A DNA stretch of 64,000 nt, from assembly GCA_001871905.1 (NCBI GenBank), contig MNUG01000032.1:1-64000 (forward strand), in the 5' to 3' direction. This document shows, piece after piece, positions 1 through 64,000 of the stretch. A model generated the notes under the pieces. That model was not told where the DNA came from. It ran no database searches and was given only the letters and a program-made list of their open reading frames with translations. Source of the DNA: Alphaproteobacteria bacterium CG1_02_46_17. Lineage in GTDB: Bacteria; Pseudomonadota; Alphaproteobacteria; Micavibrionales; Micavibrionaceae. Position 1 is the stretch's first letter; every line of letters starts with the position of its first letter. A program made the translations under genes and the position numbers.

Positions 1-120
1 GTTGTAAAGATTGACGCATTTCTGTCACTTCGCTAGTGTCGTTGCATGAATTTCCATTTGGAAATTCTGGGGCGTTGTAACCCCTCATGTACGGCCAAAC
101 AGCATCAGGCCGTTACCAAT

Positions 121-250
121 GATGCTGCCTCTCGACCTATGGTCGGGGAGGCAGCTGAATATAATAGCGCAAGCAAATAGGCTGCGCCGTTTACATGACG
201 GTTACAAACTCCCCGACTACCAGAGAAATCTGGTGGTCGTTTTAATTTTT
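121..250 (+). ncRNA. Structured RNA resembling phage C4 antisense RNA, ending in an intrinsic terminator
   Basis: A compact fold is readable by eye. GTCGGGGAG at 142-150 pairs perfectly with CTCCCCGAC at 209-217 and encloses two further stems (151-155 with 181-185; 187-190 with 198-201). A 10-bp terminator stem follows (215-224 with 229-238, GAAA loop), then a T-rich tail at 239-250. An alternative long hairpin (124-137 with 141-155, one bulged G) competes for the same 5' strand. A junction enclosed by a long stem and followed by a terminator resembles the C4 antisense RNA of phage P1/P7 and related prophages, as I recall that family. The phage-like genes beside it fit. The family name is from memory; the structure itself is seen directly. 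Confidence 0.55.
215..250 (+). terminator. Intrinsic terminator ahead of the lipoprotein gene
   Basis: A 10-bp stem (one G-T wobble) with a GAAA loop is followed by a run of T with two A interruptions. It ends the structured RNA and lies 22 bases before the next start codon, so it could also attenuate the lipoprotein gene. Confidence 0.75.
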
Positions 251-272
251 AACGCAGGGGAAATTGAACAAT

Positions 273-728
273 ATGAAACCTACAACCACTGCAACAAGAT
301 TAATGTCTTTACTGCTCACCTCATGTCTCTTTTTAAGTGCTTGCGCCAGCAAATCTGAAAACATCAAGGCATCTTATGTCTCGCCATTACAATACAGCGA
401 CTATTCATGTAAGCAAATCAAGGGGGAAATTGGTCGTGTAGGACGTAAAATGAATGAAGTAGCAGGGGTTCAGGATGACATCGCGGGTGATGACGCAGTA
501 GCTATGGGAGTTGGTCTTGTTCTTTTGTGGCCTGCCCTGTTTTTTATCGAAAGTGATGACCAACACGTTGAGCTTGCTCGCTTGAAAGGTGAATTTGACG
601 CCTTGGAACAGGTCGCTATCGAGAAAAATTGCACCGTTGCAAAAGAAATTGAAGTAGTAAGGCAGGAAGAAGAAGCACGCAAAGCGGCTGAGAAGGCAGC
701 CGCACAAAAAGTTAGAACAAACCAATAG
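273..728 (+). CDS. Small lipoprotein of a mobile element
   Basis: The 151-residue product starts with a short basic n-region, a hydrophobic stretch and a lipobox LSAC near residue 24, so it should be lipidated on Cys and anchored in a membrane. The middle has a second hydrophobic segment (GVGLVLLWPALFFI), and the C-terminal third is a charged, Glu/Lys/Ala-rich probable coiled coil. A TTG nine bases upstream is in frame, but the ATG at 273 is better placed behind the AGGGG at 256-260. Similar lipoproteins with a central hydrophobic patch and coiled-coil tail occur widely in proteobacterial prophages and genomic islands; I know of no assigned function. Confidence 0.75.
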   Translation: MKPTTTATRLMSLLLTSCLFLSACASKSENIKASYVSPLQYSDYSCKQIKGEIGRVGRKMNEVAGVQDDIAGDDAVAMGVGLVLLWPALFFIESDDQHVELARLKGEFDALEQVAIEKNCTVAKEIEVVRQEEEARKAAEKAAAQKVRTNQ

Positions 729-757
729 GAATTGGAAGCGGTTAAAAAAGTTAGATC

Positions 758-1036
758 ATGCAAAAATCACATATACTATTTGGATTAGCGAGCTTAGCTA
801 TAGTATTGTATGGAGTAATTCAATATGACACCAATAGCTCATGTTATGAAATCATACCGTCACAAGATCAGGAGATGGGAACAATACTCTTGGATAAATG
901 CCAAGGTCAAACCCGTATTCTTATCACAAAAGATGTTGACGAAGACGGGGATGGTAAAATAGATGGATATACTTATCGTTGGGGTGCAATAAAACTTATT
1001 GAAAACGGTCAGCCTATTTGGAAAGAGAAAAAGTAA
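758..1036 (+). CDS. Hypothetical small membrane-anchored or exported protein
   Basis: The 92-residue product has one N-terminal hydrophobic segment (about residues 7-22) that could be an uncleaved signal anchor. A polar domain follows with an Asp-rich stretch DVDEDGDGKIDGY that looks like a calcium-binding EF-hand/dockerin-type loop. It lies 29 bases after the lipoprotein gene on the same strand and is probably cotranscribed. No family is recognised. The Asp-rich loop is seen directly; metal binding is inference. Confidence 0.6.
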   Translation: MQKSHILFGLASLAIVLYGVIQYDTNSSCYEIIPSQDQEMGTILLDKCQGQTRILITKDVDEDGDGKIDGYTYRWGAIKLIENGQPIWKEKK

Positions 1037-1078
1037 GCTTTTATCGAAAATTTATTCAAAAATTTTTGTGAACGTACA

Positions 1079-1324
1079 TCAAATTAATTGGCTTCCTCTC
1101 AAACGCTGAACCGCATCCTGTTTTTGCTTCTCAGTCATATTGCGCCGATGAAAAGGACTCTTACCCATGCGATATGGCCATAGGGGACAATCTGTAATAT
1201 GACACTCCCGAACCTCCGAGTATTGATAACAACAACAATCCAAACATTTTTCTCGAATGGCTTTTAGAGGGGATTTTTTAGAGTTTGTCTTTTTGGTATC
1301 TGGACTACCTGAATGGTCTTTCAT
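1079..1324 (-). CDS. Cys-rich phage/island-type hypothetical protein
   Basis: This basic product of about 81 residues holds a conserved-looking block KAIREKCLDCC, a Cys-His-Cys segment (CHITDCPLWPYRMG) and then a PF-hydrophobic motif. The Cys/His spacing suggests a small zinc-binding fold. Proteins with KCxDCC plus CPLWPYRxG are common in prophages and genomic islands, usually unannotated. An upstream in-frame ATG at 1339 has no ribosome site; the ATG at 1324 sits behind GGAG and is preferred. It lies tail to tail with the preceding gene and in line with the AlpA-type gene upstream. Confidence 0.6.
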   Translation of the reverse strand: MKDHSGSPDTKKTNSKKSPLKAIREKCLDCCCYQYSEVRECHITDCPLWPYRMGKSPFHRRNMTEKQKQDAVQRLRGSQLI

Positions 1325-1387
1325 TTTTATTTTCTCCATTGCTAATGCAAAAAATTGGGAAAGCGGGGCATATAAACCCGCATACGA

Positions 1388-1597
1388 TTAAGTTGATATT
1401 GATCTCTGATTAATGCGGGCTTGTACCCATGCGTCTATTTCGCTCTCTAGCCAGCCAACACACCGCGCGCCAAGACTGATATGCCTCGGGAATGTGCCTT
1501 TGCTGATATTTAGGTAAATGGTACTCCGACTTAGACCTGTCCGCTCTTTAACGTCCGATAGTCTTAAGAATTTTTCTTTTTGTAGCATCTCTGACAT
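1388..1597 (-). CDS. AlpA/excisionase-type MerR-like DNA-binding regulator
   Basis: The product of about 69 residues has the winged-helix layout of AlpA/Xis proteins. The block FLRLSDVKERTGLSRSTIY forms the recognition helix-turn-helix region, followed by GTFPRHISLGARCVGW and an ESEIDAWV helix. These proteins activate integrase or other element genes and mark phages, satellites and islands. An in-frame ATG lies 36 bases upstream, but AGGAAAGG sits seven bases before the ATG at 1597. No integrase is in the window; one would be expected off the left edge. Confidence 0.85.
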   Translation of the reverse strand: MSEMLQKEKFLRLSDVKERTGLSRSTIYLNISKGTFPRHISLGARCVGWLESEIDAWVQARINQRSIST

Positions 1598-1727
1598 TTG
1601 CATTCCTTTCCTAGATTGGCTTGGTTCATGCAAATATTGTTATCCAGTAGTGCGATAAGATTCAAAGAAAGCTGGTCGGAAAATTTCTTTCAAAAAAATC
1701 AGGATTTTTTCTACGCCCTATAAGTTA

Positions 1728-2477
1728 CTATTTCGGGAAGTAATTATCCCATGGAGCCTCATGACGTTCTTTGCGGGTATCCTTAAGCGCTGTTTCTATC
1801 TGAGAGATTGTTACGTTAGAGTCTAGCGGGGTGATGATGAACAGCAGCAGTTCAGAGTCGTTCATTTCCTTCTTGGATATGTACTCTCCGCCTTTGTCGG
1901 TCTTGTGATAGCGGCTTTGCTCTAGTTTTCGTCCGATGATCGGCTCTAATTCGGCAGATAAAACCATAATCCAATGGTACAAGGCGACGCTGCGAGGGGT
2001 TGATTTCTTGGGTAGGAAATTCTTGACGATTCGTCCAATGGCTTCTTCCATGGAAGATAGCAAAGGCAATGATCTGGCAGGAGAAATCCCTGAAATAAAT
2101 GGCCCATCACGTTTGATTTCTTTCAATAAGCCATGTAATGGGGGATGATTCTTGGATATGACATCATAAAGATTGTTAACGATGTCCTCTGCATAATTTC
2201 CGGACATAATAACTTTCCAAAGAGATTCCTGTGCTTTTCCAAGATAGTTGGCAACTTTTCTAAGTTCCTTTTCGACCTCATGTGCTGCCAACTGCCTTAG
2301 ATATTCACCATAAAGACTCATGTATTTCTGGGCAGCAAGAATAACATAAAGCCTCAGATCGGCTTTTTTATTCGGGTTTTTCAGATCAACTTTTTTATAA
2401 AGCTCATCAAAAAATTCTGGGGTATATGAATTTTCATTCCCAAGAGGTTTAAGGTCGTTTGATTTTGATTTTGCCAT
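1728..2477 (-). CDS. Hypothetical mobile-element protein
   Basis: A 249-residue, mostly helical, Lys-rich protein with no membrane segment or recognised motif. It is transcribed in the direction of the AlpA-type gene 130 bases downstream. Position and composition suggest element cargo or an element replication/regulation protein, but nothing in the sequence assigns a role. I cannot name a family. Confidence 0.55.
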   Translation of the reverse strand: MAKSKSNDLKPLGNENSYTPEFFDELYKKVDLKNPNKKADLRLYVILAAQKYMSLYGEYLRQLAAHEVEKELRKVANYLGKAQESLWKVIMSGNYAEDIVNNLYDVISKNHPPLHGLLKEIKRDGPFISGISPARSLPLLSSMEEAIGRIVKNFLPKKSTPRSVALYHWIMVLSAELEPIIGRKLEQSRYHKTDKGGEYISKKEMNDSELLLFIITPLDSNVTISQIETALKDTRKERHEAPWDNYFPK

Positions 2478-2666
2478 GTTCTTTTCTCTAGAGTATCCAA
2501 TAGCATCCTAGGACATAAGACTAAATCCAGAAAATGGATTGGTAGGGAAATTGGTAGATTTTTAGGCGCAAATTCTCAAAGCCAAGTCATACAAGGTGTC
2601 TGTTGAAATGTTCGTAAGACATCCTCGCCATTTGACTACGTATCCCGATTACATCAAGAATTGCAG
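2478..2666. other. Probable junction between mobile element and core chromosome
   Basis: This 189-base gap separates phage-type genes from core genes. It contains the direct repeat ATTGGTAG twice (in about 2539-2563) and a short inverted repeat GTCT...AGAC at about 2599-2621. No tRNA or tmRNA 3' end is recognisable. It is the likeliest place for an attachment site, but the other end of the element is outside the window, so no core repeat can be confirmed. Confidence 0.3.
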
Positions 2667-3425
2667 CTATTCCCCCAGATAATATTCAACTGTCGAGACC
2701 ACACGAACCGATTTATACGGGGTTTCAGATTCAGAAACACCCGGATCACGTGGTTCAATTTGGAGAACGCCCTGATTGGCTGAACGGATTTGCCCCACGG
2801 CTTGCCCGCTGTCATTGGCAAATTGTACTGCCGAAATGCGTGCATTTTTGGTCGCCTCGGCAATCATTTCCGGTTTGATGTCATTAATTTTGGTAAAGGT
2901 ATATTGGGGAGCAGGATTCCAACCACCATTCGGAGTCCCCAGCGTGACATTCTTCTTTACCAGTTCAGCAATATTCTGGGATGCCCAAAGGACAGCTTCC
3001 ACATCATTGCTCCGTGCCAGCAGCGCCTCGGTTAAGACATAGCGAGGCCCTGCCTGACCGGTTTCACCATAAGTCTTAGCCTGATTGTCAGACACAGTGA
3101 AGTTTTGAAGCATAATCTGGTCTTCCTTCAGCCCTTGGGATACCAGATAAGCCCGCACATCTTTTTCGTTCTGCTCGATCGCCGCCTGAGCATCTGTTAA
3201 TTGGGCACCAGTTACGGTGAAATTAAGCACCCACACGGCCTGATCTGCAACAACATCGCGTGTCGAGAGGCCTTTCACTGTGACATAGCGGTCAAAACTG
3301 CGAAACTCTTTCAAGCCTGTCAGGATCATATTCCCCCCAAAGCCAATCCCCACTGCCAGAGCAGCCAACCCCAAGGCTATCGGCCAGAATCCTGATTTGA
3401 AACAAGGTGATGTCGTATCTGTCAT
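2667..3425 (-). CDS. SIMPL domain (DUF541) protein with N-terminal membrane anchor
   Basis: The 252-residue product has one hydrophobic segment at about residues 13-35, then a SIMPL/DUF541 domain beginning with the typical VTVKGLSTRDVVADQAVW strand. It ends with the family's strand-rich YKSVRVVSTVEYYL close. Family members (Brucella BP26, E. coli YggE) are periplasmic or inner-membrane-anchored, form ring oligomers and are linked to oxidative-stress tolerance. The gene stands alone and is the first core gene after the mobile element. The family assignment is firm; physiological role is not known from sequence. Confidence 0.85.
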   Translation of the reverse strand: MTDTTSPCFKSGFWPIALGLAALAVGIGFGGNMILTGLKEFRSFDRYVTVKGLSTRDVVADQAVWVLNFTVTGAQLTDAQAAIEQNEKDVRAYLVSQGLKEDQIMLQNFTVSDNQAKTYGETGQAGPRYVLTEALLARSNDVEAVLWASQNIAELVKKNVTLGTPNGGWNPAPQYTFTKINDIKPEMIAEATKNARISAVQFANDSGQAVGQIRSANQGVLQIEPRDPGVSESETPYKSVRVVSTVEYYLGE

Positions 3426-3552
3426 GGCTTAATCTCCCGCAATATTGTCCAGTGCGCCTATCTAGCCCCAGCAAAATAGGGAATGCAATTTCTATTTACC
3501 AACTTTTAGGTTTTTATGGTTATTATGTATATTAAATATGGGGTTAGGTTTT

Positions 3553-4062
3553 ATGGATATTGGCAATTTTATTAGCGATCTGAAAGATACCTTGTCGAAT
3601 ATGTTTGACGGGATCGGCCAAAAGCTGAGCCAGTTTTTTGACAATTTCAGTTTTGGTGGTGGCAGCACGTCTGGCGGCGGCATTTCGGCTCCACCTTTGG
3701 CAACGCCGGGATATAATATGGGAGCAACAGACTTTAGCGCCCAGCAAATGCGCCCTTCAAATGAACTCCAGCAATCACCAGCACCTGTTGTTGAGCGTGG
3801 ATTTTCTGCATCTTCCGTAAATAATAATTTTCATGTGGCCGCAACAGATGGTGGGCGCTTCCAGACCGGCAACCAGCAGATCGACAATGCCATGCATAGG
3901 GGTGGACAACAAATCGGCAGATCTGTCGATGGATTGGGAAATACAGTTGCAAACCTGCCGAATAAATTGATAACCGGCATGGGCCACGCCGCAGAGAATA
4001 GAATAGCCCATGAAACAAGAATGGCCACAAATAGGGCCATTCAAGGAATTTTTAGACGATAA
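3553..4062 (+). CDS. Hypothetical Gly/Asn-rich protein
   Basis: A product of about 169 residues with an amphipathic N-terminal helix (FISDLKDTLSNMFDGIGQKL), a Gly/Ser-rich linker and a low-complexity Gln/Asn/Gly-rich remainder. There is no signal peptide or transmembrane segment. The ATG at 3553 follows TTAGG and is preferred to the in-frame ATG at 3538. It converges on ctaD with 22 bases between the stops. No family recognised; the composition resembles proteins that associate with surfaces or polymers, which is inference only. Confidence 0.55.
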   Translation: MDIGNFISDLKDTLSNMFDGIGQKLSQFFDNFSFGGGSTSGGGISAPPLATPGYNMGATDFSAQQMRPSNELQQSPAPVVERGFSASSVNNNFHVAATDGGRFQTGNQQIDNAMHRGGQQIGRSVDGLGNTVANLPNKLITGMGHAAENRIAHETRMATNRAIQGIFRR

Positions 4063-4084
4063 CGGTCTGTTCTGGCAACGATGG

Positions 4085-5701
<1,617 letters not shown>

Positions 5702-5711
5702 CTATTCAAAT

Positions 5712-6620
5712 TTATTTTTTATCTGTATTGGGGACAGGCAATTCGACAGGAGCCTCAGCAACCGGAGTGGCCTCTGGCACAACTGCATCGGCTGCTGGCA
5801 TAGAGCCTCCTTGGGCAACAATCCATTCAGCAAATTCGTCCTTGGTAACAACCTTGATTTCAATCGGCATTAAGCCATGTCCAACACCACAAATCTCGGA
5901 ACATTGGCCAAAAAAGGTTCCTGTTTTATCAGCGCGCGCCCAAGCAGAATTCAAACGACCAGGAACCGCATCAATCTTGATCCCGAAAGCCGGAACCGCA
6001 AAAGAGTGGATCACATCACTGGCAGTTACCTCAAAAACAATATTGGTATCAACAGGTACGACTAGAGGACTATCCGTTGACAAAAGGCGCTTCTGACCTT
6101 TGGCCTGATCCAGATCTTTATCCTTGATATAAGTGGCAGTAAAAGAAATTTCTCCATTATCAGGATACTCGTAGCTCCAGTTCCACTGGTTGCCCGTCAC
6201 CTTGATCGTCAGTTCAGGTGCAGGGTTGCGTGCTTCGAAAAACAATAACTTGAAAGACGGCACTGCAATCACAATCAGGATCACAACCGGTACAACCGTC
6301 CATAAAACTTCGAGCAGGACATTATGTGTTGTGGTAGACGGAGTCGGATTGGCCTTGGCATTAAAACGCACCATTACGAACAGCAATAAGGCCGTTACAA
6401 AAATAACAATTCCCGTGATGATATAGAGCAGCATATTATGAAACTCTGTAATATGTTCCATTGCTGGCGTTGCGGCAGCTTGCAATTTATACGGCCATTC
6501 CAGTATCTGAGAAAAATCCGGCGCGGCATGCGCGGCACAAGCCGAGAGAAAAACCAGAAAAACCGAGAGGCATGAAACAAAAAAGCCTATGCGGAGGGAA
6601 ACAGTGAGAGTGCTTATCAT
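5712..6620 (-). CDS. ctaC: Cytochrome c oxidase subunit II
   Basis: The 302-residue subunit carries the binuclear CuA centre that accepts electrons from cytochrome c. The CuA motif is intact: Cys240, Cys244, His248 and Met251 in CSEICGVGHGLM. An N-terminal signal sequence ends in LSAC, which reads as a possible lipobox; two transmembrane helices follow (about 60-82 and 100-125). The C-terminal 50 residues are an Ala/Pro/Glu/Val-rich tail beyond the CuA domain. It is the first gene of the ctaC-ctaD pair; the 135 bases upstream are AT-rich and should hold the promoter. Confidence 0.96.
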   Translation of the reverse strand: MISTLTVSLRIGFFVSCLSVFLVFLSACAAHAAPDFSQILEWPYKLQAAATPAMEHITEFHNMLLYIITGIVIFVTALLLFVMVRFNAKANPTPSTTTHNVLLEVLWTVVPVVILIVIAVPSFKLLFFEARNPAPELTIKVTGNQWNWSYEYPDNGEISFTATYIKDKDLDQAKGQKRLLSTDSPLVVPVDTNIVFEVTASDVIHSFAVPAFGIKIDAVPGRLNSAWARADKTGTFFGQCSEICGVGHGLMPIEIKVVTKDEFAEWIVAQGGSMPAADAVVPEATPVAEAPVELPVPNTDKK

Positions 6621-6755
6621 TATCTATGTCATTATGTTGAGAATTCGAAAAACTTTCGTGACACTATGACGCAGTTTTAAAAAAAAATATAGAGACAATT
6701 CAAAGAACGAAATTTTCGGTTGGAAATGTCTTGGAAAATGTTTTTATATCCAAAA

Positions 6756-7517
6756 CTATGTAAAATTTTCAAAGGGGGAAGAAAGGAGCGATAGGCCATA
6801 AAGGGCCGCTGTCTCGGAACGCAATATTCGTGGCCCCAGAGAAACAGGACAGACACAGGAAAATCCAGATAAAAAGGCGACTTCTTCTTGGTCAAATCCT
6901 CCTTCTGGCCCCACCATATAAGTGGCATCACGCACAGCCTCTTTGCGAAGGATATCACCCAGAAAGACAGCATCTTGACGTTCAATTGCTGCATAAATTT
7001 TTGACCCGCTATCAAATTGCTGCATAAACTGTTTCAAGTTCTTCACCGGATGGAGAGTAGGCAGATCCAACCGCTCACATTGCTCGCTGGCTTCGATAAT
7101 TTGGGCTCTGACACGTTCTTCCTTGATATCGCGGATCACAGACCTGTTCATCACAACGGGATGAAAATCTGTTACTCCCAGCTCGACAGATTTTTCAATC
7201 AGCCAGTCCTGCCGATCTTTTTTGATCGGCGAAAAAACCAGATGGCGGGTATATTGTTGCAATCCATCACTTGCGGGGCGCAGCAAATCCCGTACCTGCA
7301 GCAAAACGGCCTTCTTTGACGGAAACGAAATTTGTGCCTTCCATTCGCCGTCTGCCGCATTAAACACCCGCACGAGATCTCCCTCGGCACAGCGCAACAC
7401 ATGCCGCAGATAATGTGCCTGTCCGTCTGGCAGCGGCACATCCTGACCTGCTCGCAAAGGAACAGAGAGGTAAAGACGCGGGAGATCATGCGGATATAGA
7501 GATAAAATAGCGGGCAT
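6756..7517 (-). CDS. rsmE: 16S rRNA m3U1498 methyltransferase RsmE
   Basis: This 253-residue SPOUT-class enzyme methylates N3 of U1498 in 16S rRNA using SAM. The N-terminal PUA-like part includes GQAHYLRHVLRCAEGD. The C-terminal trefoil knot holds the SAM loop (MVGPEGGFDQEE) and the terminal LGPRILRSETAALYGL motif, both intact. It stands between a gene of unknown function upstream and ctaC downstream. rsmE and ubiA are frequently close neighbours in Alphaproteobacteria; here the unknown gene lies between them. Confidence 0.95.
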   Translation of the reverse strand: MPAILSLYPHDLPRLYLSVPLRAGQDVPLPDGQAHYLRHVLRCAEGDLVRVFNAADGEWKAQISFPSKKAVLLQVRDLLRPASDGLQQYTRHLVFSPIKKDRQDWLIEKSVELGVTDFHPVVMNRSVIRDIKEERVRAQIIEASEQCERLDLPTLHPVKNLKQFMQQFDSGSKIYAAIERQDAVFLGDILRKEAVRDATYMVGPEGGFDQEEVAFLSGFSCVCPVSLGPRILRSETAALYGLSLLSSPFENFT

Positions 7518-7563
7518 GGTGTTGTTTATACCATACGCCGCTATTGTGTAAATCTTTAGAAAA

Positions 7564-8469
7564 TTATTTGAAAGATAGTTTCATTTGCTCGGAAGCAGTT
7601 CCACGATCTAAAAGACCTTGAGCACCACCAGCTTGGGTATATTTTTCAATAAACTCAGCATTGGTTTTTGCAAAACGGGACAAAAGAGGATGAGAAATAT
7701 CACGAACAAGCTCAGGCGTAGTGAAAATGCCGTAGCCCTGCACAGCACTCTCCAAAACGCTAACTTGACGAACAGGGGTCAGACGATCAAAAATCTTGGC
7801 TGTCAGATCAACATAAGGGTCGGGGTGTCTAGGTGTTTCGGCACAATATTGATGGAGCAGCGCCTGATAGCGATCTGCCAGTTCTGCGGTAAACTCGCGG
7901 CTTGGTTCAGCCACAGCAAAGGCTTCCAGCTTATCGTAAAGAATATCACAAAGCCGATTATAATATGCCTCATTTTCATGGTGCAGGTCAGGAATATATT
8001 TGGAAATTTCTTCAAATGTAGAAGGTGTCATCCCACGGCTTTGGCCTTCAAGCGCAAAAAAGGCTGCTTTTTCCAGATCCTCAGCCGCCATTCTGGAATC
8101 CCCTAAACCCGAATTTTCGCGGTTAACCTGAGCCCCCGGAATCTGGCGATATTGATGGGCAAGAGCCAACATATCCACAACACAAGACCCCAGATTGGTA
8201 TAATCGGCTTCCGCCATATTTTCTGCAACAACAGTCACACGGTCAAGCACCTCGGTCACAGCATTTTGCATGACATAGCCGAGGGATTTGGACATATCGG
8301 CAAGCTTGACGCTTGGCATTAGGGCAAAAAATTGGCCAACACGCTCCGCCTGTCCCGCCACTTCGAGATCATCTTCGCCAATTTGTAGAGCAAGAGCATC
8401 AAGCTGCGCCAAATTTGCAGCATATGTGTCACTGGTTCTGTCAAAGACAGTTTTAAGTTCTTTTGTCAT
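7564..8469 (-). CDS. Hypothetical alpha-helical cytoplasmic protein
   Basis: The 301-residue product has no signal peptide or membrane helix and appears almost wholly helical, with many short amphipathic segments and a conserved-looking PDLHHENEAYYNRLCDILYD stretch. The ATG at 8469 is preceded by TAGGGTG at good spacing; the longer frame from 8484 lacks a ribosome site. It ends 47 bases before rsmE on the same strand and may be cotranscribed with it. I do not recognise the family. Its length, composition and position resemble other lineage-specific proteins in this window. Confidence 0.6.
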   Translation of the reverse strand: MTKELKTVFDRTSDTYAANLAQLDALALQIGEDDLEVAGQAERVGQFFALMPSVKLADMSKSLGYVMQNAVTEVLDRVTVVAENMAEADYTNLGSCVVDMLALAHQYRQIPGAQVNRENSGLGDSRMAAEDLEKAAFFALEGQSRGMTPSTFEEISKYIPDLHHENEAYYNRLCDILYDKLEAFAVAEPSREFTAELADRYQALLHQYCAETPRHPDPYVDLTAKIFDRLTPVRQVSVLESAVQGYGIFTTPELVRDISHPLLSRFAKTNAEFIEKYTQAGGAQGLLDRGTASEQMKLSFK

Positions 8470-8566
8470 GTTACACCCTAGCATATTTTATTTTTGCCAA
8501 TTATATTAATTTTTCATAACAATATATATCAGATCATTGCTTGTCAATTTTTATTATTTGGTCACA

Positions 8567-9511
8567 ATGTCCTTAATGAACACAACAGACCAACAATCAA
8601 CAGCACATACAGACATCAGGCGTTCAGGCTGGATAGAGATGATGCCCCTGTCATGGAGGCCTTATATACTATTGATGCGCCTTGATCGCCCGATCGGGAC
8701 ATGGTTGCTCCTACTCCCCGGTTGGTGGTCAATTTTGATGGCCGCAACCACAAGCCAGACCTCAATCACAACCATACTGTTCTATATGGGTCTTTTTGCA
8801 ACAGGTTCTATCATTATGCGAGGGGCAGGTTGTGTTATAAACGATCTATGGGATCGGGATTTTGACAGACAGGTCGAAAGAACAAAAATGCGCCCGTTAG
8901 CGTCCGGTGAGATTCCGGTAAAGTCAGCCTTGATTTTTCTGACCCTCTTGCTTGGGACAGGTCTAGCGATTCTTCTGACCTTTAACCAGACCACTATTAT
9001 CTTAGGGTTTTTGTCTATTTTTCCGGTCATTTTATATCCATTGGCCAAGCGAATTACGTGGTATCCGCAAGCAGTTTTGGGATTAACCTTTAATTTTGGC
9101 GCCCTGATGGGGGCCGCCAGTATTCTGGGCACGGTTCCTGTCTTTGCATGGGCTTTATATATCGGCGGATTTTTCTGGACTCTTGGGTATGACACAATTT
9201 ACGCACAACAAGACGTAGCTGACGATGCTCTGATCGGTGTCAAATCAACAGCGCTAAAATTCGGTGAACGGGTCAGCCAATACATCGCTGCATTTTATAC
9301 CATGACAATTTTGTGTTTCGGGGTAGCCGCCATACTGGCAGAGGCAGGGTTTGTTTTTTATATAGGCCTTACTGCTGCCGCCAGCCACCTGCTTTGGCAA
9401 TACCGGACATGGGACAAACAGAATCCTAACTCGTCTTTGAAAATTTTTAGATCAAATCGTGATTTTGGCCTGATTATCGCCCTGTCAGCCATCGCCGAAT
9501 ATTTATTCTAG
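8567..9511 (+). CDS. ubiA: 4-hydroxybenzoate polyprenyltransferase
   Basis: This integral membrane enzyme attaches the polyprenyl tail to 4-hydroxybenzoate in ubiquinone synthesis. Both Asp-rich, Mg-diphosphate-binding motifs are present: NDLWDRDFD and DTIYAQQDVADD. The N-terminal RLDRPIGTWLLLLPGWW signature separates UbiA from heme o synthase (CtaB). About eight to nine transmembrane helices are visible. Start choice is weak: ATG 8567 and ATG 8576 are both possible, and a TTG at 8537 is unlikely. Ubiquinone feeds the respiratory chain that ends at the oxidase encoded just upstream. Confidence 0.93.
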   Translation: MSLMNTTDQQSTAHTDIRRSGWIEMMPLSWRPYILLMRLDRPIGTWLLLLPGWWSILMAATTSQTSITTILFYMGLFATGSIIMRGAGCVINDLWDRDFDRQVERTKMRPLASGEIPVKSALIFLTLLLGTGLAILLTFNQTTIILGFLSIFPVILYPLAKRITWYPQAVLGLTFNFGALMGAASILGTVPVFAWALYIGGFFWTLGYDTIYAQQDVADDALIGVKSTALKFGERVSQYIAAFYTMTILCFGVAAILAEAGFVFYIGLTAAASHLLWQYRTWDKQNPNSSLKIFRSNRDFGLIIALSAIAEYLF

Positions 9512-9520
9512 AAAAGGAAA

Positions 9521-9551
9521 CGGGCCAAATTCTGACATAGAATCTGACCCG
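9521..9551. terminator. Imperfect inverted repeat between convergent genes
   Basis: CGGGcCAaATTCT and its near complement AGAATcTGaCCCG flank a five-base loop. It lies between convergent ubiA and the gene ending at 9578, so it could serve both as a terminator. No T-run follows on either strand, so rho-independent function is uncertain. Confidence 0.45.
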
Positions 9552-9577
9552 CCCCTAACATCAACAGAAGAAATGTA

Positions 9578-10840
9578 TTAATCCTGACCCACGCGGGACA
9601 ACTCGACAACTTGTCCATTTCCTTTAACAACAGCGCGAGCGACAGAAGACTGCGTTGTCTTACGCTGTGGAAATTCTAAAACTTGTGCCTTTACCTGTTT
9701 CTTGGCCTCTTTTTTCGTAGAAACTTCCTTTTCCGCTTCGGCAAAGGAGCGTTCAAATTTGATGAACCACAAGAAATTGGCATTGGAACGATCCCGTACA
9801 TCGGTAAAGATTGGATCAACCATAATTTGGGACACGACAGATTCGGTATAATTCTGACCGAATGGCATACTACCCAAGGCCTTAATCAGATCAATCGCAA
9901 TAACGCGGGACGCCTCGATATTATCGGAAAAGCTGTAACCCTGATAATCCGCCAACATTTGCTGGATCAATAAACGATCTGCCTTACGGCACCGTTCGGA
10001 CAAGAACCACGATTCGAAGATGGTTCGTGCCGCAGTGCCATTCTGAATAGAGCGAAAATCTGTAATCGCCTCACGAGCAAAGGCGCGACCCAAATCAGCC
10101 GTTGGTGAATGTTCGATCCGTGCCCAGACATCCTTATGGCCAGCCAGTTGTAATTCCCAAGCCACACGAACCATGCTGACTGCCAGATCAGCCGTTTGAG
10201 CGCGATTAACCAGAACAGCAAAGTCAGGATGCAAGGCCAACGGGTGCAAACCAGCCCCATGGCGATGTTGGTACATACGACGCAGTTCACGAGCAGCCAG
10301 TAAAGTCTGGTCAACCAGATCCATATCCTCCCGTACAAGAATTAAGCGGGATTCGCGATCATAGGCCGCATCCATAACCTGATTGCTCAGGCGCAATTCG
10401 ATATTGTTAAGTTGAGCAAAACTCAGATACTGGGACGCCAGACGACTATCCTTAATCATGGAAAACAAAGACTCAAGCTTGTCCTCTGAGGACGCAACGG
10501 CCGGCGCACAGAGATTCTCTGCATCCAGACGAAACAAATCAATCTTTGCCGTTTCAGAGATTTCGAAATCTTTTGCAATTTTATCGTAAGCATTGGCTTT
10601 TTCGCGCAAGTCCGCAATATCACGTTCCAAGGCCTGCAGAACAGGGTCATCCAGCAGGAAATCATCCTCTTCGACTTCATCGAAATCTGTGTAAAATAGA
10701 GGCTGGTCACTGATCCATGTACAGCGAACTGGCTGAGAATTATTCAGCGTATAAGCAAAACGGCAAACCGCTTGTGGCCAGATTTGTAATTCCGTGTCTT
10801 GCGTTCCACCGGTATCTCCGGCACCTGTTGTATTATCCAT
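9578..10840 (-). CDS. Hypothetical protein, possibly DUF6782-like (putative metallopeptidase)
   Basis: A 420-residue cytoplasmic protein with an acidic N-terminal region (EEDDFLLDD), a heptad-type helix around residues 70-95, and a central helical domain containing RELRRMYQHRHGAGLHPLAL. It ends in a Lys/Val-rich tail. The central block resembles alphaproteobacterial proteins catalogued as DUF6782 putative metallopeptidases, but a clear HExxH zinc motif is not visible, so activity is doubtful. It is monocistronic by appearance, in the same direction as secB, which lies upstream of it. Confidence 0.5.
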   Translation of the reverse strand: MDNTTGAGDTGGTQDTELQIWPQAVCRFAYTLNNSQPVRCTWISDQPLFYTDFDEVEEDDFLLDDPVLQALERDIADLREKANAYDKIAKDFEISETAKIDLFRLDAENLCAPAVASSEDKLESLFSMIKDSRLASQYLSFAQLNNIELRLSNQVMDAAYDRESRLILVREDMDLVDQTLLAARELRRMYQHRHGAGLHPLALHPDFAVLVNRAQTADLAVSMVRVAWELQLAGHKDVWARIEHSPTADLGRAFAREAITDFRSIQNGTAARTIFESWFLSERCRKADRLLIQQMLADYQGYSFSDNIEASRVIAIDLIKALGSMPFGQNYTESVVSQIMVDPIFTDVRDRSNANFLWFIKFERSFAEAEKEVSTKKEAKKQVKAQVLEFPQRKTTQSSVARAVVKGNGQVVELSRVGQD

Positions 10841-10993
10841 TTTGATTAAGGCCCCAACCCCAATTTATAAACAGCCCAACACTGCTTTATGGTTCTATTC
10901 TACGGGTGGATAGTTAACGGAAGGTAACCAGAACAAGAAAAAAGTCTTTTTTTTCAATGTGTTAACAGAATCCTAATAGGCGTTTTCATAATA

Positions 10994-11017
10994 AAAGGGG
11001 GTTAAAAACAACCCCTT
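10994..11017 (-). terminator. Terminator hairpin downstream of secB
   Basis: Read on the minus strand, AAGGGGTT, a GTTTTT-type loop and AACCCCCTT form a stem followed by T-rich sequence. It lies about 40 bases past the secB stop. Confidence 0.6.
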
Positions 11018-11053
11018 GATTCTATTGGATTCCAGAATGACTCAGCGAAATGG

Positions 11054-11563
11054 TTACGCTTGTTTTGTCGCAGCTTCCGGATCTTTTTTGGCAAATCTCT
11101 CCAGATACATGGCGGCAAAATCAACTGGTCCGAGCAATAAAGGAGGATAACCACCATCCTGAATTAAGTCCGCCAGAACTTTACGGGCAAAAGGGAAGGC
11201 CAGTTTTGGCATTTCCACCAACAAAAGCGGGTGATGGTGTTCTTCCGCCACATTCGGCATGGATACAGCCACACCATATAGAATTTCAGCAATATAAATC
11301 GTCTGGTCACCACGAAAAGCACGCGCTGACAAACGGATTGAAACTTCATAAAGAGATTTGACCTGAGGGTCTTCCAGAGGTTTGGCGTCCAGAGTAATGT
11401 TGACATCCATCTTGGGCTGATCCTGACCACCTTTCAAAGACTGTGGCGCCCCCGGATTTTCAAACGACGCATCCTTGACATATTGGGCATGAACCATAAC
11501 CGGCAGATTGGAAGGGGTTACACTGTTCGGGTCAGCAACTATTGGGGGGATAGAATCATTCAT
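11054..11563 (-). CDS. secB: Protein-export chaperone SecB
   Basis: The 169-residue tetrameric chaperone keeps preproteins unfolded and passes them to SecA. The family core is plain: VHAQYVKDASFENP, the VSIRLSARAF strand, and LLVEMPKLAFPFARKVLADL followed by GGYPPLLLGPVDFAAMY. N- and C-terminal extensions are typical of Alphaproteobacteria. It is divergent from the Tim44-like gene, a neighbour pairing common in the class. A 209-base region between them should hold both promoters. Confidence 0.97.
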   Translation of the reverse strand: MNDSIPPIVADPNSVTPSNLPVMVHAQYVKDASFENPGAPQSLKGGQDQPKMDVNITLDAKPLEDPQVKSLYEVSIRLSARAFRGDQTIYIAEILYGVAVSMPNVAEEHHHPLLLVEMPKLAFPFARKVLADLIQDGGYPPLLLGPVDFAAMYLERFAKKDPEAATKQA

Positions 11564-11772
11564 CTCTTCAAACCTTGTCTATATATTATCTTCATACATC
11601 TCAATGTATCTCTACAATATGCCTCTGGTTAGCAGAGTTTTAGTTTTCAGACAATAAAGAAGCTCCCTATATATCAGTCTTTTCACTTCACAAAAGAACG
11701 TGTTTCTCTTGTAGATTGCTATAAATTGCCTATATTGGTTGTCAACGAGACTTCTAAACAAGGGATTTTTCT

Positions 11773-12525
11773 GTGCCCGCCGATCTTCTTATATATATGG
11801 TGATAGCTGCCATCCTGATTTTCTGGTTGCGAAACACGTTGGGAACCCGCCACGGAGATGAGCGGGACCGTTCGGATATTGAGGATAAACTCAAAGATAA
11901 AATGTCCCAGAACCCGCAAGAGAAACCACCGGGTCGACTCATTGATATTATGGATGACCGACAAGGTGAGCATACCGATGAATTCCCCTTACCTGAAAAG
12001 CAGGAAAGTATGAGGGGTGTAAAAGTCATCTCGGTAGATGTCGCAGAAGATCTGACCAAGTTGATGCACGATATGCCAGGTTTTGACCCCCACCATTTCA
12101 TAACAGGGTCAAAAGATGCGTTTGCCATGATTGTCGAGGCGTTTGCCAGAGGCGATTTACAGACACTTAAAGACCTGTTGTCTCCCGGAGTATTTAGAGC
12201 ATTCGAACATGAAATTAATAACCGGCAGGATCGGGGTGAGACGGTGCAAACCGATATCCATCAAGTCAAAACCGCAGAAATCCTCTCTATTATGCGTGTT
12301 GACCGGATGGTTTTTATAAAAATCAGATTTATCGCCGAAGAAACATGTGTGATTAAAAATCGGGATGGATCTGTCATTTCGGGCAATCCAGATAAGATTA
12401 CCGTTATGAATGATGTCTGGACATTTGGTCGGGAAATCAAATCAAAAAACCCGACATGGCATTTGTTCGAAACAACAGACGATGAGGTGGAAGACCACAA
12501 AACCCCTATTCCAGACGCCTCTTAG
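11773..12525 (+). CDS. Tim44-like (TimA) inner-membrane protein
   Basis: The 250-residue product begins with one membrane segment (residues 4-19), then a polar charged linker and a C-terminal Tim44/calcium-channel-like (NTF2-fold) domain: FITGSKDAFAMIVEAFARGD, LLSPGVFRAFEHEI, and the closing VMNDVWTFGREIKSKNPTW. Bacterial Tim44-domain proteins are relatives of the mitochondrial import motor subunit; their bacterial role is not settled. The start is GTG. Position next to secB matches the usual alphaproteobacterial arrangement, although the mltA and smr genes that often follow are missing; an smr gene lies at 49.9 kb. Confidence 0.85.
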   Translation: MPADLLIYMVIAAILIFWLRNTLGTRHGDERDRSDIEDKLKDKMSQNPQEKPPGRLIDIMDDRQGEHTDEFPLPEKQESMRGVKVISVDVAEDLTKLMHDMPGFDPHHFITGSKDAFAMIVEAFARGDLQTLKDLLSPGVFRAFEHEINNRQDRGETVQTDIHQVKTAEILSIMRVDRMVFIKIRFIAEETCVIKNRDGSVISGNPDKITVMNDVWTFGREIKSKNPTWHLFETTDDEVEDHKTPIPDAS

Positions 12526-12652
12526 GACAAATCCTTTTAATCCCCGTTATTTACCCACATTCTAAGGATATTTTAATATCTTTCCCTTAAACATGTTTAG
12601 TGGCAGAATATGTAAGGATATTGCCTGATAACCCGCGAATCGAGTTGCTGAA

Positions 12653-13300
12653 ATGAGTGATATAGAAATTACAGAAACGTCCACAGTTGCTATCACAGGC
12701 GACACCACCGAGAGTTTCAAACTAAAACGTGGTGAGCAGGTTAATCTGACCCGTCTTGACCCCACGCTTCGACGCCTGATGATCGGTGTCGGCTGGGATG
12801 TCATCGGATTTGAAAAAGAAGCTCCGGACTTGGATTTAAGTATATTCTTGTTGGATAAGAACCACCAAACCCGCATGGATGAGGATTTTGTATTCTATAA
12901 CAACCTCAAAAGTCTGGAGGGTGCTGTAGAACACATGGGAGACAATCGCACCGGTGCCGGAGATGGAGATGACGAGAATGTCCTCGTTGACCTGATGTCC
13001 TTGCCTTTTGAGCTAACTCGCGTTGCTTTTGTGATTTCCATCTATGAAGCCGAAATGCGGAACCAGACATTTCAAAGCGTTCGCAACTGCTTTTTACGCA
13101 TTATGAATGATGAGAATGGTATTGAGCTAATGCGTTTTAATCTGGATCAAGAATTCAAAGAACTAGACAATGCAACTGCCGTTATTGTGGGCTTTTTGGA
13201 ACGCAACGGTCCAAACTGGTTCTTTGAAGGAACGGGCAGAATGACCACTGGCGGATTAAAAGATATCGCCACCCAATATGGGATTGTTGTGGCCTACTAG
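12653..13300 (+). CDS. TerD-family stress protein
   Basis: The 215-residue product has the TerD fold. A KLKRGEQVNLTRLDPTLRRL start is followed by VGWDV, the acidic DLDLSIFLLDKN strand, FYNNLKSLEGAVEHMGDNRTG and GDGDDENVLVDL, whose Asp cluster forms the family's calcium site. It ends with GGLKDIATQYGIVV. TerD proteins bind calcium and are linked to tellurite, phage and general stress tolerance. No terC, terB or terZ gene is adjacent, so this is a stand-alone copy. A second, more divergent TerD-like gene lies 9.6 kb away. Confidence 0.88.
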   Translation: MSDIEITETSTVAITGDTTESFKLKRGEQVNLTRLDPTLRRLMIGVGWDVIGFEKEAPDLDLSIFLLDKNHQTRMDEDFVFYNNLKSLEGAVEHMGDNRTGAGDGDDENVLVDLMSLPFELTRVAFVISIYEAEMRNQTFQSVRNCFLRIMNDENGIELMRFNLDQEFKELDNATAVIVGFLERNGPNWFFEGTGRMTTGGLKDIATQYGIVVAY

Positions 13301-13335
13301 GGATTCTAGAGCGCCAGACACTAAGACCATAGGCC

Positions 13336-13839
13336 CTAGAACCCTTGGCCTTTCATATTCAAAATCTGTTCTGGGCGGATTTTGGGAGATTTTCCACCAC
13401 CGCCGCCACGAGTACCAGAGAAGCGCTCTTTCTCGTTCACTTCACGTTCCAATAGCGCATCAATATCCGGAATACGACCCTGTTCAATTTCTGTCACACA
13501 GGCGCGGAAGAAATTACAACTTTTCTCTTCCCAATTATAAACCTTGTTGGCCCAGTTTTCACGCCTCACCCAAAAATCACAGATATCCCACTGGTCCTTT
13601 ACGTGCGGCTTGGCCTTCATCCAGAGAATCTGCTCGACACTTGGCTTACCTTCGGGCGGAATGTCGTAGAGAATCTGTAATTCGACCTCAATCTCTTCAC
13701 CATCGGGATTCATGCGAACTTCAGCACTACAGCTCTTTCCGTCTTCCGGATCATAAACCGACCATGGAAAAGTCTCGTAGGGTGACAGCACATAGCTGAC
13801 CCCGAGTTTCTCTATAAGCTCGCTCAAAGGAAGTTTCAT
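13336..13839 (-). CDS. Hypothetical cytoplasmic protein
   Basis: A 167-residue acidic protein without signal peptide or membrane helix. The middle is Trp-rich (QILWMKAKPHVKDQWDICDF, then FWVRRENWANKVYNW) and a Gly-rich linker lies near the C-terminus. It is encoded 18 bases upstream of xseA on the same strand and probably cotranscribed. No family is recognised. It converges on the TerD gene with a 35-base gap that contains an imperfect inverted repeat (GGGATTCTAG...CTAGAACCC). Confidence 0.55.
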   Translation of the reverse strand: MKLPLSELIEKLGVSYVLSPYETFPWSVYDPEDGKSCSAEVRMNPDGEEIEVELQILYDIPPEGKPSVEQILWMKAKPHVKDQWDICDFWVRRENWANKVYNWEEKSCNFFRACVTEIEQGRIPDIDALLEREVNEKERFSGTRGGGGGKSPKIRPEQILNMKGQGF

Positions 13840-13857
13840 GGGTTTTTCTTAAAAGAT

Positions 13858-15249
13858 TTATTGGATTTCTTCAAGAAGTGTTTTGAGAGACCCGTCTCGC
13901 AGCTCGATTTTCAGACTGTTTTGAACCGCCACATCTTTGACCGATGTCACGAGATGACCATTCTGATCCCGCACCAGCGCGAATCCACGATTAAGAACAG
14001 ATTTGAAAGATAAAAGCTCCAACATCTTGGAAAATTGATCCATTTTACGGACTCTATCCTGCAATACAGCATCCTTCGCCCGACCCAGATTTGCGCAGAG
14101 ATGCTCCAGATTTTTCTGCGCCAATGCCAAAATCTGCCCCGGATGAAGGAGGCGCGCAGAAAGTCGGAGATATCTTTGTTCAAAGCGCCCGATGTGACTT
14201 TCCAACCCATATGCCAGCTGATCGGATAAGTGATCCAACATTTGCGTCCGCACATCCAGTACGCGGGTCGGGTCACCCAGCCGTGCTGATAAATGCGCTA
14301 AATTTTGGGAATTTTGCTGGATTAGCCGCTGAAGGCTTGATCTTAGCCTATTTTGCGCTTCTATCGTAAAATCCAGAAGTTTGGATCGTTCTGGAACCGC
14401 CAATTCCGCTGCAGCCGTCGGGGTAGGTGCCCGTAAGTCCGAGGCAAAATCAATCAACGTGGTATCGGTTTCATGCCCAATGGCAGAAATAAGAGGGATT
14501 GTGCAGTTGGCTGCGGCACGTACAACGGCCTCGTCATTAAAGGGCATCAGGTCCTCGAGGCTTCCGCCACCCCGCGCCACAATAATCAGGTCAGGCCTTT
14601 GAATGCGTGAGCTTTCAGATAATTGAGAGAACCCGTTTATCGCGGCCACAATTTCCTCAGCAGCCCCTTCTCCTTGTACACGTACAGGCCAGACCACGAC
14701 AGAAACCGGAAATCTGTCTTCAAGACGATGCAAAATATCACGGATCACCGCACCTGTCGGAGACGTAACCACCCCGATGACTTGGGGTAAAAATGGAAGC
14801 TTCTTTTTTCTTCCCTCATCAAATAGACCTTCAGACGCCAGACGCTTTTTTCGCTCTTCCAGCATTTTGAGCAAAGCCCCCTCACCGGCAAGCTCCATAC
14901 TCTCAACCACCATCTGGTAATTGGATCGCGCAGGATAGGAAGTAATTTTGCCAGTACAAACAACATCCAGCCCCTCCTCAGGTTTGAGCGCTAGACGAGC
15001 AACATTCCCCCGCCAACATACAATATTGAGAACAGAATCTGCATCCTTGAGGTCGGAATAAAGATGTCCGGAGCTATGAATCTTGACCCGCGATAACTCC
15101 CCACGCACCCTCACTCGCCCATATGTGTCCTCCAGAGTCCTTTTCAAGGAATAGGCCAGCTCGGAAACGCTCAATTCGGGGACATTGCTGCCGGATTGGG
15201 AAGGGGGCTGCAAGGGCTCATTATCTGGCGATGAAAGAAAGTCAGTCAT
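13858..15249 (-). CDS. xseA: Exodeoxyribonuclease VII large subunit
   Basis: The large, catalytic subunit of ExoVII degrades single-stranded DNA to oligonucleotides together with XseB. The N-terminal OB-fold (RVRGELSRVKIHSSGHLY) is followed by the catalytic region with the conserved IIVARGGGSLEDLMPFND motif and the ISAIGHETDTTLIDFASDLR block, then the long coiled coil. About 463 residues. The in-frame region upstream to 15360 has no family match, and its ATG codons lack ribosome sites; ATG 15249 or 15264 is the likely start. It is divergent from putA with under 50 bases between starts, so their promoters must overlap. Confidence 0.95.
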   Translation of the reverse strand: MTDFLSSPDNEPLQPPSQSGSNVPELSVSELAYSLKRTLEDTYGRVRVRGELSRVKIHSSGHLYSDLKDADSVLNIVCWRGNVARLALKPEEGLDVVCTGKITSYPARSNYQMVVESMELAGEGALLKMLEERKKRLASEGLFDEGRKKKLPFLPQVIGVVTSPTGAVIRDILHRLEDRFPVSVVVWPVRVQGEGAAEEIVAAINGFSQLSESSRIQRPDLIIVARGGGSLEDLMPFNDEAVVRAAANCTIPLISAIGHETDTTLIDFASDLRAPTPTAAAELAVPERSKLLDFTIEAQNRLRSSLQRLIQQNSQNLAHLSARLGDPTRVLDVRTQMLDHLSDQLAYGLESHIGRFEQRYLRLSARLLHPGQILALAQKNLEHLCANLGRAKDAVLQDRVRKMDQFSKMLELLSFKSVLNRGFALVRDQNGHLVTSVKDVAVQNSLKIELRDGSLKTLLEEIQ

Positions 15250-15295
15250 AAAAGCTTTATGCATCCTTTTTAAAAAAAATGCTATACTCGCTCGC

Positions 15296-18277
15296 ATGAC
15301 GAACAAACCTATCATCAACACCGTTCCTCTTACTCCCTGTGGTGCAATCCCACTCACCACAACGCTTGAGAATTTGCTGCAGCAAATTGACTGGGATTTA
15401 AGCCGCGCACAAAGAATTAATGCTTCTGCCCATAAAATGATTGTAAAGATCAGAGCTAAAAGTGGCTCAAACTCAGAGATTGAAACTTTTTTACAAAATT
15501 ATTCCTTAACTTCCCCACAAGGCCGCGCCCTTATGACTTTGGCCGAATCTTTGCTGCGGATTCCAGATTCAGCCACGGCTGACATGCTTATTGCCGAAAA
15601 AATAAGTTTATCCGAATGGGACGGAACGGGCGGGAATAATTTCTTTATGAAATCTGCCGGAATAGGGTTGGGGCTCGTCAAATCTACACTAGGCATGGGG
15701 TCTGTTATCAGTTCTCTGGGAAAACCGGTAATCCGCAAAGCCATGCAGGAAACAGTCCGTCATTTGGGTGGCCAGTTTGTTCTAGGACAAACAATTGAAG
15801 AGGCCATGAAACGTGCCAAAACCATGGCCGAAAAGGACGGGTTGCGGTCATCTTTTGATATCCTTGGTGAAGGTGCACGAACCGCCGAAGATGCAGATCG
15901 CTATTTTGCATCATACAAGGCAGCCCTAGAGAAAATTGGCAATGCAGCAGACCTGAAAAAACCGCTAGAATCTCGCCATGGTATGTCGGTTAAACTCTCG
16001 GCACTTCACCCCCGATATACTTGGACCCATGCTGATATCTGTGTTCCAGTCTTACGGGATCGTTTGTTGGAACTAGCGCGCCTTGCTGCACAAAAAGGTG
16101 TTCCCTTGACCGTTGATGCCGAAGAATGTGAGCGTCTTGAGCTTTCTTTGGAAATTATCAGACAAACACTGGAAAAACTCGATTGTCCTGACTGGCGCGG
16201 CTTTGGTCTAGCCGTTCAAGCCTATAACCGCCAATGTCTTGAGGTCATTGATGCTGTGGCTGGTTTCGCCAGAAAATACGGCGTAACCTTGCAAATCCGG
16301 CTGGTCAAAGGTGCGTATTGGGATGGGGAAATTAAACGCGCACAAATTAGCGGGTGGCCGGATTATCCGGTTTTTCAGCGCAAAAGTCAGACCGACCTGT
16401 CCTACCTTGTTGCTGCACAAAAATTGTTGTCCTATCGCGGGACTATATACCCGATGTTCGCCACCCATAACGCCTATACCGCCGCTGCCATTCTTGATTT
16501 TGCGGGAGATGACCGTTCCGGCTTCGAGTTCCAGCGCCTACATGGCATGGGGGCAGCATTAGGCCATATCCTGAGACAAGACGAGAATATTCCCGTGACG
16601 GTTTACGCGCCCGTCGGCCCCTATGAAGACCTATTGCCTTATCTTGTGCGCCGGATGCTTGAGAACGGTGCAAATGCGTCCTTTGTTGCCAAATTGCGTG
16701 ATGAAAAGACATCTGTTGATGATCTTGTGAGTGATCCGGTTGAACGGGTAAAAACGGAGACAAATCCCGAACCTCTCCCCAAGCCGCTTGAGATATACAG
16801 TGATCGCAAAAATTCCCGAGGAATTGAACTGTCTTCCCAGATTATCCGCGATGAATTTTTTGCAAAAATTCCTGAAAAAGGACAATTTGACCTTCCCCTC
16901 ACGACCCCACACCATCAAGCATTCAACCGGGCCCAGATAGCCTTTAGCTCATGGAATAAAGTTCCAGCGGATAGTCGCGCCGGTTATCTGGAAAAAATGG
17001 CGAATTTGCTGGAAGATCATACGCCAGAGTTAATGGCGCTATTGCAAGACGAAGGCAAAAAGACCCTATTTGATGCAATTGCAGAAATCCGCGAAGCTGT
17101 CGATTTTTGCAGATATTATGCCCAGCAGGGACGCAAGGAATTTGGAAGTGCGGGCACTGAACTATGCGGCCCAACCGGTGAGGCAAACCATCTAAAATTT
17201 AGTGGTCGCGGAGTTTTTGTTTGCATTTCGCCATGGAATTTCCCCTTAGCCATTTTTCTGGGACAGGTGAGTGCTGCCCTGATGGCGGGCAACACCGTTT
17301 TGGCAAAACCCGCCGAACAAACACCGCAAATTGCTGCTTTTGCCGTCCATTTGCTGCATCAATCAGGCATCCCGCAAGACTGTGTAATTTTCATGAATGG
17401 GGATGGCACATTGGGCGCTGAACTGGTGCGACACCCAGATGCGGCAGGTGTGGCCTTTACAGGTTCAACCGATGTCGCACATCATATTCAAAGATCACTA
17501 AGTGCCAAAAACGGGCCAATCGTCCCCCTGATTGCTGAAACAGGTGGTCAAAATGCCATGATTGTTGATTCAACCGCCCTGCCTGAACAAGTCGTCGATG
17601 ATGTTATTTTATCGGCCTTTGGGTCGGCAGGGCAACGATGCTCGGCTCTACGGATTTTATATTTACAAAACGACGTGGCAGACCGGATCATCAATCTGTT
17701 GCAGGGCGCTATGAGCCAGTTGCAAATTGGAACATCCCGAGCTCCCATGACAGATATCAGCGAAGTCATAGATAAAGAAGCGCAGCAAAACCTGCAAAAC
17801 CACATCAAGTACCTGCAAAGCTTTGCCAAAAAGATTGCCGAATGCCCTGTCCCGCAAGACCTGTACGGCACCTATTTTGCGCCATGTGCCTATGAGATAG
17901 ACCGCTTAAATCGTTTGAAAGGCGAAGTTTTCGGCCCCGTATTGCATATTATCCGGTTTGATGCCGCAAAGCTGGATCAAGTGATTGATGAGATCAACGC
18001 AACCGGATTTGGCCTGACATTTGGTCTGCAATCCCGTTTGGAAGGCCGATTTGCAGAACTTTCTTCAAAAATCCACGCCGGAAACATATATATCAACCGC
18101 TCCATGATCGGGGCAGTGGTCGGAGTACAACCGTTTGGAGGACAAGGCCTGTCCGGAACCGGCCCCAAGGCAGGTGGCCCCCATTATCTTCACCGTTTTG
18201 CCACCGAGCAAAGTATTTCCAACAACATCATGGCATCGGGCGGCAATATTGATCTGATCTCAAGAAATCTCGACTAA
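15296..18277 (+). CDS. putA: Bifunctional proline dehydrogenase / pyrroline-5-carboxylate dehydrogenase
   Basis: The 993-residue two-domain enzyme oxidises proline to glutamate with FAD and then NAD+. The N-terminal half is a PRODH barrel (SVKLSALHPRYTW, LVKGAYWDGEIKRAQ). The C-terminal half is an aldehyde dehydrogenase with Glu748 (IAETGGQNAMIV) and nucleophile Cys782 (GSAGQRCSALR). It lacks the ribbon-helix-helix DNA-binding domain of E. coli PutA and the extra C-terminal domain of long forms, so it is a type A short PutA that should not autorepress. An upstream in-frame extension to 15185 overlaps xseA and is not credible. Confidence 0.97.
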   Translation: MTNKPIINTVPLTPCGAIPLTTTLENLLQQIDWDLSRAQRINASAHKMIVKIRAKSGSNSEIETFLQNYSLTSPQGRALMTLAESLLRIPDSATADMLIAEKISLSEWDGTGGNNFFMKSAGIGLGLVKSTLGMGSVISSLGKPVIRKAMQETVRHLGGQFVLGQTIEEAMKRAKTMAEKDGLRSSFDILGEGARTAEDADRYFASYKAALEKIGNAADLKKPLESRHGMSVKLSALHPRYTWTHADICVPVLRDRLLELARLAAQKGVPLTVDAEECERLELSLEIIRQTLEKLDCPDWRGFGLAVQAYNRQCLEVIDAVAGFARKYGVTLQIRLVKGAYWDGEIKRAQISGWPDYPVFQRKSQTDLSYLVAAQKLLSYRGTIYPMFATHNAYTAAAILDFAGDDRSGFEFQRLHGMGAALGHILRQDENIPVTVYAPVGPYEDLLPYLVRRMLENGANASFVAKLRDEKTSVDDLVSDPVERVKTETNPEPLPKPLEIYSDRKNSRGIELSSQIIRDEFFAKIPEKGQFDLPLTTPHHQAFNRAQIAFSSWNKVPADSRAGYLEKMANLLEDHTPELMALLQDEGKKTLFDAIAEIREAVDFCRYYAQQGRKEFGSAGTELCGPTGEANHLKFSGRGVFVCISPWNFPLAIFLGQVSAALMAGNTVLAKPAEQTPQIAAFAVHLLHQSGIPQDCVIFMNGDGTLGAELVRHPDAAGVAFTGSTDVAHHIQRSLSAKNGPIVPLIAETGGQNAMIVDSTALPEQVVDDVILSAFGSAGQRCSALRILYLQNDVADRIINLLQGAMSQLQIGTSRAPMTDISEVIDKEAQQNLQNHIKYLQSFAKKIAECPVPQDLYGTYFAPCAYEIDRLNRLKGEVFGPVLHIIRFDAAKLDQVIDEINATGFGLTFGLQSRLEGRFAELSSKIHAGNIYINRSMIGAVVGVQPFGGQGLSGTGPKAGGPHYLHRFATEQSISNNIMASGGNIDLISRNLD

Positions 18278-18286
18278 AGCAACAAG

Positions 18287-19279
18287 ATGAACTCCTTAAA
18301 ACTGCGTCTGTCCTATATTTTAATCCCCATTCTTGGCCTAATCTGCCTATTTTTTCCAATAGGGGCGGCATTAGCCCTGATTCTCGGAATTTTTTCCGCG
18401 ACTATAATCGGCAATCCCTACGCAGCCCAGTCAAAAATCTGGACACCGCGCCTCCTCTCGCTCAGCATCATTGGTCTGGGGGCTGGCATGAATCTGCTCA
18501 CCGTTGCACATACTGGGGTCGCCGGCATCGGATATACCGCCATCAGCATTACCCTGACCATTCTGGTTGGTGTAGGTCTGGGAATATGGTTCAAAATTGA
18601 CCGGGAGTCCTCGCTGCTCATTACCATCGGAACAGCGATTTGCGGCGGAAGCGCCATTGCAGCCCTCGCACCGGTTATCCATGCCAAACACCATAATATC
18701 TCGGTAGCCTTGGGGGTTGTTTTTATGCTCAACGCCCTTGCCCTGATTATTTTCCCAGTAATTGGCCATTACCTTAACCTCTCGCAACTGCAATTCGGAT
18801 TGTGGAGCGCTCTGGCCATCCACGACACCAGTTCGGTTGTCGGGGCAGGGCTGAAATACGGGGCAGAAGCCTTACAGACAGGAACCACCATCAAACTCGC
18901 TCGCGCCCTATGGATCGTTCCATTGGTCTTTATAATTCAGGCTGCTTTGCACCAGATCGATAAACGCAACGCCTCGAGTACAGAAGATAAAAACAGCACG
19001 CCGGAACCCAAGAGGAAATATCCGTGGTTTATTTTGGGATTTCTGGTTATGGCCGCAATCTTTACCTACATGCCTGAATGGAGCCAGACAGGGGACATAA
19101 TTGAAACAGGTGCGAGAAAATTATTGGTTCTAACCCTGTTTTTAATTGGATCAAACCTGACTTTATCCAATATCAAGGCCGTTGGAATGAAACCTCTCAT
19201 TCTAGGGGTTTTATTATGGATTTGCGCATCAAGTGTGAGTCTGCTCGCCGTTTACGAAGGCTGGATTTCTGTCTCATAA
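18287..19279 (+). CDS. YeiH/UPF0324-family membrane transporter
   Basis: The 330-residue protein has about ten transmembrane helices. Family signatures are present: ICGGSAIAALAPVI in the middle and the IHDTSSVVGAGLKYG block, which is diagnostic for YeiH/UPF0324 proteins, annotated as putative sulfate exporters. A hydrophilic loop at about residues 224-245 separates the last helices. It begins ten bases after putA and may be cotranscribed. The substrate is not known from sequence; sulfate export in related proteins is only partly supported. Confidence 0.88.
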   Translation: MNSLKLRLSYILIPILGLICLFFPIGAALALILGIFSATIIGNPYAAQSKIWTPRLLSLSIIGLGAGMNLLTVAHTGVAGIGYTAISITLTILVGVGLGIWFKIDRESSLLITIGTAICGGSAIAALAPVIHAKHHNISVALGVVFMLNALALIIFPVIGHYLNLSQLQFGLWSALAIHDTSSVVGAGLKYGAEALQTGTTIKLARALWIVPLVFIIQAALHQIDKRNASSTEDKNSTPEPKRKYPWFILGFLVMAAIFTYMPEWSQTGDIIETGARKLLVLTLFLIGSNLTLSNIKAVGMKPLILGVLLWICASSVSLLAVYEGWISVS

Positions 19280-19353
19280 AGAGAAATGTTTTGACCTTGC
19301 CTTAAAGAAACTTATACTCAGCCTCACTCAGGAAACAACTTGGATCTTTTATC

Positions 19354-20634
19354 ATGAAAATTCTACTCGTCGGATCTGGGGGGCGTGAACACGCCCTTGC
19401 ATGGAAAATGAAACAATCGCCTTTATGCGATGAATTGGTGGTTGCCCCCGGTAATGCCGGAATCGCACAAATCGCAAAATGTGAACCTATCCAGGCAGAA
19501 GATGTTGAGGCATTGTGCCAATTTGCCAAATCCGGAGAATTTGATTTCGTGGTCGTGGGGCCAGAGACACCCTTAGTGTTGGGTTTAGCCGATAAATTGC
19601 GCGCCAGAAATATTTCTGTGTTCGGCCCGTCAATGGCCGCAGCCCAGTTAGAAGGATCCAAGGGATTTATGAAGGATATCTGCCACAAGTATAATATTCC
19701 GACTGCCGCATATGAACGCTTTACAAATATCGACGAAGCGTGCGCCTATATCGAAAAACTGGGTGCGCCCATTGTGGTAAAAGCCGATGGGCTTGCCGCC
19801 GGAAAGGGGGTTATCGTTGCAGAAACCATCGAGCAAGCGCAAGAGGCCGTAAAGGATATGTTATCCGGACTAGCTTTCGGACAGGCCGGTGCCTCTATCG
19901 TGATTGAAGAATTTATGGATGGGGAAGAGATTAGTTATTTCGCCATATGCGACGGTGAGAATCTATTACCTTTGACCTCGGCGCAAGACCATAAACGGGT
20001 TGGGGACGGCGATACTGGTCTTAATACCGGAGGGATGGGAGCCTATTCCCCCGCACGACTTATGACTCCGGCAATGGAAAACGAAATTCTTGAAAAAATT
20101 CTAATCCCGACGGTTCGCGCTATGAAATCGGAAGGGTGCCCGTTTACAGGCGTATTCTTTGCAGGGATTATGGTGGTGGGCGGCGTCCCGAAATTACTGG
20201 AATATAATGTCCGGTTCGGTGATCCGGAGTGTCAGACATTGATGATGCGTTTGGAATCCGATCTGGTTGAGATGCTTTATGCTGCAGCAACCGGAAGCTT
20301 AGATAAGGTAACTCCCGTCTGGTCAAGCCGTCCATCTTTATGTGTTGTGATGGCTGCTAATGGATACCCCGGAGCCTATATCAAAGATACCCCGATCCGC
20401 AACCTGGATAAGGCCGCTACACAGAGAGATGTCGAAATCTTCCATGCTGGAACCGCACAAAAAAATGGTGAAATTATTTCAGTCGGGGGGCGGGTTCTTG
20501 GTATAACCGCCATAGGTGATAATGTGGCAAAAGCAAGAGAGGCCGCCTATACCGCAGTTGACGTACTGGATTGGCCCGAAGGATTTTGCAGACGCGACAT
20601 TGCTTGGCGTGCCTTGTCATCCGACGCAGCATAA
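19354..20634 (+). CDS. purD: Phosphoribosylamine-glycine ligase
   Basis: The 426-residue ATP-grasp enzyme joins glycine to phosphoribosylamine in the second step of purine synthesis. It starts with the diagnostic MKILLVGSGGREHALAWK, has the ATP-grasp loop (KADGLAAGKGVI) and the family signature RFGDPECQ. It is apparently a single gene. Its last 88 bases overlap the 3' end of convergent murI, an unusually long overlap for two essential-type genes; both reading frames look intact. Confidence 0.97.
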   Translation: MKILLVGSGGREHALAWKMKQSPLCDELVVAPGNAGIAQIAKCEPIQAEDVEALCQFAKSGEFDFVVVGPETPLVLGLADKLRARNISVFGPSMAAAQLEGSKGFMKDICHKYNIPTAAYERFTNIDEACAYIEKLGAPIVVKADGLAAGKGVIVAETIEQAQEAVKDMLSGLAFGQAGASIVIEEFMDGEEISYFAICDGENLLPLTSAQDHKRVGDGDTGLNTGGMGAYSPARLMTPAMENEILEKILIPTVRAMKSEGCPFTGVFFAGIMVVGGVPKLLEYNVRFGDPECQTLMMRLESDLVEMLYAAATGSLDKVTPVWSSRPSLCVVMAANGYPGAYIKDTPIRNLDKAATQRDVEIFHAGTAQKNGEIISVGGRVLGITAIGDNVAKAREAAYTAVDVLDWPEGFCRRDIAWRALSSDAA

Positions 20635-21470
20635 GAAACATCAATCAATTCAACCTGTTTGGGGTCAAGTTGGTGATCGAAAAAGCGGGTGGCGTTTCGT
20701 ACAAAGCGAGCAGGATCATCGGTTGCAAAAAAGCGAAGCCTCTCTGCGCCAGAAGGTGCGGCATTGGATGAGCCGCTGCCAATCTGTTGGGCAAGACTTT
20801 TAGCGGCGGCTGCGCCCGAATTAATCAAAGCCACGTTATCCCCGAGCAAATCGGAGATAATATCTGAGAAAACCGGAAAGTGGGTACATCCAAGAATCAG
20901 CGTATCCGGCGCATGGGACTGATCAAAGATCGGATCAAGATAGCGCGCAAGAATAGACCTTGCGATTTGATCGTCAGAATCCGTCCAGCCTTCTTCAGCC
21001 AGAGCAACCAACATCTGACACGCCGCCGAATTGACTGTGATTTGCGGATCAAGCTGATTAAGCAATCTGGCATATCCCCCAGACTGGATCGTACCGGATG
21101 TTGCAATCACCCCCACATGATGATTACGCGTTGCCAGCACCGCGGCTTTGGCAGCAGGTTCAAGCATTCCAATCACAGGAATGGGGGCCACCAGCGCGGT
21201 CACGGCATCCAGAGCGTGGGTTGAAGCCGTATTACATGCCACTACAATCGCATCAACATCAAACCCTGACAGAACCCGCGCTAAGGATTCACTGTACCTG
21301 ATAACTGTTTCGCGGCTTTTTGTCCCATAAGGCAGACGAGCCGTATCCCCTAGATAGATAAAAGAATCGTGAGGAAACAACAAGTTAAGCTCTTTTAGCA
21401 CGGTAAGACCGCCTATACCGGAATCAAACACTCCGATTTTTCTAGCCAAAATATAGTTTTCTTTTGTCAT
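20547..21470 (-). CDS. murI: Glutamate racemase
   Basis: The 307-residue enzyme converts L- to D-glutamate for peptidoglycan. Both catalytic cysteines are visible: VVACNTAST (Cys79) and LILGCTHFP, with the N-terminal GVFDSGIGGLTVLKEL and LGDTARLPYG signatures. About 30 C-terminal residues beyond the usual fold (Ser/Thr/Gln-rich) produce the 88-base overlap with purD. The hpf gene is divergent, 135 bases away. Confidence 0.95.
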   Translation of the reverse strand: MTKENYILARKIGVFDSGIGGLTVLKELNLLFPHDSFIYLGDTARLPYGTKSRETVIRYSESLARVLSGFDVDAIVVACNTASTHALDAVTALVAPIPVIGMLEPAAKAAVLATRNHHVGVIATSGTIQSGGYARLLNQLDPQITVNSAACQMLVALAEEGWTDSDDQIARSILARYLDPIFDQSHAPDTLILGCTHFPVFSDIISDLLGDNVALINSGAAAAKSLAQQIGSGSSNAAPSGAERLRFFATDDPARFVRNATRFFDHQLDPKQVELIDVSYAASDDKARQAMSRLQNPSGQSSTSTAV

Positions 21471-21541
21471 TGGTACGATATTAGTTTTTATGAGACTGTT
21501 CCCATGTTAAAATAACACTACGTTCTCCTTACCAGCCTCTT

Positions 21542-21563
21542 AACCTTTCATCAAGGAAAGGTT
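21542..21563. promoter_or_regulatory. Perfect 8-bp inverted repeat upstream of hpf
   Basis: AACCTTTC and GAAAGGTT flank a six-base spacer, about 40 bases before the hpf start codon in the murI-hpf divergent region. It could be an operator or a leader hairpin; no T-run follows. A strong ribosome site AAGGAG at 21593-21598 lies downstream. Confidence 0.4.
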
Positions 21564-21605
21564 GGTATTCAGGAGTCCTCCCATAACCAATCAAGGAGTT
21601 AAATT

Positions 21606-22220
21606 ATGGAACTCGCAATTCATGGAAAACAAATGGACGTCGGGGATGGACTTCGCACCCATGTCACTACAAAACTGGAGGAAATAAATTCAAAGTATTT
21701 TAATCGTGCAATTGATATTACGGTGACATTCGCACCAGAGGGGCATGCCTTTATCAAGACCCATGTATCCTTGCGCGTCGGAAAGGATATTCTGGTCACG
21801 GCACAATCTATCGAACCAGATGCCTATACGTCTTTTGACGTGACAGCAGAAAAAATTGCCAAGCAATTGCGTCGTTACAAACGCCGTCTGCGCGATCACC
21901 ATGAACGAATGGATCAAACACCGGAAACTGAAATGATGAAGGCCACGGCGTATGTTTTGGCAACTCAGGAGCTTTCCGGCAAAACCGAGGAAGAAGAGGA
22001 TGATATCCCTCAGGGTGAAGATCCGGTGATTGTCGCCGAGCAACCGATGCAAATCCAGAGAATGAGTGTCTCCGATGCGGTGATGCGGATGGATCTATCT
22101 GGCAACAATGCTATTTTGTTCCGCAACCCAAGAAACAATCATTTGAATATGATCTATCGGCGCGCCGATGGAAATATTGGTTGGGTTGAGCCTGAAGAGG
22201 TTGCTTCTGCGGCAGAATAA
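21606..22220 (+). CDS. hpf: Long-form ribosome hibernation promoting factor
   Basis: The 204-residue protein binds the 30S decoding region and causes ribosome dimerisation in slow growth. The N-terminal S30AE domain (residues 1-100) and the C-terminal dimerisation domain (about 140-200; RMSVSDAVMRMDLSGNNAIL and the closing NVIYRR-like HLNMIYRRADGNIGWVEP) are both present, joined by an acidic linker. Long-form HPF needs no separate RMF. The gene precedes ptsN, as in the conserved proteobacterial rpoN-hpf-ptsN order, but rpoN is absent here. A terminator separates it from ptsN. Confidence 0.95.
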   Translation: MELAIHGKQMDVGDGLRTHVTTKLEEINSKYFNRAIDITVTFAPEGHAFIKTHVSLRVGKDILVTAQSIEPDAYTSFDVTAEKIAKQLRRYKRRLRDHHERMDQTPETEMMKATAYVLATQELSGKTEEEEDDIPQGEDPVIVAEQPMQIQRMSVSDAVMRMDLSGNNAILFRNPRNNHLNMIYRRADGNIGWVEPEEVASAAE

Positions 22221-22278
22221 GTCCTGAAAATATTGCATAGCAATAAGTTCTGGTGAATTCATAAGTTGAAATTTGTAA

Positions 22279-22310
22279 AAAACAGCCTTGGGAACCGAGG
22301 CTGTTTTTTT
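22279..22310 (+). terminator. Intrinsic terminator after hpf
   Basis: AACAGCCTTGG, a GAA loop and CCGAGGCTGTT form a long stem ending in seven T. It separates hpf from ptsN, so the two are probably transcribed independently. Confidence 0.88.
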
Positions 22311-22423
22311 GTGACATTTTATCGCACCGCATCGTCTTTTTTTGTAGAAATGGGGGGCCAAACAAGTTACTAGGAAGTCGGAAATCAGAGTTTAGGTATA
22401 TCAAGATGAGAAGGGGCGCGGCA

Positions 22424-22891
22424 ATGTCATTGGGGGATGATTTGAGTATTACAAGTGTTCAATGCGACCTGAGAGGCGCAAATACCGAACAGATCCTGAA
22501 AAATCTTTCATGGAAAATTTCAAAAGATATAAATATGTCCGCCTCTGCAATTTTTGCGGACATCAGAAAATCAGAAAAGCGTGGCGATGCTGGAATTGGT
22601 GACGGTGTAGCTGTCCTCGACTGGACAAGTGTAGCACTTGAAGCCCCTTACGTTCTAGTCAGCCGACTGGAGACACCTTTAGACATGAAGACTGCTGACG
22701 AGAGACTTGTTGATCTTGTTGTGGTTCTAATTTCCCCCGAAAGCCAATCCTTAACCCATTTGCGACATGTCGCGCGCCTGACAAGAATGTTCAGCGAGGG
22801 GAGCCTGCTCGAGAATCTCAGATCCGTCAAGAACAACGATGGCATGATGGCAGTGCTCTCTTCCGAGAACGAAAGATTCCTTGCAGCATAA
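22424..22891 (+). CDS. ptsN: PtsN (EIIA-Ntr) homologue lacking the phosphorylatable histidine
   Basis: A product of about 155 residues with the PTS EIIA type 2 fold, downstream of hpf as is usual. The family active site GxGxAIPH reads GIGDGVAVLD here. Asp66 (codon GAC at 22619-22621) stands where the phospho-accepting His should be, and the next residues (WTS) also differ from the usual GK/AR. The C-terminal half (VDLVVVLISPESQSLTHLRHVARLTRMFS) is well kept. Phosphotransfer from NPr is therefore impossible by the known mechanism. The Asp may lock a phospho-like or an unphosphorylated signalling state. ATG 22424 behind AAGGGG is preferred to 22406. Confidence 0.82.
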   Translation: MSLGDDLSITSVQCDLRGANTEQILKNLSWKISKDINMSASAIFADIRKSEKRGDAGIGDGVAVLDWTSVALEAPYVLVSRLETPLDMKTADERLVDLVVVLISPESQSLTHLRHVARLTRMFSEGSLLENLRSVKNNDGMMAVLSSENERFLAA

Positions 22892-22898
22892 AATGGCT

Positions 22899-23663
22899 TT
22901 ATGCTGATTTATGACCACCAACCCATTCGATTCCATACCCAAAGGCACGATCCATTTCAGCATGGCCTGGAAAATATTCGGTATAGTTGGTAATCCTCAT
23001 GCCATCACGAACATTGTCAACTCCAGCAATGGCGCAAAGCCCCAACCCTTTTTGGTGAGAGGATAATGTCACCACCATCAGATTATTATCCGGGATACGA
23101 ATATGGATTTGTGGGCGAACCATAGCCCAATCATACGCGCCTTGGTAAATATAAACATAAATCAAGATACGTTTGATTTCCGGCCAATGCTTGCCGTTCA
23201 AATGGATAAATTCATCATCTCCTTGGACATTTCCTGTGCGCTCGTCCCCCGACAACGACAAATAGGGTGGATTGTTATAGGCTCCGAGGAGATCACCAAA
23301 GGCTTGGATTGCTCCACGCGTCCCATCTTTAAGCTCATATAAAATACCGAGATCAAGGTCGATATCAGCCGCCTTGCTGCGTTTAAACAAGCGCCCCAGA
23401 AGGCTTTGATCTTCAACCGTTTTATTATCCCAAGCAGCAGCAATGCGTATTTCATCAAACCCCCCGACAGGAGGGGAAACCGATAGGGTATCGTTACGCT
23501 TACCAAGAAAATCAGCGTTATTGGATTGATCGTTGGGATCAATATACCCTGCAGCCCCCAACGCGCGACCGTGGCCGGAGAATTCCGCCCGCCCACGCGT
23601 GGCCTCCATCATAGCATTCAAGGAACTTGTTTTGGTCGAGGAGCTCTTATTTTCTGTTGTCAT
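22899..23663 (-). CDS. TerD/TerA-like domain protein
   Basis: The 254-residue product has a Ser/Thr-rich, low-complexity N-terminal 50 residues and then a TerD-type domain: EIRIAAAWDNK, DIDLDLGILYELKDG, LSGDERTGNVQGDDEFIHL with the acidic calcium-binding cluster, and a DWAMVRPQIHIRIP strand. It most resembles TerA-type relatives. The ATG at 23663 behind AGGTGG is preferred over 23672. It ends eight bases from ptsN, tail to tail, and lies downstream of parB on the same strand, so it may be read through from the parAB transcript. Confidence 0.75.
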   Translation of the reverse strand: MTTENKSSSTKTSSLNAMMEATRGRAEFSGHGRALGAAGYIDPNDQSNNADFLGKRNDTLSVSPPVGGFDEIRIAAAWDNKTVEDQSLLGRLFKRSKAADIDLDLGILYELKDGTRGAIQAFGDLLGAYNNPPYLSLSGDERTGNVQGDDEFIHLNGKHWPEIKRILIYVYIYQGAYDWAMVRPQIHIRIPDNNLMVVTLSSHQKGLGLCAIAGVDNVRDGMRITNYTEYFPGHAEMDRAFGYGIEWVGGHKSA

Positions 23664-23692
23664 GGTATCCACCTAAATAGGTTATCTGGCGT

Positions 23693-24721
23693 TTATCCGC
23701 GAATAGCAAGACGGCCAGGGTTGTGCGATAAACGATGCAGAACTTCGTCCAACTGGTCAAGCGTTTTGAAACGGATCAACATTGCGCCTTCTTGCTGGGT
23801 ATCCATTTCAATTTCAACTGTCATGCCCAATACATTTGACACTTCACGTTCAAGGGCAATTGTGTTCAAGTCCTTGTCGTCACTGGATTCTTTAACCTTC
23901 CGTCCGACTTCGCCCACACGTTTTTTAACCGAGCGTCCAGAGACTTCCCCGATCATTTTCTCGGTCTGGCGGACACTCAAGCCCAACGCAACAATCTTCT
24001 TGGCCTGTTCGATTTGTTGGTCATGGTCAAGGATAAGCAGTGTTCTCGCATGACCTGCCGACAATTTTCCTTCAACAACCATGGCCTGAACAGGTGATGC
24101 CAGATCAACAAGACGCAACATATTGGCAACATAAGAGCGGCTTTTTCCAACACGTTCCGCCACTTGTTCATGCGTGTACTCAAACTGGTCAGCCAACTGG
24201 CGTAGCGCACGGGCTTCATCAACAGCATTAAGGTCTTCACGCTGCAGGTTCTCGATCAGCGCAATTTCAAGGGTTGTCGTATCATCCAGTTCGCGGATAA
24301 TAACAGGAACTTCATGTAATTGGGCTTTTTGTGCCGCACGCCAACGCCGCTCCCCCGCAACAATTTCGTAAGTTCCTGAAATCTGAGGGTGAGGGCGAAC
24401 TAGGATTGGCTGAATCAAGCCATGCTGACGAATAGATTGGGCCAATTCCTCAATTGATTCATCGCGGAAGGTATGGCGCGGCTGGAATTCTCCCGGCACA
24501 ATCTGTGCCAAGGAAATCATACGACGTCCTAGACCAGCAGAACCAGCAGCGGCATCAGCATTCGTGTTTTGTGCAGAAGAATCTTCACTATGATGGCTTA
24601 TGGAAACCGGACTATCCATATCCACCTCATCGTCTCCGAAAAGCGCATTCAACCCACGTCCCAAACCCCTACGTTTGGAAGACGGCACACCGGACTCATC
24701 TTGAGACTCTATAGGGCTCAT
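23693..24721 (-). CDS. parB: Chromosome partitioning protein ParB
   Basis: The 342-residue CTP-dependent clamp loads at parS and spreads to mark the origin for segregation. It has the N-terminal ParA-activating region with GRGLNALFGD, the ParB/Srx CTPase domain with the GERRWRAA signature and RREDLN-like NLQREDLNAVDEA, a helix-turn-helix (HEQVAERVGKSRSYVANMLRL) and a C-terminal dimerisation domain. It overlaps parA by ATGA, giving translational coupling. Four candidate parS sites occur in the window, two of them perfect. Confidence 0.98.
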   Translation of the reverse strand: MSPIESQDESGVPSSKRRGLGRGLNALFGDDEVDMDSPVSISHHSEDSSAQNTNADAAAGSAGLGRRMISLAQIVPGEFQPRHTFRDESIEELAQSIRQHGLIQPILVRPHPQISGTYEIVAGERRWRAAQKAQLHEVPVIIRELDDTTTLEIALIENLQREDLNAVDEARALRQLADQFEYTHEQVAERVGKSRSYVANMLRLVDLASPVQAMVVEGKLSAGHARTLLILDHDQQIEQAKKIVALGLSVRQTEKMIGEVSGRSVKKRVGEVGRKVKESSDDKDLNTIALEREVSNVLGMTVEIEMDTQQEGAMLIRFKTLDQLDEVLHRLSHNPGRLAIRG

Positions 24722-25629
24722 ACGCTCACCTTTTTATCCTGATTTTGGGCACGTGAATCATTTTGAAGAGTAGCCAGATCGGATTGCAATTTTTTCTCAC
24801 GGCGGATAATCTCGCCCGCCAAGCGGATATAAGCCTGAGCTCCTGGGCATTTCATATCATAAACAATCGCAGGTAAGCCATAAGACGGGGCTTCAGACAA
24901 ACGGACATTGCGAGGAATAACCGTCTGATAGACTTTTTCACCAAAATATTCACGCACATCATCTGCGACAGCACCGGAGAGGCGGTTGCGTGGATCATAC
25001 ATCGTCAACAAAACACCATGAATATCCAATTTCGGGTTAAAATGCTGGCGCACACGATCAATCGTTTTCACCAGATGCGACAAGCCCTCAAGGGCATAAA
25101 ACTCACATTGCAGTGGCACAACAATCGCATCAACCGCAACCAGAGCATTAAGAGTCACCAAGGAAAGGGAAGGTGGGCAGTCTGTAATAACGTAGTCGAA
25201 AGGTAACGGGCGGCGCAAGGCTTCACGTAACCGATATTCACGACGTTTGGCTGTTACCAGTTCAATCTCCGCGCCAGCAAGATGCATAGAAGAAGGGACG
25301 ACATAAAGACCAGGAACTTTGGTTGCAACAGCAAGTTCGGCAGCATTCAACCCTTCCTCAAAAAGCAGATCATACGCACTTTTGCGAATATCCGACCGCT
25401 TGACACCCAAACCCGTCGAAGCATTCCCCTGCGGGTCAAGGTCAACCAACAGAACTCTCTTACCGACCGCAGCCAAGGCTGTTGCCAGATTAACTGCGGT
25501 CGTGGTCTTCCCTACACCACCTTTTTGGTTAGCGACAGCCAACAAGCGGGGCATTTGCCCTGCGGGGAAACTTCTATCTCTGTCAATAGGGGCAGGTGCC
25601 GTCGGAGACGCACTAAGGGCTGGGATCAT
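24718..25629 (-). CDS. parA: Chromosome partitioning ATPase ParA
   Basis: The 303-residue deviant-Walker ATPase pairs with ParB to move origins. The Walker A box NQKGGVGKTTTAVNLATALA and LLVDLDPQGNASTGLG are intact, followed by VITDCPPSLSLVTLNAL. About 20 extra N-terminal residues precede the core. The ATG at 25629 follows GTGAGGA; the upstream in-frame GTG at 25656 has no site. A good sigma70-type promoter lies at 25675-25702. It is the first gene of the parA-parB operon. Confidence 0.97.
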   Translation of the reverse strand: MIPALSASPTAPAPIDRDRSFPAGQMPRLLAVANQKGGVGKTTTAVNLATALAAVGKRVLLVDLDPQGNASTGLGVKRSDIRKSAYDLLFEEGLNAAELAVATKVPGLYVVPSSMHLAGAEIELVTAKRREYRLREALRRPLPFDYVITDCPPSLSLVTLNALVAVDAIVVPLQCEFYALEGLSHLVKTIDRVRQHFNPKLDIHGVLLTMYDPRNRLSGAVADDVREYFGEKVYQTVIPRNVRLSEAPSYGLPAIVYDMKCPGAQAYIRLAGEIIRREKKLQSDLATLQNDSRAQNQDKKVSV

Positions 25630-25674
25630 GGAAACTATCCTCACATCAAAAATCACTTATACTGGAATGAAAAC

Positions 25675-25702
25675 ACTATACAATATTCCTTGATATCGTC
25701 AA
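25675..25702 (-). promoter_or_regulatory. parAB promoter
   Basis: Reading the minus strand, TTGACG (25697-25702), a 16-base spacer and TATAGT (25675-25680) form a near-consensus sigma70 promoter. It lies about 46 bases before the parA ATG and close to the degenerate parS at 25741-25754. Confidence 0.65.
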
Positions 25703-25740
25703 GAAATCATCAGTCTCGGCCCTAAGATATCGGTGAGAAA

Positions 25741-25754
25741 GATTCACGTAAAAC
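25741..25754. other. Degenerate parS-like site between rsmG and parA
   Basis: GATTCACGTAAAAC matches the parS core GTTTCACGTGAAAC at 12 of 14 positions. It sits immediately past the rsmG stop and about 40 bases upstream of the parA promoter, a location where ParB binding could autoregulate the operon. Confidence 0.4.
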
Positions 25755-25755
25755 A

Positions 25756-26370
25756 TCAAGCCTGTGGTCTATTAGCCCGCACCTTTGAGATAACAAGAAC
25801 ACTTGCCCGCCTATCTGTCTTGCTGGGGACGACATCAAGGGAAAACTCATATTTTTTTCGAGCCGCCTCGGTCTCCTCGGCGGCCTTTTCTCCCTTGGGG
25901 AAAACCAGAACCAGATCCTTATTCCCACCCATTTCCAAGTCCCACCATGGGCGGGACAAGGTTAATAGCTCATCTAAGGAAGCCAAAGCGCGCGCCGTGA
26001 TAACGTCCGGCCGGGAGAGAGTCTTAATATCCACATGTTCTACACGCTCATTGTGTATAACTACGGGGATAAAAGTTTCACGTGAAACAGTTGACAGGAA
26101 GCTGCATTTCTTCTGATCACTCTCGAATAGGTGGAAAGATAGATCGGGACGCGCCATCGCCAAAACCAAGGCTGGAAATCCAGCCCCAGAACCAAAATCA
26201 AAAACTATTTTAGCTTCCGACGGAATATAGGGGAGCAATTGTAAGGAATCCTCAAAATGGCGCTTTTCAATATCCTGCAGAGTAGAGGGGGCAACCAGAT
26301 TGATCGCTTTCGACCATTTCAGCAAAAGCGACTTATATATAGCAAGAGATTTGGAGAGATTATGCGGCAT
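25756..26370 (-). CDS. rsmG: 16S rRNA m7G527 methyltransferase RsmG
   Basis: The enzyme of about 204 residues methylates G527 of 16S rRNA. The SAM-binding motif [16 protein letters not shown] and the [11 protein letters not shown] region are intact. The longer in-frame start at 26430 lies well inside mnmG; starts at 26379 or 26370 give the short overlap usual for the mnmG-rsmG pair. A perfect parS lies within its coding sequence at 26074-26089. Confidence 0.95.
26074..26089. other. parS site 1 (perfect palindrome)
   Basis: AGTTTCACGTGAAACA contains the complete 14-base parS palindrome GTTTCACGTGAAAC. It lies inside rsmG, about 1.4 kb from parB, a location typical for the class. Confidence 0.93.
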
Positions 26371-28282
26371 TAGAGTCATCTTGCATTGGCGACACTGCAG
26401 GTTTTTTCTTAACAAAACGCAGCAGCGCAATAACAGCCGCCGGTGTAACTCCTGGAATACGCGAAGCCGCTCCCAATGTTGCAGGCCGAACTTCCTGCAG
26501 TTTCAAGCGAATTTCAGTAGAGAGACTCCCAACCAGTGCATAATCAAGATTAGAAGGAAGGATCAAATCCTCATCCTTACGGAAGGCCGCAATATCAGCC
26601 TCCTGCCGATCCATATAACCGGAATAAACGGCATCAATCTGGATTTGTTCGACAATATCGGCTGTAAATTCTGACAATTCCGGCCAAATTTCACAAACAT
26701 CAGTCCAGACAACATTCGGCATTCTAAGCAAATCAAAAACAGAACGGCGTATCCCGTCCCTATTCACCTCAAGTCCATGGGACGAGAGTTCGTTGGGCGT
26801 CATGTTAAGTTCAGCCGATAAACAACGGGCACGCTCCAGAGCTTTTGATTTTTCTTCCCAGAATTTTTGCCGTGCGGATCGTACGCAGCCAATCGCCAGC
26901 CCCTTTGGGGTCAGGCGTTGATCTGCATTATCCGCACGCAGCCGCAGCCGATACTCGGCGCGGCTAGTAAACATTCTATAGGGCTCAGGGGCTCCTCTGG
27001 TAATTAAATCATCGACCATCACCCCGATATAGGCCTCAGCACGATCTAGCACAAAAGGCTCAAAAGTTTCACGTGAAACATTCGAATCAACACGCGCCAA
27101 CAGAGCCGCATTTATGCCTGCCATTAACCCTTGCGCCGCAGCCTCTTCATATCCAGTCGTCCCATTAATCTGTCCGGCAAGGAATAGGCCAGGGGCTGAT
27201 TTTGATTCAAGAGCAGGAGTAAGGTCTCTTGGGTCACAGAAATCATATTCAATCGCATAGCCATACTGGAAAATTTTAACGTTCTCGAGGCCCGCAATAG
27301 AGCGAATAATCTGATCTTGCACATCAATCGGCAAAGAGGTTGAAATTCCGTTCGGATAGACAGTCGGATCATCCAGCCCCTCAGGCTCAAGGAAAATCTG
27401 ATGCCGATCTTTATCAGCAAATCGCATAATCTTATCTTCAATTGATGGGCAATAACGCGGTCCGCGGCTTTTAATCTGACCGGAATACATAGGCGCCCGC
27501 CCAATATTCTCACGAATAATTTCATGAGTTCTGGGTGACGTGTACGTCATATAACAAGAGATTTGGGGGACTGTAATCTGGTCTGTCATAAAAGAAAAAG
27601 GAATTGCAGGATCATCGCCTTTCTGCTCTTCCAGAATTGACCAGTTAATTGTCCGACCATCAAGGCGGGCAGGGGTTCCCGTTTTTAAACGGGATAAAGG
27701 CAGATTCAAGCGATCCAGAGCCAAAGCCAAGCCAACAGCAGGCTCATCACCCATGCGTCCAGCAGGATATTGAGTTTCTCCCTGGTGGATAATCCCTCTC
27801 AGAAAAGTTCCGGTGGTCAGGACAACTGCCTTCGCATGAAGCCTTCGGCCATCCGCCAGCACAACGCCACTAACACATTGATTTTCATCAATAATTAGGT
27901 CTTCAGCCCCACAGGCAATAATGTCAAGATTTTCATAATTTGAAAGTTCAGCCTGCATAACCTCGCGATAAAGCTTCCGGTCTGCCTGAGCTCGCGGCCC
28001 ACGCACAGCAGGGCCCTTGGAGGCATTGAGCATCCGAAACTGAATACCTGAGCGATCAATGACGCGCGCCATGACTCCATCAAGCGCATCAATTTCACGA
28101 ACCAGATGGCCTTTCCCCAACCCACCGATAGCGGGATTGCAGGACATGGCCCCAATTGTATCAAATTTATGCGTCACCAAACAGGTTCTGGCACCCATCC
28201 GCGCGGAAGCAGCAGCAGCTTCACACCCAGCATGGCCGCCACCAATCACAATCACATCAAATGAGAGAACGTCAGAACCCAT
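26360..28282 (-). CDS. mnmG: tRNA uridine 5-carboxymethylaminomethyl modification enzyme MnmG
   Basis: The FAD-dependent subunit of about 640 residues acts with MnmE to modify U34 of several tRNAs. The N-terminal Rossmann motif [19 protein letters not shown], the [23 protein letters not shown] signature region (positions about 45-67) and the C-terminal GidA-associated domain are present. mnmE, usually just upstream in Alphaproteobacteria, is not in the window. Start is uncertain between 28282 and a few in-frame codons upstream to 28297. It contains a perfect parS and has a DnaA box upstream. Confidence 0.97.
27065..27080. other. parS site 2 (perfect palindrome)
   Basis: AGTTTCACGTGAAACA at this position is identical to site 1 over all 16 bases. 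It is inside mnmG, 991 bases from site 1. Confidence 0.93.
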
Positions 28283-28330
28283 CACCACATACATCACAAA
28301 AATAATTCAAGCGCCTCTTGTACAGGATTC

Positions 28331-28339
28331 TGTGGATAA
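28331..28339. promoter_or_regulatory. Isolated perfect DnaA box upstream of mnmG
   Basis: TGTGGATAA is the exact complement of the DnaA consensus TTATCCACA. It lies about 35-50 bases before the mnmG start, where it would overlap or flank the promoter. No second good box is nearby, so it looks regulatory rather than part of an origin. Confidence 0.6.
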
Positions 28340-28443
28340 AATGCAATTTTTTTCGGAACAAGAGCCAACCACGCAAGCCAACACAACATCATGAGCAATA
28401 AATATAAACCTAATAGGCTCAAGACTTTATAAAGGTGCCCAAG

Positions 28444-28860
28444 TCAGATAGCGGAGAAATAGCTGCCTTGCGCATGCACAACCTTCAAGATTTTGTGATA
28501 GAGTTCTTCAAGCGGAACAGGCTTTAATAAATATGCCGAAATGCCGGAATCTTTGGCAAAGACAATAGATTCCTCATCATTTCTAGCAGAAACCATAATA
28601 AAGGGCTGCTCAGGAACCTTTATTCTCATCCTTTGTAACAACTCCGAGCCAGAAATTTCTGGCATGTTCCAATCACACAAAACCAAACCTTTCCATTCTC
28701 TTTGAGCATCAAAGAAATCCAGAGCCTCTTGTCCCTTCGAGTATTGGTGAATGCCACCGACTCCCAACTCAGCCAGAAAAGTTGATAAGATGTCCAGCGA
28801 ATGAATATCATCATCCACCAGCAACACCTGCAAATTCGGAAATTTTTCTCCCAGATTCAT
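28444..28860 (-). CDS. Single-domain response regulator (CheY-like)
   Basis: The 138-residue product is one receiver domain with no output domain. It has the acidic pocket LLVDDD (Asp16-18), phosphoacceptor Asp63 in LVLCDWNMPE, Ser91 and Lys113 in LLKPVP. The fold matches CheY/DivK-type regulators that act by protein contact. No kinase is adjacent. It is the only gene between aroE and mnmG, separated from both by about 145 AT-rich bases, so it has its own promoter. Partner and pathway cannot be told from sequence. Confidence 0.9.
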   Translation of the reverse strand: MNLGEKFPNLQVLLVDDDIHSLDILSTFLAELGVGGIHQYSKGQEALDFFDAQREWKGLVLCDWNMPEISGSELLQRMRIKVPEQPFIMVSARNDEESIVFAKDSGISAYLLKPVPLEELYHKILKVVHAQGSYFSAI

Positions 28861-29003
28861 AGAAACCTCCCCCCAGAAGCCGTCCAGACCAAATAGATCT
28901 AATTTTTATATAGTCTTTTATAGACCCTATACTTAAGTTTACATAAATTAGATAAAAATAAAGTTAAAACTTATCCGTGTAGAAGAGCACTATCAAATAA
29001 ATA

Positions 29004-29846
29004 TCAGGCTGCATTTGATAATAAGTTGCGCAACTCATCCGTCACTTCCGGAGACTTGCCAAACCAAGCCTCAAAGCCAGGTCTTGCCTGATGCAATAAC
29101 ATCCCTATTCCTGTCACAACGCTTAAACCTGTCCCCTGCGCTTGCTCCAAAAGTTCAGTCATCAACGGCACATAAACAATGTCACAAACAAGAAGTTTTG
29201 GATCAGCATCCTTCAAATCAATTATAAGAGGCGGCTGCCCTACCATCCCCAAAGAAGTCGTGTTTATAAATAAACCGGCACTTCGAACCAAGAAGTACCG
29301 CTCATCCCAATCCGCACTTGTAACACCAAATTCCAGCGCCAGAGCATCTGCCTTATCCTTTGTCCGGTTACAAACAATTATTTTAGGGCAATTTTGCTCT
29401 ATCAAAGCACAAACAATTGAACGAGCCGCTCCACCAGCTCCCAGAATCACAGCCGGTTTTCGAGAAAAATCAAAATTGCTGACTGAATCTCTAATATTGT
29501 GAATAAATCCAAACCCATCCGTATTTGTTCCAAATAACGTACCATCCGCACGAACAATAACTGTATTCACCGCCCCAATCTTTTCTGCCTCTGGGCTAAG
29601 CTCAGAGCAGAGCTTCAAAATAGTCTGCTTATGCGGAATGGTTACATTAAAACCCTGAATACCTTCTTTTATCAGATGATCCACATCACGAGCGAGATTT
29701 TCAGGAGCAATGTCATAGCGCGAATAATCTCCTGCAATACCGTACTTCTTCAGCCAATAACCATGTATGAGCGGGGATTTGCTATGCCCAATCGGGTGGC
29801 CAATAACACCTGCCTTAATAAGGGCTGTTTCATCGGTTCTATTCAC
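29004..29846 (-). CDS. aroE: Shikimate dehydrogenase
   Basis: The 280-residue NADP-dependent enzyme reduces 3-dehydroshikimate to shikimate in aromatic amino-acid synthesis. Substrate-site motifs GHSKSPLIHGYW and FNVTIPHK are present, with catalytic Lys in the latter, as is the cofactor loop LGAGGAARS. The start is GTG at 29846, overlapping the PPSR stop by eight bases, so it is translationally coupled as third gene of the ROK-PPSR-aroE operon. The aroE/PPSR pairing is a common origin-proximal neighbourhood in Alphaproteobacteria. Confidence 0.96.
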   Translation of the reverse strand: MNRTDETALIKAGVIGHPIGHSKSPLIHGYWLKKYGIAGDYSRYDIAPENLARDVDHLIKEGIQGFNVTIPHKQTILKLCSELSPEAEKIGAVNTVIVRADGTLFGTNTDGFGFIHNIRDSVSNFDFSRKPAVILGAGGAARSIVCALIEQNCPKIIVCNRTKDKADALALEFGVTSADWDERYFLVRSAGLFINTTSLGMVGQPPLIIDLKDADPKLLVCDIVYVPLMTELLEQAQGTGLSVVTGIGMLLHQARPGFEAWFGKSPEVTDELRNLLSNAA

Positions 29847-30681
29847 GATCCACTTCCTTTCCCTCGAGTCTAATTTGCAACAACACCATAATCTCTGCTG
29901 CTGTTTCTTCTACCGATCGCTTCGTAACATCTATAATAGGCCATCCATTTGTGCGGAAAAATTTTCTAGCCCATAAAACTTCTTCTTCAACCTTTTCCGG
30001 ATCAATATATCGACTACGTGGAAGATGAGACCGCTCATCAATCTTCAAACGCGAGGTTCGTAACTGGATTAAACGATCGGCTGATTCAGTTAACCCCACA
30101 AATAAGGGTTTCGAGAGAGAGAGAATATGCTCAGGAAAAGGAACCTCTGGAACCAAGGGAATATTCGCCGCCCGAATACCGTGACGCGCCAGATAGATGC
30201 AAGTGGGTGTTTTGGATGTCCGGGAAACACCAACCAGAATAACATCAGCACTTTCAATACCATCAACACTCTGCCCATCATCAAACCCCATGGCAAAGTC
30301 GATAGCTTCCATACGCTCGAAATACAGATCATCAAGCTTGTGTTGTAGTCCCGGCCTCAGCATTGGTTCCTGTTTCAAATAGGAAGACAGGCCATTGATA
30401 ATAGGAGCCATAACCGCAACACATTGAAGACCTAGCAAATGACAGGCTTCTTCCAAGCGCAAAATCAAGGCACTATCCATCAGCGTATAAAAAACAATTC
30501 CCCCGTGATCTTCCAGATTTCTGATCACCCGATCAAGTTGCTTATCCGATCTAACCTGCGGCCATAATTTCTGATGCACCTTCCCTATATGAAATTGCGA
30601 GATCGCGGCCTCTGCCAGACCTTGCAATGTGCCGCCAGTTGCATCCGATACCAGATGGACATATATGTAATCTTTATGCAT
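29839..30681 (-). CDS. Pyruvate,phosphate/water dikinase regulatory protein (PPSR/DUF299)
   Basis: The 280-residue bifunctional ADP-dependent kinase/Pi-dependent phosphorylase toggles pyruvate phosphate dikinase or PEP synthetase. Family motifs are clear: HLVSDATGGTLQGLAEA at the start, LVGVSRTSKTPTCIYLA with the P-loop-like SRTSKT, and RYIDPEKVEEEVLWARKFF near the end. The true start is ATG 30681; the extra in-frame 45 residues upstream overlap the ROK gene and lack similarity. It overlaps the ROK gene by eight bases and aroE by eight bases. Its target kinase gene is not in the window. Confidence 0.94.
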   Translation of the reverse strand: MHKDYIYVHLVSDATGGTLQGLAEAAISQFHIGKVHQKLWPQVRSDKQLDRVIRNLEDHGGIVFYTLMDSALILRLEEACHLLGLQCVAVMAPIINGLSSYLKQEPMLRPGLQHKLDDLYFERMEAIDFAMGFDDGQSVDGIESADVILVGVSRTSKTPTCIYLARHGIRAANIPLVPEVPFPEHILSLSKPLFVGLTESADRLIQLRTSRLKIDERSHLPRSRYIDPEKVEEEVLWARKFFRTNGWPIIDVTKRSVEETAAEIMVLLQIRLEGKEVDRE

Positions 30682-31711
30682 CACGTCCCCATAACCACGC
30701 AGCTCCTCGCACACCAGATGAATCTCCAAAACGCGCAGGAACAATTTTTGTATCAACACGATCCGAGAAAATATACTTGTCCCAAATTCGGGGAACCTGC
30801 TCGTAAAGATTGGCAACGTTACTCATCCCGCCGCCAACGACGATAATATCAGGATCAAAAATATCAATTACTCCTGCAGCTGAACGCGCAAAACGGTCAT
30901 AATAACGATCAAGAGCGGCAAGGGCTTTAGCCTCCCCTGTCTGCGCCGCAGCCACAATATCATGCGTCGAAAGATCTTCCCCAGTAACACGGAAATAATC
31001 CGCCTTGAACGCTGGGCCAGATATCCACTTTTCTATACATCCGCGTTTACCACAATAACATTGATGCCCCGGAAACTCTGCCAGAACAGAGTCATGGACA
31101 AAGTATGAGATATTCTCTTTGTGCCGATAAATATGGGATATTCTCTGTGTTGGATCATCACCATGATCAAAGAAATTAAAATGTTTTGCCGCAATTTCTT
31201 CGGAAGGTAAAAATACCTTCGGCAAAGGTAGGGGATTATGTCCCCATTCACCACCAATCCCATTCAAACCTGAAATCGGCTTTCCATCAACAACCAAACC
31301 GCCGCCACAACCAGTGCCAACAATAATGGCAAAAACACTATTATATCCTTCACCGGCTCCATCAGTCGCCTCGGATAATGCCAGACAATTTGCGTCGTTC
31401 TCGATCCTCACCAGACGATTCAGCCTTGCCGCCAAATCCTGATTTAGCGGGCAACCATTCAACCATGTTGAATTTGCGTTCTTAACCAGACCCGTTGCGC
31501 CTGACACTGTTCCGGGAATACCAATACCAACCGTTCCTGTCTGACCCATTTCCTTTTCTGCCTCACCAATCAAACGGACGATATTGTCGAGGGTATCTTC
31601 ATATATATTTTGAGGGGACGGAACGCGCTTGCGGTACAGTTCCTTACCATTTCCGGAATGAAGGCAGATAATCTCTGTTTTTGTACCACCCAGATCTATA
31701 CCAATTCGCAT
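30674..31711 (-). CDS. ROK-family sugar kinase
   Basis: The 345-residue product has the ASKHA ATP-binding start GIDLGGTKTEI, the catalytic-base region RIENDANCLALSEA, the GIGGEWGHNPLPL ROK motif and the zinc-binding CYCGKRGCIEKWISGP. These features place it with bacterial fructokinase, glucokinase or N-acetylglucosamine kinase ROK enzymes; substrate specificity is not decidable by eye. ATG 31711 behind AAAGGA is preferred to an upstream in-frame TTG at 31747. It heads a tightly overlapped operon with PPSR and aroE. Confidence 0.9.
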   Translation of the reverse strand: MRIGIDLGGTKTEIICLHSGNGKELYRKRVPSPQNIYEDTLDNIVRLIGEAEKEMGQTGTVGIGIPGTVSGATGLVKNANSTWLNGCPLNQDLAARLNRLVRIENDANCLALSEATDGAGEGYNSVFAIIVGTGCGGGLVVDGKPISGLNGIGGEWGHNPLPLPKVFLPSEEIAAKHFNFFDHGDDPTQRISHIYRHKENISYFVHDSVLAEFPGHQCYCGKRGCIEKWISGPAFKADYFRVTGEDLSTHDIVAAAQTGEAKALAALDRYYDRFARSAAGVIDIFDPDIIVVGGGMSNVANLYEQVPRIWDKYIFSDRVDTKIVPARFGDSSGVRGAAWLWGRDA

Positions 31712-31885
31712 CCTTGAAAATCCTTTCAAATTCCATTTTGCAGACAATTTGAGATATTTTTTAGAAAACTACCAGATAAAATCGAAACGAAAATATTTGT
31801 CATATCAATTATTTCGTGGTCAAATAAAACTGTAAGCCGGATTAACCGGTAAAAAAAACGGTCCTGTGAAGTTTGGGTGGGAAGA

Positions 31886-32332
31886 ATGAAACAACAAGTA
31901 TCTTATGGTGCGCTCGCACCAAAAAAATTGTTCAAAAACTTTTTACTGATGTGGTTTGGTATCATCGCCTTTGCTGTTGCAGTTGCGGTGATCTTTTCCC
32001 CCAACTCGGCAAAAGCCGACACCTATTTGCCTCTGGCGAACCTTGTCAGGGTTTCAGCTCCGGCAGAAATTTCAGAATTTAGCAGACAAACTTCACCGGC
32101 TTTGGTCGAGGAAAAATGTCAGTCTTACCTCAGCCCCATGAAAAAGACTGATCGACATCTTGAACAATACAAGATGTCCTCCCCGTCCAAAATAACCAGT
32201 CGGGACCGGCGCAATGCCGGAATAGGGGATCACTCTGTCATAGAAGCCATCACAGCTTACAGACAGTGCGCACGTAATGTTGCACTCGAACAGCTCGCAA
32301 AAAACCAGATTATAAGGTCCCCCGCTTTATAA
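31886..32332 (+). CDS. Hypothetical exported or membrane-anchored protein
   Basis: The 148-residue product has a basic N-terminus, one hydrophobic segment (about residues 20-38) ending in an AKA-D type signal-peptidase site, and a polar basic remainder with two Cys far apart (EKCQSY and RQCARNVA) that might form a disulphide in the periplasm. It is divergent from the ROK operon. No family is recognised. Confidence 0.6.
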   Translation: MKQQVSYGALAPKKLFKNFLLMWFGIIAFAVAVAVIFSPNSAKADTYLPLANLVRVSAPAEISEFSRQTSPALVEEKCQSYLSPMKKTDRHLEQYKMSSPSKITSRDRRNAGIGDHSVIEAITAYRQCARNVALEQLAKNQIIRSPAL

Positions 32333-32363
32333 TCAGGAGACAGAATGTACCTCGCCACCTCTG

Positions 32364-32392
32364 CAAATCCCCGCCGCCCCAGCGGGGATTTG
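32364..32392. terminator. Strong 11-bp hairpin between two plus-strand genes
   Basis: CAAATCCCCGC pairs perfectly with GCGGGGATTTG across a seven-base loop. It lies 31 bases past one stop and 60 bases before the next start. There is little T-tail, so it may be a terminator without full tract or a leader hairpin for the following gene. Confidence 0.5.
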
Positions 32393-32451
32393 TGCATATC
32401 AAAGACTTAAGCTACACTCCTCAAACAATACTTGGGAAAATTAAAGCGGAC

Positions 32452-32997
32452 ATGAAAAACGTTATACTCATCACAACTGGCGGAACAATAGATGCCGATC
32501 CGTACCCTGAAAATCCTGCAGCCGCCCCGTTTAATGCCATATTTTCACAAACAGCATCGGCAGCCGCCAAAGAACTTTCAGAGATTATTTCAAAAGAACA
32601 TCCTGACATCGTCTGCAATCATATTGCCTATAGTGCAAAAGACAGCAAGAACATCACTGACGAGGACATAAAAAAATTAGCGGTCCTGATCCTCCAACAT
32701 TTCAAGGAAACTCCCGATCGGATCCTGATCACCTGTGGAACAGACCGCATCTGTGAGATTGCACAAAAAATAAAGGATTACCTGCCCGATTTACCCTGCC
32801 CTGTAATTTTCACAGGGGCTTTGATTCCCTTAGCCAACGGCCCAATTTCGGATGGCACAAACAACCTCGAGCAAGCGCTTTTCGCAAAGCCTGATGCAAA
32901 AGCAGATATTTATATTGCAATCGATGGGTTCTTTACCGATCCCCGCCTGATCTACAAAGATTTCCAACAAAGGAAATTTGTCCTGAAAGAAGCCTAA
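32452..32997 (+). CDS. Short asparaginase-like protein (N-terminal domain only)
   Basis: The 181-residue product matches only the N-terminal half of L-asparaginases. It has the first-threonine motif ITTGGTIDADPY and the second motif ITCGTDRICEIA, where the usual HGTDT is CGTDR. The PVIFTGALIPL strand follows. The C-terminal domain and the catalytic Lys region of classical enzymes are missing. Short asparaginase-domain proteins of this size exist elsewhere as unstudied relatives, so this need not be a decayed gene. It converges on yggS with a four-base overlap. Confidence 0.75.
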   Translation: MKNVILITTGGTIDADPYPENPAAAPFNAIFSQTASAAAKELSEIISKEHPDIVCNHIAYSAKDSKNITDEDIKKLAVLILQHFKETPDRILITCGTDRICEIAQKIKDYLPDLPCPVIFTGALIPLANGPISDGTNNLEQALFAKPDAKADIYIAIDGFFTDPRLIYKDFQQRKFVLKEA

Positions 32998-33626
32998 ATG
33001 CGCTCTCCGAATAAGGCACTGCCGACACGGATATAAGTCGCACCAAGCGCGATAGCCTGCTTGTAATCCGCACTCATTCCCATACTAAGATTTGAAAATC
33101 CATGGCGCATCGCCAATTTGCGCAGCAACGCAAAATAAAGTCCTGCCGGTTCATCTGCGGGTGGCACACACATCAATCCATCTATATGCATATTCTGTTG
33201 GGCAGCATATCGCAATAAATCCATCAAATCCTCCGGCAAGACTCCAGATTTCTGAGGTTCTTCTCCAATATTGACCTGCACAAAAAAACGAGGCGTTTTA
33301 TTCTGTTTGTTGCATTCTTTCACCAACGCATCAACTAAGGCCGGACGATCCACTGTTTCAATCACATCAAATGACGCAACAGCCTCTTTGACCTTATTGG
33401 TCTGTAAGGGCCCGATCAAATGCAGCTCCAAATCCGCATAGACGGCACGCCGATCTCGCCAATGGGTCAGGGCTTCCTGCACACGGTTTTCACCAAAAAC
33501 CCGCAGACCAGCTTCCAGCGCTTCCTGAATTTTCTCATCCGGTTGGAACTTGGAAACCGCCACAAGGCAAACGCCCCCCGCAATATTTCTGCGAAGGGCG
33601 TCCAAATTTTCTAAAATACTCGCCAT
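32994..33626 (-). CDS. YggS-family pyridoxal-phosphate homeostasis protein
   Basis: The 210-residue protein is the single-domain PLP-binding barrel that buffers PLP. The Lys motif VCLVAVSKFQPDEKI is present, as are FGENRVQEAL, LHLIGPLQTNK and the phosphate-binding LSMGMSADYKQAIALGATYIRVGSALFG region (about residues 180-207). It follows rho by three bases on the same strand and is probably cotranscribed with it. Confidence 0.95.
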   Translation of the reverse strand: MASILENLDALRRNIAGGVCLVAVSKFQPDEKIQEALEAGLRVFGENRVQEALTHWRDRRAVYADLELHLIGPLQTNKVKEAVASFDVIETVDRPALVDALVKECNKQNKTPRFFVQVNIGEEPQKSGVLPEDLMDLLRYAAQQNMHIDGLMCVPPADEPAGLYFALLRKLAMRHGFSNLSMGMSADYKQAIALGATYIRVGSALFGERI

Positions 33627-33629
33627 GGA

Positions 33630-34886
33630 TTACTGATTCATAGATTGGAAGAAATCCTCGTTGGACTTGGTATCCTTGAGTTTGTCCAACAGGAATTCGA
33701 CAGCGTCCACGGTTCCCATCGGATTGAGAATCCGGCGCAACAACCACATTTTCTGCAAGGTTTCCTTTGGCACCAGCAACTCTTCCTTACGGGTACCCGA
33801 TTTCTGAATATCAATAGCAGGGAAGACGCGTTTATCGGCAATTTTGCGATCAAGGACAATCTCGGAGTTACCGGTTCCTTTAAATTCTTCAAAGATTACT
33901 TCATCCATCCGACTGCCTGTATCAATCAAAGCCGTCGCAATAATAGTTAGCGACCCACCTTGTTCAATGTTACGAGCCGCACCAAAGAAACGTTTTGGAC
34001 GTTGCAGCGCGTTGGCATCCACACCACCAGTCAGGACTTTACCAGATGATGGTACAACCGTGTTATAGGCGCGCGCCAAACGAGTAATCGAGTCGAGCAA
34101 AATTACCACATCGCGCTTATGTTCGACCAGGCGTTTGGCCTTTTCCATGACCATTTCAGCCACCTGAACGTGACGCGCAGCCGGTTCATCAAATGTTGAA
34201 GACACGACTTCTCCGCGAACGGAACGCGCCATATCGGTTACTTCCTCTGGGCGCTCATCAATCAGCAGAACGATTAGATATGCATCCGGGTGATTACAAG
34301 CGATCGAATGGGCAATATCTTGCAGCATGACCGTTTTACCAACACGCGGCGGTGCAACAATCAAGGCCCTTTGTCCGAAGCCAAGCGGCGAGGTCAACTC
34401 GATAACGCGCTGGGTATTGTTCTTCTTTGTAGGGTCTAAAAGTTCCAGATTGATCTTGCGCTCTGGGTAAAGCGGGGTCAAATTGTCAAAATTAATGCGA
34501 TGGCGCAATTTTTCAGGCGCTTCATCATTTATGCGGTCAACCTTCAACAACGCAAAATAACGCTCGGACTCTTTCGGGGCGCGAATGCCCCCTTCGACAA
34601 TATCCCCTGTCCGTAAACCAAAACGGCGAACTTGTGATGGAGACACATAGATATCATCCGGCCCGGGTAAATAATTTTCTTCGGGAGAGCGCAAAAACCC
34701 AAAACCATCCTGCAAGACTTCCAGAACTCCAGCCCCTGCGATGGGGACATCCTGTTCGGCCAAACGTTTCAATACGGCGAACATAATGTCCTGCTTACGC
34801 ATTGTACTGCAATTTTCGATCTCCAGCTCTTCGGCAAATGCCAGCAATTCCGCGGGAGAGCGGGTTTTCAAATCCTGAAGATTCAT
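33630..34886 (-). CDS. rho: Transcription termination factor Rho
   Basis: The 418-residue hexameric RNA helicase has the N-terminal helix bundle ([20 protein letters not shown]), the primary-site cold-shock-like RNA-binding domain ([26 protein letters not shown]), the P-loop [15 protein letters not shown] and the Q/R loops. Length is standard. It is first of a rho-yggS unit. The 360-base region upstream has no convincing gene and may contain an autoregulated leader, as known for rho in other bacteria. Confidence 0.98.
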
Positions 34887-35248
34887 GTGTTTCTCGTCAT
34901 CATTATGGTTAAGGGGGTTGTAAGAGCCCTCAAAGCGCGATCTTTACAGATCCGTTGGGGCGGGGGAATTCATCCGGTTGAATAAAACTGTCTATCGTAT
35001 GGGTTAATAAAAACAAACGTACTGGAAAACTTTTCTTGAATATGCCTTTGTAGAATTCTGTCCTTTTGGGACAGATCGCACGAAACCACTCGTGAGGAAA
35101 ATCAAAAAAGAGCCTCAAATGTCAGGGATTTCATAAAGACACAATCCTTATACAAGTCTATCAGATAAGTGTCAATAAATTCTTGCTATGATTGATAAAT
35201 TAGACTATAAATTTGCATAATAAAAAAATAAAAAACAGGTTGGTCAAG
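34887..35248. other. Intergenic region with divergent promoters for rho and an unknown operon
   Basis: A 362-base AT-rich gap. It contains one perfect stem (CTGTCC 35058-35063 with GGACAG 35069-35074) and AT-rich sequence toward both genes. A 62-codon minus-strand frame at 34930-35118 starts with TTG, has no ribosome site, and lies in the probable rho leader; I do not accept it as a gene. Nothing else is recognised. Confidence 0.5.
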
Positions 35249-36082
35249 ATGTCAAACACGCAAAAAGAGCCCCGCGGGCTTGCCCCCCAATCTACATTAG
35301 AAGAATCGTCAGATAGAGATTCTAGTAAAAAATCGCCCCCTTATTATTTCTCTGACGAAACAGAGAATGATGATTTTCTGTCAAAACTGGATATCGGCGA
35401 GAGAACTTTCTACATTGCCCTAGATAATACTGCACTTTTGCTCGCAGAACTATTTGAGCAACAGATTCCAGAGGGCCTGCCATTCCACATGCCAAATTTC
35501 ACCGTGGGGGAAGATCCCAAAGAAACCGTTGGTGACGACGACGACAACAATGAGTTTACCGTGGTTTTCTCCATAAACTCTGGCACAGAAACAGAGCGAA
35601 TCGAGACTTGGAAAGCATTGGACAAGTTTGTTCAACAACTACAAGAGGCATCTTCAGACTATTCCGAAGAAATGGCTGTAGATGATGAACTTCAAGTCAT
35701 AGTAGATGCTAGAGAATTTGAGATATCCCTATCCGCTACTACCGTCGAATACGCACTCGAGATCACAAGGATCCTATCTGTCCGGCTTGAGATAGAAAGT
35801 TACGATGACAAACAGACAAGATATGCTATCGAAAGTAGGGGTGGAAAGTCCCTACAAGATGTTTTTCAGGGATTAAACCTTGATAGCGATCAGCGGGATA
35901 CCCACTTGAGGTACATGCCACCAAAACCATATTTATCCGTTGCGGAAGCGTTTTGTACGGCGCATTCTATTGCAACAGAGTATCCTGACAACGGCATCCA
36001 AGGCTCTTTCGACCGTGTTGAGGCCCAAATCTCTCAGGCCTATGGTGTTCCCGTAGGTAATCCAAGATATAGTCTTCACTAA
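35249..36082 (+). CDS. Unknown acidic protein, first of a two-gene insertion
   Basis: The 277-residue cytoplasmic protein is strongly acidic (runs such as GDDDDNNEF and DYSEEMAVDDE), with a Ser/Lys-rich disordered N-terminal 45 residues. The body is alternating helix and strand (about residues 55-240), and the C-terminal domain contains YLSVAEAFCTAHSIATEYPD. There is no signal peptide or membrane segment. ATG 35249 follows AGGTTGG. The next gene starts 18 bases later. Both genes are AT-rich and head-on to replication, between minus-strand rho and hemJ, which suggests later insertion. No family recognised. Confidence 0.6.
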   Translation: MSNTQKEPRGLAPQSTLEESSDRDSSKKSPPYYFSDETENDDFLSKLDIGERTFYIALDNTALLLAELFEQQIPEGLPFHMPNFTVGEDPKETVGDDDDNNEFTVVFSINSGTETERIETWKALDKFVQQLQEASSDYSEEMAVDDELQVIVDAREFEISLSATTVEYALEITRILSVRLEIESYDDKQTRYAIESRGGKSLQDVFQGLNLDSDQRDTHLRYMPPKPYLSVAEAFCTAHSIATEYPDNGIQGSFDRVEAQISQAYGVPVGNPRYSLH

Positions 36083-36100
36083 TTAGGATTAATTTTTGTA

Positions 36101-36826
36101 ATGACCACCTTTATTGCTACCGAATATAAAACTGAAGAGCCTCAATTTTCAATGATTGCCTACCAATTTGGTTTGGCAGCAGCAAAGCGTCGCGAAGGAT
36201 ATAAGGGTTTTGGGTCAGCCATAAGCCATGCTTTCCGCGAACTTATCGGAACATATGCCCTTTTATCTGATTTAGAAAAAGAGAAAATTGAGATTAAGAT
36301 TGAGGGAACTCCAAACTGGAAACCTGCAACAATCGTTATTTCTGTATCTCAGGATGACGCAAGACGATCTCTTGAATATGCCACAATCAAATTTCTCGAG
36401 GAGCTAAATCTCTCAATAGAAAACAACGCTCACGATGCTTATCTGACCCCAGAAATATACTCGCATTCACAGCAACACTTTATCGCAGTCCAGACACCAT
36501 GGGCGGTCATCCAGATGCTAAATGATTTCATTTATAACCATGCCGGTTTTTCCAGCTTAGATGATCAGAATTTAAACTTATCTGAAAGATTTTTGAATGA
36601 CCATCCGTCCGGAGACCAGGCCTTTACACAGTTGCGCGACAGAACATTTATAGCCCTACCCCCAATCACACTGGCCTCCCCACATTTGGCCAATAAATAC
36701 GAAGATGCCTTGGAAAAAATGGAAAAACGTAACTTGGTAAACGTCTCTCCTTTATATCTGGAAGCACTTTTGAACCAAGTGACCGGACATCTGACACCTG
36801 ATTATCCGCAGTTCCAGATCCACTAG
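36101..36826 (+). CDS. Unknown protein, second of a two-gene insertion
   Basis: The 241-residue cytoplasmic, mildly acidic protein has long amphipathic helices and a central KIEIKIEGTPNWKPATIVIS strand segment. No catalytic motif, signal peptide or membrane helix is seen. It follows the acidic partner by 18 bases in the same operon and ends in a four-base overlap with convergent hemJ. No clear similarity to its partner is visible. I cannot assign a family; the pair may form a complex, which is inference from linkage only. Confidence 0.6.
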   Translation: MTTFIATEYKTEEPQFSMIAYQFGLAAAKRREGYKGFGSAISHAFRELIGTYALLSDLEKEKIEIKIEGTPNWKPATIVISVSQDDARRSLEYATIKFLEELNLSIENNAHDAYLTPEIYSHSQQHFIAVQTPWAVIQMLNDFIYNHAGFSSLDDQNLNLSERFLNDHPSGDQAFTQLRDRTFIALPPITLASPHLANKYEDALEKMEKRNLVNVSPLYLEALLNQVTGHLTPDYPQFQIH

Positions 36827-37269
36827 AACGGTTTAACGACCGCAAGCAAGACGATCACAATCATCAAAACCGTTGGGATTTCATTCCATACTCGATAGAA
36901 TTTATCCGATCTGGTATTTTCATCCCGTTCGAATTCCTTTCTCCATTTGGCAAACATTCCGTGGACACCTCCCATCAAAAGAAGCAGCCCCAACTTTCCA
37001 TGCATCCAGCCATTTGAAAATAGAGCCGGGTTGGCCCAGAACATTAATCCTCCAAATAATAGAGCCGCAATAAAGGCCGGATTAATAATAAAGCGCAGCA
37101 ATTTACGCTCCATCACCTTGAACGTCTCGGACATTTGGGAACCTTTAGGCGCCTCAATGTGATAAATGAACAACCGTGGTAAATACAATATACCCGCCAT
37201 AAACGAAATCACTGCAATAATATGTAACCCTTTAATCCATAGATAATATTCTAGTAAAAAATCCTGCAC
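36823..37269 (-). CDS. hemJ: Protoporphyrinogen IX oxidase HemJ
   Basis: The 148-residue protein with four transmembrane helices oxidises protoporphyrinogen IX to protoporphyrin IX. It has the conserved His in LWIKGLHIIAVISFMAGILY and the Lys/His region GWMHGKLGLLLLMGGVHG. hemJ normally clusters with hemE/hemH and rho in Alphaproteobacteria; here it is 3 kb left of hemE on the other strand, separated from rho by the unknown gene pair. Its product supplies the substrate of HemH. Confidence 0.93.
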   Translation of the reverse strand: MQDFLLEYYLWIKGLHIIAVISFMAGILYLPRLFIYHIEAPKGSQMSETFKVMERKLLRFIINPAFIAALLFGGLMFWANPALFSNGWMHGKLGLLLLMGGVHGMFAKWRKEFERDENTRSDKFYRVWNEIPTVLMIVIVLLAVVKPF

Positions 37270-37371
37270 GATATTTGCCTTATGTAAAAAGTTAACTCTT
37301 CCTCAATGACTTATATATAAAATAGGGGAGAAATTAAGAAAGCACAAATCATTGTGTAATAGGGGTTAGAT

Positions 37372-37764
37372 ATGCCTGATTTTACAGTAGAAGATACAGT
37401 TTCGGCTTTTAAGCAATGCGGGGCAGATATTGGTGAGAATAGTTTGCGTGCGAAAGTTGCCAATGAATTAATCAATTCGGGCTCAAAGCCAGAGGCTGTA
37501 GCCACACATGCCAGAATGGAGAACACTGCGGATGCAAAATGCGTCATTGATACCTTAGGTGGCCAACGTGAGGAGCCCTCTACTTTTGATAAGGTCAAAG
37601 GGGTGTTAAAAGAAGCCTTTGACGCAGTTAAACACCCGGTCGATACAATCGAACAAGCAAGACAGGCCGCTGTAAGTGCTGCCCAAAAAGAATTTGCGGA
37701 TGTTAAAAAGAATTATTCTGCAACCGCAAGGACTGATAACGAACTAAAAAAATATAAGTTTTAA
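37372..37764 (+). CDS. Hypothetical small cytoplasmic protein
   Basis: The 130-residue, Lys/Ala/Glu-rich, largely helical protein contains a segment FDKVKGVLKEAFDAVKHPVD resembling amphipathic repeat helices of late-embryogenesis-abundant or phasin-type proteins. It has no signal peptide. An AGGGGTTAG-type ribosome site precedes the ATG, and AT-rich sequence with TATATA lies 40-60 bases upstream. It ends eight bases from convergent pyrF. Function unknown. Confidence 0.6.
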   Translation: MPDFTVEDTVSAFKQCGADIGENSLRAKVANELINSGSKPEAVATHARMENTADAKCVIDTLGGQREEPSTFDKVKGVLKEAFDAVKHPVDTIEQARQAAVSAAQKEFADVKKNYSATARTDNELKKYKF

Positions 37765-37771
37765 AGGGGCT

Positions 37772-38479
37772 TTATTCCAAGGAACGGTATATTTCTCCTG
37801 CAGCAAGTGCTGGATCCTCTGCACTTGTGATTGGACGTCCTATTACCAGATGTGTTGCACCTGCATTGACCGCCTCTTGCGGTGTCATGACTCGTTTTTG
37901 GTCAAGATTTTCAGATCCTATGGGGCGAATTCCAGGCACCATCAGAACAAAATCAGACCCGAGATTTTCACGCAGCACAGAGATTTCTTTTGCTGAACAA
38001 ACAACGCCTGCCAAGCCTGATTTTTTTGTCAAGCTAGCCAAACGCAAAACCTGATCTTCAACTTTTTCGTCTTGCCCAACATCTTCTAGGGATCTTTGAT
38101 CCATCGAAGTTAAAACAGTGACCGCCAAAAGCTTGGGGGGAACAATGCCCAATCTTGAAGATTCCTCCAAGACCGCATCCAGCCCAGCCTTCATCATATC
38201 TGCACCCCCCGATGCATGAAGATTAAGATACTGAACATCCAAACGGGTAACGGCCCGCAATGCCCCAGCCACTGTGTTCGGAATATCATGAAATTTCAAA
38301 TCAAGAAAAACAGGAATATCTGGGCAAGCATTACGAATGGATTGAATTCCAGATGGGCCATGACTCATAAAAAATTCTAGGCCCAGCTTGACACCACACC
38401 CCGCTTCAGAGACAGACGAAGATAGAGAGACGGCACGGGATAAATCCGGAGTATCTATTGCACAAAAAATTTTACTCAT
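37772..38479 (-). CDS. pyrF: Orotidine 5'-phosphate decarboxylase
   Basis: The 235-residue barrel makes UMP from OMP, the last step of pyrimidine synthesis. The catalytic motif VFLDLKFHDIPNTV carries the Asp-Lys-Asp array, and the phosphate site VPGIRPIG and THLVIGRPIT are intact. It is third in an ihfB-lapA-pyrF series with short gaps, a common proteobacterial arrangement. Confidence 0.97.
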   Translation of the reverse strand: MSKIFCAIDTPDLSRAVSLSSSVSEAGCGVKLGLEFFMSHGPSGIQSIRNACPDIPVFLDLKFHDIPNTVAGALRAVTRLDVQYLNLHASGGADMMKAGLDAVLEESSRLGIVPPKLLAVTVLTSMDQRSLEDVGQDEKVEDQVLRLASLTKKSGLAGVVCSAKEISVLRENLGSDFVLMVPGIRPIGSENLDQKRVMTPQEAVNAGATHLVIGRPITSAEDPALAAGEIYRSLE

Positions 38480-38494
38480 GAAACTCCACCAACT

Positions 38495-38770
38495 TCAGGA
38501 TACCAAATCTGTTGATCCGGATATTTTTTTCAATTCTCTTTTCTTCTTACGATAATCACTTCGCATGTCTGCTCCATTGAACCAGATAATCAAGGATCCC
38601 CACAGAAAGCCGAACAGAACCGAAAGAAAGATCACAGCACCAAAAGGCACCGTGAATTCTGTCCAGATCGGAGAAAAAGAAACAGAGACACTCTCTCTGT
38701 TCGCAAGGACAACCCAAAACAAAAAACCGGAGAAAATAACAGTTGAGAGAATTTTTAGAACCGCGGCCAC
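38495..38770 (-). CDS. LapA/DUF1049-domain membrane protein
   Basis: The 91-residue protein has two transmembrane helices (about 4-22 and 40-62) with a short SVSFSPIWTEFTVPFGAVI loop and a basic cytoplasmic tail, the LapA pattern. E. coli LapA works with LapB in regulating lipopolysaccharide synthesis. It lies seven bases after ihfB, as in many proteobacteria; lapB is not next to it here. Confidence 0.85.
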   Translation of the reverse strand: MAAVLKILSTVIFSGFLFWVVLANRESVSVSFSPIWTEFTVPFGAVIFLSVLFGFLWGSLIIWFNGADMRSDYRKKKRELKKISGSTDLVS

Positions 38771-38777
38771 AATAAAT

Positions 38778-39077
38778 CTATGCCTCTTGTGAAGATCCGT
38801 CTTTATTCAAACGTTCACGTAATTCTTTACCTGTTTTGAAAAAGGGCAAACGTTTTTCATCGACCGAAACAGATTCACCCGTACGAGGGTTGCGTCCAAC
38901 CCGTGCCGCCCGTTCCTTGACTGAAAAGGTTCCAAAGCCACGTAATTCTACACGATCGCCTTTAACCAGCGCATCTGTAATACCACCAAAAAAAGCGTCA
39001 ACGACTTTTTCAATATCGCGCAAATACAAATGGGGATTGCGCTCAGCCAATACTTGAATCAATTCCGAACGGGTCAT
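38778..39077 (-). CDS. ihfB: Integration host factor beta subunit
   Basis: The 99-residue DNA-bending protein has the HU/IHF signature [21 protein letters not shown] with the intercalating Pro-containing arm. The N-terminal [17 protein letters not shown] form marks the beta subunit. IHF bends DNA at origins, recombination sites and sigma54 promoters; here it is encoded 0.8 kb from the probable oriC. Confidence 0.95.
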
Positions 39078-39230
39078 CTTCTGTCTCCAGTATTAAGAAC
39101 AAAGAAATTTCAGATAGATCATGAAACGATTATCACAACAGAGTCAAGAAAGAAGCTCCGCTTTTTTCCTCATAATTGACTGAAAATAAAAGAAAAGACT
39201 GATTTTGGTTAATATGTATTACAAAATACC

Positions 39231-39848
39231 CTATTGCCCGAATGTATCATCCAAAACAGGCATATCTTCAATCAGTAAAGATTCGTTCGATAATTGAACC
39301 AGCCCATCCGGTTTAACCAACACATCGGCCTGAAACAGAGAATCCCGAAACATCATTTGTGCCTGCATAAAAAAAGACCCGTCCCCTTTATCAGAAGAAT
39401 GGAATGCAATCGGCTTGATCAATTTTGAAATTGATTTGCGGGCAGCTGGAGGAGGTTCCTCACGCCATGCGATATCATCAACTGTCTCAACAATAATAAA
39501 CCGACCATGACGTCCACGAACAAATGTGAAGAAAAACCGCACATAATCCTTGACGGTATCGCGTGTCAATTCAACTGGAACCTTGGCGTTCAGTCCATAA
39601 ATCGGGGTATTGGTAAAATCCATAACAACAATGTCGTTATCTTTCATCAATAAAAAACGACGGGCTGGGGGCATATGAGTATGGTCGGCCATATCATAAA
39701 AACGGTATTCCGCATAAAAAGGAAGATCCCGTGACATAATCACAGTGTTTTCAGCATTAAATGCTATCCCATCAAAAGACTTTTTGGTCTTCTCTAGAAC
39801 ATCCTCGACTTCCAATCGGTCAAGTTTTATATATGCATCTTGAAACAT
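39231..39848 (-). CDS. Hypothetical origin-adjacent protein
   Basis: The 205-residue cytoplasmic protein is mainly beta-rich (YAEYRFYDM, RFLLMKDNDIVVMDFTNTP, VRFFFTFVRGRHGRFIIVE). An Ala/Pro/Lys linker follows, then a C-terminal strand region starting AFHSSDKGDGSFFMQAQMMF. No signal peptide or catalytic motif is seen. It is transcribed away from the origin; its promoter must lie in the oriC gap. No family recognised. Confidence 0.6.
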   Translation of the reverse strand: MFQDAYIKLDRLEVEDVLEKTKKSFDGIAFNAENTVIMSRDLPFYAEYRFYDMADHTHMPPARRFLLMKDNDIVVMDFTNTPIYGLNAKVPVELTRDTVKDYVRFFFTFVRGRHGRFIIVETVDDIAWREEPPPAARKSISKLIKPIAFHSSDKGDGSFFMQAQMMFRDSLFQADVLVKPDGLVQLSNESLLIEDMPVLDDTFGQ

Positions 39849-40329
39849 TTGATATTCCTTACAAATCTTTATTCCGCGTTACTTTACCCATTCTTGAAAG
39901 CCAAATCAAAGGCAAACTTTCTGCAAGCCCTTAAAAATACTATATGACAAGTATATAGTTTCAAAACGCCACGATGTGGACAAAGAAGTGGGAAATTCAC
40001 TGTAAAACACTATGGATGAATTTTGAATAAATTGATCCACAATCTAAAAAAAGAAAATATGGCCTCAAATCCACAAGTGGAGAAAATAAAATTAGGCTTT
40101 TCAAATACGGGTATAATTTTTCACTCCCCTAAGAATTTCAGGTCATGACAAAAATCGAGTCATGTGGATAAAAACGGGATAAAAAATTATCCCCGTAACT
40201 CATGCCACCTACCTACTACTAAAACCTAAAAATATATCTTTTTATAATAGAAGGTTTCTGCTTTGATGCCCCACAATTGAAAACGAAAAAATATTTTTAA
40301 CTTTGAAAAAACACTGAAAAGAAAACCAA
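39849..40329. other. Probable chromosomal replication origin (oriC)
   Basis: A 481-base gene-free AT-rich gap immediately upstream of hemE, the position of the Caulobacter origin. DnaA boxes are TGTGGATAA at 40163-40171 (perfect), TGTGGACAA at 39975-39983 and TGATCCACA at 40033-40041 (one mismatch each), and AAATCCACA at 40067-40075 (two mismatches). A palindrome GGGATAA-AAAA-TTATCCC lies at 40176-40193. The stretch from about 40205 to 40325 is very A/T-rich and could be the unwinding element. ihfB and perfect parS sites are within 15 kb. The origin call is inference from these converging signs. Confidence 0.8.
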
Positions 40330-41361
40330 ATGGCTGGAAAATTTGTACAAACGCTCAAAGGAAAAATACACCACACCCCGCCAGTCTGGTTTATGCGCCA
40401 AGCGGGGAGATACCTTCCTGAATACCTAGAAACCCGTGCAAAAGCAGGGAATTTTCTTGATCTTTGTTACAATCCGGAGCTGGCAAGCGAGGTAACACTT
40501 CAGCCAATTCGCCGCTTTAGCTTTGATGCAGCAATCCTGTTTTCCGATATTTTGGTTGTTCCTCACGCCTTAGGGCAAAAACTTGAATTCGCGCAAAATC
40601 ACGGGCCGCTTCTGGGAGACCTTCCCAATCTCGAACAGGTAGATTTATCCAAGTTTCACGTGAATCTTTCCCGTGTCTATGAAACAGTTTCAACCATCCG
40701 CAACCAATTGGACAAGGAAGGGTTCTCGGAAACAGACTTGATTGGATTCTCTGGGGCTCCATGGACATTGGCTTGCTACATGGTCGATGGACGTGGCACA
40801 AAAGATTTCAACGAAACACGGATTATGGCCTTGAGCCAGCCGGAAAAATTTTCAAAATTGATTGAGCTTTTGACGAACTGTGTCACAGAATATCTGGCCA
40901 GACAGATCGAACAAGGTGCCAATGCTATTCAGATTTTTGACAGTTGGGCAGGCGTCTTGCCACCGGATCAATTCCGCAAGTGGGTGATTGACCCAACTCG
41001 GAAAATAATCGCAACTTTGCAGCAAAAATATCCGGAAATCCCCGTTATCGGTTTTCCGAAAGGTGCAGCTTTCCTCTACGAAGAATATGCTAGAAAAACC
41101 GGGGTAACCGCTCTAGGGCTGGACACACAGGTTCCACCCGAATATGGTGCGGAGTGTCTCCAAAAAATTTGCGTTGTGCAAGGAAATCTCGACCCGATGA
41201 CCCTTCGGGCTGGTGGAGAAGAACTGGATAGACAGGTTAAGAAAATTCTTAACACCTTCAAAGGCACCCCCTATATTTTCAATCTGGGACACGGTATTGA
41301 TAAAGATACACCACCCGCCCATGTCGAACGGGTTCTAAAAATCATCAGGGACGGAAGATAG
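40330..41361 (+). CDS. hemE: Uroporphyrinogen decarboxylase
   Basis: The 343-residue enzyme removes four carboxyl groups from uroporphyrinogen III to give coproporphyrinogen III. The two signatures are intact: PVWFMRQAGRYLPEY near the N-terminus and IGFSGAPWTLACYMV around residue 140. It starts directly at the edge of oriC and is followed one base later by hemH. A parS-like site lies within it. Confidence 0.97.
   Translation: MAGKFVQTLKGKIHHTPPVWFMRQAGRYLPEYLETRAKAGNFLDLCYNPELASEVTLQPIRRFSFDAAILFSDILVVPHALGQKLEFAQNHGPLLGDLPNLEQVDLSKFHVNLSRVYETVSTIRNQLDKEGFSETDLIGFSGAPWTLACYMVDGRGTKDFNETRIMALSQPEKFSKLIELLTNCVTEYLARQIEQGANAIQIFDSWAGVLPPDQFRKWVIDPTRKIIATLQQKYPEIPVIGFPKGAAFLYEEYARKTGVTALGLDTQVPPEYGAECLQKICVVQGNLDPMTLRAGGEELDRQVKKILNTFKGTPYIFNLGHGIDKDTPPAHVERVLKIIRDGR
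40652..40667. other. parS-like site in hemE (one mismatch)
   Basis: AGTTTCACGTGAATCT matches the parS core GTTTCACGTGAAAC except for T in place of A at core position 12. It is about 0.5 kb from the DnaA boxes, so ParB could mark both sides of the origin. Confidence 0.55.
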
Positions 41362-41362
41362 A

Positions 41363-42415
41363 ATGCAAAAAAAAACAGCAGTTATTTTATTCAACCTTGG
41401 TGGGCCGGATAAACCGAGCTCGATCAAACCGTTTTTAATAAATTTTTTCATGGATAAAAATATTATCCGCGCCCCTTACCCTGTAAGGTATGTGCTCTCC
41501 CGTATGATAGCCAACAAACGCAGCAAGAATGAAGCCGGCAGCGCCTATGCAAGACTGGGTGGAAGATCTCCATTGTTGGAGAATACCATGAAGCAGGCCG
41601 GTGCCATTCAGGGAGAATTGGGCCCAGATTACCGTGTTTTTGTTTGTATGCGGTATTGGCACCCTATGTCAGATGAAGTTGTACAATTGGTAAAAGATTA
41701 TGCCCCTGATCAAATTGTTTTGGTGCCGTTATATCCGCAATATTCGACCACCACGGCCAGATCATCAATTCAGGACTGGAACCGCGCTTGCAAAAAGCAC
41801 CATCTAAAAACACCGACATCTTTGGTTTGCTGTTATCCTTTTGATGAAGGCTTTATCAAAACCTCGGTCGAAAAAATCAAGCCGGTTTATGAAGAATTAC
41901 AACGGCAAAAGGGAAACCCGCCCCGCCTTTTATTTTCGGCCCACGGACTGCCAGAAAAAATCATCAAAGCCGGAGACCCCTATCAATGGCAATGCGAGGA
42001 GTCTGCCCGAAAAATTGTTGAAGCTCTTGGAATATACAATTTGGACTGGTCAGTTTGTTATCAAAGTCGGGTGGGCCCGCTCAAATGGATTGGCCCCAGC
42101 ACGGATGAGGCTCTACACAAAGCAGCAAAAGACCGTGTTCCAGTCTTGATCTATCCTCATGCCTTTGTCAGCGAGCATGTTGAAACGCTGGTAGAAATTG
42201 AAGAAGAGTATCGTGACGAAGCAAAGAAACTTGGTGTACCAGGCTTTGCCCGCGTTGAAACTGTTGGAACGGGCAATGATTTTATTGCCTCACTGGCCGA
42301 ACGAATCAAAAACCAGTCCAAGCTGTCCGGATTCCCAAATTCGCAAAACCAAAGGTTTTGCCCTATGCAGTTTTCGCAATGCTGCCAAAACGAAACGGCA
42401 CGTCTTGGGTTTTAG
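41363..42415 (+). CDS. hemH: Ferrochelatase
   Basis: The 350-residue enzyme inserts Fe2+ into protoporphyrin IX to form heme. The FNLGGPDKPSSIKPFL start, the active-site His in LLFSAHGLPEKII and the acidic HAFVSEHVETLVEIEEEY region are present. The C-terminal tail carries Cys residues (CPMQFSQCC) that do not match the C-x2-C-x4-C spacing of known [2Fe-2S] ferrochelatases, so cluster binding is not claimed. It is cotranscribed with hemE. Confidence 0.96.
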   Translation: MQKKTAVILFNLGGPDKPSSIKPFLINFFMDKNIIRAPYPVRYVLSRMIANKRSKNEAGSAYARLGGRSPLLENTMKQAGAIQGELGPDYRVFVCMRYWHPMSDEVVQLVKDYAPDQIVLVPLYPQYSTTTARSSIQDWNRACKKHHLKTPTSLVCCYPFDEGFIKTSVEKIKPVYEELQRQKGNPPRLLFSAHGLPEKIIKAGDPYQWQCEESARKIVEALGIYNLDWSVCYQSRVGPLKWIGPSTDEALHKAAKDRVPVLIYPHAFVSEHVETLVEIEEEYRDEAKKLGVPGFARVETVGTGNDFIASLAERIKNQSKLSGFPNSQNQRFCPMQFSQCCQNETARLGF

Positions 42416-42492
42416 CCAAGAGATACCTTGGAAAACCTCGCATAAGCGTAAATAAACCCTTAAAATCTGCCGCTTTGCAGCACAGTGATCCT

Positions 42493-42522
42493 TTGACATG
42501 GTGTGACCGGATGTCGCATAAT
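42493..42522 (+). promoter_or_regulatory. Sigma70-type promoter for the 26-residue peptide gene
   Basis: TTGACA (42493-42498), an 18-base spacer and CATAAT (42517-42522) precede the tiny gene by about 46 bases, downstream of hemH. Confidence 0.65.
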
Positions 42523-42567
42523 TAAATAAGAAACAAAATATATAATAAAACAGGCAAGGAGGAACAA

Positions 42568-42648
42568 ATGCCTCAAGTTGTAAAAGCTGCATTAACGATC
42601 ACAGGATTGGTTGCCGTTTGGACCGGGGTTATCTTTTACGTCATTTAG
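42568..42648 (+). CDS. 26-residue single-pass membrane peptide
   Basis: An ATG with a perfect AAGGAGG ribosome site five bases upstream opens a 26-codon frame ending in TAG. The peptide starts MPQVVKAAL and continues as one hydrophobic helix of about 18 residues to a C-terminal FYVI. It has its own near-consensus promoter. Peptides of this kind often assemble with membrane enzymes such as terminal oxidases (for example CydX/CcoS types), but no such similarity is certain. It lies between hemH and a cation-efflux gene. Seen directly: start signals and the helix; function is unknown. Confidence 0.7.
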   Translation: MPQVVKAALTITGLVAVWTGVIFYVI

Positions 42649-42690
42649 AAAACCCTTTCCCTAAATTTACTGTCCGGCTAATCTGGCTCC

Positions 42691-43620
42691 ATGCGTGATG
42701 CCATTAAATCATTTGTCGGACAATCTCCGGCCCTTTCCTCATCGGCAATAACTATTGCGATTGTGATCGCTCTGGTTTTTGCCAAGTCAGTTGCCGTGGC
42801 CTATAGTGGCTCGGCAGCCGTCCTGTCGTCTTTGATAGATTCCCTTAGTGATGTTGGTCTATCAATTATGACCCTGATTGCAGTTCGCTGGTCCTTGAAA
42901 CCTGCCGATGAAGATCATCGGTTTGGCCATGGAAAAATAGAAGGCATTTCAGCTCTATTGCAAGCCGCCTTTCTGATTGGCGGGGGCTCTTTTCTATTAC
43001 TGGAAGCCTTTGGGCGCTTTCTTAACCCTTCGCCAATTCATAATCATGTCTTCACGCTGTTTCTGATGGGGTTATCTGTTCTGCTTTCCTTCATGATTGC
43101 TCTGGTTCAAAAAATAGGGGCCAGAAAAAGCGGTTCATTGGCAATCGAAGCAGATGCACTGCACTACGCCTCAGATGTGGCCATCAATGGAGCTGTTTTT
43201 CTGGTGGTGTTGGTTGATTATATGGGTTGGGCCGCAAACTGGCTTGACCCCTTATGTGCATTATTGGTTGCCGGACTAATGGGACGAGCAGCCCTACAAA
43301 TCGCCGAGAAGTCTTTTGCAATGTTGATGGATAAGGAATTGCCCGAAGAAACACGATCTCGCATCATTGCGATCATACGCTCCCATCCCGAAGTTCTGGG
43401 AATGCATGATCTCAGAACCACTCAATCCGGAGTAAAGTTCATAATATCTTTCGATATTGAGCTTGATCCAAGTATTCTTCTATGGTCGGCACATGAGGTG
43501 TCTCGATCAATAGAAAATACCATTCTGGCAGAATTTGAAACTGCAGAAATTATGATCCATATTGATCCCTATGGAGACACCGAGGACAGTCGCCATCACA
43601 ATGAGGTGGCAAGGTCATGA
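42691..43620 (+). CDS. Cation diffusion facilitator (FieF-like) metal exporter
   Basis: The 309-residue protein exports divalent metal by proton antiport. Six transmembrane helices are followed by a cytoplasmic dimerisation domain. Metal-site motifs are present in helix 2 (SLIDSLSDVG) and helix 5 (DALHYASDV), both of the FieF-type Asp-rich kind that passes Fe2+/Zn2+. The HRFGHGKIEGISALLQ loop is also typical. Its stop overlaps the glucokinase start (ATGA). Position downstream of hemH hints at iron balance, as inference. Confidence 0.92.
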   Translation: MRDAIKSFVGQSPALSSSAITIAIVIALVFAKSVAVAYSGSAAVLSSLIDSLSDVGLSIMTLIAVRWSLKPADEDHRFGHGKIEGISALLQAAFLIGGGSFLLLEAFGRFLNPSPIHNHVFTLFLMGLSVLLSFMIALVQKIGARKSGSLAIEADALHYASDVAINGAVFLVVLVDYMGWAANWLDPLCALLVAGLMGRAALQIAEKSFAMLMDKELPEETRSRIIAIIRSHPEVLGMHDLRTTQSGVKFIISFDIELDPSILLWSAHEVSRSIENTILAEFETAEIMIHIDPYGDTEDSRHHNEVARS

Positions 43621-44546
43621 CCATTCTTTTATGCGATGCCGGAGGAACCCATGCCCGCTTTGCTATCTCAAAAGACGGGCAACAGATTGAAGACCCTCAA
43701 AAAATAAAAATTGTCGATTTCCCTGATTTCTCATCTATCGCATCGCATTTTCTGAGCAGTCAGAATGTGGAGGTGCAAGATATTACAGAGTTTCGTTTGT
43801 CTTTGGGGGATCGCAACACATGGAACATCACGCAGCAAAAAATAGCGCAATGTATGGCCCGCGCTCACCTGATAAAGATCAACGATTTCGAAGCCAACGC
43901 ATACGGCATTGCTTATGCCACAGATGACCAGTTTGTCTTGCTGAATAGACCAACTGGAACAGCTAGCAAGGGTGCATCAAAATGCGTCATGGGAGTTGGA
44001 ACAGGTCTGGGGCATGCTTATATCATTGATACCAAAAGCGGGCCTTATATTCAAAGATCACATGGTGCTCATATGATACCCGCAGCTTTGAACCAAAGTC
44101 AGGTGGCACTATATCAGAGCTTGCAAAAATTCAAACAGGATCAGACCTGCCCTATCTATGAAGATATACTTTCCGGATCAGGGATATGGCATATGTATCA
44201 ACTGGCTTGCGAAGCAGCCCACACCCACAGGGAATATACCGACACCAATGATATGCTCAATAGGGGGCGAAACGATCCGCTGGTGCAACAAATACTCGCT
44301 GTGCTTCACGAAAATCTTGGCATATATGCTCATCAACTAACTGCCTTCGGCTTTGCCTATAATGGTATATATATAACCGGAGGGATTATCGACCGCTTGG
44401 TAGGGAATAATTTATGGGATCAGGGAAGCTTTGAAAAAACCTTCAAACAGAATAATGTCCCGATCGTTAGCGCCGATGTGAAGGCCACACCGTTATATTG
44501 GGTCAAGGATGAATATATTGCGCTAAGCGGCTTACTAAGGATTTGA
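43617..44546 (+). CDS. glk: Glucokinase (Glk family)
   Basis: The 309-residue product phosphorylates glucose at C6 using ATP. Phosphate motif LLCDAGGTHARFAI is at the N-terminus, the catalytic-base region KINDFEANAYGIAYA near residue 85, and GVGTGLGHAYII near 125; GIYITGGIIDRL is the adenosine motif. No zinc motif is present, so it is a classical Glk rather than ROK type. It is coupled to the CDF gene by ATGA and followed four bases later by the deacetylase. Confidence 0.88.
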   Translation: MTILLCDAGGTHARFAISKDGQQIEDPQKIKIVDFPDFSSIASHFLSSQNVEVQDITEFRLSLGDRNTWNITQQKIAQCMARAHLIKINDFEANAYGIAYATDDQFVLLNRPTGTASKGASKCVMGVGTGLGHAYIIDTKSGPYIQRSHGAHMIPAALNQSQVALYQSLQKFKQDQTCPIYEDILSGSGIWHMYQLACEAAHTHREYTDTNDMLNRGRNDPLVQQILAVLHENLGIYAHQLTAFGFAYNGIYITGGIIDRLVGNNLWDQGSFEKTFKQNNVPIVSADVKATPLYWVKDEYIALSGLLRI

Positions 44547-44549
44547 AAA

Positions 44550-45383
44550 ATGAAACGCGCCTACTTGACCTTTGATGATGGCCCCTCAATCTATACCGAT
44601 AGATTAGTCGATTTTTTGTGCAGCAAAAATGTTCCGGCCATTTTCTTTGTTCATGGCGAAAATATGATGAAGGAACATTATTTTCCATCAATTGTTCGTG
44701 CCATCAAAAAAGGAATTGTGATTGGCAACCACTCGCTCAACCATAACCGTGCGTCGGAAATTGGGTTCGAAGAACAGACCCGTCAGATTATTGAAGCCCA
44801 AAAATTGATTGACCGTGCCTACCATGAAGCTGGCAGGGATCATGCACCCCGCTATTTTCGGTTTCCTCATTTGGATCGAGGTTGCGGAAATGCTCATGTG
44901 ATCGATATGGCGACGGTGGAAGAGCTATATCGTGATTATGTGCGCGATTTGTTTTGGGAGGGAGTTCGTATTGAAACAAAAGAACCACCAACAGCAGAAC
45001 AAATAGAATTAAAAAACAGCCTCCAGAAATGGTTTATACAAAATGGGTTCAAAAAACTGCCCACACCGGGCGTCACTTTTCCATGGTGGGTAAAAAGCGA
45101 ATTGAGCGAGGCTGTAGATTCATTGGTAACATTCTCAACCTCGGACTGGATGATGGGCCCGCGTCACGCTGGAAAAGACCAATTTAAAACGACTGATGCC
45201 CTGAAAAATAAGATTGATACCGACCCTTGGCTCAATCGTGAGGATAGCGCACATATCATCCTGATGCACGATGATCGCGATCCGGCAAACGAGCAGCGAG
45301 AAGATTTGTTGACGATTACTGAAAATCTAGTTAATCATATGCTTAACTCAAACTTCACATTTTTGGAATTTAAGGAGACCTGA
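44550..45383 (+). CDS. NodB-type polysaccharide deacetylase family protein
   Basis: The 277-residue product has the NodB metal-site motifs: the Asp pair in YLTFDDGPS, GNHSLNH with the two metal His, and RYFRFPHLDRG in the substrate region. There is no signal peptide, so it should be cytoplasmic, unlike most cell-wall deacetylases. A late HIILMHDDRDP supplies the final catalytic His. The third gene of the CDF-glk-NodB-DUF62 series, it ends one base before the next start. Substrate is unknown. Confidence 0.85.
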   Translation: MKRAYLTFDDGPSIYTDRLVDFLCSKNVPAIFFVHGENMMKEHYFPSIVRAIKKGIVIGNHSLNHNRASEIGFEEQTRQIIEAQKLIDRAYHEAGRDHAPRYFRFPHLDRGCGNAHVIDMATVEELYRDYVRDLFWEGVRIETKEPPTAEQIELKNSLQKWFIQNGFKKLPTPGVTFPWWVKSELSEAVDSLVTFSTSDWMMGPRHAGKDQFKTTDALKNKIDTDPWLNREDSAHIILMHDDRDPANEQREDLLTITENLVNHMLNSNFTFLEFKET

Positions 45384-45384
45384 G

Positions 45385-46200
45385 ATGGTTGACCGCACAC
45401 TTGTTTATGTGATTGCCGATTATGGTGATCTGCACGATCTGGCCTTTGCCGAAGTAACCCAAAAGCTTCACACTGAGCTTGAGGGCGTGGATAGCGAAAT
45501 TCAGACATTTGCGGTTCCTGCTTTTGACACTTATGCAACTGGCTTTGCCTTGGCGCAAACAGCAATCAACAGCAAATTGGGTGCTCGCCAAAAATTCTTT
45601 GTTAATACCGCTCCACGTAAAGACGATCTGACCCCCCGTGTTAAAAATTCTGGCGAAGGCTTTGTCTATGTGAAGCTGGAAAATGGCGTCGAAATTTGTG
45701 CAGTCAATAGCGGCCATTCTCTGGCCTTTGTGAAAGATGCTGCTGTTGAGATTCGCAAAATAAATTGTGATACCGATGGCTCCCAATTCCGTTCCCGCGA
45801 TATTTTCCCGATCTCCTTTGGTAAAATTGTCAAAGGTGATTATTCAATTTTGGGTGAGGATGTTCGTGATTGCATCCCAGATTTTCCATCTGATGTCGTG
45901 TGCTATACCGATGGCTACGGAAACCTAAAATGTTCAATGGACCCAGAAGACCTGTCGTCTGTAAAAAACAAACATTTGATTTTGGATATTAACGGTCGTC
46001 AATCTGTGGCCCGTGCCGCTGAAGGAATATTTGGCGTCGCCGATGGAGAGTTCTGTATCTCCCAAGGGTCATCGGGCTGGACATATCCTGACGGTCGCCA
46101 GATCAGATTCACCGAAATTGTCAAACGGGGCGGTAATGCAGCCAAATCATTTGGCAAACCACCAGGAGGCCTGCCAATTCATTGGCGCTCAATAGAATAG
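45385..46200 (+). CDS. DUF62-like (SAM hydrolase/halogenase fold) protein with altered active site
   Basis: The 271-residue protein aligns along its length with SAM hydroxide adenosyltransferases of the chlorinase/fluorinase superfamily. YVIADYGDLHDL corresponds to the TDFG start, TGFALAQTAIN to the following helix, ICAVNSGHSLAF to the PDNG strand, FRSRDIFPISFGKIVKG to FHGRDIF, and CYTDGYGNLKCS to the D-x-GN close. The catalytic Asp region (usually IDPGVG) reads NTAPRKD and the catalytic His of FHGRD is Arg (FRSRD), so the known water-activating triad appears lost. AAGGAG precedes the start. A strong terminator follows. Activity is doubtful; a binding role is possible. Confidence 0.6.
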   Translation: MVDRTLVYVIADYGDLHDLAFAEVTQKLHTELEGVDSEIQTFAVPAFDTYATGFALAQTAINSKLGARQKFFVNTAPRKDDLTPRVKNSGEGFVYVKLENGVEICAVNSGHSLAFVKDAAVEIRKINCDTDGSQFRSRDIFPISFGKIVKGDYSILGEDVRDCIPDFPSDVVCYTDGYGNLKCSMDPEDLSSVKNKHLILDINGRQSVARAAEGIFGVADGEFCISQGSSGWTYPDGRQIRFTEIVKRGGNAAKSFGKPPGGLPIHWRSIE

Positions 46201-46218
46201 AAGAAATCAAAAAACATA

Positions 46219-46245
46219 AACCGGGGCTTCACCCCGGTTTTTTAT
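46219..46245. terminator. Bidirectional intrinsic terminator
   Basis: AACCGGGG, a short loop and CCCCGGTT followed by TTTT end the plus-strand operon. The complementary strand also gives an A-flanked stem for the convergent gene. Confidence 0.88.
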
Positions 46246-47882
46246 TGCGTTAGAAGCTGAACTTGACTGTCTGCTGCCCTTTGCGGGTAGTATGCTATAT
46301 TTTTGACGTGCCCGTTCAGATAACCGTTTCCTGCCCAATGCCCGATAACAAGCTTGTCAATGGCAGGAATAGTAGCCGAGTTGTCCAAACTTGTACGGAG
46401 ACCGTTAACGCTACCAATAATATTATTGGCTTCGTAGGCAATGCAAGCAAGGTTTGTAGAAAAATTACCTGACCCGTTCAAGGTCTTGAGGGCTTGTGTT
46501 ACATCACCATCACGGACTTGATGTTCTATGCCCAAAGAAGAAACACGGATGAGCGAGACCCTGTTGGCAGAATCCGTTGTTAGTGCAGCAAGTCCGGCTA
46601 CGGCTATATCCTGCCCGTTGAGCGCACGCGCAAATAATGTCCCCTCAGCAGGGTTAAACCATGCTCCTGCAGGAATAGTCAGGTTATCACTGCCACGGCT
46701 TTGTGCAGAACCAAAGGTTGGAATAAAAGATGTAGGAAAAGCCCCCTCTTCTAATTGGGCTCCCCATATATAAATACCGGAAACATTGTCCCCTGTTTGA
46801 ACGGGGTTGCGGTTAATATTGGTGGCAGAGGGGGCAAGGTAGAAACGTCCCGCTCCAGAACTTGATGTTGCTGTCGCCGTTAGATAAATGCGGTACCATC
46901 CATTTCCGATATCCATGATCCCATAAGATCCACCGCTTCCTTGATTTGAGACAGTGCCAGTTGATAGATTAAAAGTCACCCAGGTATTAACACTATCGAA
47001 TCCAGTGGACGCCCCAATTTGGGCATAAGAAAGCTCCGCTGACTTGGCAAAAAAACTCTGTGTGTAAGTGATTCCAGATGTAATGCTGCGATCTTGAAGA
47101 ATAAAAGAGGGAGACGATCCTGACAGGATAAAGAGTTTGTCAGCGGTCATGCTGCCGCTCGGCGCGGCAATAACATCGAGTGAAACACCAGTATTTGATC
47201 GCGTCCAATTACCACTTCCGAAATGGGTCGATTCGAATAGTTTGTTGGTGCGCGTCTCTTCAATCAAGAGCCCTTTGGCTTGTAAAGTCACAGGGTCATA
47301 TTCGAAACGGGGAGTATCAACTGGCGCTGTGAGTAACGTACCGCTTTGACCAAAATACGTGCCAACAGTGTTGCGCGTAAATATTCCGCTAGTGGGGGTA
47401 AAAAATGATGAAAGATCAGTATAGGCTGTTCCCATGTGGGTATATCGATTGGTTAGAAAATCAAGAGAAAGTGATGGGTAATTGACCTTGATTCCAGATG
47501 TATCGGGCACAGAAAATGTGAGATCAGATATTGGGTTCCCATTCAAATCTGTAATCGATCCCCCATTGAGATCAATAGGCGATGTTAATGTCACGCCATC
47601 TAGATCAAGATCGCCGACATTGGGTGCATAGGAAAAAGTTAAAGAGTTTGTTCCTGATCCTGAAGAATAAGACGCATAATGTGTTAATCCACCCACATCA
47701 ACCGTAATCCGAGGGCAAGTGGTGGGGCATCCTGATACAGCTACAGCTTCATTCATCGAAATTACAAAATCAACAGATGAGGGTGCTGCCTCCGCCTTAT
47801 ATATCCCAGCGAAAAACAATAATAAGACCCACAAAGTACCGATACTAATATGCGAAAGAAACAGCTGCATGGGCGCGATCAT
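46242..47882 (-). CDS. Secreted fibre-like protein with an SwmB/Ig-type and a phage-fibre-type module
   Basis: The 546-residue product has a signal peptide (hydrophobic residues about 12-28, ending AEAA). An SwmB/Ig-like domain follows with the typical YASYSSGSGTNSLTFSYAP and DLNGGSITDLNGN strings. The rest resembles fibre modules of phages and prophages: GLLIEETRTNKLFESTHFGS, NGWYRIYLTATAT and YIWGAQLEEGAFPTSFIPT. The end (YLNGHVKNIAYYPQRAADSQVQLLTQ, about 521-546) matches the LamG-type close of such fibres. A fibre module behind a secretion signal suggests a surface adhesin, by inference. The start may instead be ATG 47870. Confidence 0.8.
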   Translation of the reverse strand: MIAPMQLFLSHISIGTLWVLLLFFAGIYKAEAAPSSVDFVISMNEAVAVSGCPTTCPRITVDVGGLTHYASYSSGSGTNSLTFSYAPNVGDLDLDGVTLTSPIDLNGGSITDLNGNPISDLTFSVPDTSGIKVNYPSLSLDFLTNRYTHMGTAYTDLSSFFTPTSGIFTRNTVGTYFGQSGTLLTAPVDTPRFEYDPVTLQAKGLLIEETRTNKLFESTHFGSGNWTRSNTGVSLDVIAAPSGSMTADKLFILSGSSPSFILQDRSITSGITYTQSFFAKSAELSYAQIGASTGFDSVNTWVTFNLSTGTVSNQGSGGSYGIMDIGNGWYRIYLTATATSSSGAGRFYLAPSATNINRNPVQTGDNVSGIYIWGAQLEEGAFPTSFIPTFGSAQSRGSDNLTIPAGAWFNPAEGTLFARALNGQDIAVAGLAALTTDSANRVSLIRVSSLGIEHQVRDGDVTQALKTLNGSGNFSTNLACIAYEANNIIGSVNGLRTSLDNSATIPAIDKLVIGHWAGNGYLNGHVKNIAYYPQRAADSQVQLLTQ

Positions 47883-47982
47883 AAGCTCTAATTATTCAAA
47901 TTAAAATCGAAAAGACCTTAAGTATCTGTGATTCTATCCCAGTATCTTGACGAACTGTCTGTTTCAGTCCATATCCTGTGGT

Positions 47983-48549
47983 ATGACACAAAACGAATAT
48001 AATCCACACGATAAAGCCAATTGGCACTCCACCACTATTCTTGCTTTGCGCCGTGGCAGCGAAGTAGTTGTCGCTGGGGATGGGCAGGTTACGCTTGGCA
48101 GCACAATTTTGAAATCCAATGCCCGTAAAGTCCGGCGCTTGGGAAAAGGTGGGCAAGTTGTTGCAGGTTTTGCTGGTGCGACAGCAGATGCCTTTACATT
48201 ATTCGAACGCCTTGAGGCCAAACTCGAAGCCCATCCAGGGCAGCTACTGCGCGCCTGTGTTGAGCTTGCTAAAGACTGGCGGACGGATAAATACTTGAGA
48301 AAACTCGAGGCCATGATGGCAGTATGCGATCAGACAACATCCCTTATCTTGTCTGGAACTGGTGACGTTGTGGAGCCTGAAGATGGTGTTATCGGAATCG
48401 GGTCGGGAGGAAACTTTGCGCTATCTGCAGCCAGAGCATTAATAGAGAACACAGACCTGCCCTTGGACGAAATTGCCCAGAAGTCGATGAAAATCGCAGG
48501 CGACATCTGTATCTATTCCAACCACAATATTGTAATTGAAAAGATATAA
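47983..48549 (+). CDS. hslV: ATP-dependent protease subunit HslV
   Basis: The 188-residue N-terminal-nucleophile peptidase works with HslU. After a 16-residue propeptide ending in WHS, the mature protein starts with the catalytic Thr ([20 protein letters not shown]). [20 protein letters not shown] and the final [12 protein letters not shown] are typical. A 12-residue in-frame extension upstream has no support. It ends one base before hslU. Confidence 0.96.
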
Positions 48550-48550
48550 G

Positions 48551-49930
48551 ATGACCAGTACCACCAGCGTTCCCAGTGCACGCCATACAATAGAAAATAC
48601 GGATATATCCCGCCGTATTCTGGATATTCCTGCCTTTACCCCACGCGAAATTGTATCCGAACTGGATCGCTACATTATAGGTCAGAATGCTGCTAAGAAA
48701 GCAGTGGCAATTGCTCTGCGCAATCGGTGGCGTAGGCAACAGTTGGGCGCAGAGTTACAAGAAGAAATTTATCCGAAAAATATTTTGATGATTGGCCCGA
48801 CTGGGGTCGGAAAAACCGAAATCGCCCGTCGTTTAGCAAAGTTGGCCCAAGCCCCTTTTCTGAAAGTCGAGGCCACTAAATTTACCGAGGTTGGATATGT
48901 CGGTAAAGATGTTGAGAGCATCATTCGGGATTTGATGGAAGTCGGACTGCGTCAGACCAGAGATAAAATGCGCAAAAGTGTCGAAGCTCAAGCCGAGCTG
49001 GCTGCTGAAAACCGTGTTCTTGATGCGTTGGTTGGTAATGACTCGTCGGAAGCCACGCGGCAAGTCTTTCGCAAACAATTGCGTGAAGGCAAGTTGGACG
49101 AGAAAGAAATAGAAATAGAGTTGCAAGATAATAGCAACCAGATGCCGAGTTTCGATATCCCAGGCATGCCGGGAGCATCCATGAGCATGGTCAGTATTGG
49201 CGATATGTTCGGAAAAATGGGCGCACGCTTGAAACGTCGTACGATGACGGTTAAAGCGGCTTTGGCCTCTAGTTTACTGGAAGAAGCTGACAGTCTTCTG
49301 GATGAGGAAAAAATTCTTGAAGTGGCCCGCGAATTAGTACAACAAAACGGAATCGTTTTTATTGACGAAATTGATAAGATTGCTGCACGTCAGGATGTGC
49401 GCGGTGGAGATGTTAGCCGCGAGGGTGTCCAACGTGACTTGCTGCCTTTGATAGAGGGGACGGTGGTGGCTACCAAACATGGCTCGATCAATACCGATCA
49501 TATTCTTTTTATTGCGTCCGGCGCATTCCATTATGCCAAACCATCTGACCTGTTGGCTGAGTTACAAGGAAGATTACCAATCCGTGTCGAACTTGAATCG
49601 TTAACCGAACAGGATTTCCGACATATTTTGACTGACACCGAAGTGTGTTTGTTGCGCCAGTATATTGCCTTGATGGGGACGGAAAATCTAACTTTAAGCT
49701 TCGAAGATGAGGCTGTGAACGAGATCGCCCGTATTGCTTTCGAGGTCAATGAAACGGTTGAGAATATCGGCGCGCGCCGACTGCAAACTGTCATGGAAAA
49801 ATTACTTGAAGAAATCAGCTTTGATGCCAGTGATAAGTCCAGCCAAACCATCGCCATTACAGCAGATTACGTTCGGGAACAAGTGGCCGAGCTTTCTAAG
49901 AATCGGGATCTTAGCCAGTTTATCCTGTAG
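48551..49930 (+). CDS. hslU: ATP-dependent protease ATPase subunit HslU
   Basis: The AAA+ unfoldase of about 459 residues feeds substrates to HslV. Walker A is [19 protein letters not shown], Walker B is [12 protein letters not shown], and the sensor/arginine region [18 protein letters not shown] is present, with the C-terminal tail ending SQFIL that docks into HslV. An I-domain of usual size separates the halves. It ends three bases before the stop of convergent smr, with no room for a hairpin between. Confidence 0.97.
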
Positions 49931-49932
49931 CG

Positions 49933-50559
49933 TTAATTTTTCTTCCGGCGCAGCAAAATCAGGAATGCGCCTGCTCCGCCCAAATGGCGGGGCGCTGTTT
50001 TACAAGACAGGATATGTGGGGCAAAGGCAGGAAGGTCAACCCAGCGCGGCAAAGACTTTTGTAAGACCCCACCGGCTTGCCCAGTCAAACGATCTCGCCC
50101 CTTTCCGGTAATCACCAGCAGACATCTTGCCCCGGAATGGATATGGGCCGCAATAAATTGCGAAAATTGCCGTTGAGCAAGAGCTTCGGATAAACCATGC
50201 AAATCAATCCGCCCATCAATGACCAGATCTCCTTTTTCGAATCGTTCTTTGAGCTTTTTATCAATTTGGCGTGAAGATTGCGAGGATGAGGTGTCTTCAG
50301 AGAAAATATGGAGGGCGGGCGATAAATTGGTGCCAAAGTCCTCAAAAGTCCTGCGATATTTTATCCGGGTTTTCTTGTCTGTCAAGGCAGGTGCCTCTGG
50401 TGAGGCCGCCGTCACAATGGGTTTTGGGTTGCTAAGTGGTGAAATATCCTTGCAAAAGGACTGCCACAATTCGAGATCTTGAATCTCACCCTTCAAGACA
50501 TTAGGACTTTTTGTCCCGTCTTCTTTTTTGTTTTTCGACTTTGGTGGATTTTCTGGCAT
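49933..50559 (-). CDS. Smr-domain protein
   Basis: The 208-residue product has a charged, low-complexity N-terminal half and a C-terminal Smr domain: IDGRIDLHGLSEALAQRQF with the DLHG motif, CLLVITGKGRDRLTG, and a final basic strand. Smr domains nick DNA or cleave RNA; stand-alone forms in bacteria act on collided-ribosome mRNA or have unknown roles. In many Alphaproteobacteria smr follows mltA and the Tim44-like gene near secB; here it is separated from those by 37 kb. Confidence 0.9.
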   Translation of the reverse strand: MPENPPKSKNKKEDGTKSPNVLKGEIQDLELWQSFCKDISPLSNPKPIVTAASPEAPALTDKKTRIKYRRTFEDFGTNLSPALHIFSEDTSSSQSSRQIDKKLKERFEKGDLVIDGRIDLHGLSEALAQRQFSQFIAAHIHSGARCLLVITGKGRDRLTGQAGGVLQKSLPRWVDLPAFAPHILSCKTAPRHLGGAGAFLILLRRKKN

Positions 50560-50638
50560 AATAGAAGAATATATATCAGAAGAGCTTCTCTTTAGAGAAG
50601 AATATGAAGTTATTATTTATGTTAAGGAAAAATATAAG

Positions 50639-51442
50639 ATGAGCCTTTCATCCGTTCAGATCAGAATTGGCCTACCCCATATGAAAACTTTTGCGTATTT
50701 TTTGACTATATTAGCCGCAGCTCTGTTGTTTCTGAGTGGGACAGTAACATCGGCAAAAGCTGAAGTGATTGATATAGATAAACAAAAATTATTTGATTTT
50801 CCGTCAACGGACGAGGATGTTGGGCTGACGTTGCTGAAATTGGCCAAAGTAAGAGATCCTGAATTTGCCAAATTGGTCGTGCGTACGGAAACCTATAAAA
50901 CAATGGCTCCAGAAATGCGTGCAGGCTTCCTGCAAACGGAAACCCCTCGATTGGCTGGAAAATATGCTACTATCAACCCGCAGGAGGAAGGGGTACTCAT
51001 TCGCCTTGGTGTAAAAGTGTATTTTAAGGACGGTTTGCAAGACAATCCTCCAATATTGACTATACAGTTCCCATCCAGTGGCCTTATATATTTTCCGTAT
51101 TTTTATGCAGGAATCCCTATAGCCGTTATCCCGAATGGGATAGAAAATTTTACAACAATTGTTCTGTCGGAAGATGAGCGGAATATTGTTAATGCGACGC
51201 TCGACCCAAGTCCTGAAGCAACACTGGTTCTGTCCTTGAAACCAGTGGGTGCTGATATCAAGAGCCCAATGATGCTGGACGGCGAGAAACAGCTGCCACT
51301 TTTATGCGAAATATCATATATTGGCGTCCATAATAGAAATACCGATCAGGTTTGGGCGTGGGGATCAGATACCTACAAAGTCAACGGCCGAAAAACCCCT
51401 ATGATTGAGATTGTCAGGCCTGAGAAAGGTGCCCCTTTCTAG
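50639..51442 (+). CDS. Hypothetical exported protein
   Basis: The 267-residue product has a signal peptide: the core FAYFLTILAAALLFLSG ends with SAKAE as a likely signal-peptidase site near residue 40. The mature part is beta-rich with little Cys. ATG 50639 follows AAGGAAA; ATG 50681 would give a shorter, equally plausible signal peptide, and a longer in-frame opening overlaps smr. It is periplasmic by inference. No family recognised. Confidence 0.65.
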   Translation: MSLSSVQIRIGLPHMKTFAYFLTILAAALLFLSGTVTSAKAEVIDIDKQKLFDFPSTDEDVGLTLLKLAKVRDPEFAKLVVRTETYKTMAPEMRAGFLQTETPRLAGKYATINPQEEGVLIRLGVKVYFKDGLQDNPPILTIQFPSSGLIYFPYFYAGIPIAVIPNGIENFTTIVLSEDERNIVNATLDPSPEATLVLSLKPVGADIKSPMMLDGEKQLPLLCEISYIGVHNRNTDQVWAWGSDTYKVNGRKTPMIEIVRPEKGAPF

Positions 51443-51469
51443 CGACGCAATTTCTGATATACTCCTGAC

Positions 51470-52042
51470 ATGTGGAGCAGGATTGACCCGTTGATACAGC
51501 CTATAGCACGTCGTGTTGAAGAGAGCGATCCGCGCATGGAATTGCGCAAGGATGAAAGTGGCTCTTACGGCGGTGAAAAACGACAAGGGAAATCTGAAGA
51601 AGTTCAAGCTCTACCATGGGAAGATACAACCACTATCTCCACCTTTGCTCTTGCTAACTTTCTAACCGCCTTATTGGGGGAGGCCGCAGCACCCACCCAA
51701 AGTCAGGCCGAGCAGCCAGATCAACCACTTCCCCCAGAGCATCATGAGCCTGTAAATACTTACGTGTCCCGTGCAACACATGCCTATCAGGCAACGGGGC
51801 GCGCGGTTCATGACAATAATATTGGGGAACCTGTCCCCAACACGCAAGGCCCTATTGATCCCGAGACTACCGTAATGTTGGGAGCTGATATTGGAGAAGA
51901 GGAACGGGCAAGGATACGAGGATTCATTCTCGACCTTCAGGATCTGGATTCAAAGGACGTCAAGGAAGTTATGTTGCAACGTACCCTGAATTTCTTAGAT
52001 GCAATTGAACAAAGTATCAAAGATGCCAGAGCTCTTATCTGA
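51470..52042 (+). CDS. Hypothetical cytoplasmic protein
   Basis: The 190-residue product has a polar, Glu/Lys-rich N-terminal part, a Pro/Gln/Glu-rich linker (about 72-95) and a helical C-terminal region GEEERARIRGFILDLQDLDS followed by a helix to the end. There is no signal peptide. It is 27 bases after the exported-protein gene and probably cotranscribed. No family recognised. Confidence 0.6.
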   Translation: MWSRIDPLIQPIARRVEESDPRMELRKDESGSYGGEKRQGKSEEVQALPWEDTTTISTFALANFLTALLGEAAAPTQSQAEQPDQPLPPEHHEPVNTYVSRATHAYQATGRAVHDNNIGEPVPNTQGPIDPETTVMLGADIGEEERARIRGFILDLQDLDSKDVKEVMLQRTLNFLDAIEQSIKDARALI

Positions 52043-52058
52043 CTGAATCAGGAGCCAC

Positions 52059-52085
52059 AAAAAAGCCGACACAAGGCCGGCTTTT
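52059..52085. terminator. Bidirectional terminator between convergent genes
   Basis: AAAAGCCG and CGGCTTTT flank a nine-base loop, giving a stem with A-run and T-run on both strands. It serves the hypothetical gene on plus and ahcY on minus. Confidence 0.85.
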
Positions 52086-52105
52086 GAGAATAATGTACGC
52101 AAAAA

Positions 52106-53422
52106 TTAGTAACGATATTGTTCCGATTTGAATGGGCCTTGCTGTTCAACACCTATATATTCGGCTTGCTCTTTGCTCAAAACTGTCAGCTTGGCCCCCA
52201 GCTTGCCGAGATGCAAACGGGCAACTTTTTCATCGAGATGACGTGGAAGAACATAGACTTTATTCTCATAATCTGCAGCATTATTCCACAGTTCAATCTG
52301 AGCCAAAGTTTGGTTGGTAAAGGACGCACTCATCACAAAGCTTGGGTGGCCAGTGGCGCATCCAAGATTAACCAGACGACCTTCGGCTAACAGAATAATA
52401 CGTTTCCCATCAGGGAATTCAACCTCATCAACCTGAGGCTTAACATTGTGCCACTTCATATTACGGAGGCCCTCAACATCAATTTCATTGTCAAAGTGAC
52501 CGATGTTACAAACGATGGCGCGGTCTTTCATAGCACGCATGTGGTCTGCTGTAATAATGGATTTATTGCCTGTGGCCGTGACAAAAATATCAGCTCTGGA
52601 TACAACTTCTTCAATGGGAAGAACGTCATATCCCTCCATAACAGCTTGCAGAGCGCAGATTGGGTCAATCTCCGTCACAATGACGCGGGCCCCTTGTGAG
52701 CGAAGAGATTCAGCAGACCCTTTTCCCACATCTCCATATCCACAAACCACGGCAATTTTACCGGCAATCATCACATCTGTCGCACGGCGGATCCCATCGA
52801 CCAAGCTCTCACGGCAGCCATATTTATTATCAAATTTTGATTTGGTCACAGAGTCATTAACGTTAATGGCGGGACACATAAGTTTACCGGCCTTGCTCAT
52901 TTCGTAGAGACGATGGACGCCTGTTGTTGTCTCCTCGGAAACGCCGCGAACATTTTTCATCAGATCCGGATATTTCGCATGCATAATAACTGTTAGATCA
53001 CCACCATCATCCAAGATCATATTTGGTGTCCACCCATTCGGCCCTTTGATGGTTTGCTCAATGCACCATAGATATTCCTCTTCAGTCTCACCCTTCCATG
53101 CAAAAACAGGGGTGTCAGCTGCAGCAATCGCAGCCGCAGCCTGATCTTGAGTCGAGAAGATATTACAAGATGACCATCGGACCTCAGCGCCCAATGCAGT
53201 CAAGGTTTCGATTAAAACGGCGGTCTGGATAGTCATATGAAGGCAGCCGGCAATACGCGCACCCTTCAAAGGTTGCTTTGCACCATATTCTTCACGCAGA
53301 GCCATTAACCCCGGCATCTCAATTTCAGCAATGGTAATCTCGCGACGTCCCCAGTCAGCCAAAGACATATCCTTGACTTTATAATCGGAAAAATTGGCCT
53401 GTGCGGCAGCAGAGCTAGTCAT
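52106..53422 (-). CDS. ahcY: Adenosylhomocysteinase
   Basis: The 438-residue NAD-dependent enzyme splits S-adenosylhomocysteine to adenosine and homocysteine. The NAD loop [20 protein letters not shown] and the signature [20 protein letters not shown] are intact, as is the C-terminal KSEQYRY. It contains the 40-residue insert of bacterial forms. The 193 bases upstream hold its promoter and that of the divergent gene; I looked for a SAM or SAH riboswitch there and found no match. Confidence 0.97.
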
Positions 53423-53615
53423 GATCGGTAATCCTTATAATTTTCGGCTTTTTTCATACAACATTAAAACTTACCTGTTAGATTTAGGGCTAAAGGCGGG
53501 AAATTGCAAGCTGGAAAGTCGCGGATCGCTTGGGAACATTGAATAATACGCATCCGAACAGAGCAGGAATAGTCGGGCAAGCGAACATATCGCAAGAAAC
53601 CTAAATGGGATAAAA

Positions 53616-53993
53616 ATGGAGAATAAGCCCATGCAAAATCAAGAATTATCCGAAGTTTACACTTATGGGCCCAATCCTTTGCTGGCGCGGTCATATTTGT
53701 TGTTTCGAAAAGACCATAATGGTGAAAATGCCCCCATTGGGGATTACACCGTTCTGGATGAACAGGAAGATTTGGCTCTGGCCGAGAAGAAACTGATGAA
53801 TATCATCATGCAGTTGAATGGTGAAAATGATCTGCTGGAATTGGGCAACCAAACCCATTCACGATTGTTATTTCACTGTAAGCCAAAAGAACCTGATGAT
53901 CCAAAACAAATGATTGTTTTTTTCAGCTATACCGGACAAGGCGTCTCGAAAGAAAATGCTATCCTAACTTTGGAAGGATTTGAAGATGAGTAA
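53616..53993 (+). CDS. Hypothetical small protein, first of a coupled pair
   Basis: The 125-residue acidic protein has no signal peptide; the middle is helical (LALAEKKLMNIIMQLNGEND) and the end is strand-like (RLLFHCKPKEP, MIVFFSYTGQG). ATG 53616 follows GGGATA. The stop overlaps the ATG of the next small gene, so translation is coupled. It is divergent from ahcY. No family recognised. Confidence 0.6.
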   Translation: MENKPMQNQELSEVYTYGPNPLLARSYLLFRKDHNGENAPIGDYTVLDEQEDLALAEKKLMNIIMQLNGENDLLELGNQTHSRLLFHCKPKEPDDPKQMIVFFSYTGQGVSKENAILTLEGFEDE

Positions 53994-54156
53994 ATTGAAA
54001 GAGATCATGGGCAATGTTTGCCGCGCAGCGTCTATGGGAGGCCTATCTGCCGATTTTGGACTGCAGGCATCAGGACATAATTTATCTCAAGGCGGAGCCG
54101 AGCTGATACAAACGCAAGGTCATGACGGGCCACAATCCTCTCCGCGCCATAGCTAG
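53986..54156 (+). CDS. 56-residue hypothetical protein, coupled to the preceding gene
   Basis: ATG at 53986 overlaps the previous stop in a different frame and follows GGAAGGA at suitable spacing. The 56 codons end with TAG. The product starts MSKLKEIMGNVCRAASMGG and is Gly/Gln/Ser-rich after residue 30, with no membrane helix. Coupling and ribosome site support a real gene; function is unknown. Confidence 0.55.
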   Translation: MSKLKEIMGNVCRAASMGGLSADFGLQASGHNLSQGGAELIQTQGHDGPQSSPRHS

Positions 54157-54190
54157 GGTTAGGAGCAGTCCTAGAAGAATCTAGTAAGGA

Positions 54191-55084
54191 TCAAGAAACT
54201 GATTTGATCTCCCGATGATGCATTTGCACCGGGAGATTATTTGTTTTGAGATATTGCCCGATCTCTTCTGCAAGCGTGACAGAGCGATGCCGCCCACCGG
54301 TACAACCAAAAGCGATTGTTAAATAAGATTTCCCTTCGCTGCGGTATCGGGGAACAAGAATATCCAGAAATCTTTTGGTAATTTCAAAAAAATCACTATA
54401 GACTTCATCGCCTTTAACAAAAGCCTGAACATCTCGATCTAGACCTGTTTTTTCTTTTAATGAGGCTTCCCAGTTTGGATTACGCAAAAAGCGGACATCA
54501 ATCACTAGATCTGCCTCCCTAGGTAAACCATGGCGGTACGAGAAAGACATCACCGTTACATTCATCTTACCTAGCAACAGCCCACCAGCATATCCTTCGA
54601 CAACACGCCGAAGATCGTGGGTCGAATAGTCTGAGGTGTCAATTACGTAACCTGCTTCGTGTTTCAAAGGAAAGAGCAGGGATTTTTCAGCGGCGATTCC
54701 ATCACCAACCGATCTGTCGCGTGCAAGAGGATGTCTCCGCCTCGTTTCGGTATATCGTTTTAACAAGACAGATTCGTCGGCCACCATAAAGAAGGTTTTG
54801 ACATGAAAGAGCCCTTGTTCCTTTACTTCACTGATACGTGACATCAATGCAATCGGATCAAATTCACGCGCTCTTGTGTCAACAGCAACCGCGACCGGTC
54901 TACCGGCTTCAGCTTCGCGTTCGAGTAATTCAGTTAATAGGAACAGCGGGAAATTATCAAAGGTCGAATATCCAAGATCTTCCAGAATTTTCATCGTACT
55001 GGAAATTCCTGCTCCGGAAAGCCCTGTGACAAAAACCAGTGGAGGCCTTGTACCCTTGGTTTCATTCACGCTGAACGAGTTCAT
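54191..55084 (-). CDS. rapZ: RapZ (YvcJ-family) protein with altered Walker A
   Basis: The 297-residue product has the YvcJ/RapZ two-domain layout. The N-terminal P-loop reads FVTGLSGAGISSTMKILED: the usual Lys is Ile27 (codon ATT, read on the minus strand). The C-terminal domain keeps IAFGCTGGRHRSVTLAEEIG and HREI. RapZ controls amino-sugar sRNA decay in Enterobacteria. In Alphaproteobacteria it usually follows chvG-hprK and precedes EIIA-Man and HPr genes; here it directly follows chvG, and those genes are missing. Nucleotide binding by the N-terminal domain is probably weakened. Confidence 0.93.
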   Translation of the reverse strand: MNSFSVNETKGTRPPLVFVTGLSGAGISSTMKILEDLGYSTFDNFPLFLLTELLEREAEAGRPVAVAVDTRAREFDPIALMSRISEVKEQGLFHVKTFFMVADESVLLKRYTETRRRHPLARDRSVGDGIAAEKSLLFPLKHEAGYVIDTSDYSTHDLRRVVEGYAGGLLLGKMNVTVMSFSYRHGLPREADLVIDVRFLRNPNWEASLKEKTGLDRDVQAFVKGDEVYSDFFEITKRFLDILVPRYRSEGKSYLTIAFGCTGGRHRSVTLAEEIGQYLKTNNLPVQMHHREIKSVS

Positions 55085-55108
55085 AGTAATATCCTCTGGT
55101 GATCTAAA

Positions 55109-56725
55109 TTAGATTATGGCACTTTTTAGTCGGACAGTGAACCTCGCGCCCAAAATATTCCCGCTATCCTCTTTAAGGTTTTCTGCACTGATTGTGCCGC
55201 CGTGGGCATCTATAATTTGTTTTGCAATTGACAACCCCAACCCTGAATGCATTCCGAACCCTTCGCTGATCGGACGCTCTGAATAAAACCGCTCAAAAAC
55301 CTTATCCATTCGGTTTTCAGGAATACCAGGACCTGAATCATCCACAGTGATCCTAACGCGTTCAGAGCCATTAATTACTGTTACAATTACAGGGGACCCT
55401 TCAGGTGCAAAAGAAAGAGCATTCCCAATCAGATTTTGGAAAACCTGTTCCAGTCGGCCTGAATGACCATAGATCATGACGGCTTCATCAAGACCATGAT
55501 AGATAATTTTTTTCTCTGCGTTTGTGGTGTTTTCTCGTAACGGATTATCCCGGGATTCAATAAGCGGAATTATGATCTCCCGTAGATCCAGCAAAAACAA
55601 CTCGCTTCTGGATAGTTCAACATCCAGCCGTGATGCTTGTGAAATATCAGAAATCAAACGATCCATTCGCTGCAAATCGTGTAAGGCGACACCCATAAGC
55701 TTCTGGCGGTCATCTTCCTTTTTTACGCGCGGGAAAGTTTCCAGTGCAGAACGTAGAGATGTAAGTGGGTTTTTTAATTCGTGGGCGACATCTGCTGCAA
55801 ATTGTTCGATAGTGGATAACCTCTTTTGTAGGCTATCGGCCATTTCCCTCATAGCGTGGGATAGCTCCCCGATTTCGTCCTGACGGGCACTCATGTCAGG
55901 AATATCAACAAACCGCCCACGATTGAGACGGTAAGCCTCTGCCGCAGTCGCCAGTTTTCTTAATGGGTGACCAATAAGACTGGCAAGGTATAAGGAATGG
56001 GCAACCGTCATGAGTAAAGCAAGAGCAAAAAAGCGGAAAATTTCCATACGGGTTTCTGCAAAGTTTTCTTCAACGTCAATATCCCGACGAATAATTCTGA
56101 TGCCTCCTATCAGAGTATTTTGTTTATAGAGCGGAAAATAGGAGGTTAGAACCAAGCCCCCATCTTCTGAAGACCAGGCTGCAATCTTGATGTCTGAAAA
56201 ATTGTAATTCTGCTCGTTGGCAGATAAAATATCGGATGAATCAAGGCTGGGAAGTATCTGAAGATGAAATGTTACCGAGAGTAACCCTTCTATAAAAGAT
56301 GATACCTTATCAAAAACACTGGCACGTTCTTCAGATTTAAGTTCAAAGAATTTACGAACGGGAAGTTTACCATTTTTGTATAAGACACCACCTCCCGCTG
56401 TATAGAGAACAATTTGTTGGTCTTCACGAATATTTAGCAATGAGATTTCTGAATAGAGCCTATCATTCTCAGAAAACCCATTACTTTCCAAGAGGCGATT
56501 TAGAATATTAGAATATAAAAAGGATTCCGTTTCAAAATTTCCCAATTTTGATTCGATCAGGTTCTGTCTGGTTGTCCCAAGATAGGTAATGCCCATGGCA
56601 ATAATAAATACGACCAATATATTAAAGCTCAGTATTTTATACGTCAGGCGACTTAATGGGCGCGGGCGTAGGTCTTCACCGAAATGCTCTTCTTCTATGG
56701 GATCGGGAGGGAGTTTAGGCATCAT
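55109..56725 (-). CDS. chvG: Sensor histidine kinase ChvG
   Basis: The 538-residue inner-membrane kinase has two transmembrane helices (about 31-50 and 230-250) around a periplasmic sensor domain of about 180 residues. A HAMP domain follows (LIGHPLRKLATAAEAYRLNR), then HisKA with phosphorylated His in FAADVAHELKNPLTSLRSA, and HATPase_c with N, G1 and G2 boxes (NLIGNALSF, VDDSGPGIPE, GLGLSIAKQI). ChvG/ExoS senses acid or envelope conditions in Alphaproteobacteria. It overlaps chvI by ATGA. Confidence 0.94.
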   Translation of the reverse strand: MMPKLPPDPIEEEHFGEDLRPRPLSRLTYKILSFNILVVFIIAMGITYLGTTRQNLIESKLGNFETESFLYSNILNRLLESNGFSENDRLYSEISLLNIREDQQIVLYTAGGGVLYKNGKLPVRKFFELKSEERASVFDKVSSFIEGLLSVTFHLQILPSLDSSDILSANEQNYNFSDIKIAAWSSEDGGLVLTSYFPLYKQNTLIGGIRIIRRDIDVEENFAETRMEIFRFFALALLMTVAHSLYLASLIGHPLRKLATAAEAYRLNRGRFVDIPDMSARQDEIGELSHAMREMADSLQKRLSTIEQFAADVAHELKNPLTSLRSALETFPRVKKEDDRQKLMGVALHDLQRMDRLISDISQASRLDVELSRSELFLLDLREIIIPLIESRDNPLRENTTNAEKKIIYHGLDEAVMIYGHSGRLEQVFQNLIGNALSFAPEGSPVIVTVINGSERVRITVDDSGPGIPENRMDKVFERFYSERPISEGFGMHSGLGLSIAKQIIDAHGGTISAENLKEDSGNILGARFTVRLKSAII

Positions 56726-57426
56726 TCTTCCTTAAACCTGTACCCAACGCCATAAAGAGTCTCAACACGGTCGAAAGAAGGATCGACATCTCTGAATTTC
56801 CGTCTGATCCTTTTGATATGTGTATCAACAGTACGGTCATCAACGTAAATACTCTCGCCATAAGCTGCCGTGATTAGCTGGTCGCGACTTCGGACATGTC
56901 CCGGGGAAATGGCAAGAGTTTTAACAAGCAGATACTCTGTTACGGTTAAGGTAACAGGAGAGCCTCTCCATTTGCACAAATGGCGGTCGTCATCCAACTC
57001 CATTTCCCCCCTTTGAATAATTTGGGGGAAGGTGCCGCCGGATTGATCCGTTGGTTGTTTTGGTGCATAACGGCGCAAGACACTCTTGATCCGTTCGATC
57101 AAAAGCCGCTGCGAAAAGGGCTTAGTAATATAATCATCAGCGCCCAACCGGAACCCAAGAACCTGATCAATCTCGTCATCTTTCGAGGTCAGAAAGATAA
57201 CAGGAACTTGAGATGTTTCTCGCAACTTGGTGACCAGCTCCAATCCATCCATACGGGGCATTTTAATATCCAGAATGCACAAATCCGGATTTTCTTTCTG
57301 GATGCCCACAAGGCCCTCTTCTCCATCATGGAAAGCGGCCACCTCAAACCCCTCGGATTCAAGAAGAATCTGAACCGAGGTCACAATATTACGATCATCA
57401 TCGACAAGAACAATTTTCTGACTCAT
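56722..57426 (-). CDS. chvI: OmpR-family response regulator ChvI
   Basis: The 234-residue product has a receiver domain with Asp-pair LVDDDRNI, phosphoacceptor in CILDIKMPRMDG and Lys in DDYITKPFSQ. A winged-helix OmpR domain follows (LTVTEYLLVKTLAISPGHV, VDDRTVDTHIKRIRRKFR, GVGYRFKEE). It pairs with ChvG in the conserved chvI-chvG order and should control envelope and acid-response genes. Confidence 0.95.
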   Translation of the reverse strand: MSQKIVLVDDDRNIVTSVQILLESEGFEVAAFHDGEEGLVGIQKENPDLCILDIKMPRMDGLELVTKLRETSQVPVIFLTSKDDEIDQVLGFRLGADDYITKPFSQRLLIERIKSVLRRYAPKQPTDQSGGTFPQIIQRGEMELDDDRHLCKWRGSPVTLTVTEYLLVKTLAISPGHVRSRDQLITAAYGESIYVDDRTVDTHIKRIRRKFRDVDPSFDRVETLYGVGYRFKEE

Positions 57427-57501
57427 AAAGACAGTGTAGCAGTTATGGAGAAAGAGAAAACCTCTCTTTATTAAAAATTGAAAAAATGGAACAATAGATT
57501 T

Positions 57502-58221
57502 GTGAAAAGAAAGACCTATTCAGCTTTGCTGGTTGTACTCTACGCGCTTTTACTTTCCGGAGGGGATGTAAGGGCAGATGAGTTGTTGAGCAAAGATCCA
57601 ATAGAAGTGCTAGCACAACGCAATAACATAGATATGAAAAATTTTGCGTCCCAGATTCTGGGAATGCAAAAAACCGACCCGATCCAGAATCCGGAATGGT
57701 TACGAGGCACAAAAATCCTCGGATGGCGGTTTTTGGATAAGAATCATCAGGCGTTAGGAAAGGTGGGGGATGTTTTCCTGAATAAGGATAATGGAGAATT
57801 TATATGGGTTAAGGTCGATACAGACCGCTTGAATTTTATCACTTTTATGGCATTTGATCGTCTAACCCATAATATCAGAATAGAAGATCGGGTCATGTTT
57901 TGCGATTTGGATAAAAAGCAAATTTTCAAAAATGCTGAAATTTTCAAAAATTCTCCGGTCAGCCAGCCGGATATTATCTCATTGGCAGATTTGTTGCGGG
58001 CTCCTGTCTATCTACCGTCCGGGCTCTTGATCGGCAATGTGACGGAAACGCTGGGGCCGAATAAGACCACCAAAGTGGATTATCTGGTCGTCATGGTTCA
58101 TGAAGACCGCAAAACTGTCCCCATTCCTTTGTCACAGATTATACTTAGAATTCAGGACGGTATGCCCATACTTGAGATTACCGAAGATCAGTATAAGATC
58201 ATGCGAGAGTTTACTAAATAG
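57502..58221 (+). CDS. Exported PRC-barrel domain protein
   Basis: The product of about 239 residues has a signal peptide (basic start, hydrophobic core SALLVVLYALLLSGG, site near DVRA-D). It then has a PRC-barrel type region (LRGTKILGWRFLDKNHQALG, DVFLNKDNGEFIWVKVD) and a second such repeat (LLRAPVYLPSGLLIGNVTET, then DYLVVMV). PRC barrels occur in RNA-processing and photosynthetic reaction-centre proteins; here two copies and export suggest a periplasmic or membrane-surface role. The start is uncertain: GTG 57502 or TTG 57478, neither with a strong site. It is divergent from chvI. Confidence 0.7.
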   Translation: MKRKTYSALLVVLYALLLSGGDVRADELLSKDPIEVLAQRNNIDMKNFASQILGMQKTDPIQNPEWLRGTKILGWRFLDKNHQALGKVGDVFLNKDNGEFIWVKVDTDRLNFITFMAFDRLTHNIRIEDRVMFCDLDKKQIFKNAEIFKNSPVSQPDIISLADLLRAPVYLPSGLLIGNVTETLGPNKTTKVDYLVVMVHEDRKTVPIPLSQIILRIQDGMPILEITEDQYKIMREFTK

Positions 58222-58239
58222 ATATTTGATTATAGAAAA

Positions 58240-58848
58240 ATGAAGATAATTGGACTGACAGGATCAATCGGAATGGGGAAATCCGTAACCGCCTCTATGC
58301 TGCAGAGGATGGGATACCCTGTTTTCGATTCTGACCTTGCCGTCCATAAATTATTAGCCCCGTATGGTGCAGCATTTCAAACTGTAGCTTTATCTTTTCC
58401 CGAATGTTGGGATGCTAAAAAACATCTGATAGATCGCCAGAAACTGGGGAGGATCGTCTTTGCAGACTCTAGTAAAAGAAAAGAGTTGGAAGATATTCTG
58501 CATCCTCTGGTGTGGTGGCAACAGAAGAAATTCATACAAGAATCTATAGCTCGCGGGGCCAAAATAGCGGTTTTGGATATACCGTTGTTATTTGAAACGG
58601 GATCCCAGAGAAAATGTGACGCCGTGATTTGCGTTGATTCCCCCCATTTTATCCAGCGGCAGCGCGTACTCTCTCGCCCCAACATGAACGAAGACCATTT
58701 TTATGCTATTCTTTCTCGGCAAATGCCACAATTCGAGAAGAAAAAACTGTCTGATTACATCTTGCAGACCGGTTTGGGGTATGCCCACACACTACGACAC
58801 TTGAAAAAGATAATTGCAAATCTGACCAAGGATATAAACAGACCATGA
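58240..58848 (+). CDS. coaE: Dephospho-CoA kinase
   Basis: The 202-residue P-loop kinase carries out the last step of coenzyme A synthesis. Walker A IIGLTGSIGMGKSVTASML, the D-x-D site VFDSDLAVHKLL and the LID DIPLLFETGSQRKCDAVICV are intact. It overlaps dnaQ by four bases; coaE-dnaQ is an origin-linked alphaproteobacterial pair, usually with aroE beside them, which here is 28 kb away across the origin. Confidence 0.96.
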   Translation: MKIIGLTGSIGMGKSVTASMLQRMGYPVFDSDLAVHKLLAPYGAAFQTVALSFPECWDAKKHLIDRQKLGRIVFADSSKRKELEDILHPLVWWQQKKFIQESIARGAKIAVLDIPLLFETGSQRKCDAVICVDSPHFIQRQRVLSRPNMNEDHFYAILSRQMPQFEKKKLSDYILQTGLGYAHTLRHLKKIIANLTKDINRP

Positions 58849-59543
58849 CCCGTGAAATTGTACTTGATACTGAAACAACAGGGATAGACCCGACCGAAGG
58901 CCACCGCATCATTGAAATCGGATGTATCGAATTATTCAATCATATGCCGACTGGTAAGACGTATCATCAATATATCAATCCAGAACGTGAAGTAGAAGCG
59001 GGGGCTATCGCGGTACACGGAATTAAAAACGAATTCCTAGCCGATAAACCAGTATTTGCAGAAATTGTCGGTGGGTTTATGGATTTTATTGGGGATGGCA
59101 AGCTGGTCATTCATAACGCTGAATTCGATATAAAATTTTTGAATGCGGAATTAAAGCCATACGGATATCCCCCCTTCAAACTAAATGAGGCGATTGATAC
59201 ATTACAAGTCGCCCGTAAAAAGTTCCCCGGATCACCTGCCAGTCTCGATGCGTTGTGTCGGCGGTTTAATATTGACCTTTCTGTGCGTGAATTGCACGGC
59301 GCTTTATTGGATGCGCAGCTTTTGGCTGAAGTCTATCTGGAATTATTAGGGGGTCGTCAACATGGTCTGGGTTTAGGTGATCACCGGAAAAACACACAAA
59401 ACGAAAATCAGTCAGGTGTTTTTGTTAAGAGCACAAAATCACGCCTCTATCGCGAGCCGAGAAATTTTGAACCGAGAGCAGAAGAACTTGAGGCGCATAA
59501 GAAAATGATAGCCGGAATAAAGAATTCTCTTTGGTCAAATTAA
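58845..59543 (+). CDS. dnaQ: DNA polymerase III epsilon subunit (3'-5' exonuclease)
   Basis: The 232-residue proofreading subunit has Exo I (VLDTETTGIDPTEGHRIIEI with the Asp-Glu pair), Exo II (VIHNAEFDIKFLN) and Exo III-epsilon (LHGALLDAQLLAEVYLEL with catalytic His and Asp). The C-terminal 45 residues are a charged linker that should bind the polymerase alpha subunit. It converges on truA with a four-base overlap. Confidence 0.95.
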   Translation: MTREIVLDTETTGIDPTEGHRIIEIGCIELFNHMPTGKTYHQYINPEREVEAGAIAVHGIKNEFLADKPVFAEIVGGFMDFIGDGKLVIHNAEFDIKFLNAELKPYGYPPFKLNEAIDTLQVARKKFPGSPASLDALCRRFNIDLSVRELHGALLDAQLLAEVYLELLGGRQHGLGLGDHRKNTQNENQSGVFVKSTKSRLYREPRNFEPRAEELEAHKKMIAGIKNSLWSN

Positions 59544-60310
59544 TAGAAAACTTTGGATAAATACAGTCCATCGGGTGGGGCCGTTGGTCCGCCCTTAGTG
59601 CGGTCACAGGCTTCAAGTGCCATTTTGACATCCTCTGGTGACCATTTCCCCTGACCTACTAGAACCAGAGTTCCCACCATATTCCGTACCTGATGATGAA
59701 GGTAGGACTTTGCCTCGGTTAGCACGCGCAGTTCTCTTGTTCCACCGATCATAGGGATAATATCGATATCCAGCCGATCAAGGGTTTTCATCGGGGATTT
59801 GGCTTGACATTCAGCTGCCCGAAAGGTGGAGAAATCGTGATGCCCTAATAAATAGGAGGCTCCCTGACGCATGGCTTCAATATCCAATTCTCCCCAGACA
59901 TGCCAGACCAGTGATTGGTCGTAGGTTGGCCGTGCCATGCGGTTTAGGATGCGGTAAGTATAAAGCTTATGGGTAGCACCATAGCGCGCATGAAATTCTT
60001 CGCCAACAGGTTCGGCGGACAGGATGGAAATCTTTCGGGCTCTCAAATGGGCATTCAAGGCCTTGGCTAGCAGAAACCCGTTTATCTCCCGCTCACCGTA
60101 ATCAAGATCAAAATGGGCAACCTGACCACTGGCATGGACTCCTGCATCGGTGCGACCTGCAACAAATAAACGACAATCTCGCTGGCAGAAGGAAAAGATT
60201 GCCTCTTCAATAAATTGCTGCACAGATTGGATACCGTCTCCCTGACGCTGCCATCCCGAATAATCGGTTCCCTGATATTCTATGGTGAGTTTCCAGCGTT
60301 GTCTGGTCAT
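59540..60310 (-). CDS. truA: tRNA pseudouridine(38-40) synthase
   Basis: The 256-residue enzyme isomerises uridines 38-40 in the anticodon arm. The catalytic Asp lies in FVAGRTDAGVHASGQVAHF near residue 53, and the HHQVRNMVGTLVLVGQG core is intact. It overlaps fmt by ATGA, the usual fmt-truA order. Confidence 0.96.
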   Translation of the reverse strand: MTRQRWKLTIEYQGTDYSGWQRQGDGIQSVQQFIEEAIFSFCQRDCRLFVAGRTDAGVHASGQVAHFDLDYGEREINGFLLAKALNAHLRARKISILSAEPVGEEFHARYGATHKLYTYRILNRMARPTYDQSLVWHVWGELDIEAMRQGASYLLGHHDFSTFRAAECQAKSPMKTLDRLDIDIIPMIGGTRELRVLTEAKSYLHHQVRNMVGTLVLVGQGKWSPEDVKMALEACDRTKGGPTAPPDGLYLSKVFY

Positions 60311-61278
60311 AGGAAGGCCTGACCAATTTTTACACGCCCGCCATTTAACGCGTCTTGAATGGACATGGATTTGGCGCTTTCAGGCTGAATGGTAATTATT
60401 TTATAAAGTGTTCCGTTTCCGCAAACGATATGCCCCTCTGGGTCAACCAGTTCACCGCAAGACGTCAAGTTTGTTTTTTGTTCAGAAAAAGTCCCTTCGA
60501 TAATCTTGTATCGTTTACCAGTCTGGTCAACGCTCCAGCATCCGGGCCATGGTGTAAAAGCACGAACTTTCCGGTCAATTTCTATCGCTGTCTTACCCCA
60601 GTCGATATGACCCTCTTCCTTCGAAAGCATGGGGGCATAACATGATAGATTGTCATCCTGTATCTCAAAGTCCATAGGCTTGTGGTCGAGAATCATCTCC
60701 AGAACATCTTCAATCATCGCAGATCCGAGCGCTGAAAGGGCGTCATGCAGGCTTTCCCCGGTTGTATGGCTATAAACCGGAATATGTTTTCTAAGGATCA
60801 TGGCCCCCGTATCAAGCCCAACATCCATCTGCATGATGGTGATGCCTGATTCTTGATCTCCTGCCTCAATAGCGCGCTGGATAGGAGCTGCCCCGCGCCA
60901 GCGAGGTAATAAGGAGGCATGGATATTCAGGCATCCGAAACGGGGCACATCCAGAACAGTCTTGGGAAGGATTAAACCATAAGCCGCCACAACCGCAATA
61001 TCTGCCTTCAGTTTGATAAAGTCTTCAATGGCCGCCGAGTCCTTTTTTAGACTTTTTGGGGTATGGACTGGAATGTTATGCTGATTGGCAACTTCGTGGA
61101 TGGGCGAAAGTTTAAGCTTCTGACCTCGCCCTGCAGGACGCGGGGGCTGGGTATAAACGGCGATCACATCCAGACGTGGATTGGCAATCAGATTTTCAAG
61201 GGCCGGAACCGAAAAATCCGGTGTCCCCATAAAGACGACTTTCAATGTAGAAAAATCTGTATCCTGCTGTTTTGTCAT
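60307..61278 (-). CDS. fmt: Methionyl-tRNA formyltransferase
   Basis: The 323-residue enzyme formylates initiator Met-tRNA with 10-formyl-THF. The N-terminal Rossmann domain starts VVFMGTPDFSVPALENL; the catalytic Asn-His-Asp site is in LNIHASLLPRWRGAAPIQ and MQMDVGLDTGAM. The C-terminal OB-fold domain (VRAFTPWPGCW) is present. The peptide deformylase gene often found with fmt is not next to it. Confidence 0.97.
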   Translation of the reverse strand: MTKQQDTDFSTLKVVFMGTPDFSVPALENLIANPRLDVIAVYTQPPRPAGRGQKLKLSPIHEVANQHNIPVHTPKSLKKDSAAIEDFIKLKADIAVVAAYGLILPKTVLDVPRFGCLNIHASLLPRWRGAAPIQRAIEAGDQESGITIMQMDVGLDTGAMILRKHIPVYSHTTGESLHDALSALGSAMIEDVLEMILDHKPMDFEIQDDNLSCYAPMLSKEEGHIDWGKTAIEIDRKVRAFTPWPGCWSVDQTGKRYKIIEGTFSEQKTNLTSCGELVDPEGHIVCGNGTLYKIITIQPESAKSMSIQDALNGGRVKIGQAFL

Positions 61279-61292
61279 GGCCGTTCTATAGC

Positions 61293-61997
61293 CTATCGTG
61301 CCATTAACACATAGTAATAATTATAGGAACCATCTGACCTACATACGACGCAGGCCTGATAAGCAGGGAGCTTTGAAAAACTGGTATCGTCCAAAGGGTT
61401 TGGTGAGGCATCATCAAATGTCCCATCAAAGCGGTCTGTAGACCCGCCCATAACACAAGGGGGAGATCCATTTGGATCGTCTGTGGGTTGAGACCCTGAA
61501 TCAAAGCCAAGCAGGGTATTCATTGCCTGACAAAATTCGGGTGTGACATTTGGCAAAACAGCAATCAATTCTGCCTTGTCTGACCCAACCTGAGGAATGG
61601 CAGAGGTACCAAAAAATTCCCAGGCGCTGCCATCATTTATCCCGTCGGGTGGAGGCTGATAGGTTGCCCGACCTGCTGTTACATCGAAAACTTGATTCTC
61701 AGGATTGGTTGTGATTGTCCCGTAATCCGTAGCAGCGTCGGGATGAGCAAAGCGGATATCGGCTTCGGACACATGATTTTCAAGGAGAATAGACACACCT
61801 TTGGCGAGTTCTGCCGCATAGCGTTGGGTTTGTCCTGCTTTCAAAATCAAACTCTCGGTGTCGATATTATCTTGCCCGCCACCAGAATTTCTCAATGCCA
61901 CAGTTAAAAGGCCAAGCAGGATAATCCCCAGCAAAACATAAACGATGATGTTGCCCGCTTCATTTCTTGACTGAGCGTGTATAGGAGGATGGGACAT
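61293..61997 (-). CDS. Prepilin-like exported protein
   Basis: The 234-residue product has a basic leader and a hydrophobic helix IIVYVLLGIILLGLLTVALR immediately after a Gly (EAG then NIIV), the layout of type IV prepilins cleaved after Gly. The Glu at mature position 5 that most prepilins have is Tyr. The rest is Thr/Asp/Pro-rich with a C-terminal pair of Cys (QACVVC). It lies 14 bases downstream of fmt in the opposite sense of reading order (upstream on the minus strand), so it may start the fmt-truA transcript. No pilus genes are near. Confidence 0.55.
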   Translation of the reverse strand: MSHPPIHAQSRNEAGNIIVYVLLGIILLGLLTVALRNSGGGQDNIDTESLILKAGQTQRYAAELAKGVSILLENHVSEADIRFAHPDAATDYGTITTNPENQVFDVTAGRATYQPPPDGINDGSAWEFFGTSAIPQVGSDKAELIAVLPNVTPEFCQAMNTLLGFDSGSQPTDDPNGSPPCVMGGSTDRFDGTFDDASPNPLDDTSFSKLPAYQACVVCRSDGSYNYYYVLMAR

Positions 61998-62033
61998 AAG
62001 GACTCCGGCGTTGGTATGGATCGCCTCTCTATT

Positions 62034-63458
62034 TTAACGGCTTTGCGGAGCAATGGGAAGGCAATCTTTCAGACGAGTCTTCAGATTGGAACAGGCGTCA
62101 AGTGCCTCTTGTCGTGTGTAACCGGAAAGACGGGCGCGAAATACCCATTTGGCGTCTTGCGTACGAAGCGGCACAACCAGCGTTTTTCCTTTGTTCAAAT
62201 GTTCGGGCAATAACACCATTGTGTCATATAAGGCCTTATTGGTACTTGCTCGATCTTCGAACGCTCCGATCTGAATCTGCCAGTTTGTCGAATAATCCAT
62301 GGGCTGGGTTCTGGGTTCATTAATGGCCAAGTTGTTTTGCGAGACCGGAGTGGCCTGCGGCGTAATAGTTGGCGTAATAGTTAGTGTGTTCATACCCAAC
62401 ACAGGAACTTGTGTAGCTGCAGCAATCTGGGTGTCGGATACCACTTTTGATCTGTATTCAACGGGTTTTGCAGGTGGGATTGGAACGCTAGCGGAACTAT
62501 CTGCCCTGCCTTGGGCAATTTGAAGAACAGGGTGCTGGTCGGCATAGCCGCTTCGCTTGATATCCTTGATCCGCTCAAATCCTTTATCAAGAAGATTGGC
62601 CATATGTGAATTACGGGACGCCGCAGTGCGTCCCCCAAACACAACACCGATCAAGCGCGTGTTTCCTTGTTTGGTCGAGGCAACAAGATTAAAACCCGAC
62701 GCCGCGACATACCCCGTTTTAATCCCGTCCATCCCCTGATATGTGTTCATCAGCTTATTGTGACTATGATAAACTTTGCCGTCATATTTGTAGTGTTTCA
62801 ATCCGAAGATAGAATAATATTGGGGATAGGTATCGATCATATACTTTGCCAATTTGGCCATGTCGCGGGCTGAAGAAACCTGACGATAATCGTGAAGTCC
62901 CGAGGCGTTCACGAAATGTGTATTGGTCATACCAATCTCACGCGCCTTGAGGTTCATAAGTTGGGCAAAGCGGGCTTCTGACCCACCGAGATTTTCGGCA
63001 ACAGTCACCGCAACATCATTGGCAGACTTGGTCGCGAGGACTCTAAGTGCATCATAGATGGAAATTGTTTGGCGGGGGCTTAATCCAACCTTACTGGGTG
63101 GCATAGAGGCGCCGCGGCTCGAAACTGTCAATCTGGTTTTTTGCGAAATTTTTCGGGCATTCAAAGCGTCGAAGACCAGAGCCATGGTCATCATTTTGGT
63201 CAAGGAGGCTGGATGAAGGCTGCGATCTGCATTATCCTGTGAGAGAACCATCCCCGTTTGGGCATCAATCACAATGGAGGCATATTTGTTATTCGGTCCG
63301 CTCTTTTTCTTGGTTGCAGCAAAAGCCGGATCGGAACAGGACAGATTCCATAAAACCAAAGAGATGCAGAGAAGGGTAAAACAAAAGCTTCGCCAAAAAT
63401 CTTTTATTTTTAAGGCGTTAAACACAGGGAGGAAAGAGAACGGGACAAAGGGTGACAT
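62034..63458 (-). CDS. D-alanyl-D-alanine carboxypeptidase with SPOR domain
   Basis: The product of about 474 residues has a signal sequence (WRSFCFTLLCISLVLW, ending AFAA), a peptidase S11 domain with SxxK (HPASLTKMM), SxN (TKSANDV) and KTG (DGIKTGYV), a Pro/Thr-rich linker, and a C-terminal SPOR domain (WQIQIGAFEDRASTNKALYD) that binds denuded septal peptidoglycan. The PBP5-like activity trims peptide stems at sites of division. The fusion is common in Alphaproteobacteria. The start is uncertain: 63458, 63521 and 63644 are in frame, none with a good ribosome site. Confidence 0.9.
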   Translation of the reverse strand: MSPFVPFSFLPVFNALKIKDFWRSFCFTLLCISLVLWNLSCSDPAFAATKKKSGPNNKYASIVIDAQTGMVLSQDNADRSLHPASLTKMMTMALVFDALNARKISQKTRLTVSSRGASMPPSKVGLSPRQTISIYDALRVLATKSANDVAVTVAENLGGSEARFAQLMNLKAREIGMTNTHFVNASGLHDYRQVSSARDMAKLAKYMIDTYPQYYSIFGLKHYKYDGKVYHSHNKLMNTYQGMDGIKTGYVAASGFNLVASTKQGNTRLIGVVFGGRTAASRNSHMANLLDKGFERIKDIKRSGYADQHPVLQIAQGRADSSASVPIPPAKPVEYRSKVVSDTQIAAATQVPVLGMNTLTITPTITPQATPVSQNNLAINEPRTQPMDYSTNWQIQIGAFEDRASTNKALYDTMVLLPEHLNKGKTLVVPLRTQDAKWVFRARLSGYTRQEALDACSNLKTRLKDCLPIAPQSR

Positions 63459-63630
63459 ATGTATAGGGTTGTTAATATGCAATGCGGAAAACGGTGATGT
63501 GATGAGTCTAGAGAAGTTCATTCCATATGTCCATGGGATAACAAAAGGGTGACAAAAAACTTCTAATATACAGAATATACCGCACCGCACAATTTTATGG
63601 ATAATACGAAGAAATATATGGTAAAATGAA

Positions 63631-63699
63631 TTTGTGCAGTGCAAGATAGGGGCTTGACAAATGCATGCATTCTATTAAATAATTTGTGGCAGTGCAAAA
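63631..63699 (+). promoter_or_regulatory. Strong promoter flanked by repeated operator-like sites
   Basis: TTGACA (63654-63659) with AATAAT at 63678-63683 (18-base spacer) or TAAATA at 63676-63681 (16) forms a sigma70-type promoter. TTTGTGCAGTGCAAGA at 63631-63646 and TTTGTGGCAGTGCAAAA at 63683-63699 are near-identical direct repeats on either side. The inverted ATGCATGCAT lies between them. Such TGC-rich repeats resemble PhaR operators ahead of phasin genes, by inference. Confidence 0.5.
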
Positions 63700-63812
63700 A
63701 CCATGTTAGCGTACTTTGAAATTTTATAATCGCTAGATGCCGACAAAAGCTCAAAAGATATAAAGATGATTTGTCTGGTATATCCTTGCATAAAAGCACT
63801 CAGTGAACGGAG

Positions 63813-64000
63813 ATGAAAATGACAAACAAACCACCCAAAAAGAAATCGGAAAAACCTGCAGCAAAACAAAGCGCAGATCAAAAGCCATCAGTTGAAAAAA
63901 AATCGACTGTTATCCCTTTCTCCCCTGTAGCTGCAGAGGCGTTTCGAGCTATGGGAAAGAATGCACCAGAATTAAAAAACTATTACACAGCAATGGAGAC
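63813..64000 (+). CDS. Start of a Lys/Ala-rich protein, possibly phasin-like (truncated by window end)
   Basis: ATG 63813 follows CGGAG and opens a frame that runs off the right edge, giving 62 residues. The first 30 are Lys/Pro/Ala-rich and disordered; then PFSPVAAEAFRAMGKNAPEL begins an amphipathic helix that would suit a phasin. The promoter upstream is flanked by repeated TGC-rich sites. The identity cannot be fixed from the fragment; other Lys/Ala-rich DNA-binding proteins are an alternative. Confidence 0.6.
   Translation, partial: MKMTNKPPKKKSEKPAAKQSADQKPSVEKKSTVIPFSPVAAEAFRAMGKNAPELKNYYTAME

Follow-up and report, generated by a model that had tools for sequence, protein, structure and literature searches.

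How does a protein described as a phosphorelay's output fare when the histidine that accepts the phosphate has been replaced and nothing that could deliver the phosphate is in sight? The question is raised by one gene in the window, the term used here for the whole stretch of 64,000 nucleotides analysed (contig MNUG01000032.1 of Alphaproteobacteria bacterium CG1_02_46_17). A preliminary description of the locus reported a PtsN homologue with Asp in place of the phospho-accepting His. The gene concerned is the following.

22424 to 22891, plus strand: ptsN-like gene (EIIA-Ntr homologue), matching PF00359 at 7.3e-17 and TIGR01419 at 4.1e-15, the latter under the equivalog cut-off.

The open frame, which is free of stops, extends from 22406 to 22891 on the plus strand and yields a product of 155 aa from ATG 22424 or of 161 aa from the in-frame ATG 22406. 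ATG 22424 is the most likely start because a relative that is 89% identical (Micavibrio sp. UBA6212, L069) reads ACG at the position of ATG 22406, and because AAGGGG stands before ATG 22424 in both the window and L069. It follows that the coordinates given in the preliminary description, 22424-22891, are good. The family assignment begins with Pfam PTS_EIIA_2 (PF00359), whose match is over the cut-off and covers residues 15-153 (numbered from ATG 22406), nearly the whole protein. Four sequences of solved structures are also matched (best 2a0j at 9.4e-11 and 1a6j at 1.2e-10), and all four are named PtsN or nitrogen-regulatory IIA. TIGR00848, the FruA-type EIIA model, matches at 7.8e-14. The window protein reaches 55.9 bits against the NCBIfam PtsN equivalog TIGR01419 and so misses its cut-off of 138.7 bits. 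Gene order adds to this picture.

21606 to 22220, plus strand: hpf, long ribosome hibernation factor, upstream of ptsN (S30AE 2.7e-17; C-terminal domain 3e-17).
22277 to 22309, plus strand: terminator-like hairpin and T run in the hpf-ptsN interval (folding energy -20.3 kcal/mol, z -5.0).

An hpf gene precedes ptsN on the same strand at 69 of the 90 loci of the window's family (coded f1) and at 16 of the 20 other loci of the order, some of the loci being short. This linkage serves as an orthology marker and points to PtsN identity. Judged by domain and gene order together, the ORF is a PtsN (EIIA-Ntr) orthologue. It is best classed as a variant PtsN rather than as a working component of PTS-Ntr, going by the defining phospho-site and the equivalog cut-off, both of which it fails. 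The hairpin between the two genes means that ptsN may have a transcript of its own. A pattern scan of 22000-23000 returned no sigma-70-like promoter and did not list the hairpin, which was found by folding. On the other side, between ptsN and parB, lies a gene on the minus strand (22899-23672) that is 96% identical in UBA6212 (dN/dS 0.05). It has no Pfam match at 1e-3 and resembles TerD-type stress proteins by eye only.

What exactly has happened to the active site? Four features are needed to answer this.

22592 to 22624, plus strand: altered active-site loop GIGDGVAVLDW where the family has GxGxGVAIPH (alignment, letters re-read).
22619 to 22621, plus strand: codon GAC for Asp66 (Asp72 from ATG 22406), aligned with the phospho-accepting His (110-row alignment, codon tally, letters re-read).
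22571 to 22573, plus strand: codon TCA for Ser56 (from ATG 22406), replacing the active-site Arg, E. coli Arg57 (alignment).
22757 to 22759, plus strand: codon CAT for His118 (from ATG 22406), kept; counterpart of E. coli His120, the family's second His in the active site (alignment).

The alignment used for the phospho-site column compares the window protein with 109 homologues (110 rows). It confirms the central claim of the preliminary description: the motif GIGDGVAVLD is present, the D of VLD aligns with the family His (GVAIPH), and the phospho-accepting His of GxGxAIPH is missing from the window PtsN, with Asp in its place. Aligned with 1a6j, Asp66 occupies the position of His73 of E. coli PtsN. 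Other active-site residues have changed too. The Pro preceding the phospho-site is Leu, the conserved Thr just ahead of the GxG loop is Ala, and the active-site Arg is gone. At this last position Arg is found in 13/13 relay-bearing relatives but in only 11 of the 46 rows of family f1 that have His at the phospho-site.

Is a relay left that could serve this protein? The host genome (2.07 Mb, rated 99.87% complete) was expected by the preliminary description to be worth searching for ptsP, ptsO and a second, His-bearing ptsN, and none of these turned up. Profile searches of the genome gave no match to PF05524 (Enzyme I N-domain), PF00381 (HPr/NPr/ptsO) or PF07475 (HPr kinase), and a protein search gave no match to the divergent EI introduced below. 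The sole PF00359 match is the window ptsN, and there is no second EIIA-2 with His. A paralogue beside a true PtsN was considered and rejected. Of 14 named control genomes, 7, 7, 7 and 3 were positive in the searches with PF00359, PF00381, PF05524 and PF07475, respectively. A canonical relay hidden in the host genome is unlikely by these profiles, which very divergent proteins could evade.

For HPr, the same pattern extends across the family. The order-level sample comprised 142 genomes, 104 of them from f1, which we take to be the Micavibrio family, such bacteria presumably being epibiotic predators that belong with the alphaproteobacteria. NCBI taxonomy (taxid 213485) places Micavibrio under Bdellovibrionota. 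Across the order, PtsN matches occur in 111 genomes (one under the cut-off), EI N-domain matches in 30 (one under), HprK matches in 20 (two under) and HPr matches in 25. Within f1, PtsN is kept in 91/104 genomes and HPr is matched in 0/104. The reverse pattern is seen in genus g34 of family f3, where PtsN occurs in 0/8 genomes, EI in 8/8, and HPr and HprK in 7/8.

Enzyme I is a more complicated matter. To state that f1 has no EI would be wrong: weak PF05524 matches in 5/104 f1 genomes revealed a divergent Enzyme I, and the protein search then gave strong matches (E of 1.5e-31 or below) in 7/104 genomes (genera g5, g49 and g53) and weak ones (E 2e-8 to 1e-3) in six more, including G008 of the window's own genus. 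A representative is the Enzyme I-like protein at L136:1160-3124 (minus strand), with others in L139, L140 and L165 (PF02896, PF00391, PF05524). Its gene adjoins rapZ in genomes without an HPr match (confirmed by Pfam in L136 and judged by eye in L139, L140 and L165), and what by eye looks like the end of a histidine-kinase-like gene follows it in L136, L139 and L140. The EI-like gene has a stop inside in L141 (G096) and gives two separate matches in L135 (G104), as if decaying or frameshifted.

Could these PtsN proteins receive phosphate on Asp or His from another donor, be it a histidine kinase or, directly, the divergent EI? The seven strong matches, with the EI His motif seen in six of the seven genomes, and the six weak ones would suit such a donor, as would the persistence of His without HPr in 46/89 f1 rows. 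However, the host genome has no divergent EI match and the window protein has lost the active-site Arg. Furthermore, the strong matches are confined to the genera whose readable PtsN rows are Asp (g5, g49, g53), where a hidden relay would predict the reverse. We know of no precedent for an alternative phosphodonor of such a PtsN, and consider one very improbable here.

The residue at the phospho-site was then read across relatives. Where a genome of the order has EI as well as HPr, its PtsN row reads His (13/13). The 89 readable f1 rows (91 minus G091, a short frame at a contig end and under the cut-off, and G107, which has a gap at the site; a second, below-cut-off match in G041 was also excluded) are divided into His 46, Asp 31, Asn 6, Gln 2, Ser 2, Thr 1 and Ala 1. 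Seven rows from other families of the order without relay proteins have His 3, Ser 2, Gln 1 and Thr 1. His goes with the relay, at 13/13 vs 46/89 (Fisher p 0.0005, descent ignored). Nevertheless, its persistence without HPr in those 46 rows means that relay loss does not force Asp. In the HPr-less f1 rows, His may be held by something that is not canonical phosphotransfer. In these His-type rows, for example L010, L044 and L007, the active-site Arg is mostly lost.

Beyond the order the site is more uniform. At class level an EIIA-2 match was found in 153/212 genomes, and His is present in 50/50 of the sequences examined (30 best-scoring plus 20 chosen). Among 150 PtsN genomes from outside the family, nine have no HPr match, and the seven of these nine that were fetched, which are among the 50 sequences, all have His in an IPH motif. 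Since these 7/7 HPr-less genomes outside the order keep IPH, the Asp change is a feature of the order and not an automatic result of HPr loss.

In the window's genus, Asp occurs in 10/11 genomes, so it is not the error of a single strain. The preliminary description had asked whether Asp66 is fixed in the clade. In the genus it is not, as G008 has His, and His and Asp are found together within three genera (g1, g7, g43). Even so, Asp in 10/11 genus genomes vs His in 50/50 class-level sequences is recurrence beyond chance. Might the gene nevertheless be a pseudogene or a sequencing error? Its family score is weak for a PtsN, but the frame is open and without stops, the hpf-ptsN order is kept, Asp is common to 10/11 genus members, and dN/dS is 0.174. 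This explanation is barely credible.

The dN/dS value comes from a comparison of the window with UBA6212, in which the neighbouring genes gave 0.051 (murI), 0.055 (hpf), 0.052 (the hypothetical gene), 0.065 (parB) and 0.017 (parA). PtsN is therefore under purifying selection that is looser than that on its five neighbours. This bears on the statement in the preliminary description that the rest of the protein is intact. It is constrained, as dN/dS of 0.174 indicates, but less so than the neighbours at 0.017-0.065, and other active-site residues have changed.

How often has Asp arisen? A maximum-likelihood gene tree of 109 PtsN rows was built with IQ-TREE, leaving out the phospho-site column. 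The column was then placed on the finished tree, where it shows 18 changes, 16 of them between His and non-His and 7 between Asp and non-Asp (17, 13 and 7 on a quick tree), although these are short, fast-evolving proteins and many inner branches are weak. Fourteen of the 18 changes start from His, and six of the 14 lead to Asp. On the gene tree, then, Asp arose in parallel, about six times. This goes beyond the preliminary description: in a family with no HPr match, the window's Asp belongs to a set of about six parallel His-to-Asp changes. A share of 6/14 vs the 1/8 expected gives a binomial p of 0.005, a post hoc figure that assumes equal base changes and ignores the two steps needed for Ser, Thr and Ala.

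Retention of Asp once it has arisen was judged on tree-defined clades or whole genera only. The statements that Asp is invariant in the 31 Asp rows, and His in the 46 His rows, were discarded as circular because the rows had been grouped by that very residue. In the clade of the window, Asp is retained in 10/10 rows (support 100/99), and in a second clade defined by the tree it is retained in 15/15 (support 62/88). Fourteen of these 15 rows have a mean identity of 36% and only 8/142 invariant columns, and the Asp is one of the eight.

These counts bear on a rival explanation, that the site is relaxed. After loss of the relay, Asp, Asn, Gln, Ser or Thr would merely be tolerated, and PtsN would act constitutively through other surfaces, effectively as the unphosphorylated form. 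The 12/89 f1 rows with residues that are neither acidic nor His fit this, as do the loss of the active-site Arg and Pro and the fact that the dN/dS of ptsN is the highest of the six genes compared. There is also a model for it in Salmonella, where PtsN acts on PhoP independently of the phospho-site according to the accessible text of PMC6456747. Several observations do not fit. Asp is fixed in the two tree-defined clades at low identity (10/10 and 15/15) and is among the few invariant columns of the second, His or Asp accounts for 77/89 f1 rows, and none of the 14 changes from His leads to Tyr, Arg, Leu or Pro, which make up four of the seven residues that a single base change from His can reach. 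A relaxed site is possible, though on balance doubtful.

Alternatively, the pocket may have been repurposed, with Asp66, the second His (the equivalent of E. coli His120) and Arg127 forming a new site for a ligand, a metal or a partner and with no role left for phosphorylation. The equivalent of His118 is kept in 29/31 Asp rows vs 33/46 His rows (Fisher p 0.02, uncorrected for descent), Arg127 is found in 89/89 f1 rows, and Trp comes next after the Asp in 10/10 Asp-bearing genus members. However, Arg127 is frequent in relatives with the relay as well (11/13), and an AlphaFold prediction of the window protein with one relative has a mean pLDDT of 50 from this two-sequence input, inadequate for judging residue proximity. 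We regard a repurposed pocket as distinctly improbable.

The reading we favour, to which we give an even chance, is a PtsN uncoupled from its lost relay, unswitchable, still binding a partner and frozen by Asp66 in a phospho-like state, the last being the simplest account of that residue. Of its parts we infer the phospho-like state, the partner and the effect. In this reading ptsN would have been kept after the loss of the controlling phosphorelay (EI-Ntr, NPr/HPr, HPr kinase). The window PtsN would no longer be switched by PTS phosphorylation because, with no donor, it cannot cycle between phosphorylated and unphosphorylated forms. It would most likely still bind protein partners through the old active-site face, where the acidic residue present at the phospho-site could act as a permanent negative charge. 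Asp can be a poor mimic of phospho-histidine. The other active-site changes fit a rebuilt surface as well as they fit a frozen state.

In other species, whether EIIA-Ntr binds a partner can depend on the state of the phospho-site. In Caulobacter, as reported in the accessible portion of PMC4848567, EIIA-Ntr~P binds SpoT, the H66E variant binds SpoT whereas H66A does not, and H66E raises the G1 fraction without EI-Ntr. In E. coli it is the unphosphorylated PtsN that inhibits the K+/H+ antiporter YcgO (available text of PMC11808508). For R. leguminosarum, the part of PMC7617929 that could be consulted describes PtsN H66D as a phosphomimic that restores motility to a ptsN1 mutant. By analogy with Caulobacter, a plausible partner in the present case would be the bifunctional (p)ppGpp enzyme Rsh, the counterpart of SpoT. 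The host genome contains a full-length Rsh, whose domains are HD, synthetase, TGS and ACT (frame L250 487-2667). ACT-domain matches occur in 138/142 genomes of the order, whatever the PtsN residue, so the presence of Rsh discriminates nothing; it is compatible with the proposal and not supportive of it.

The uncoupled PtsN can be carried further. Perhaps the whole family dismantled the relay and about six lineages independently hard-wired its phosphorylated (nitrogen-starved) output by changing His to Asp, so that a global nutrient signal (perhaps its hold over Rsh) would stay in one position, as part of a Micavibrio-like and possibly predatory life. This is a tentative extension that we think rather unlikely. 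As for the preliminary description, which had the protein either locked in one signalling state or repurposed, the alternative holds as far as it was stated, and the sequence does not decide which branch applies.

Why does this matter? Some 90 species here keep PtsN, the described output of a phosphorelay, with no carrier protein found, and on the gene tree evolution has repeatedly made the same mutation that laboratories use to imitate phosphorylation. The locus is a natural example in which a phospho-histidine site has become acidic with its donor missing. Both the role of PtsN without phosphorylation and the question of which of its two states serves these cells become testable. There is some background in the literature. 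The accessible text of a 2008 PTS survey (PMC2405797) describes strongly correlated EI and HPr distributions, with sets that are incomplete or absent in a few, mostly specialised species, and that of a 2026 review (PMC13104625) mentions genera without PtsN or other parts. Neither text, to the extent available, mentions family-wide retention of PtsN without EI and HPr or a natural Asp at the site. A literature search whose scope took in few subscription papers found none joining Micavibrio with PtsN, and related papers do not treat this case in their titles and the beginnings of their abstracts.

How, then, does the window protein compare with known systems? It resembles the PtsN/EIIA-Ntr proteins of PTS-Ntr in E. 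coli, Caulobacter and Rhizobium in its EIIA-2 domain, the hpf-ptsN order and the second active-site His. It differs in having Asp for the phospho-His, in the loss of the active-site Arg and Thr, in a genome with no match to EI, HPr or HprK, and in a dN/dS higher than that of five neighbours. With FruA-type EIIA domains it has a Pfam domain in common, but no permease is attached, the genome lacks any match to HPr or EI, and the gene is linked to hpf. A further likeness is to the laboratory phosphomimics PtsN H66D of Rhizobium leguminosarum and EIIA-Ntr H66E of Caulobacter, which, as far as the accessible texts describe them, have an acidic residue at the phospho-His, H66D being the identical substitution. 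In contrast to these, the present change arose in nature, recurs, and comes together with other changes in the active site. A parallel is also found in eukaryotic kinases, where a phosphosite in the AGC hydrophobic motif has become a constitutive acidic residue in evolution (accessible text of PMC6969211). There the site is a Ser/Thr in a kinase, whereas here it is a phospho-histidine site of a bacterial relay.
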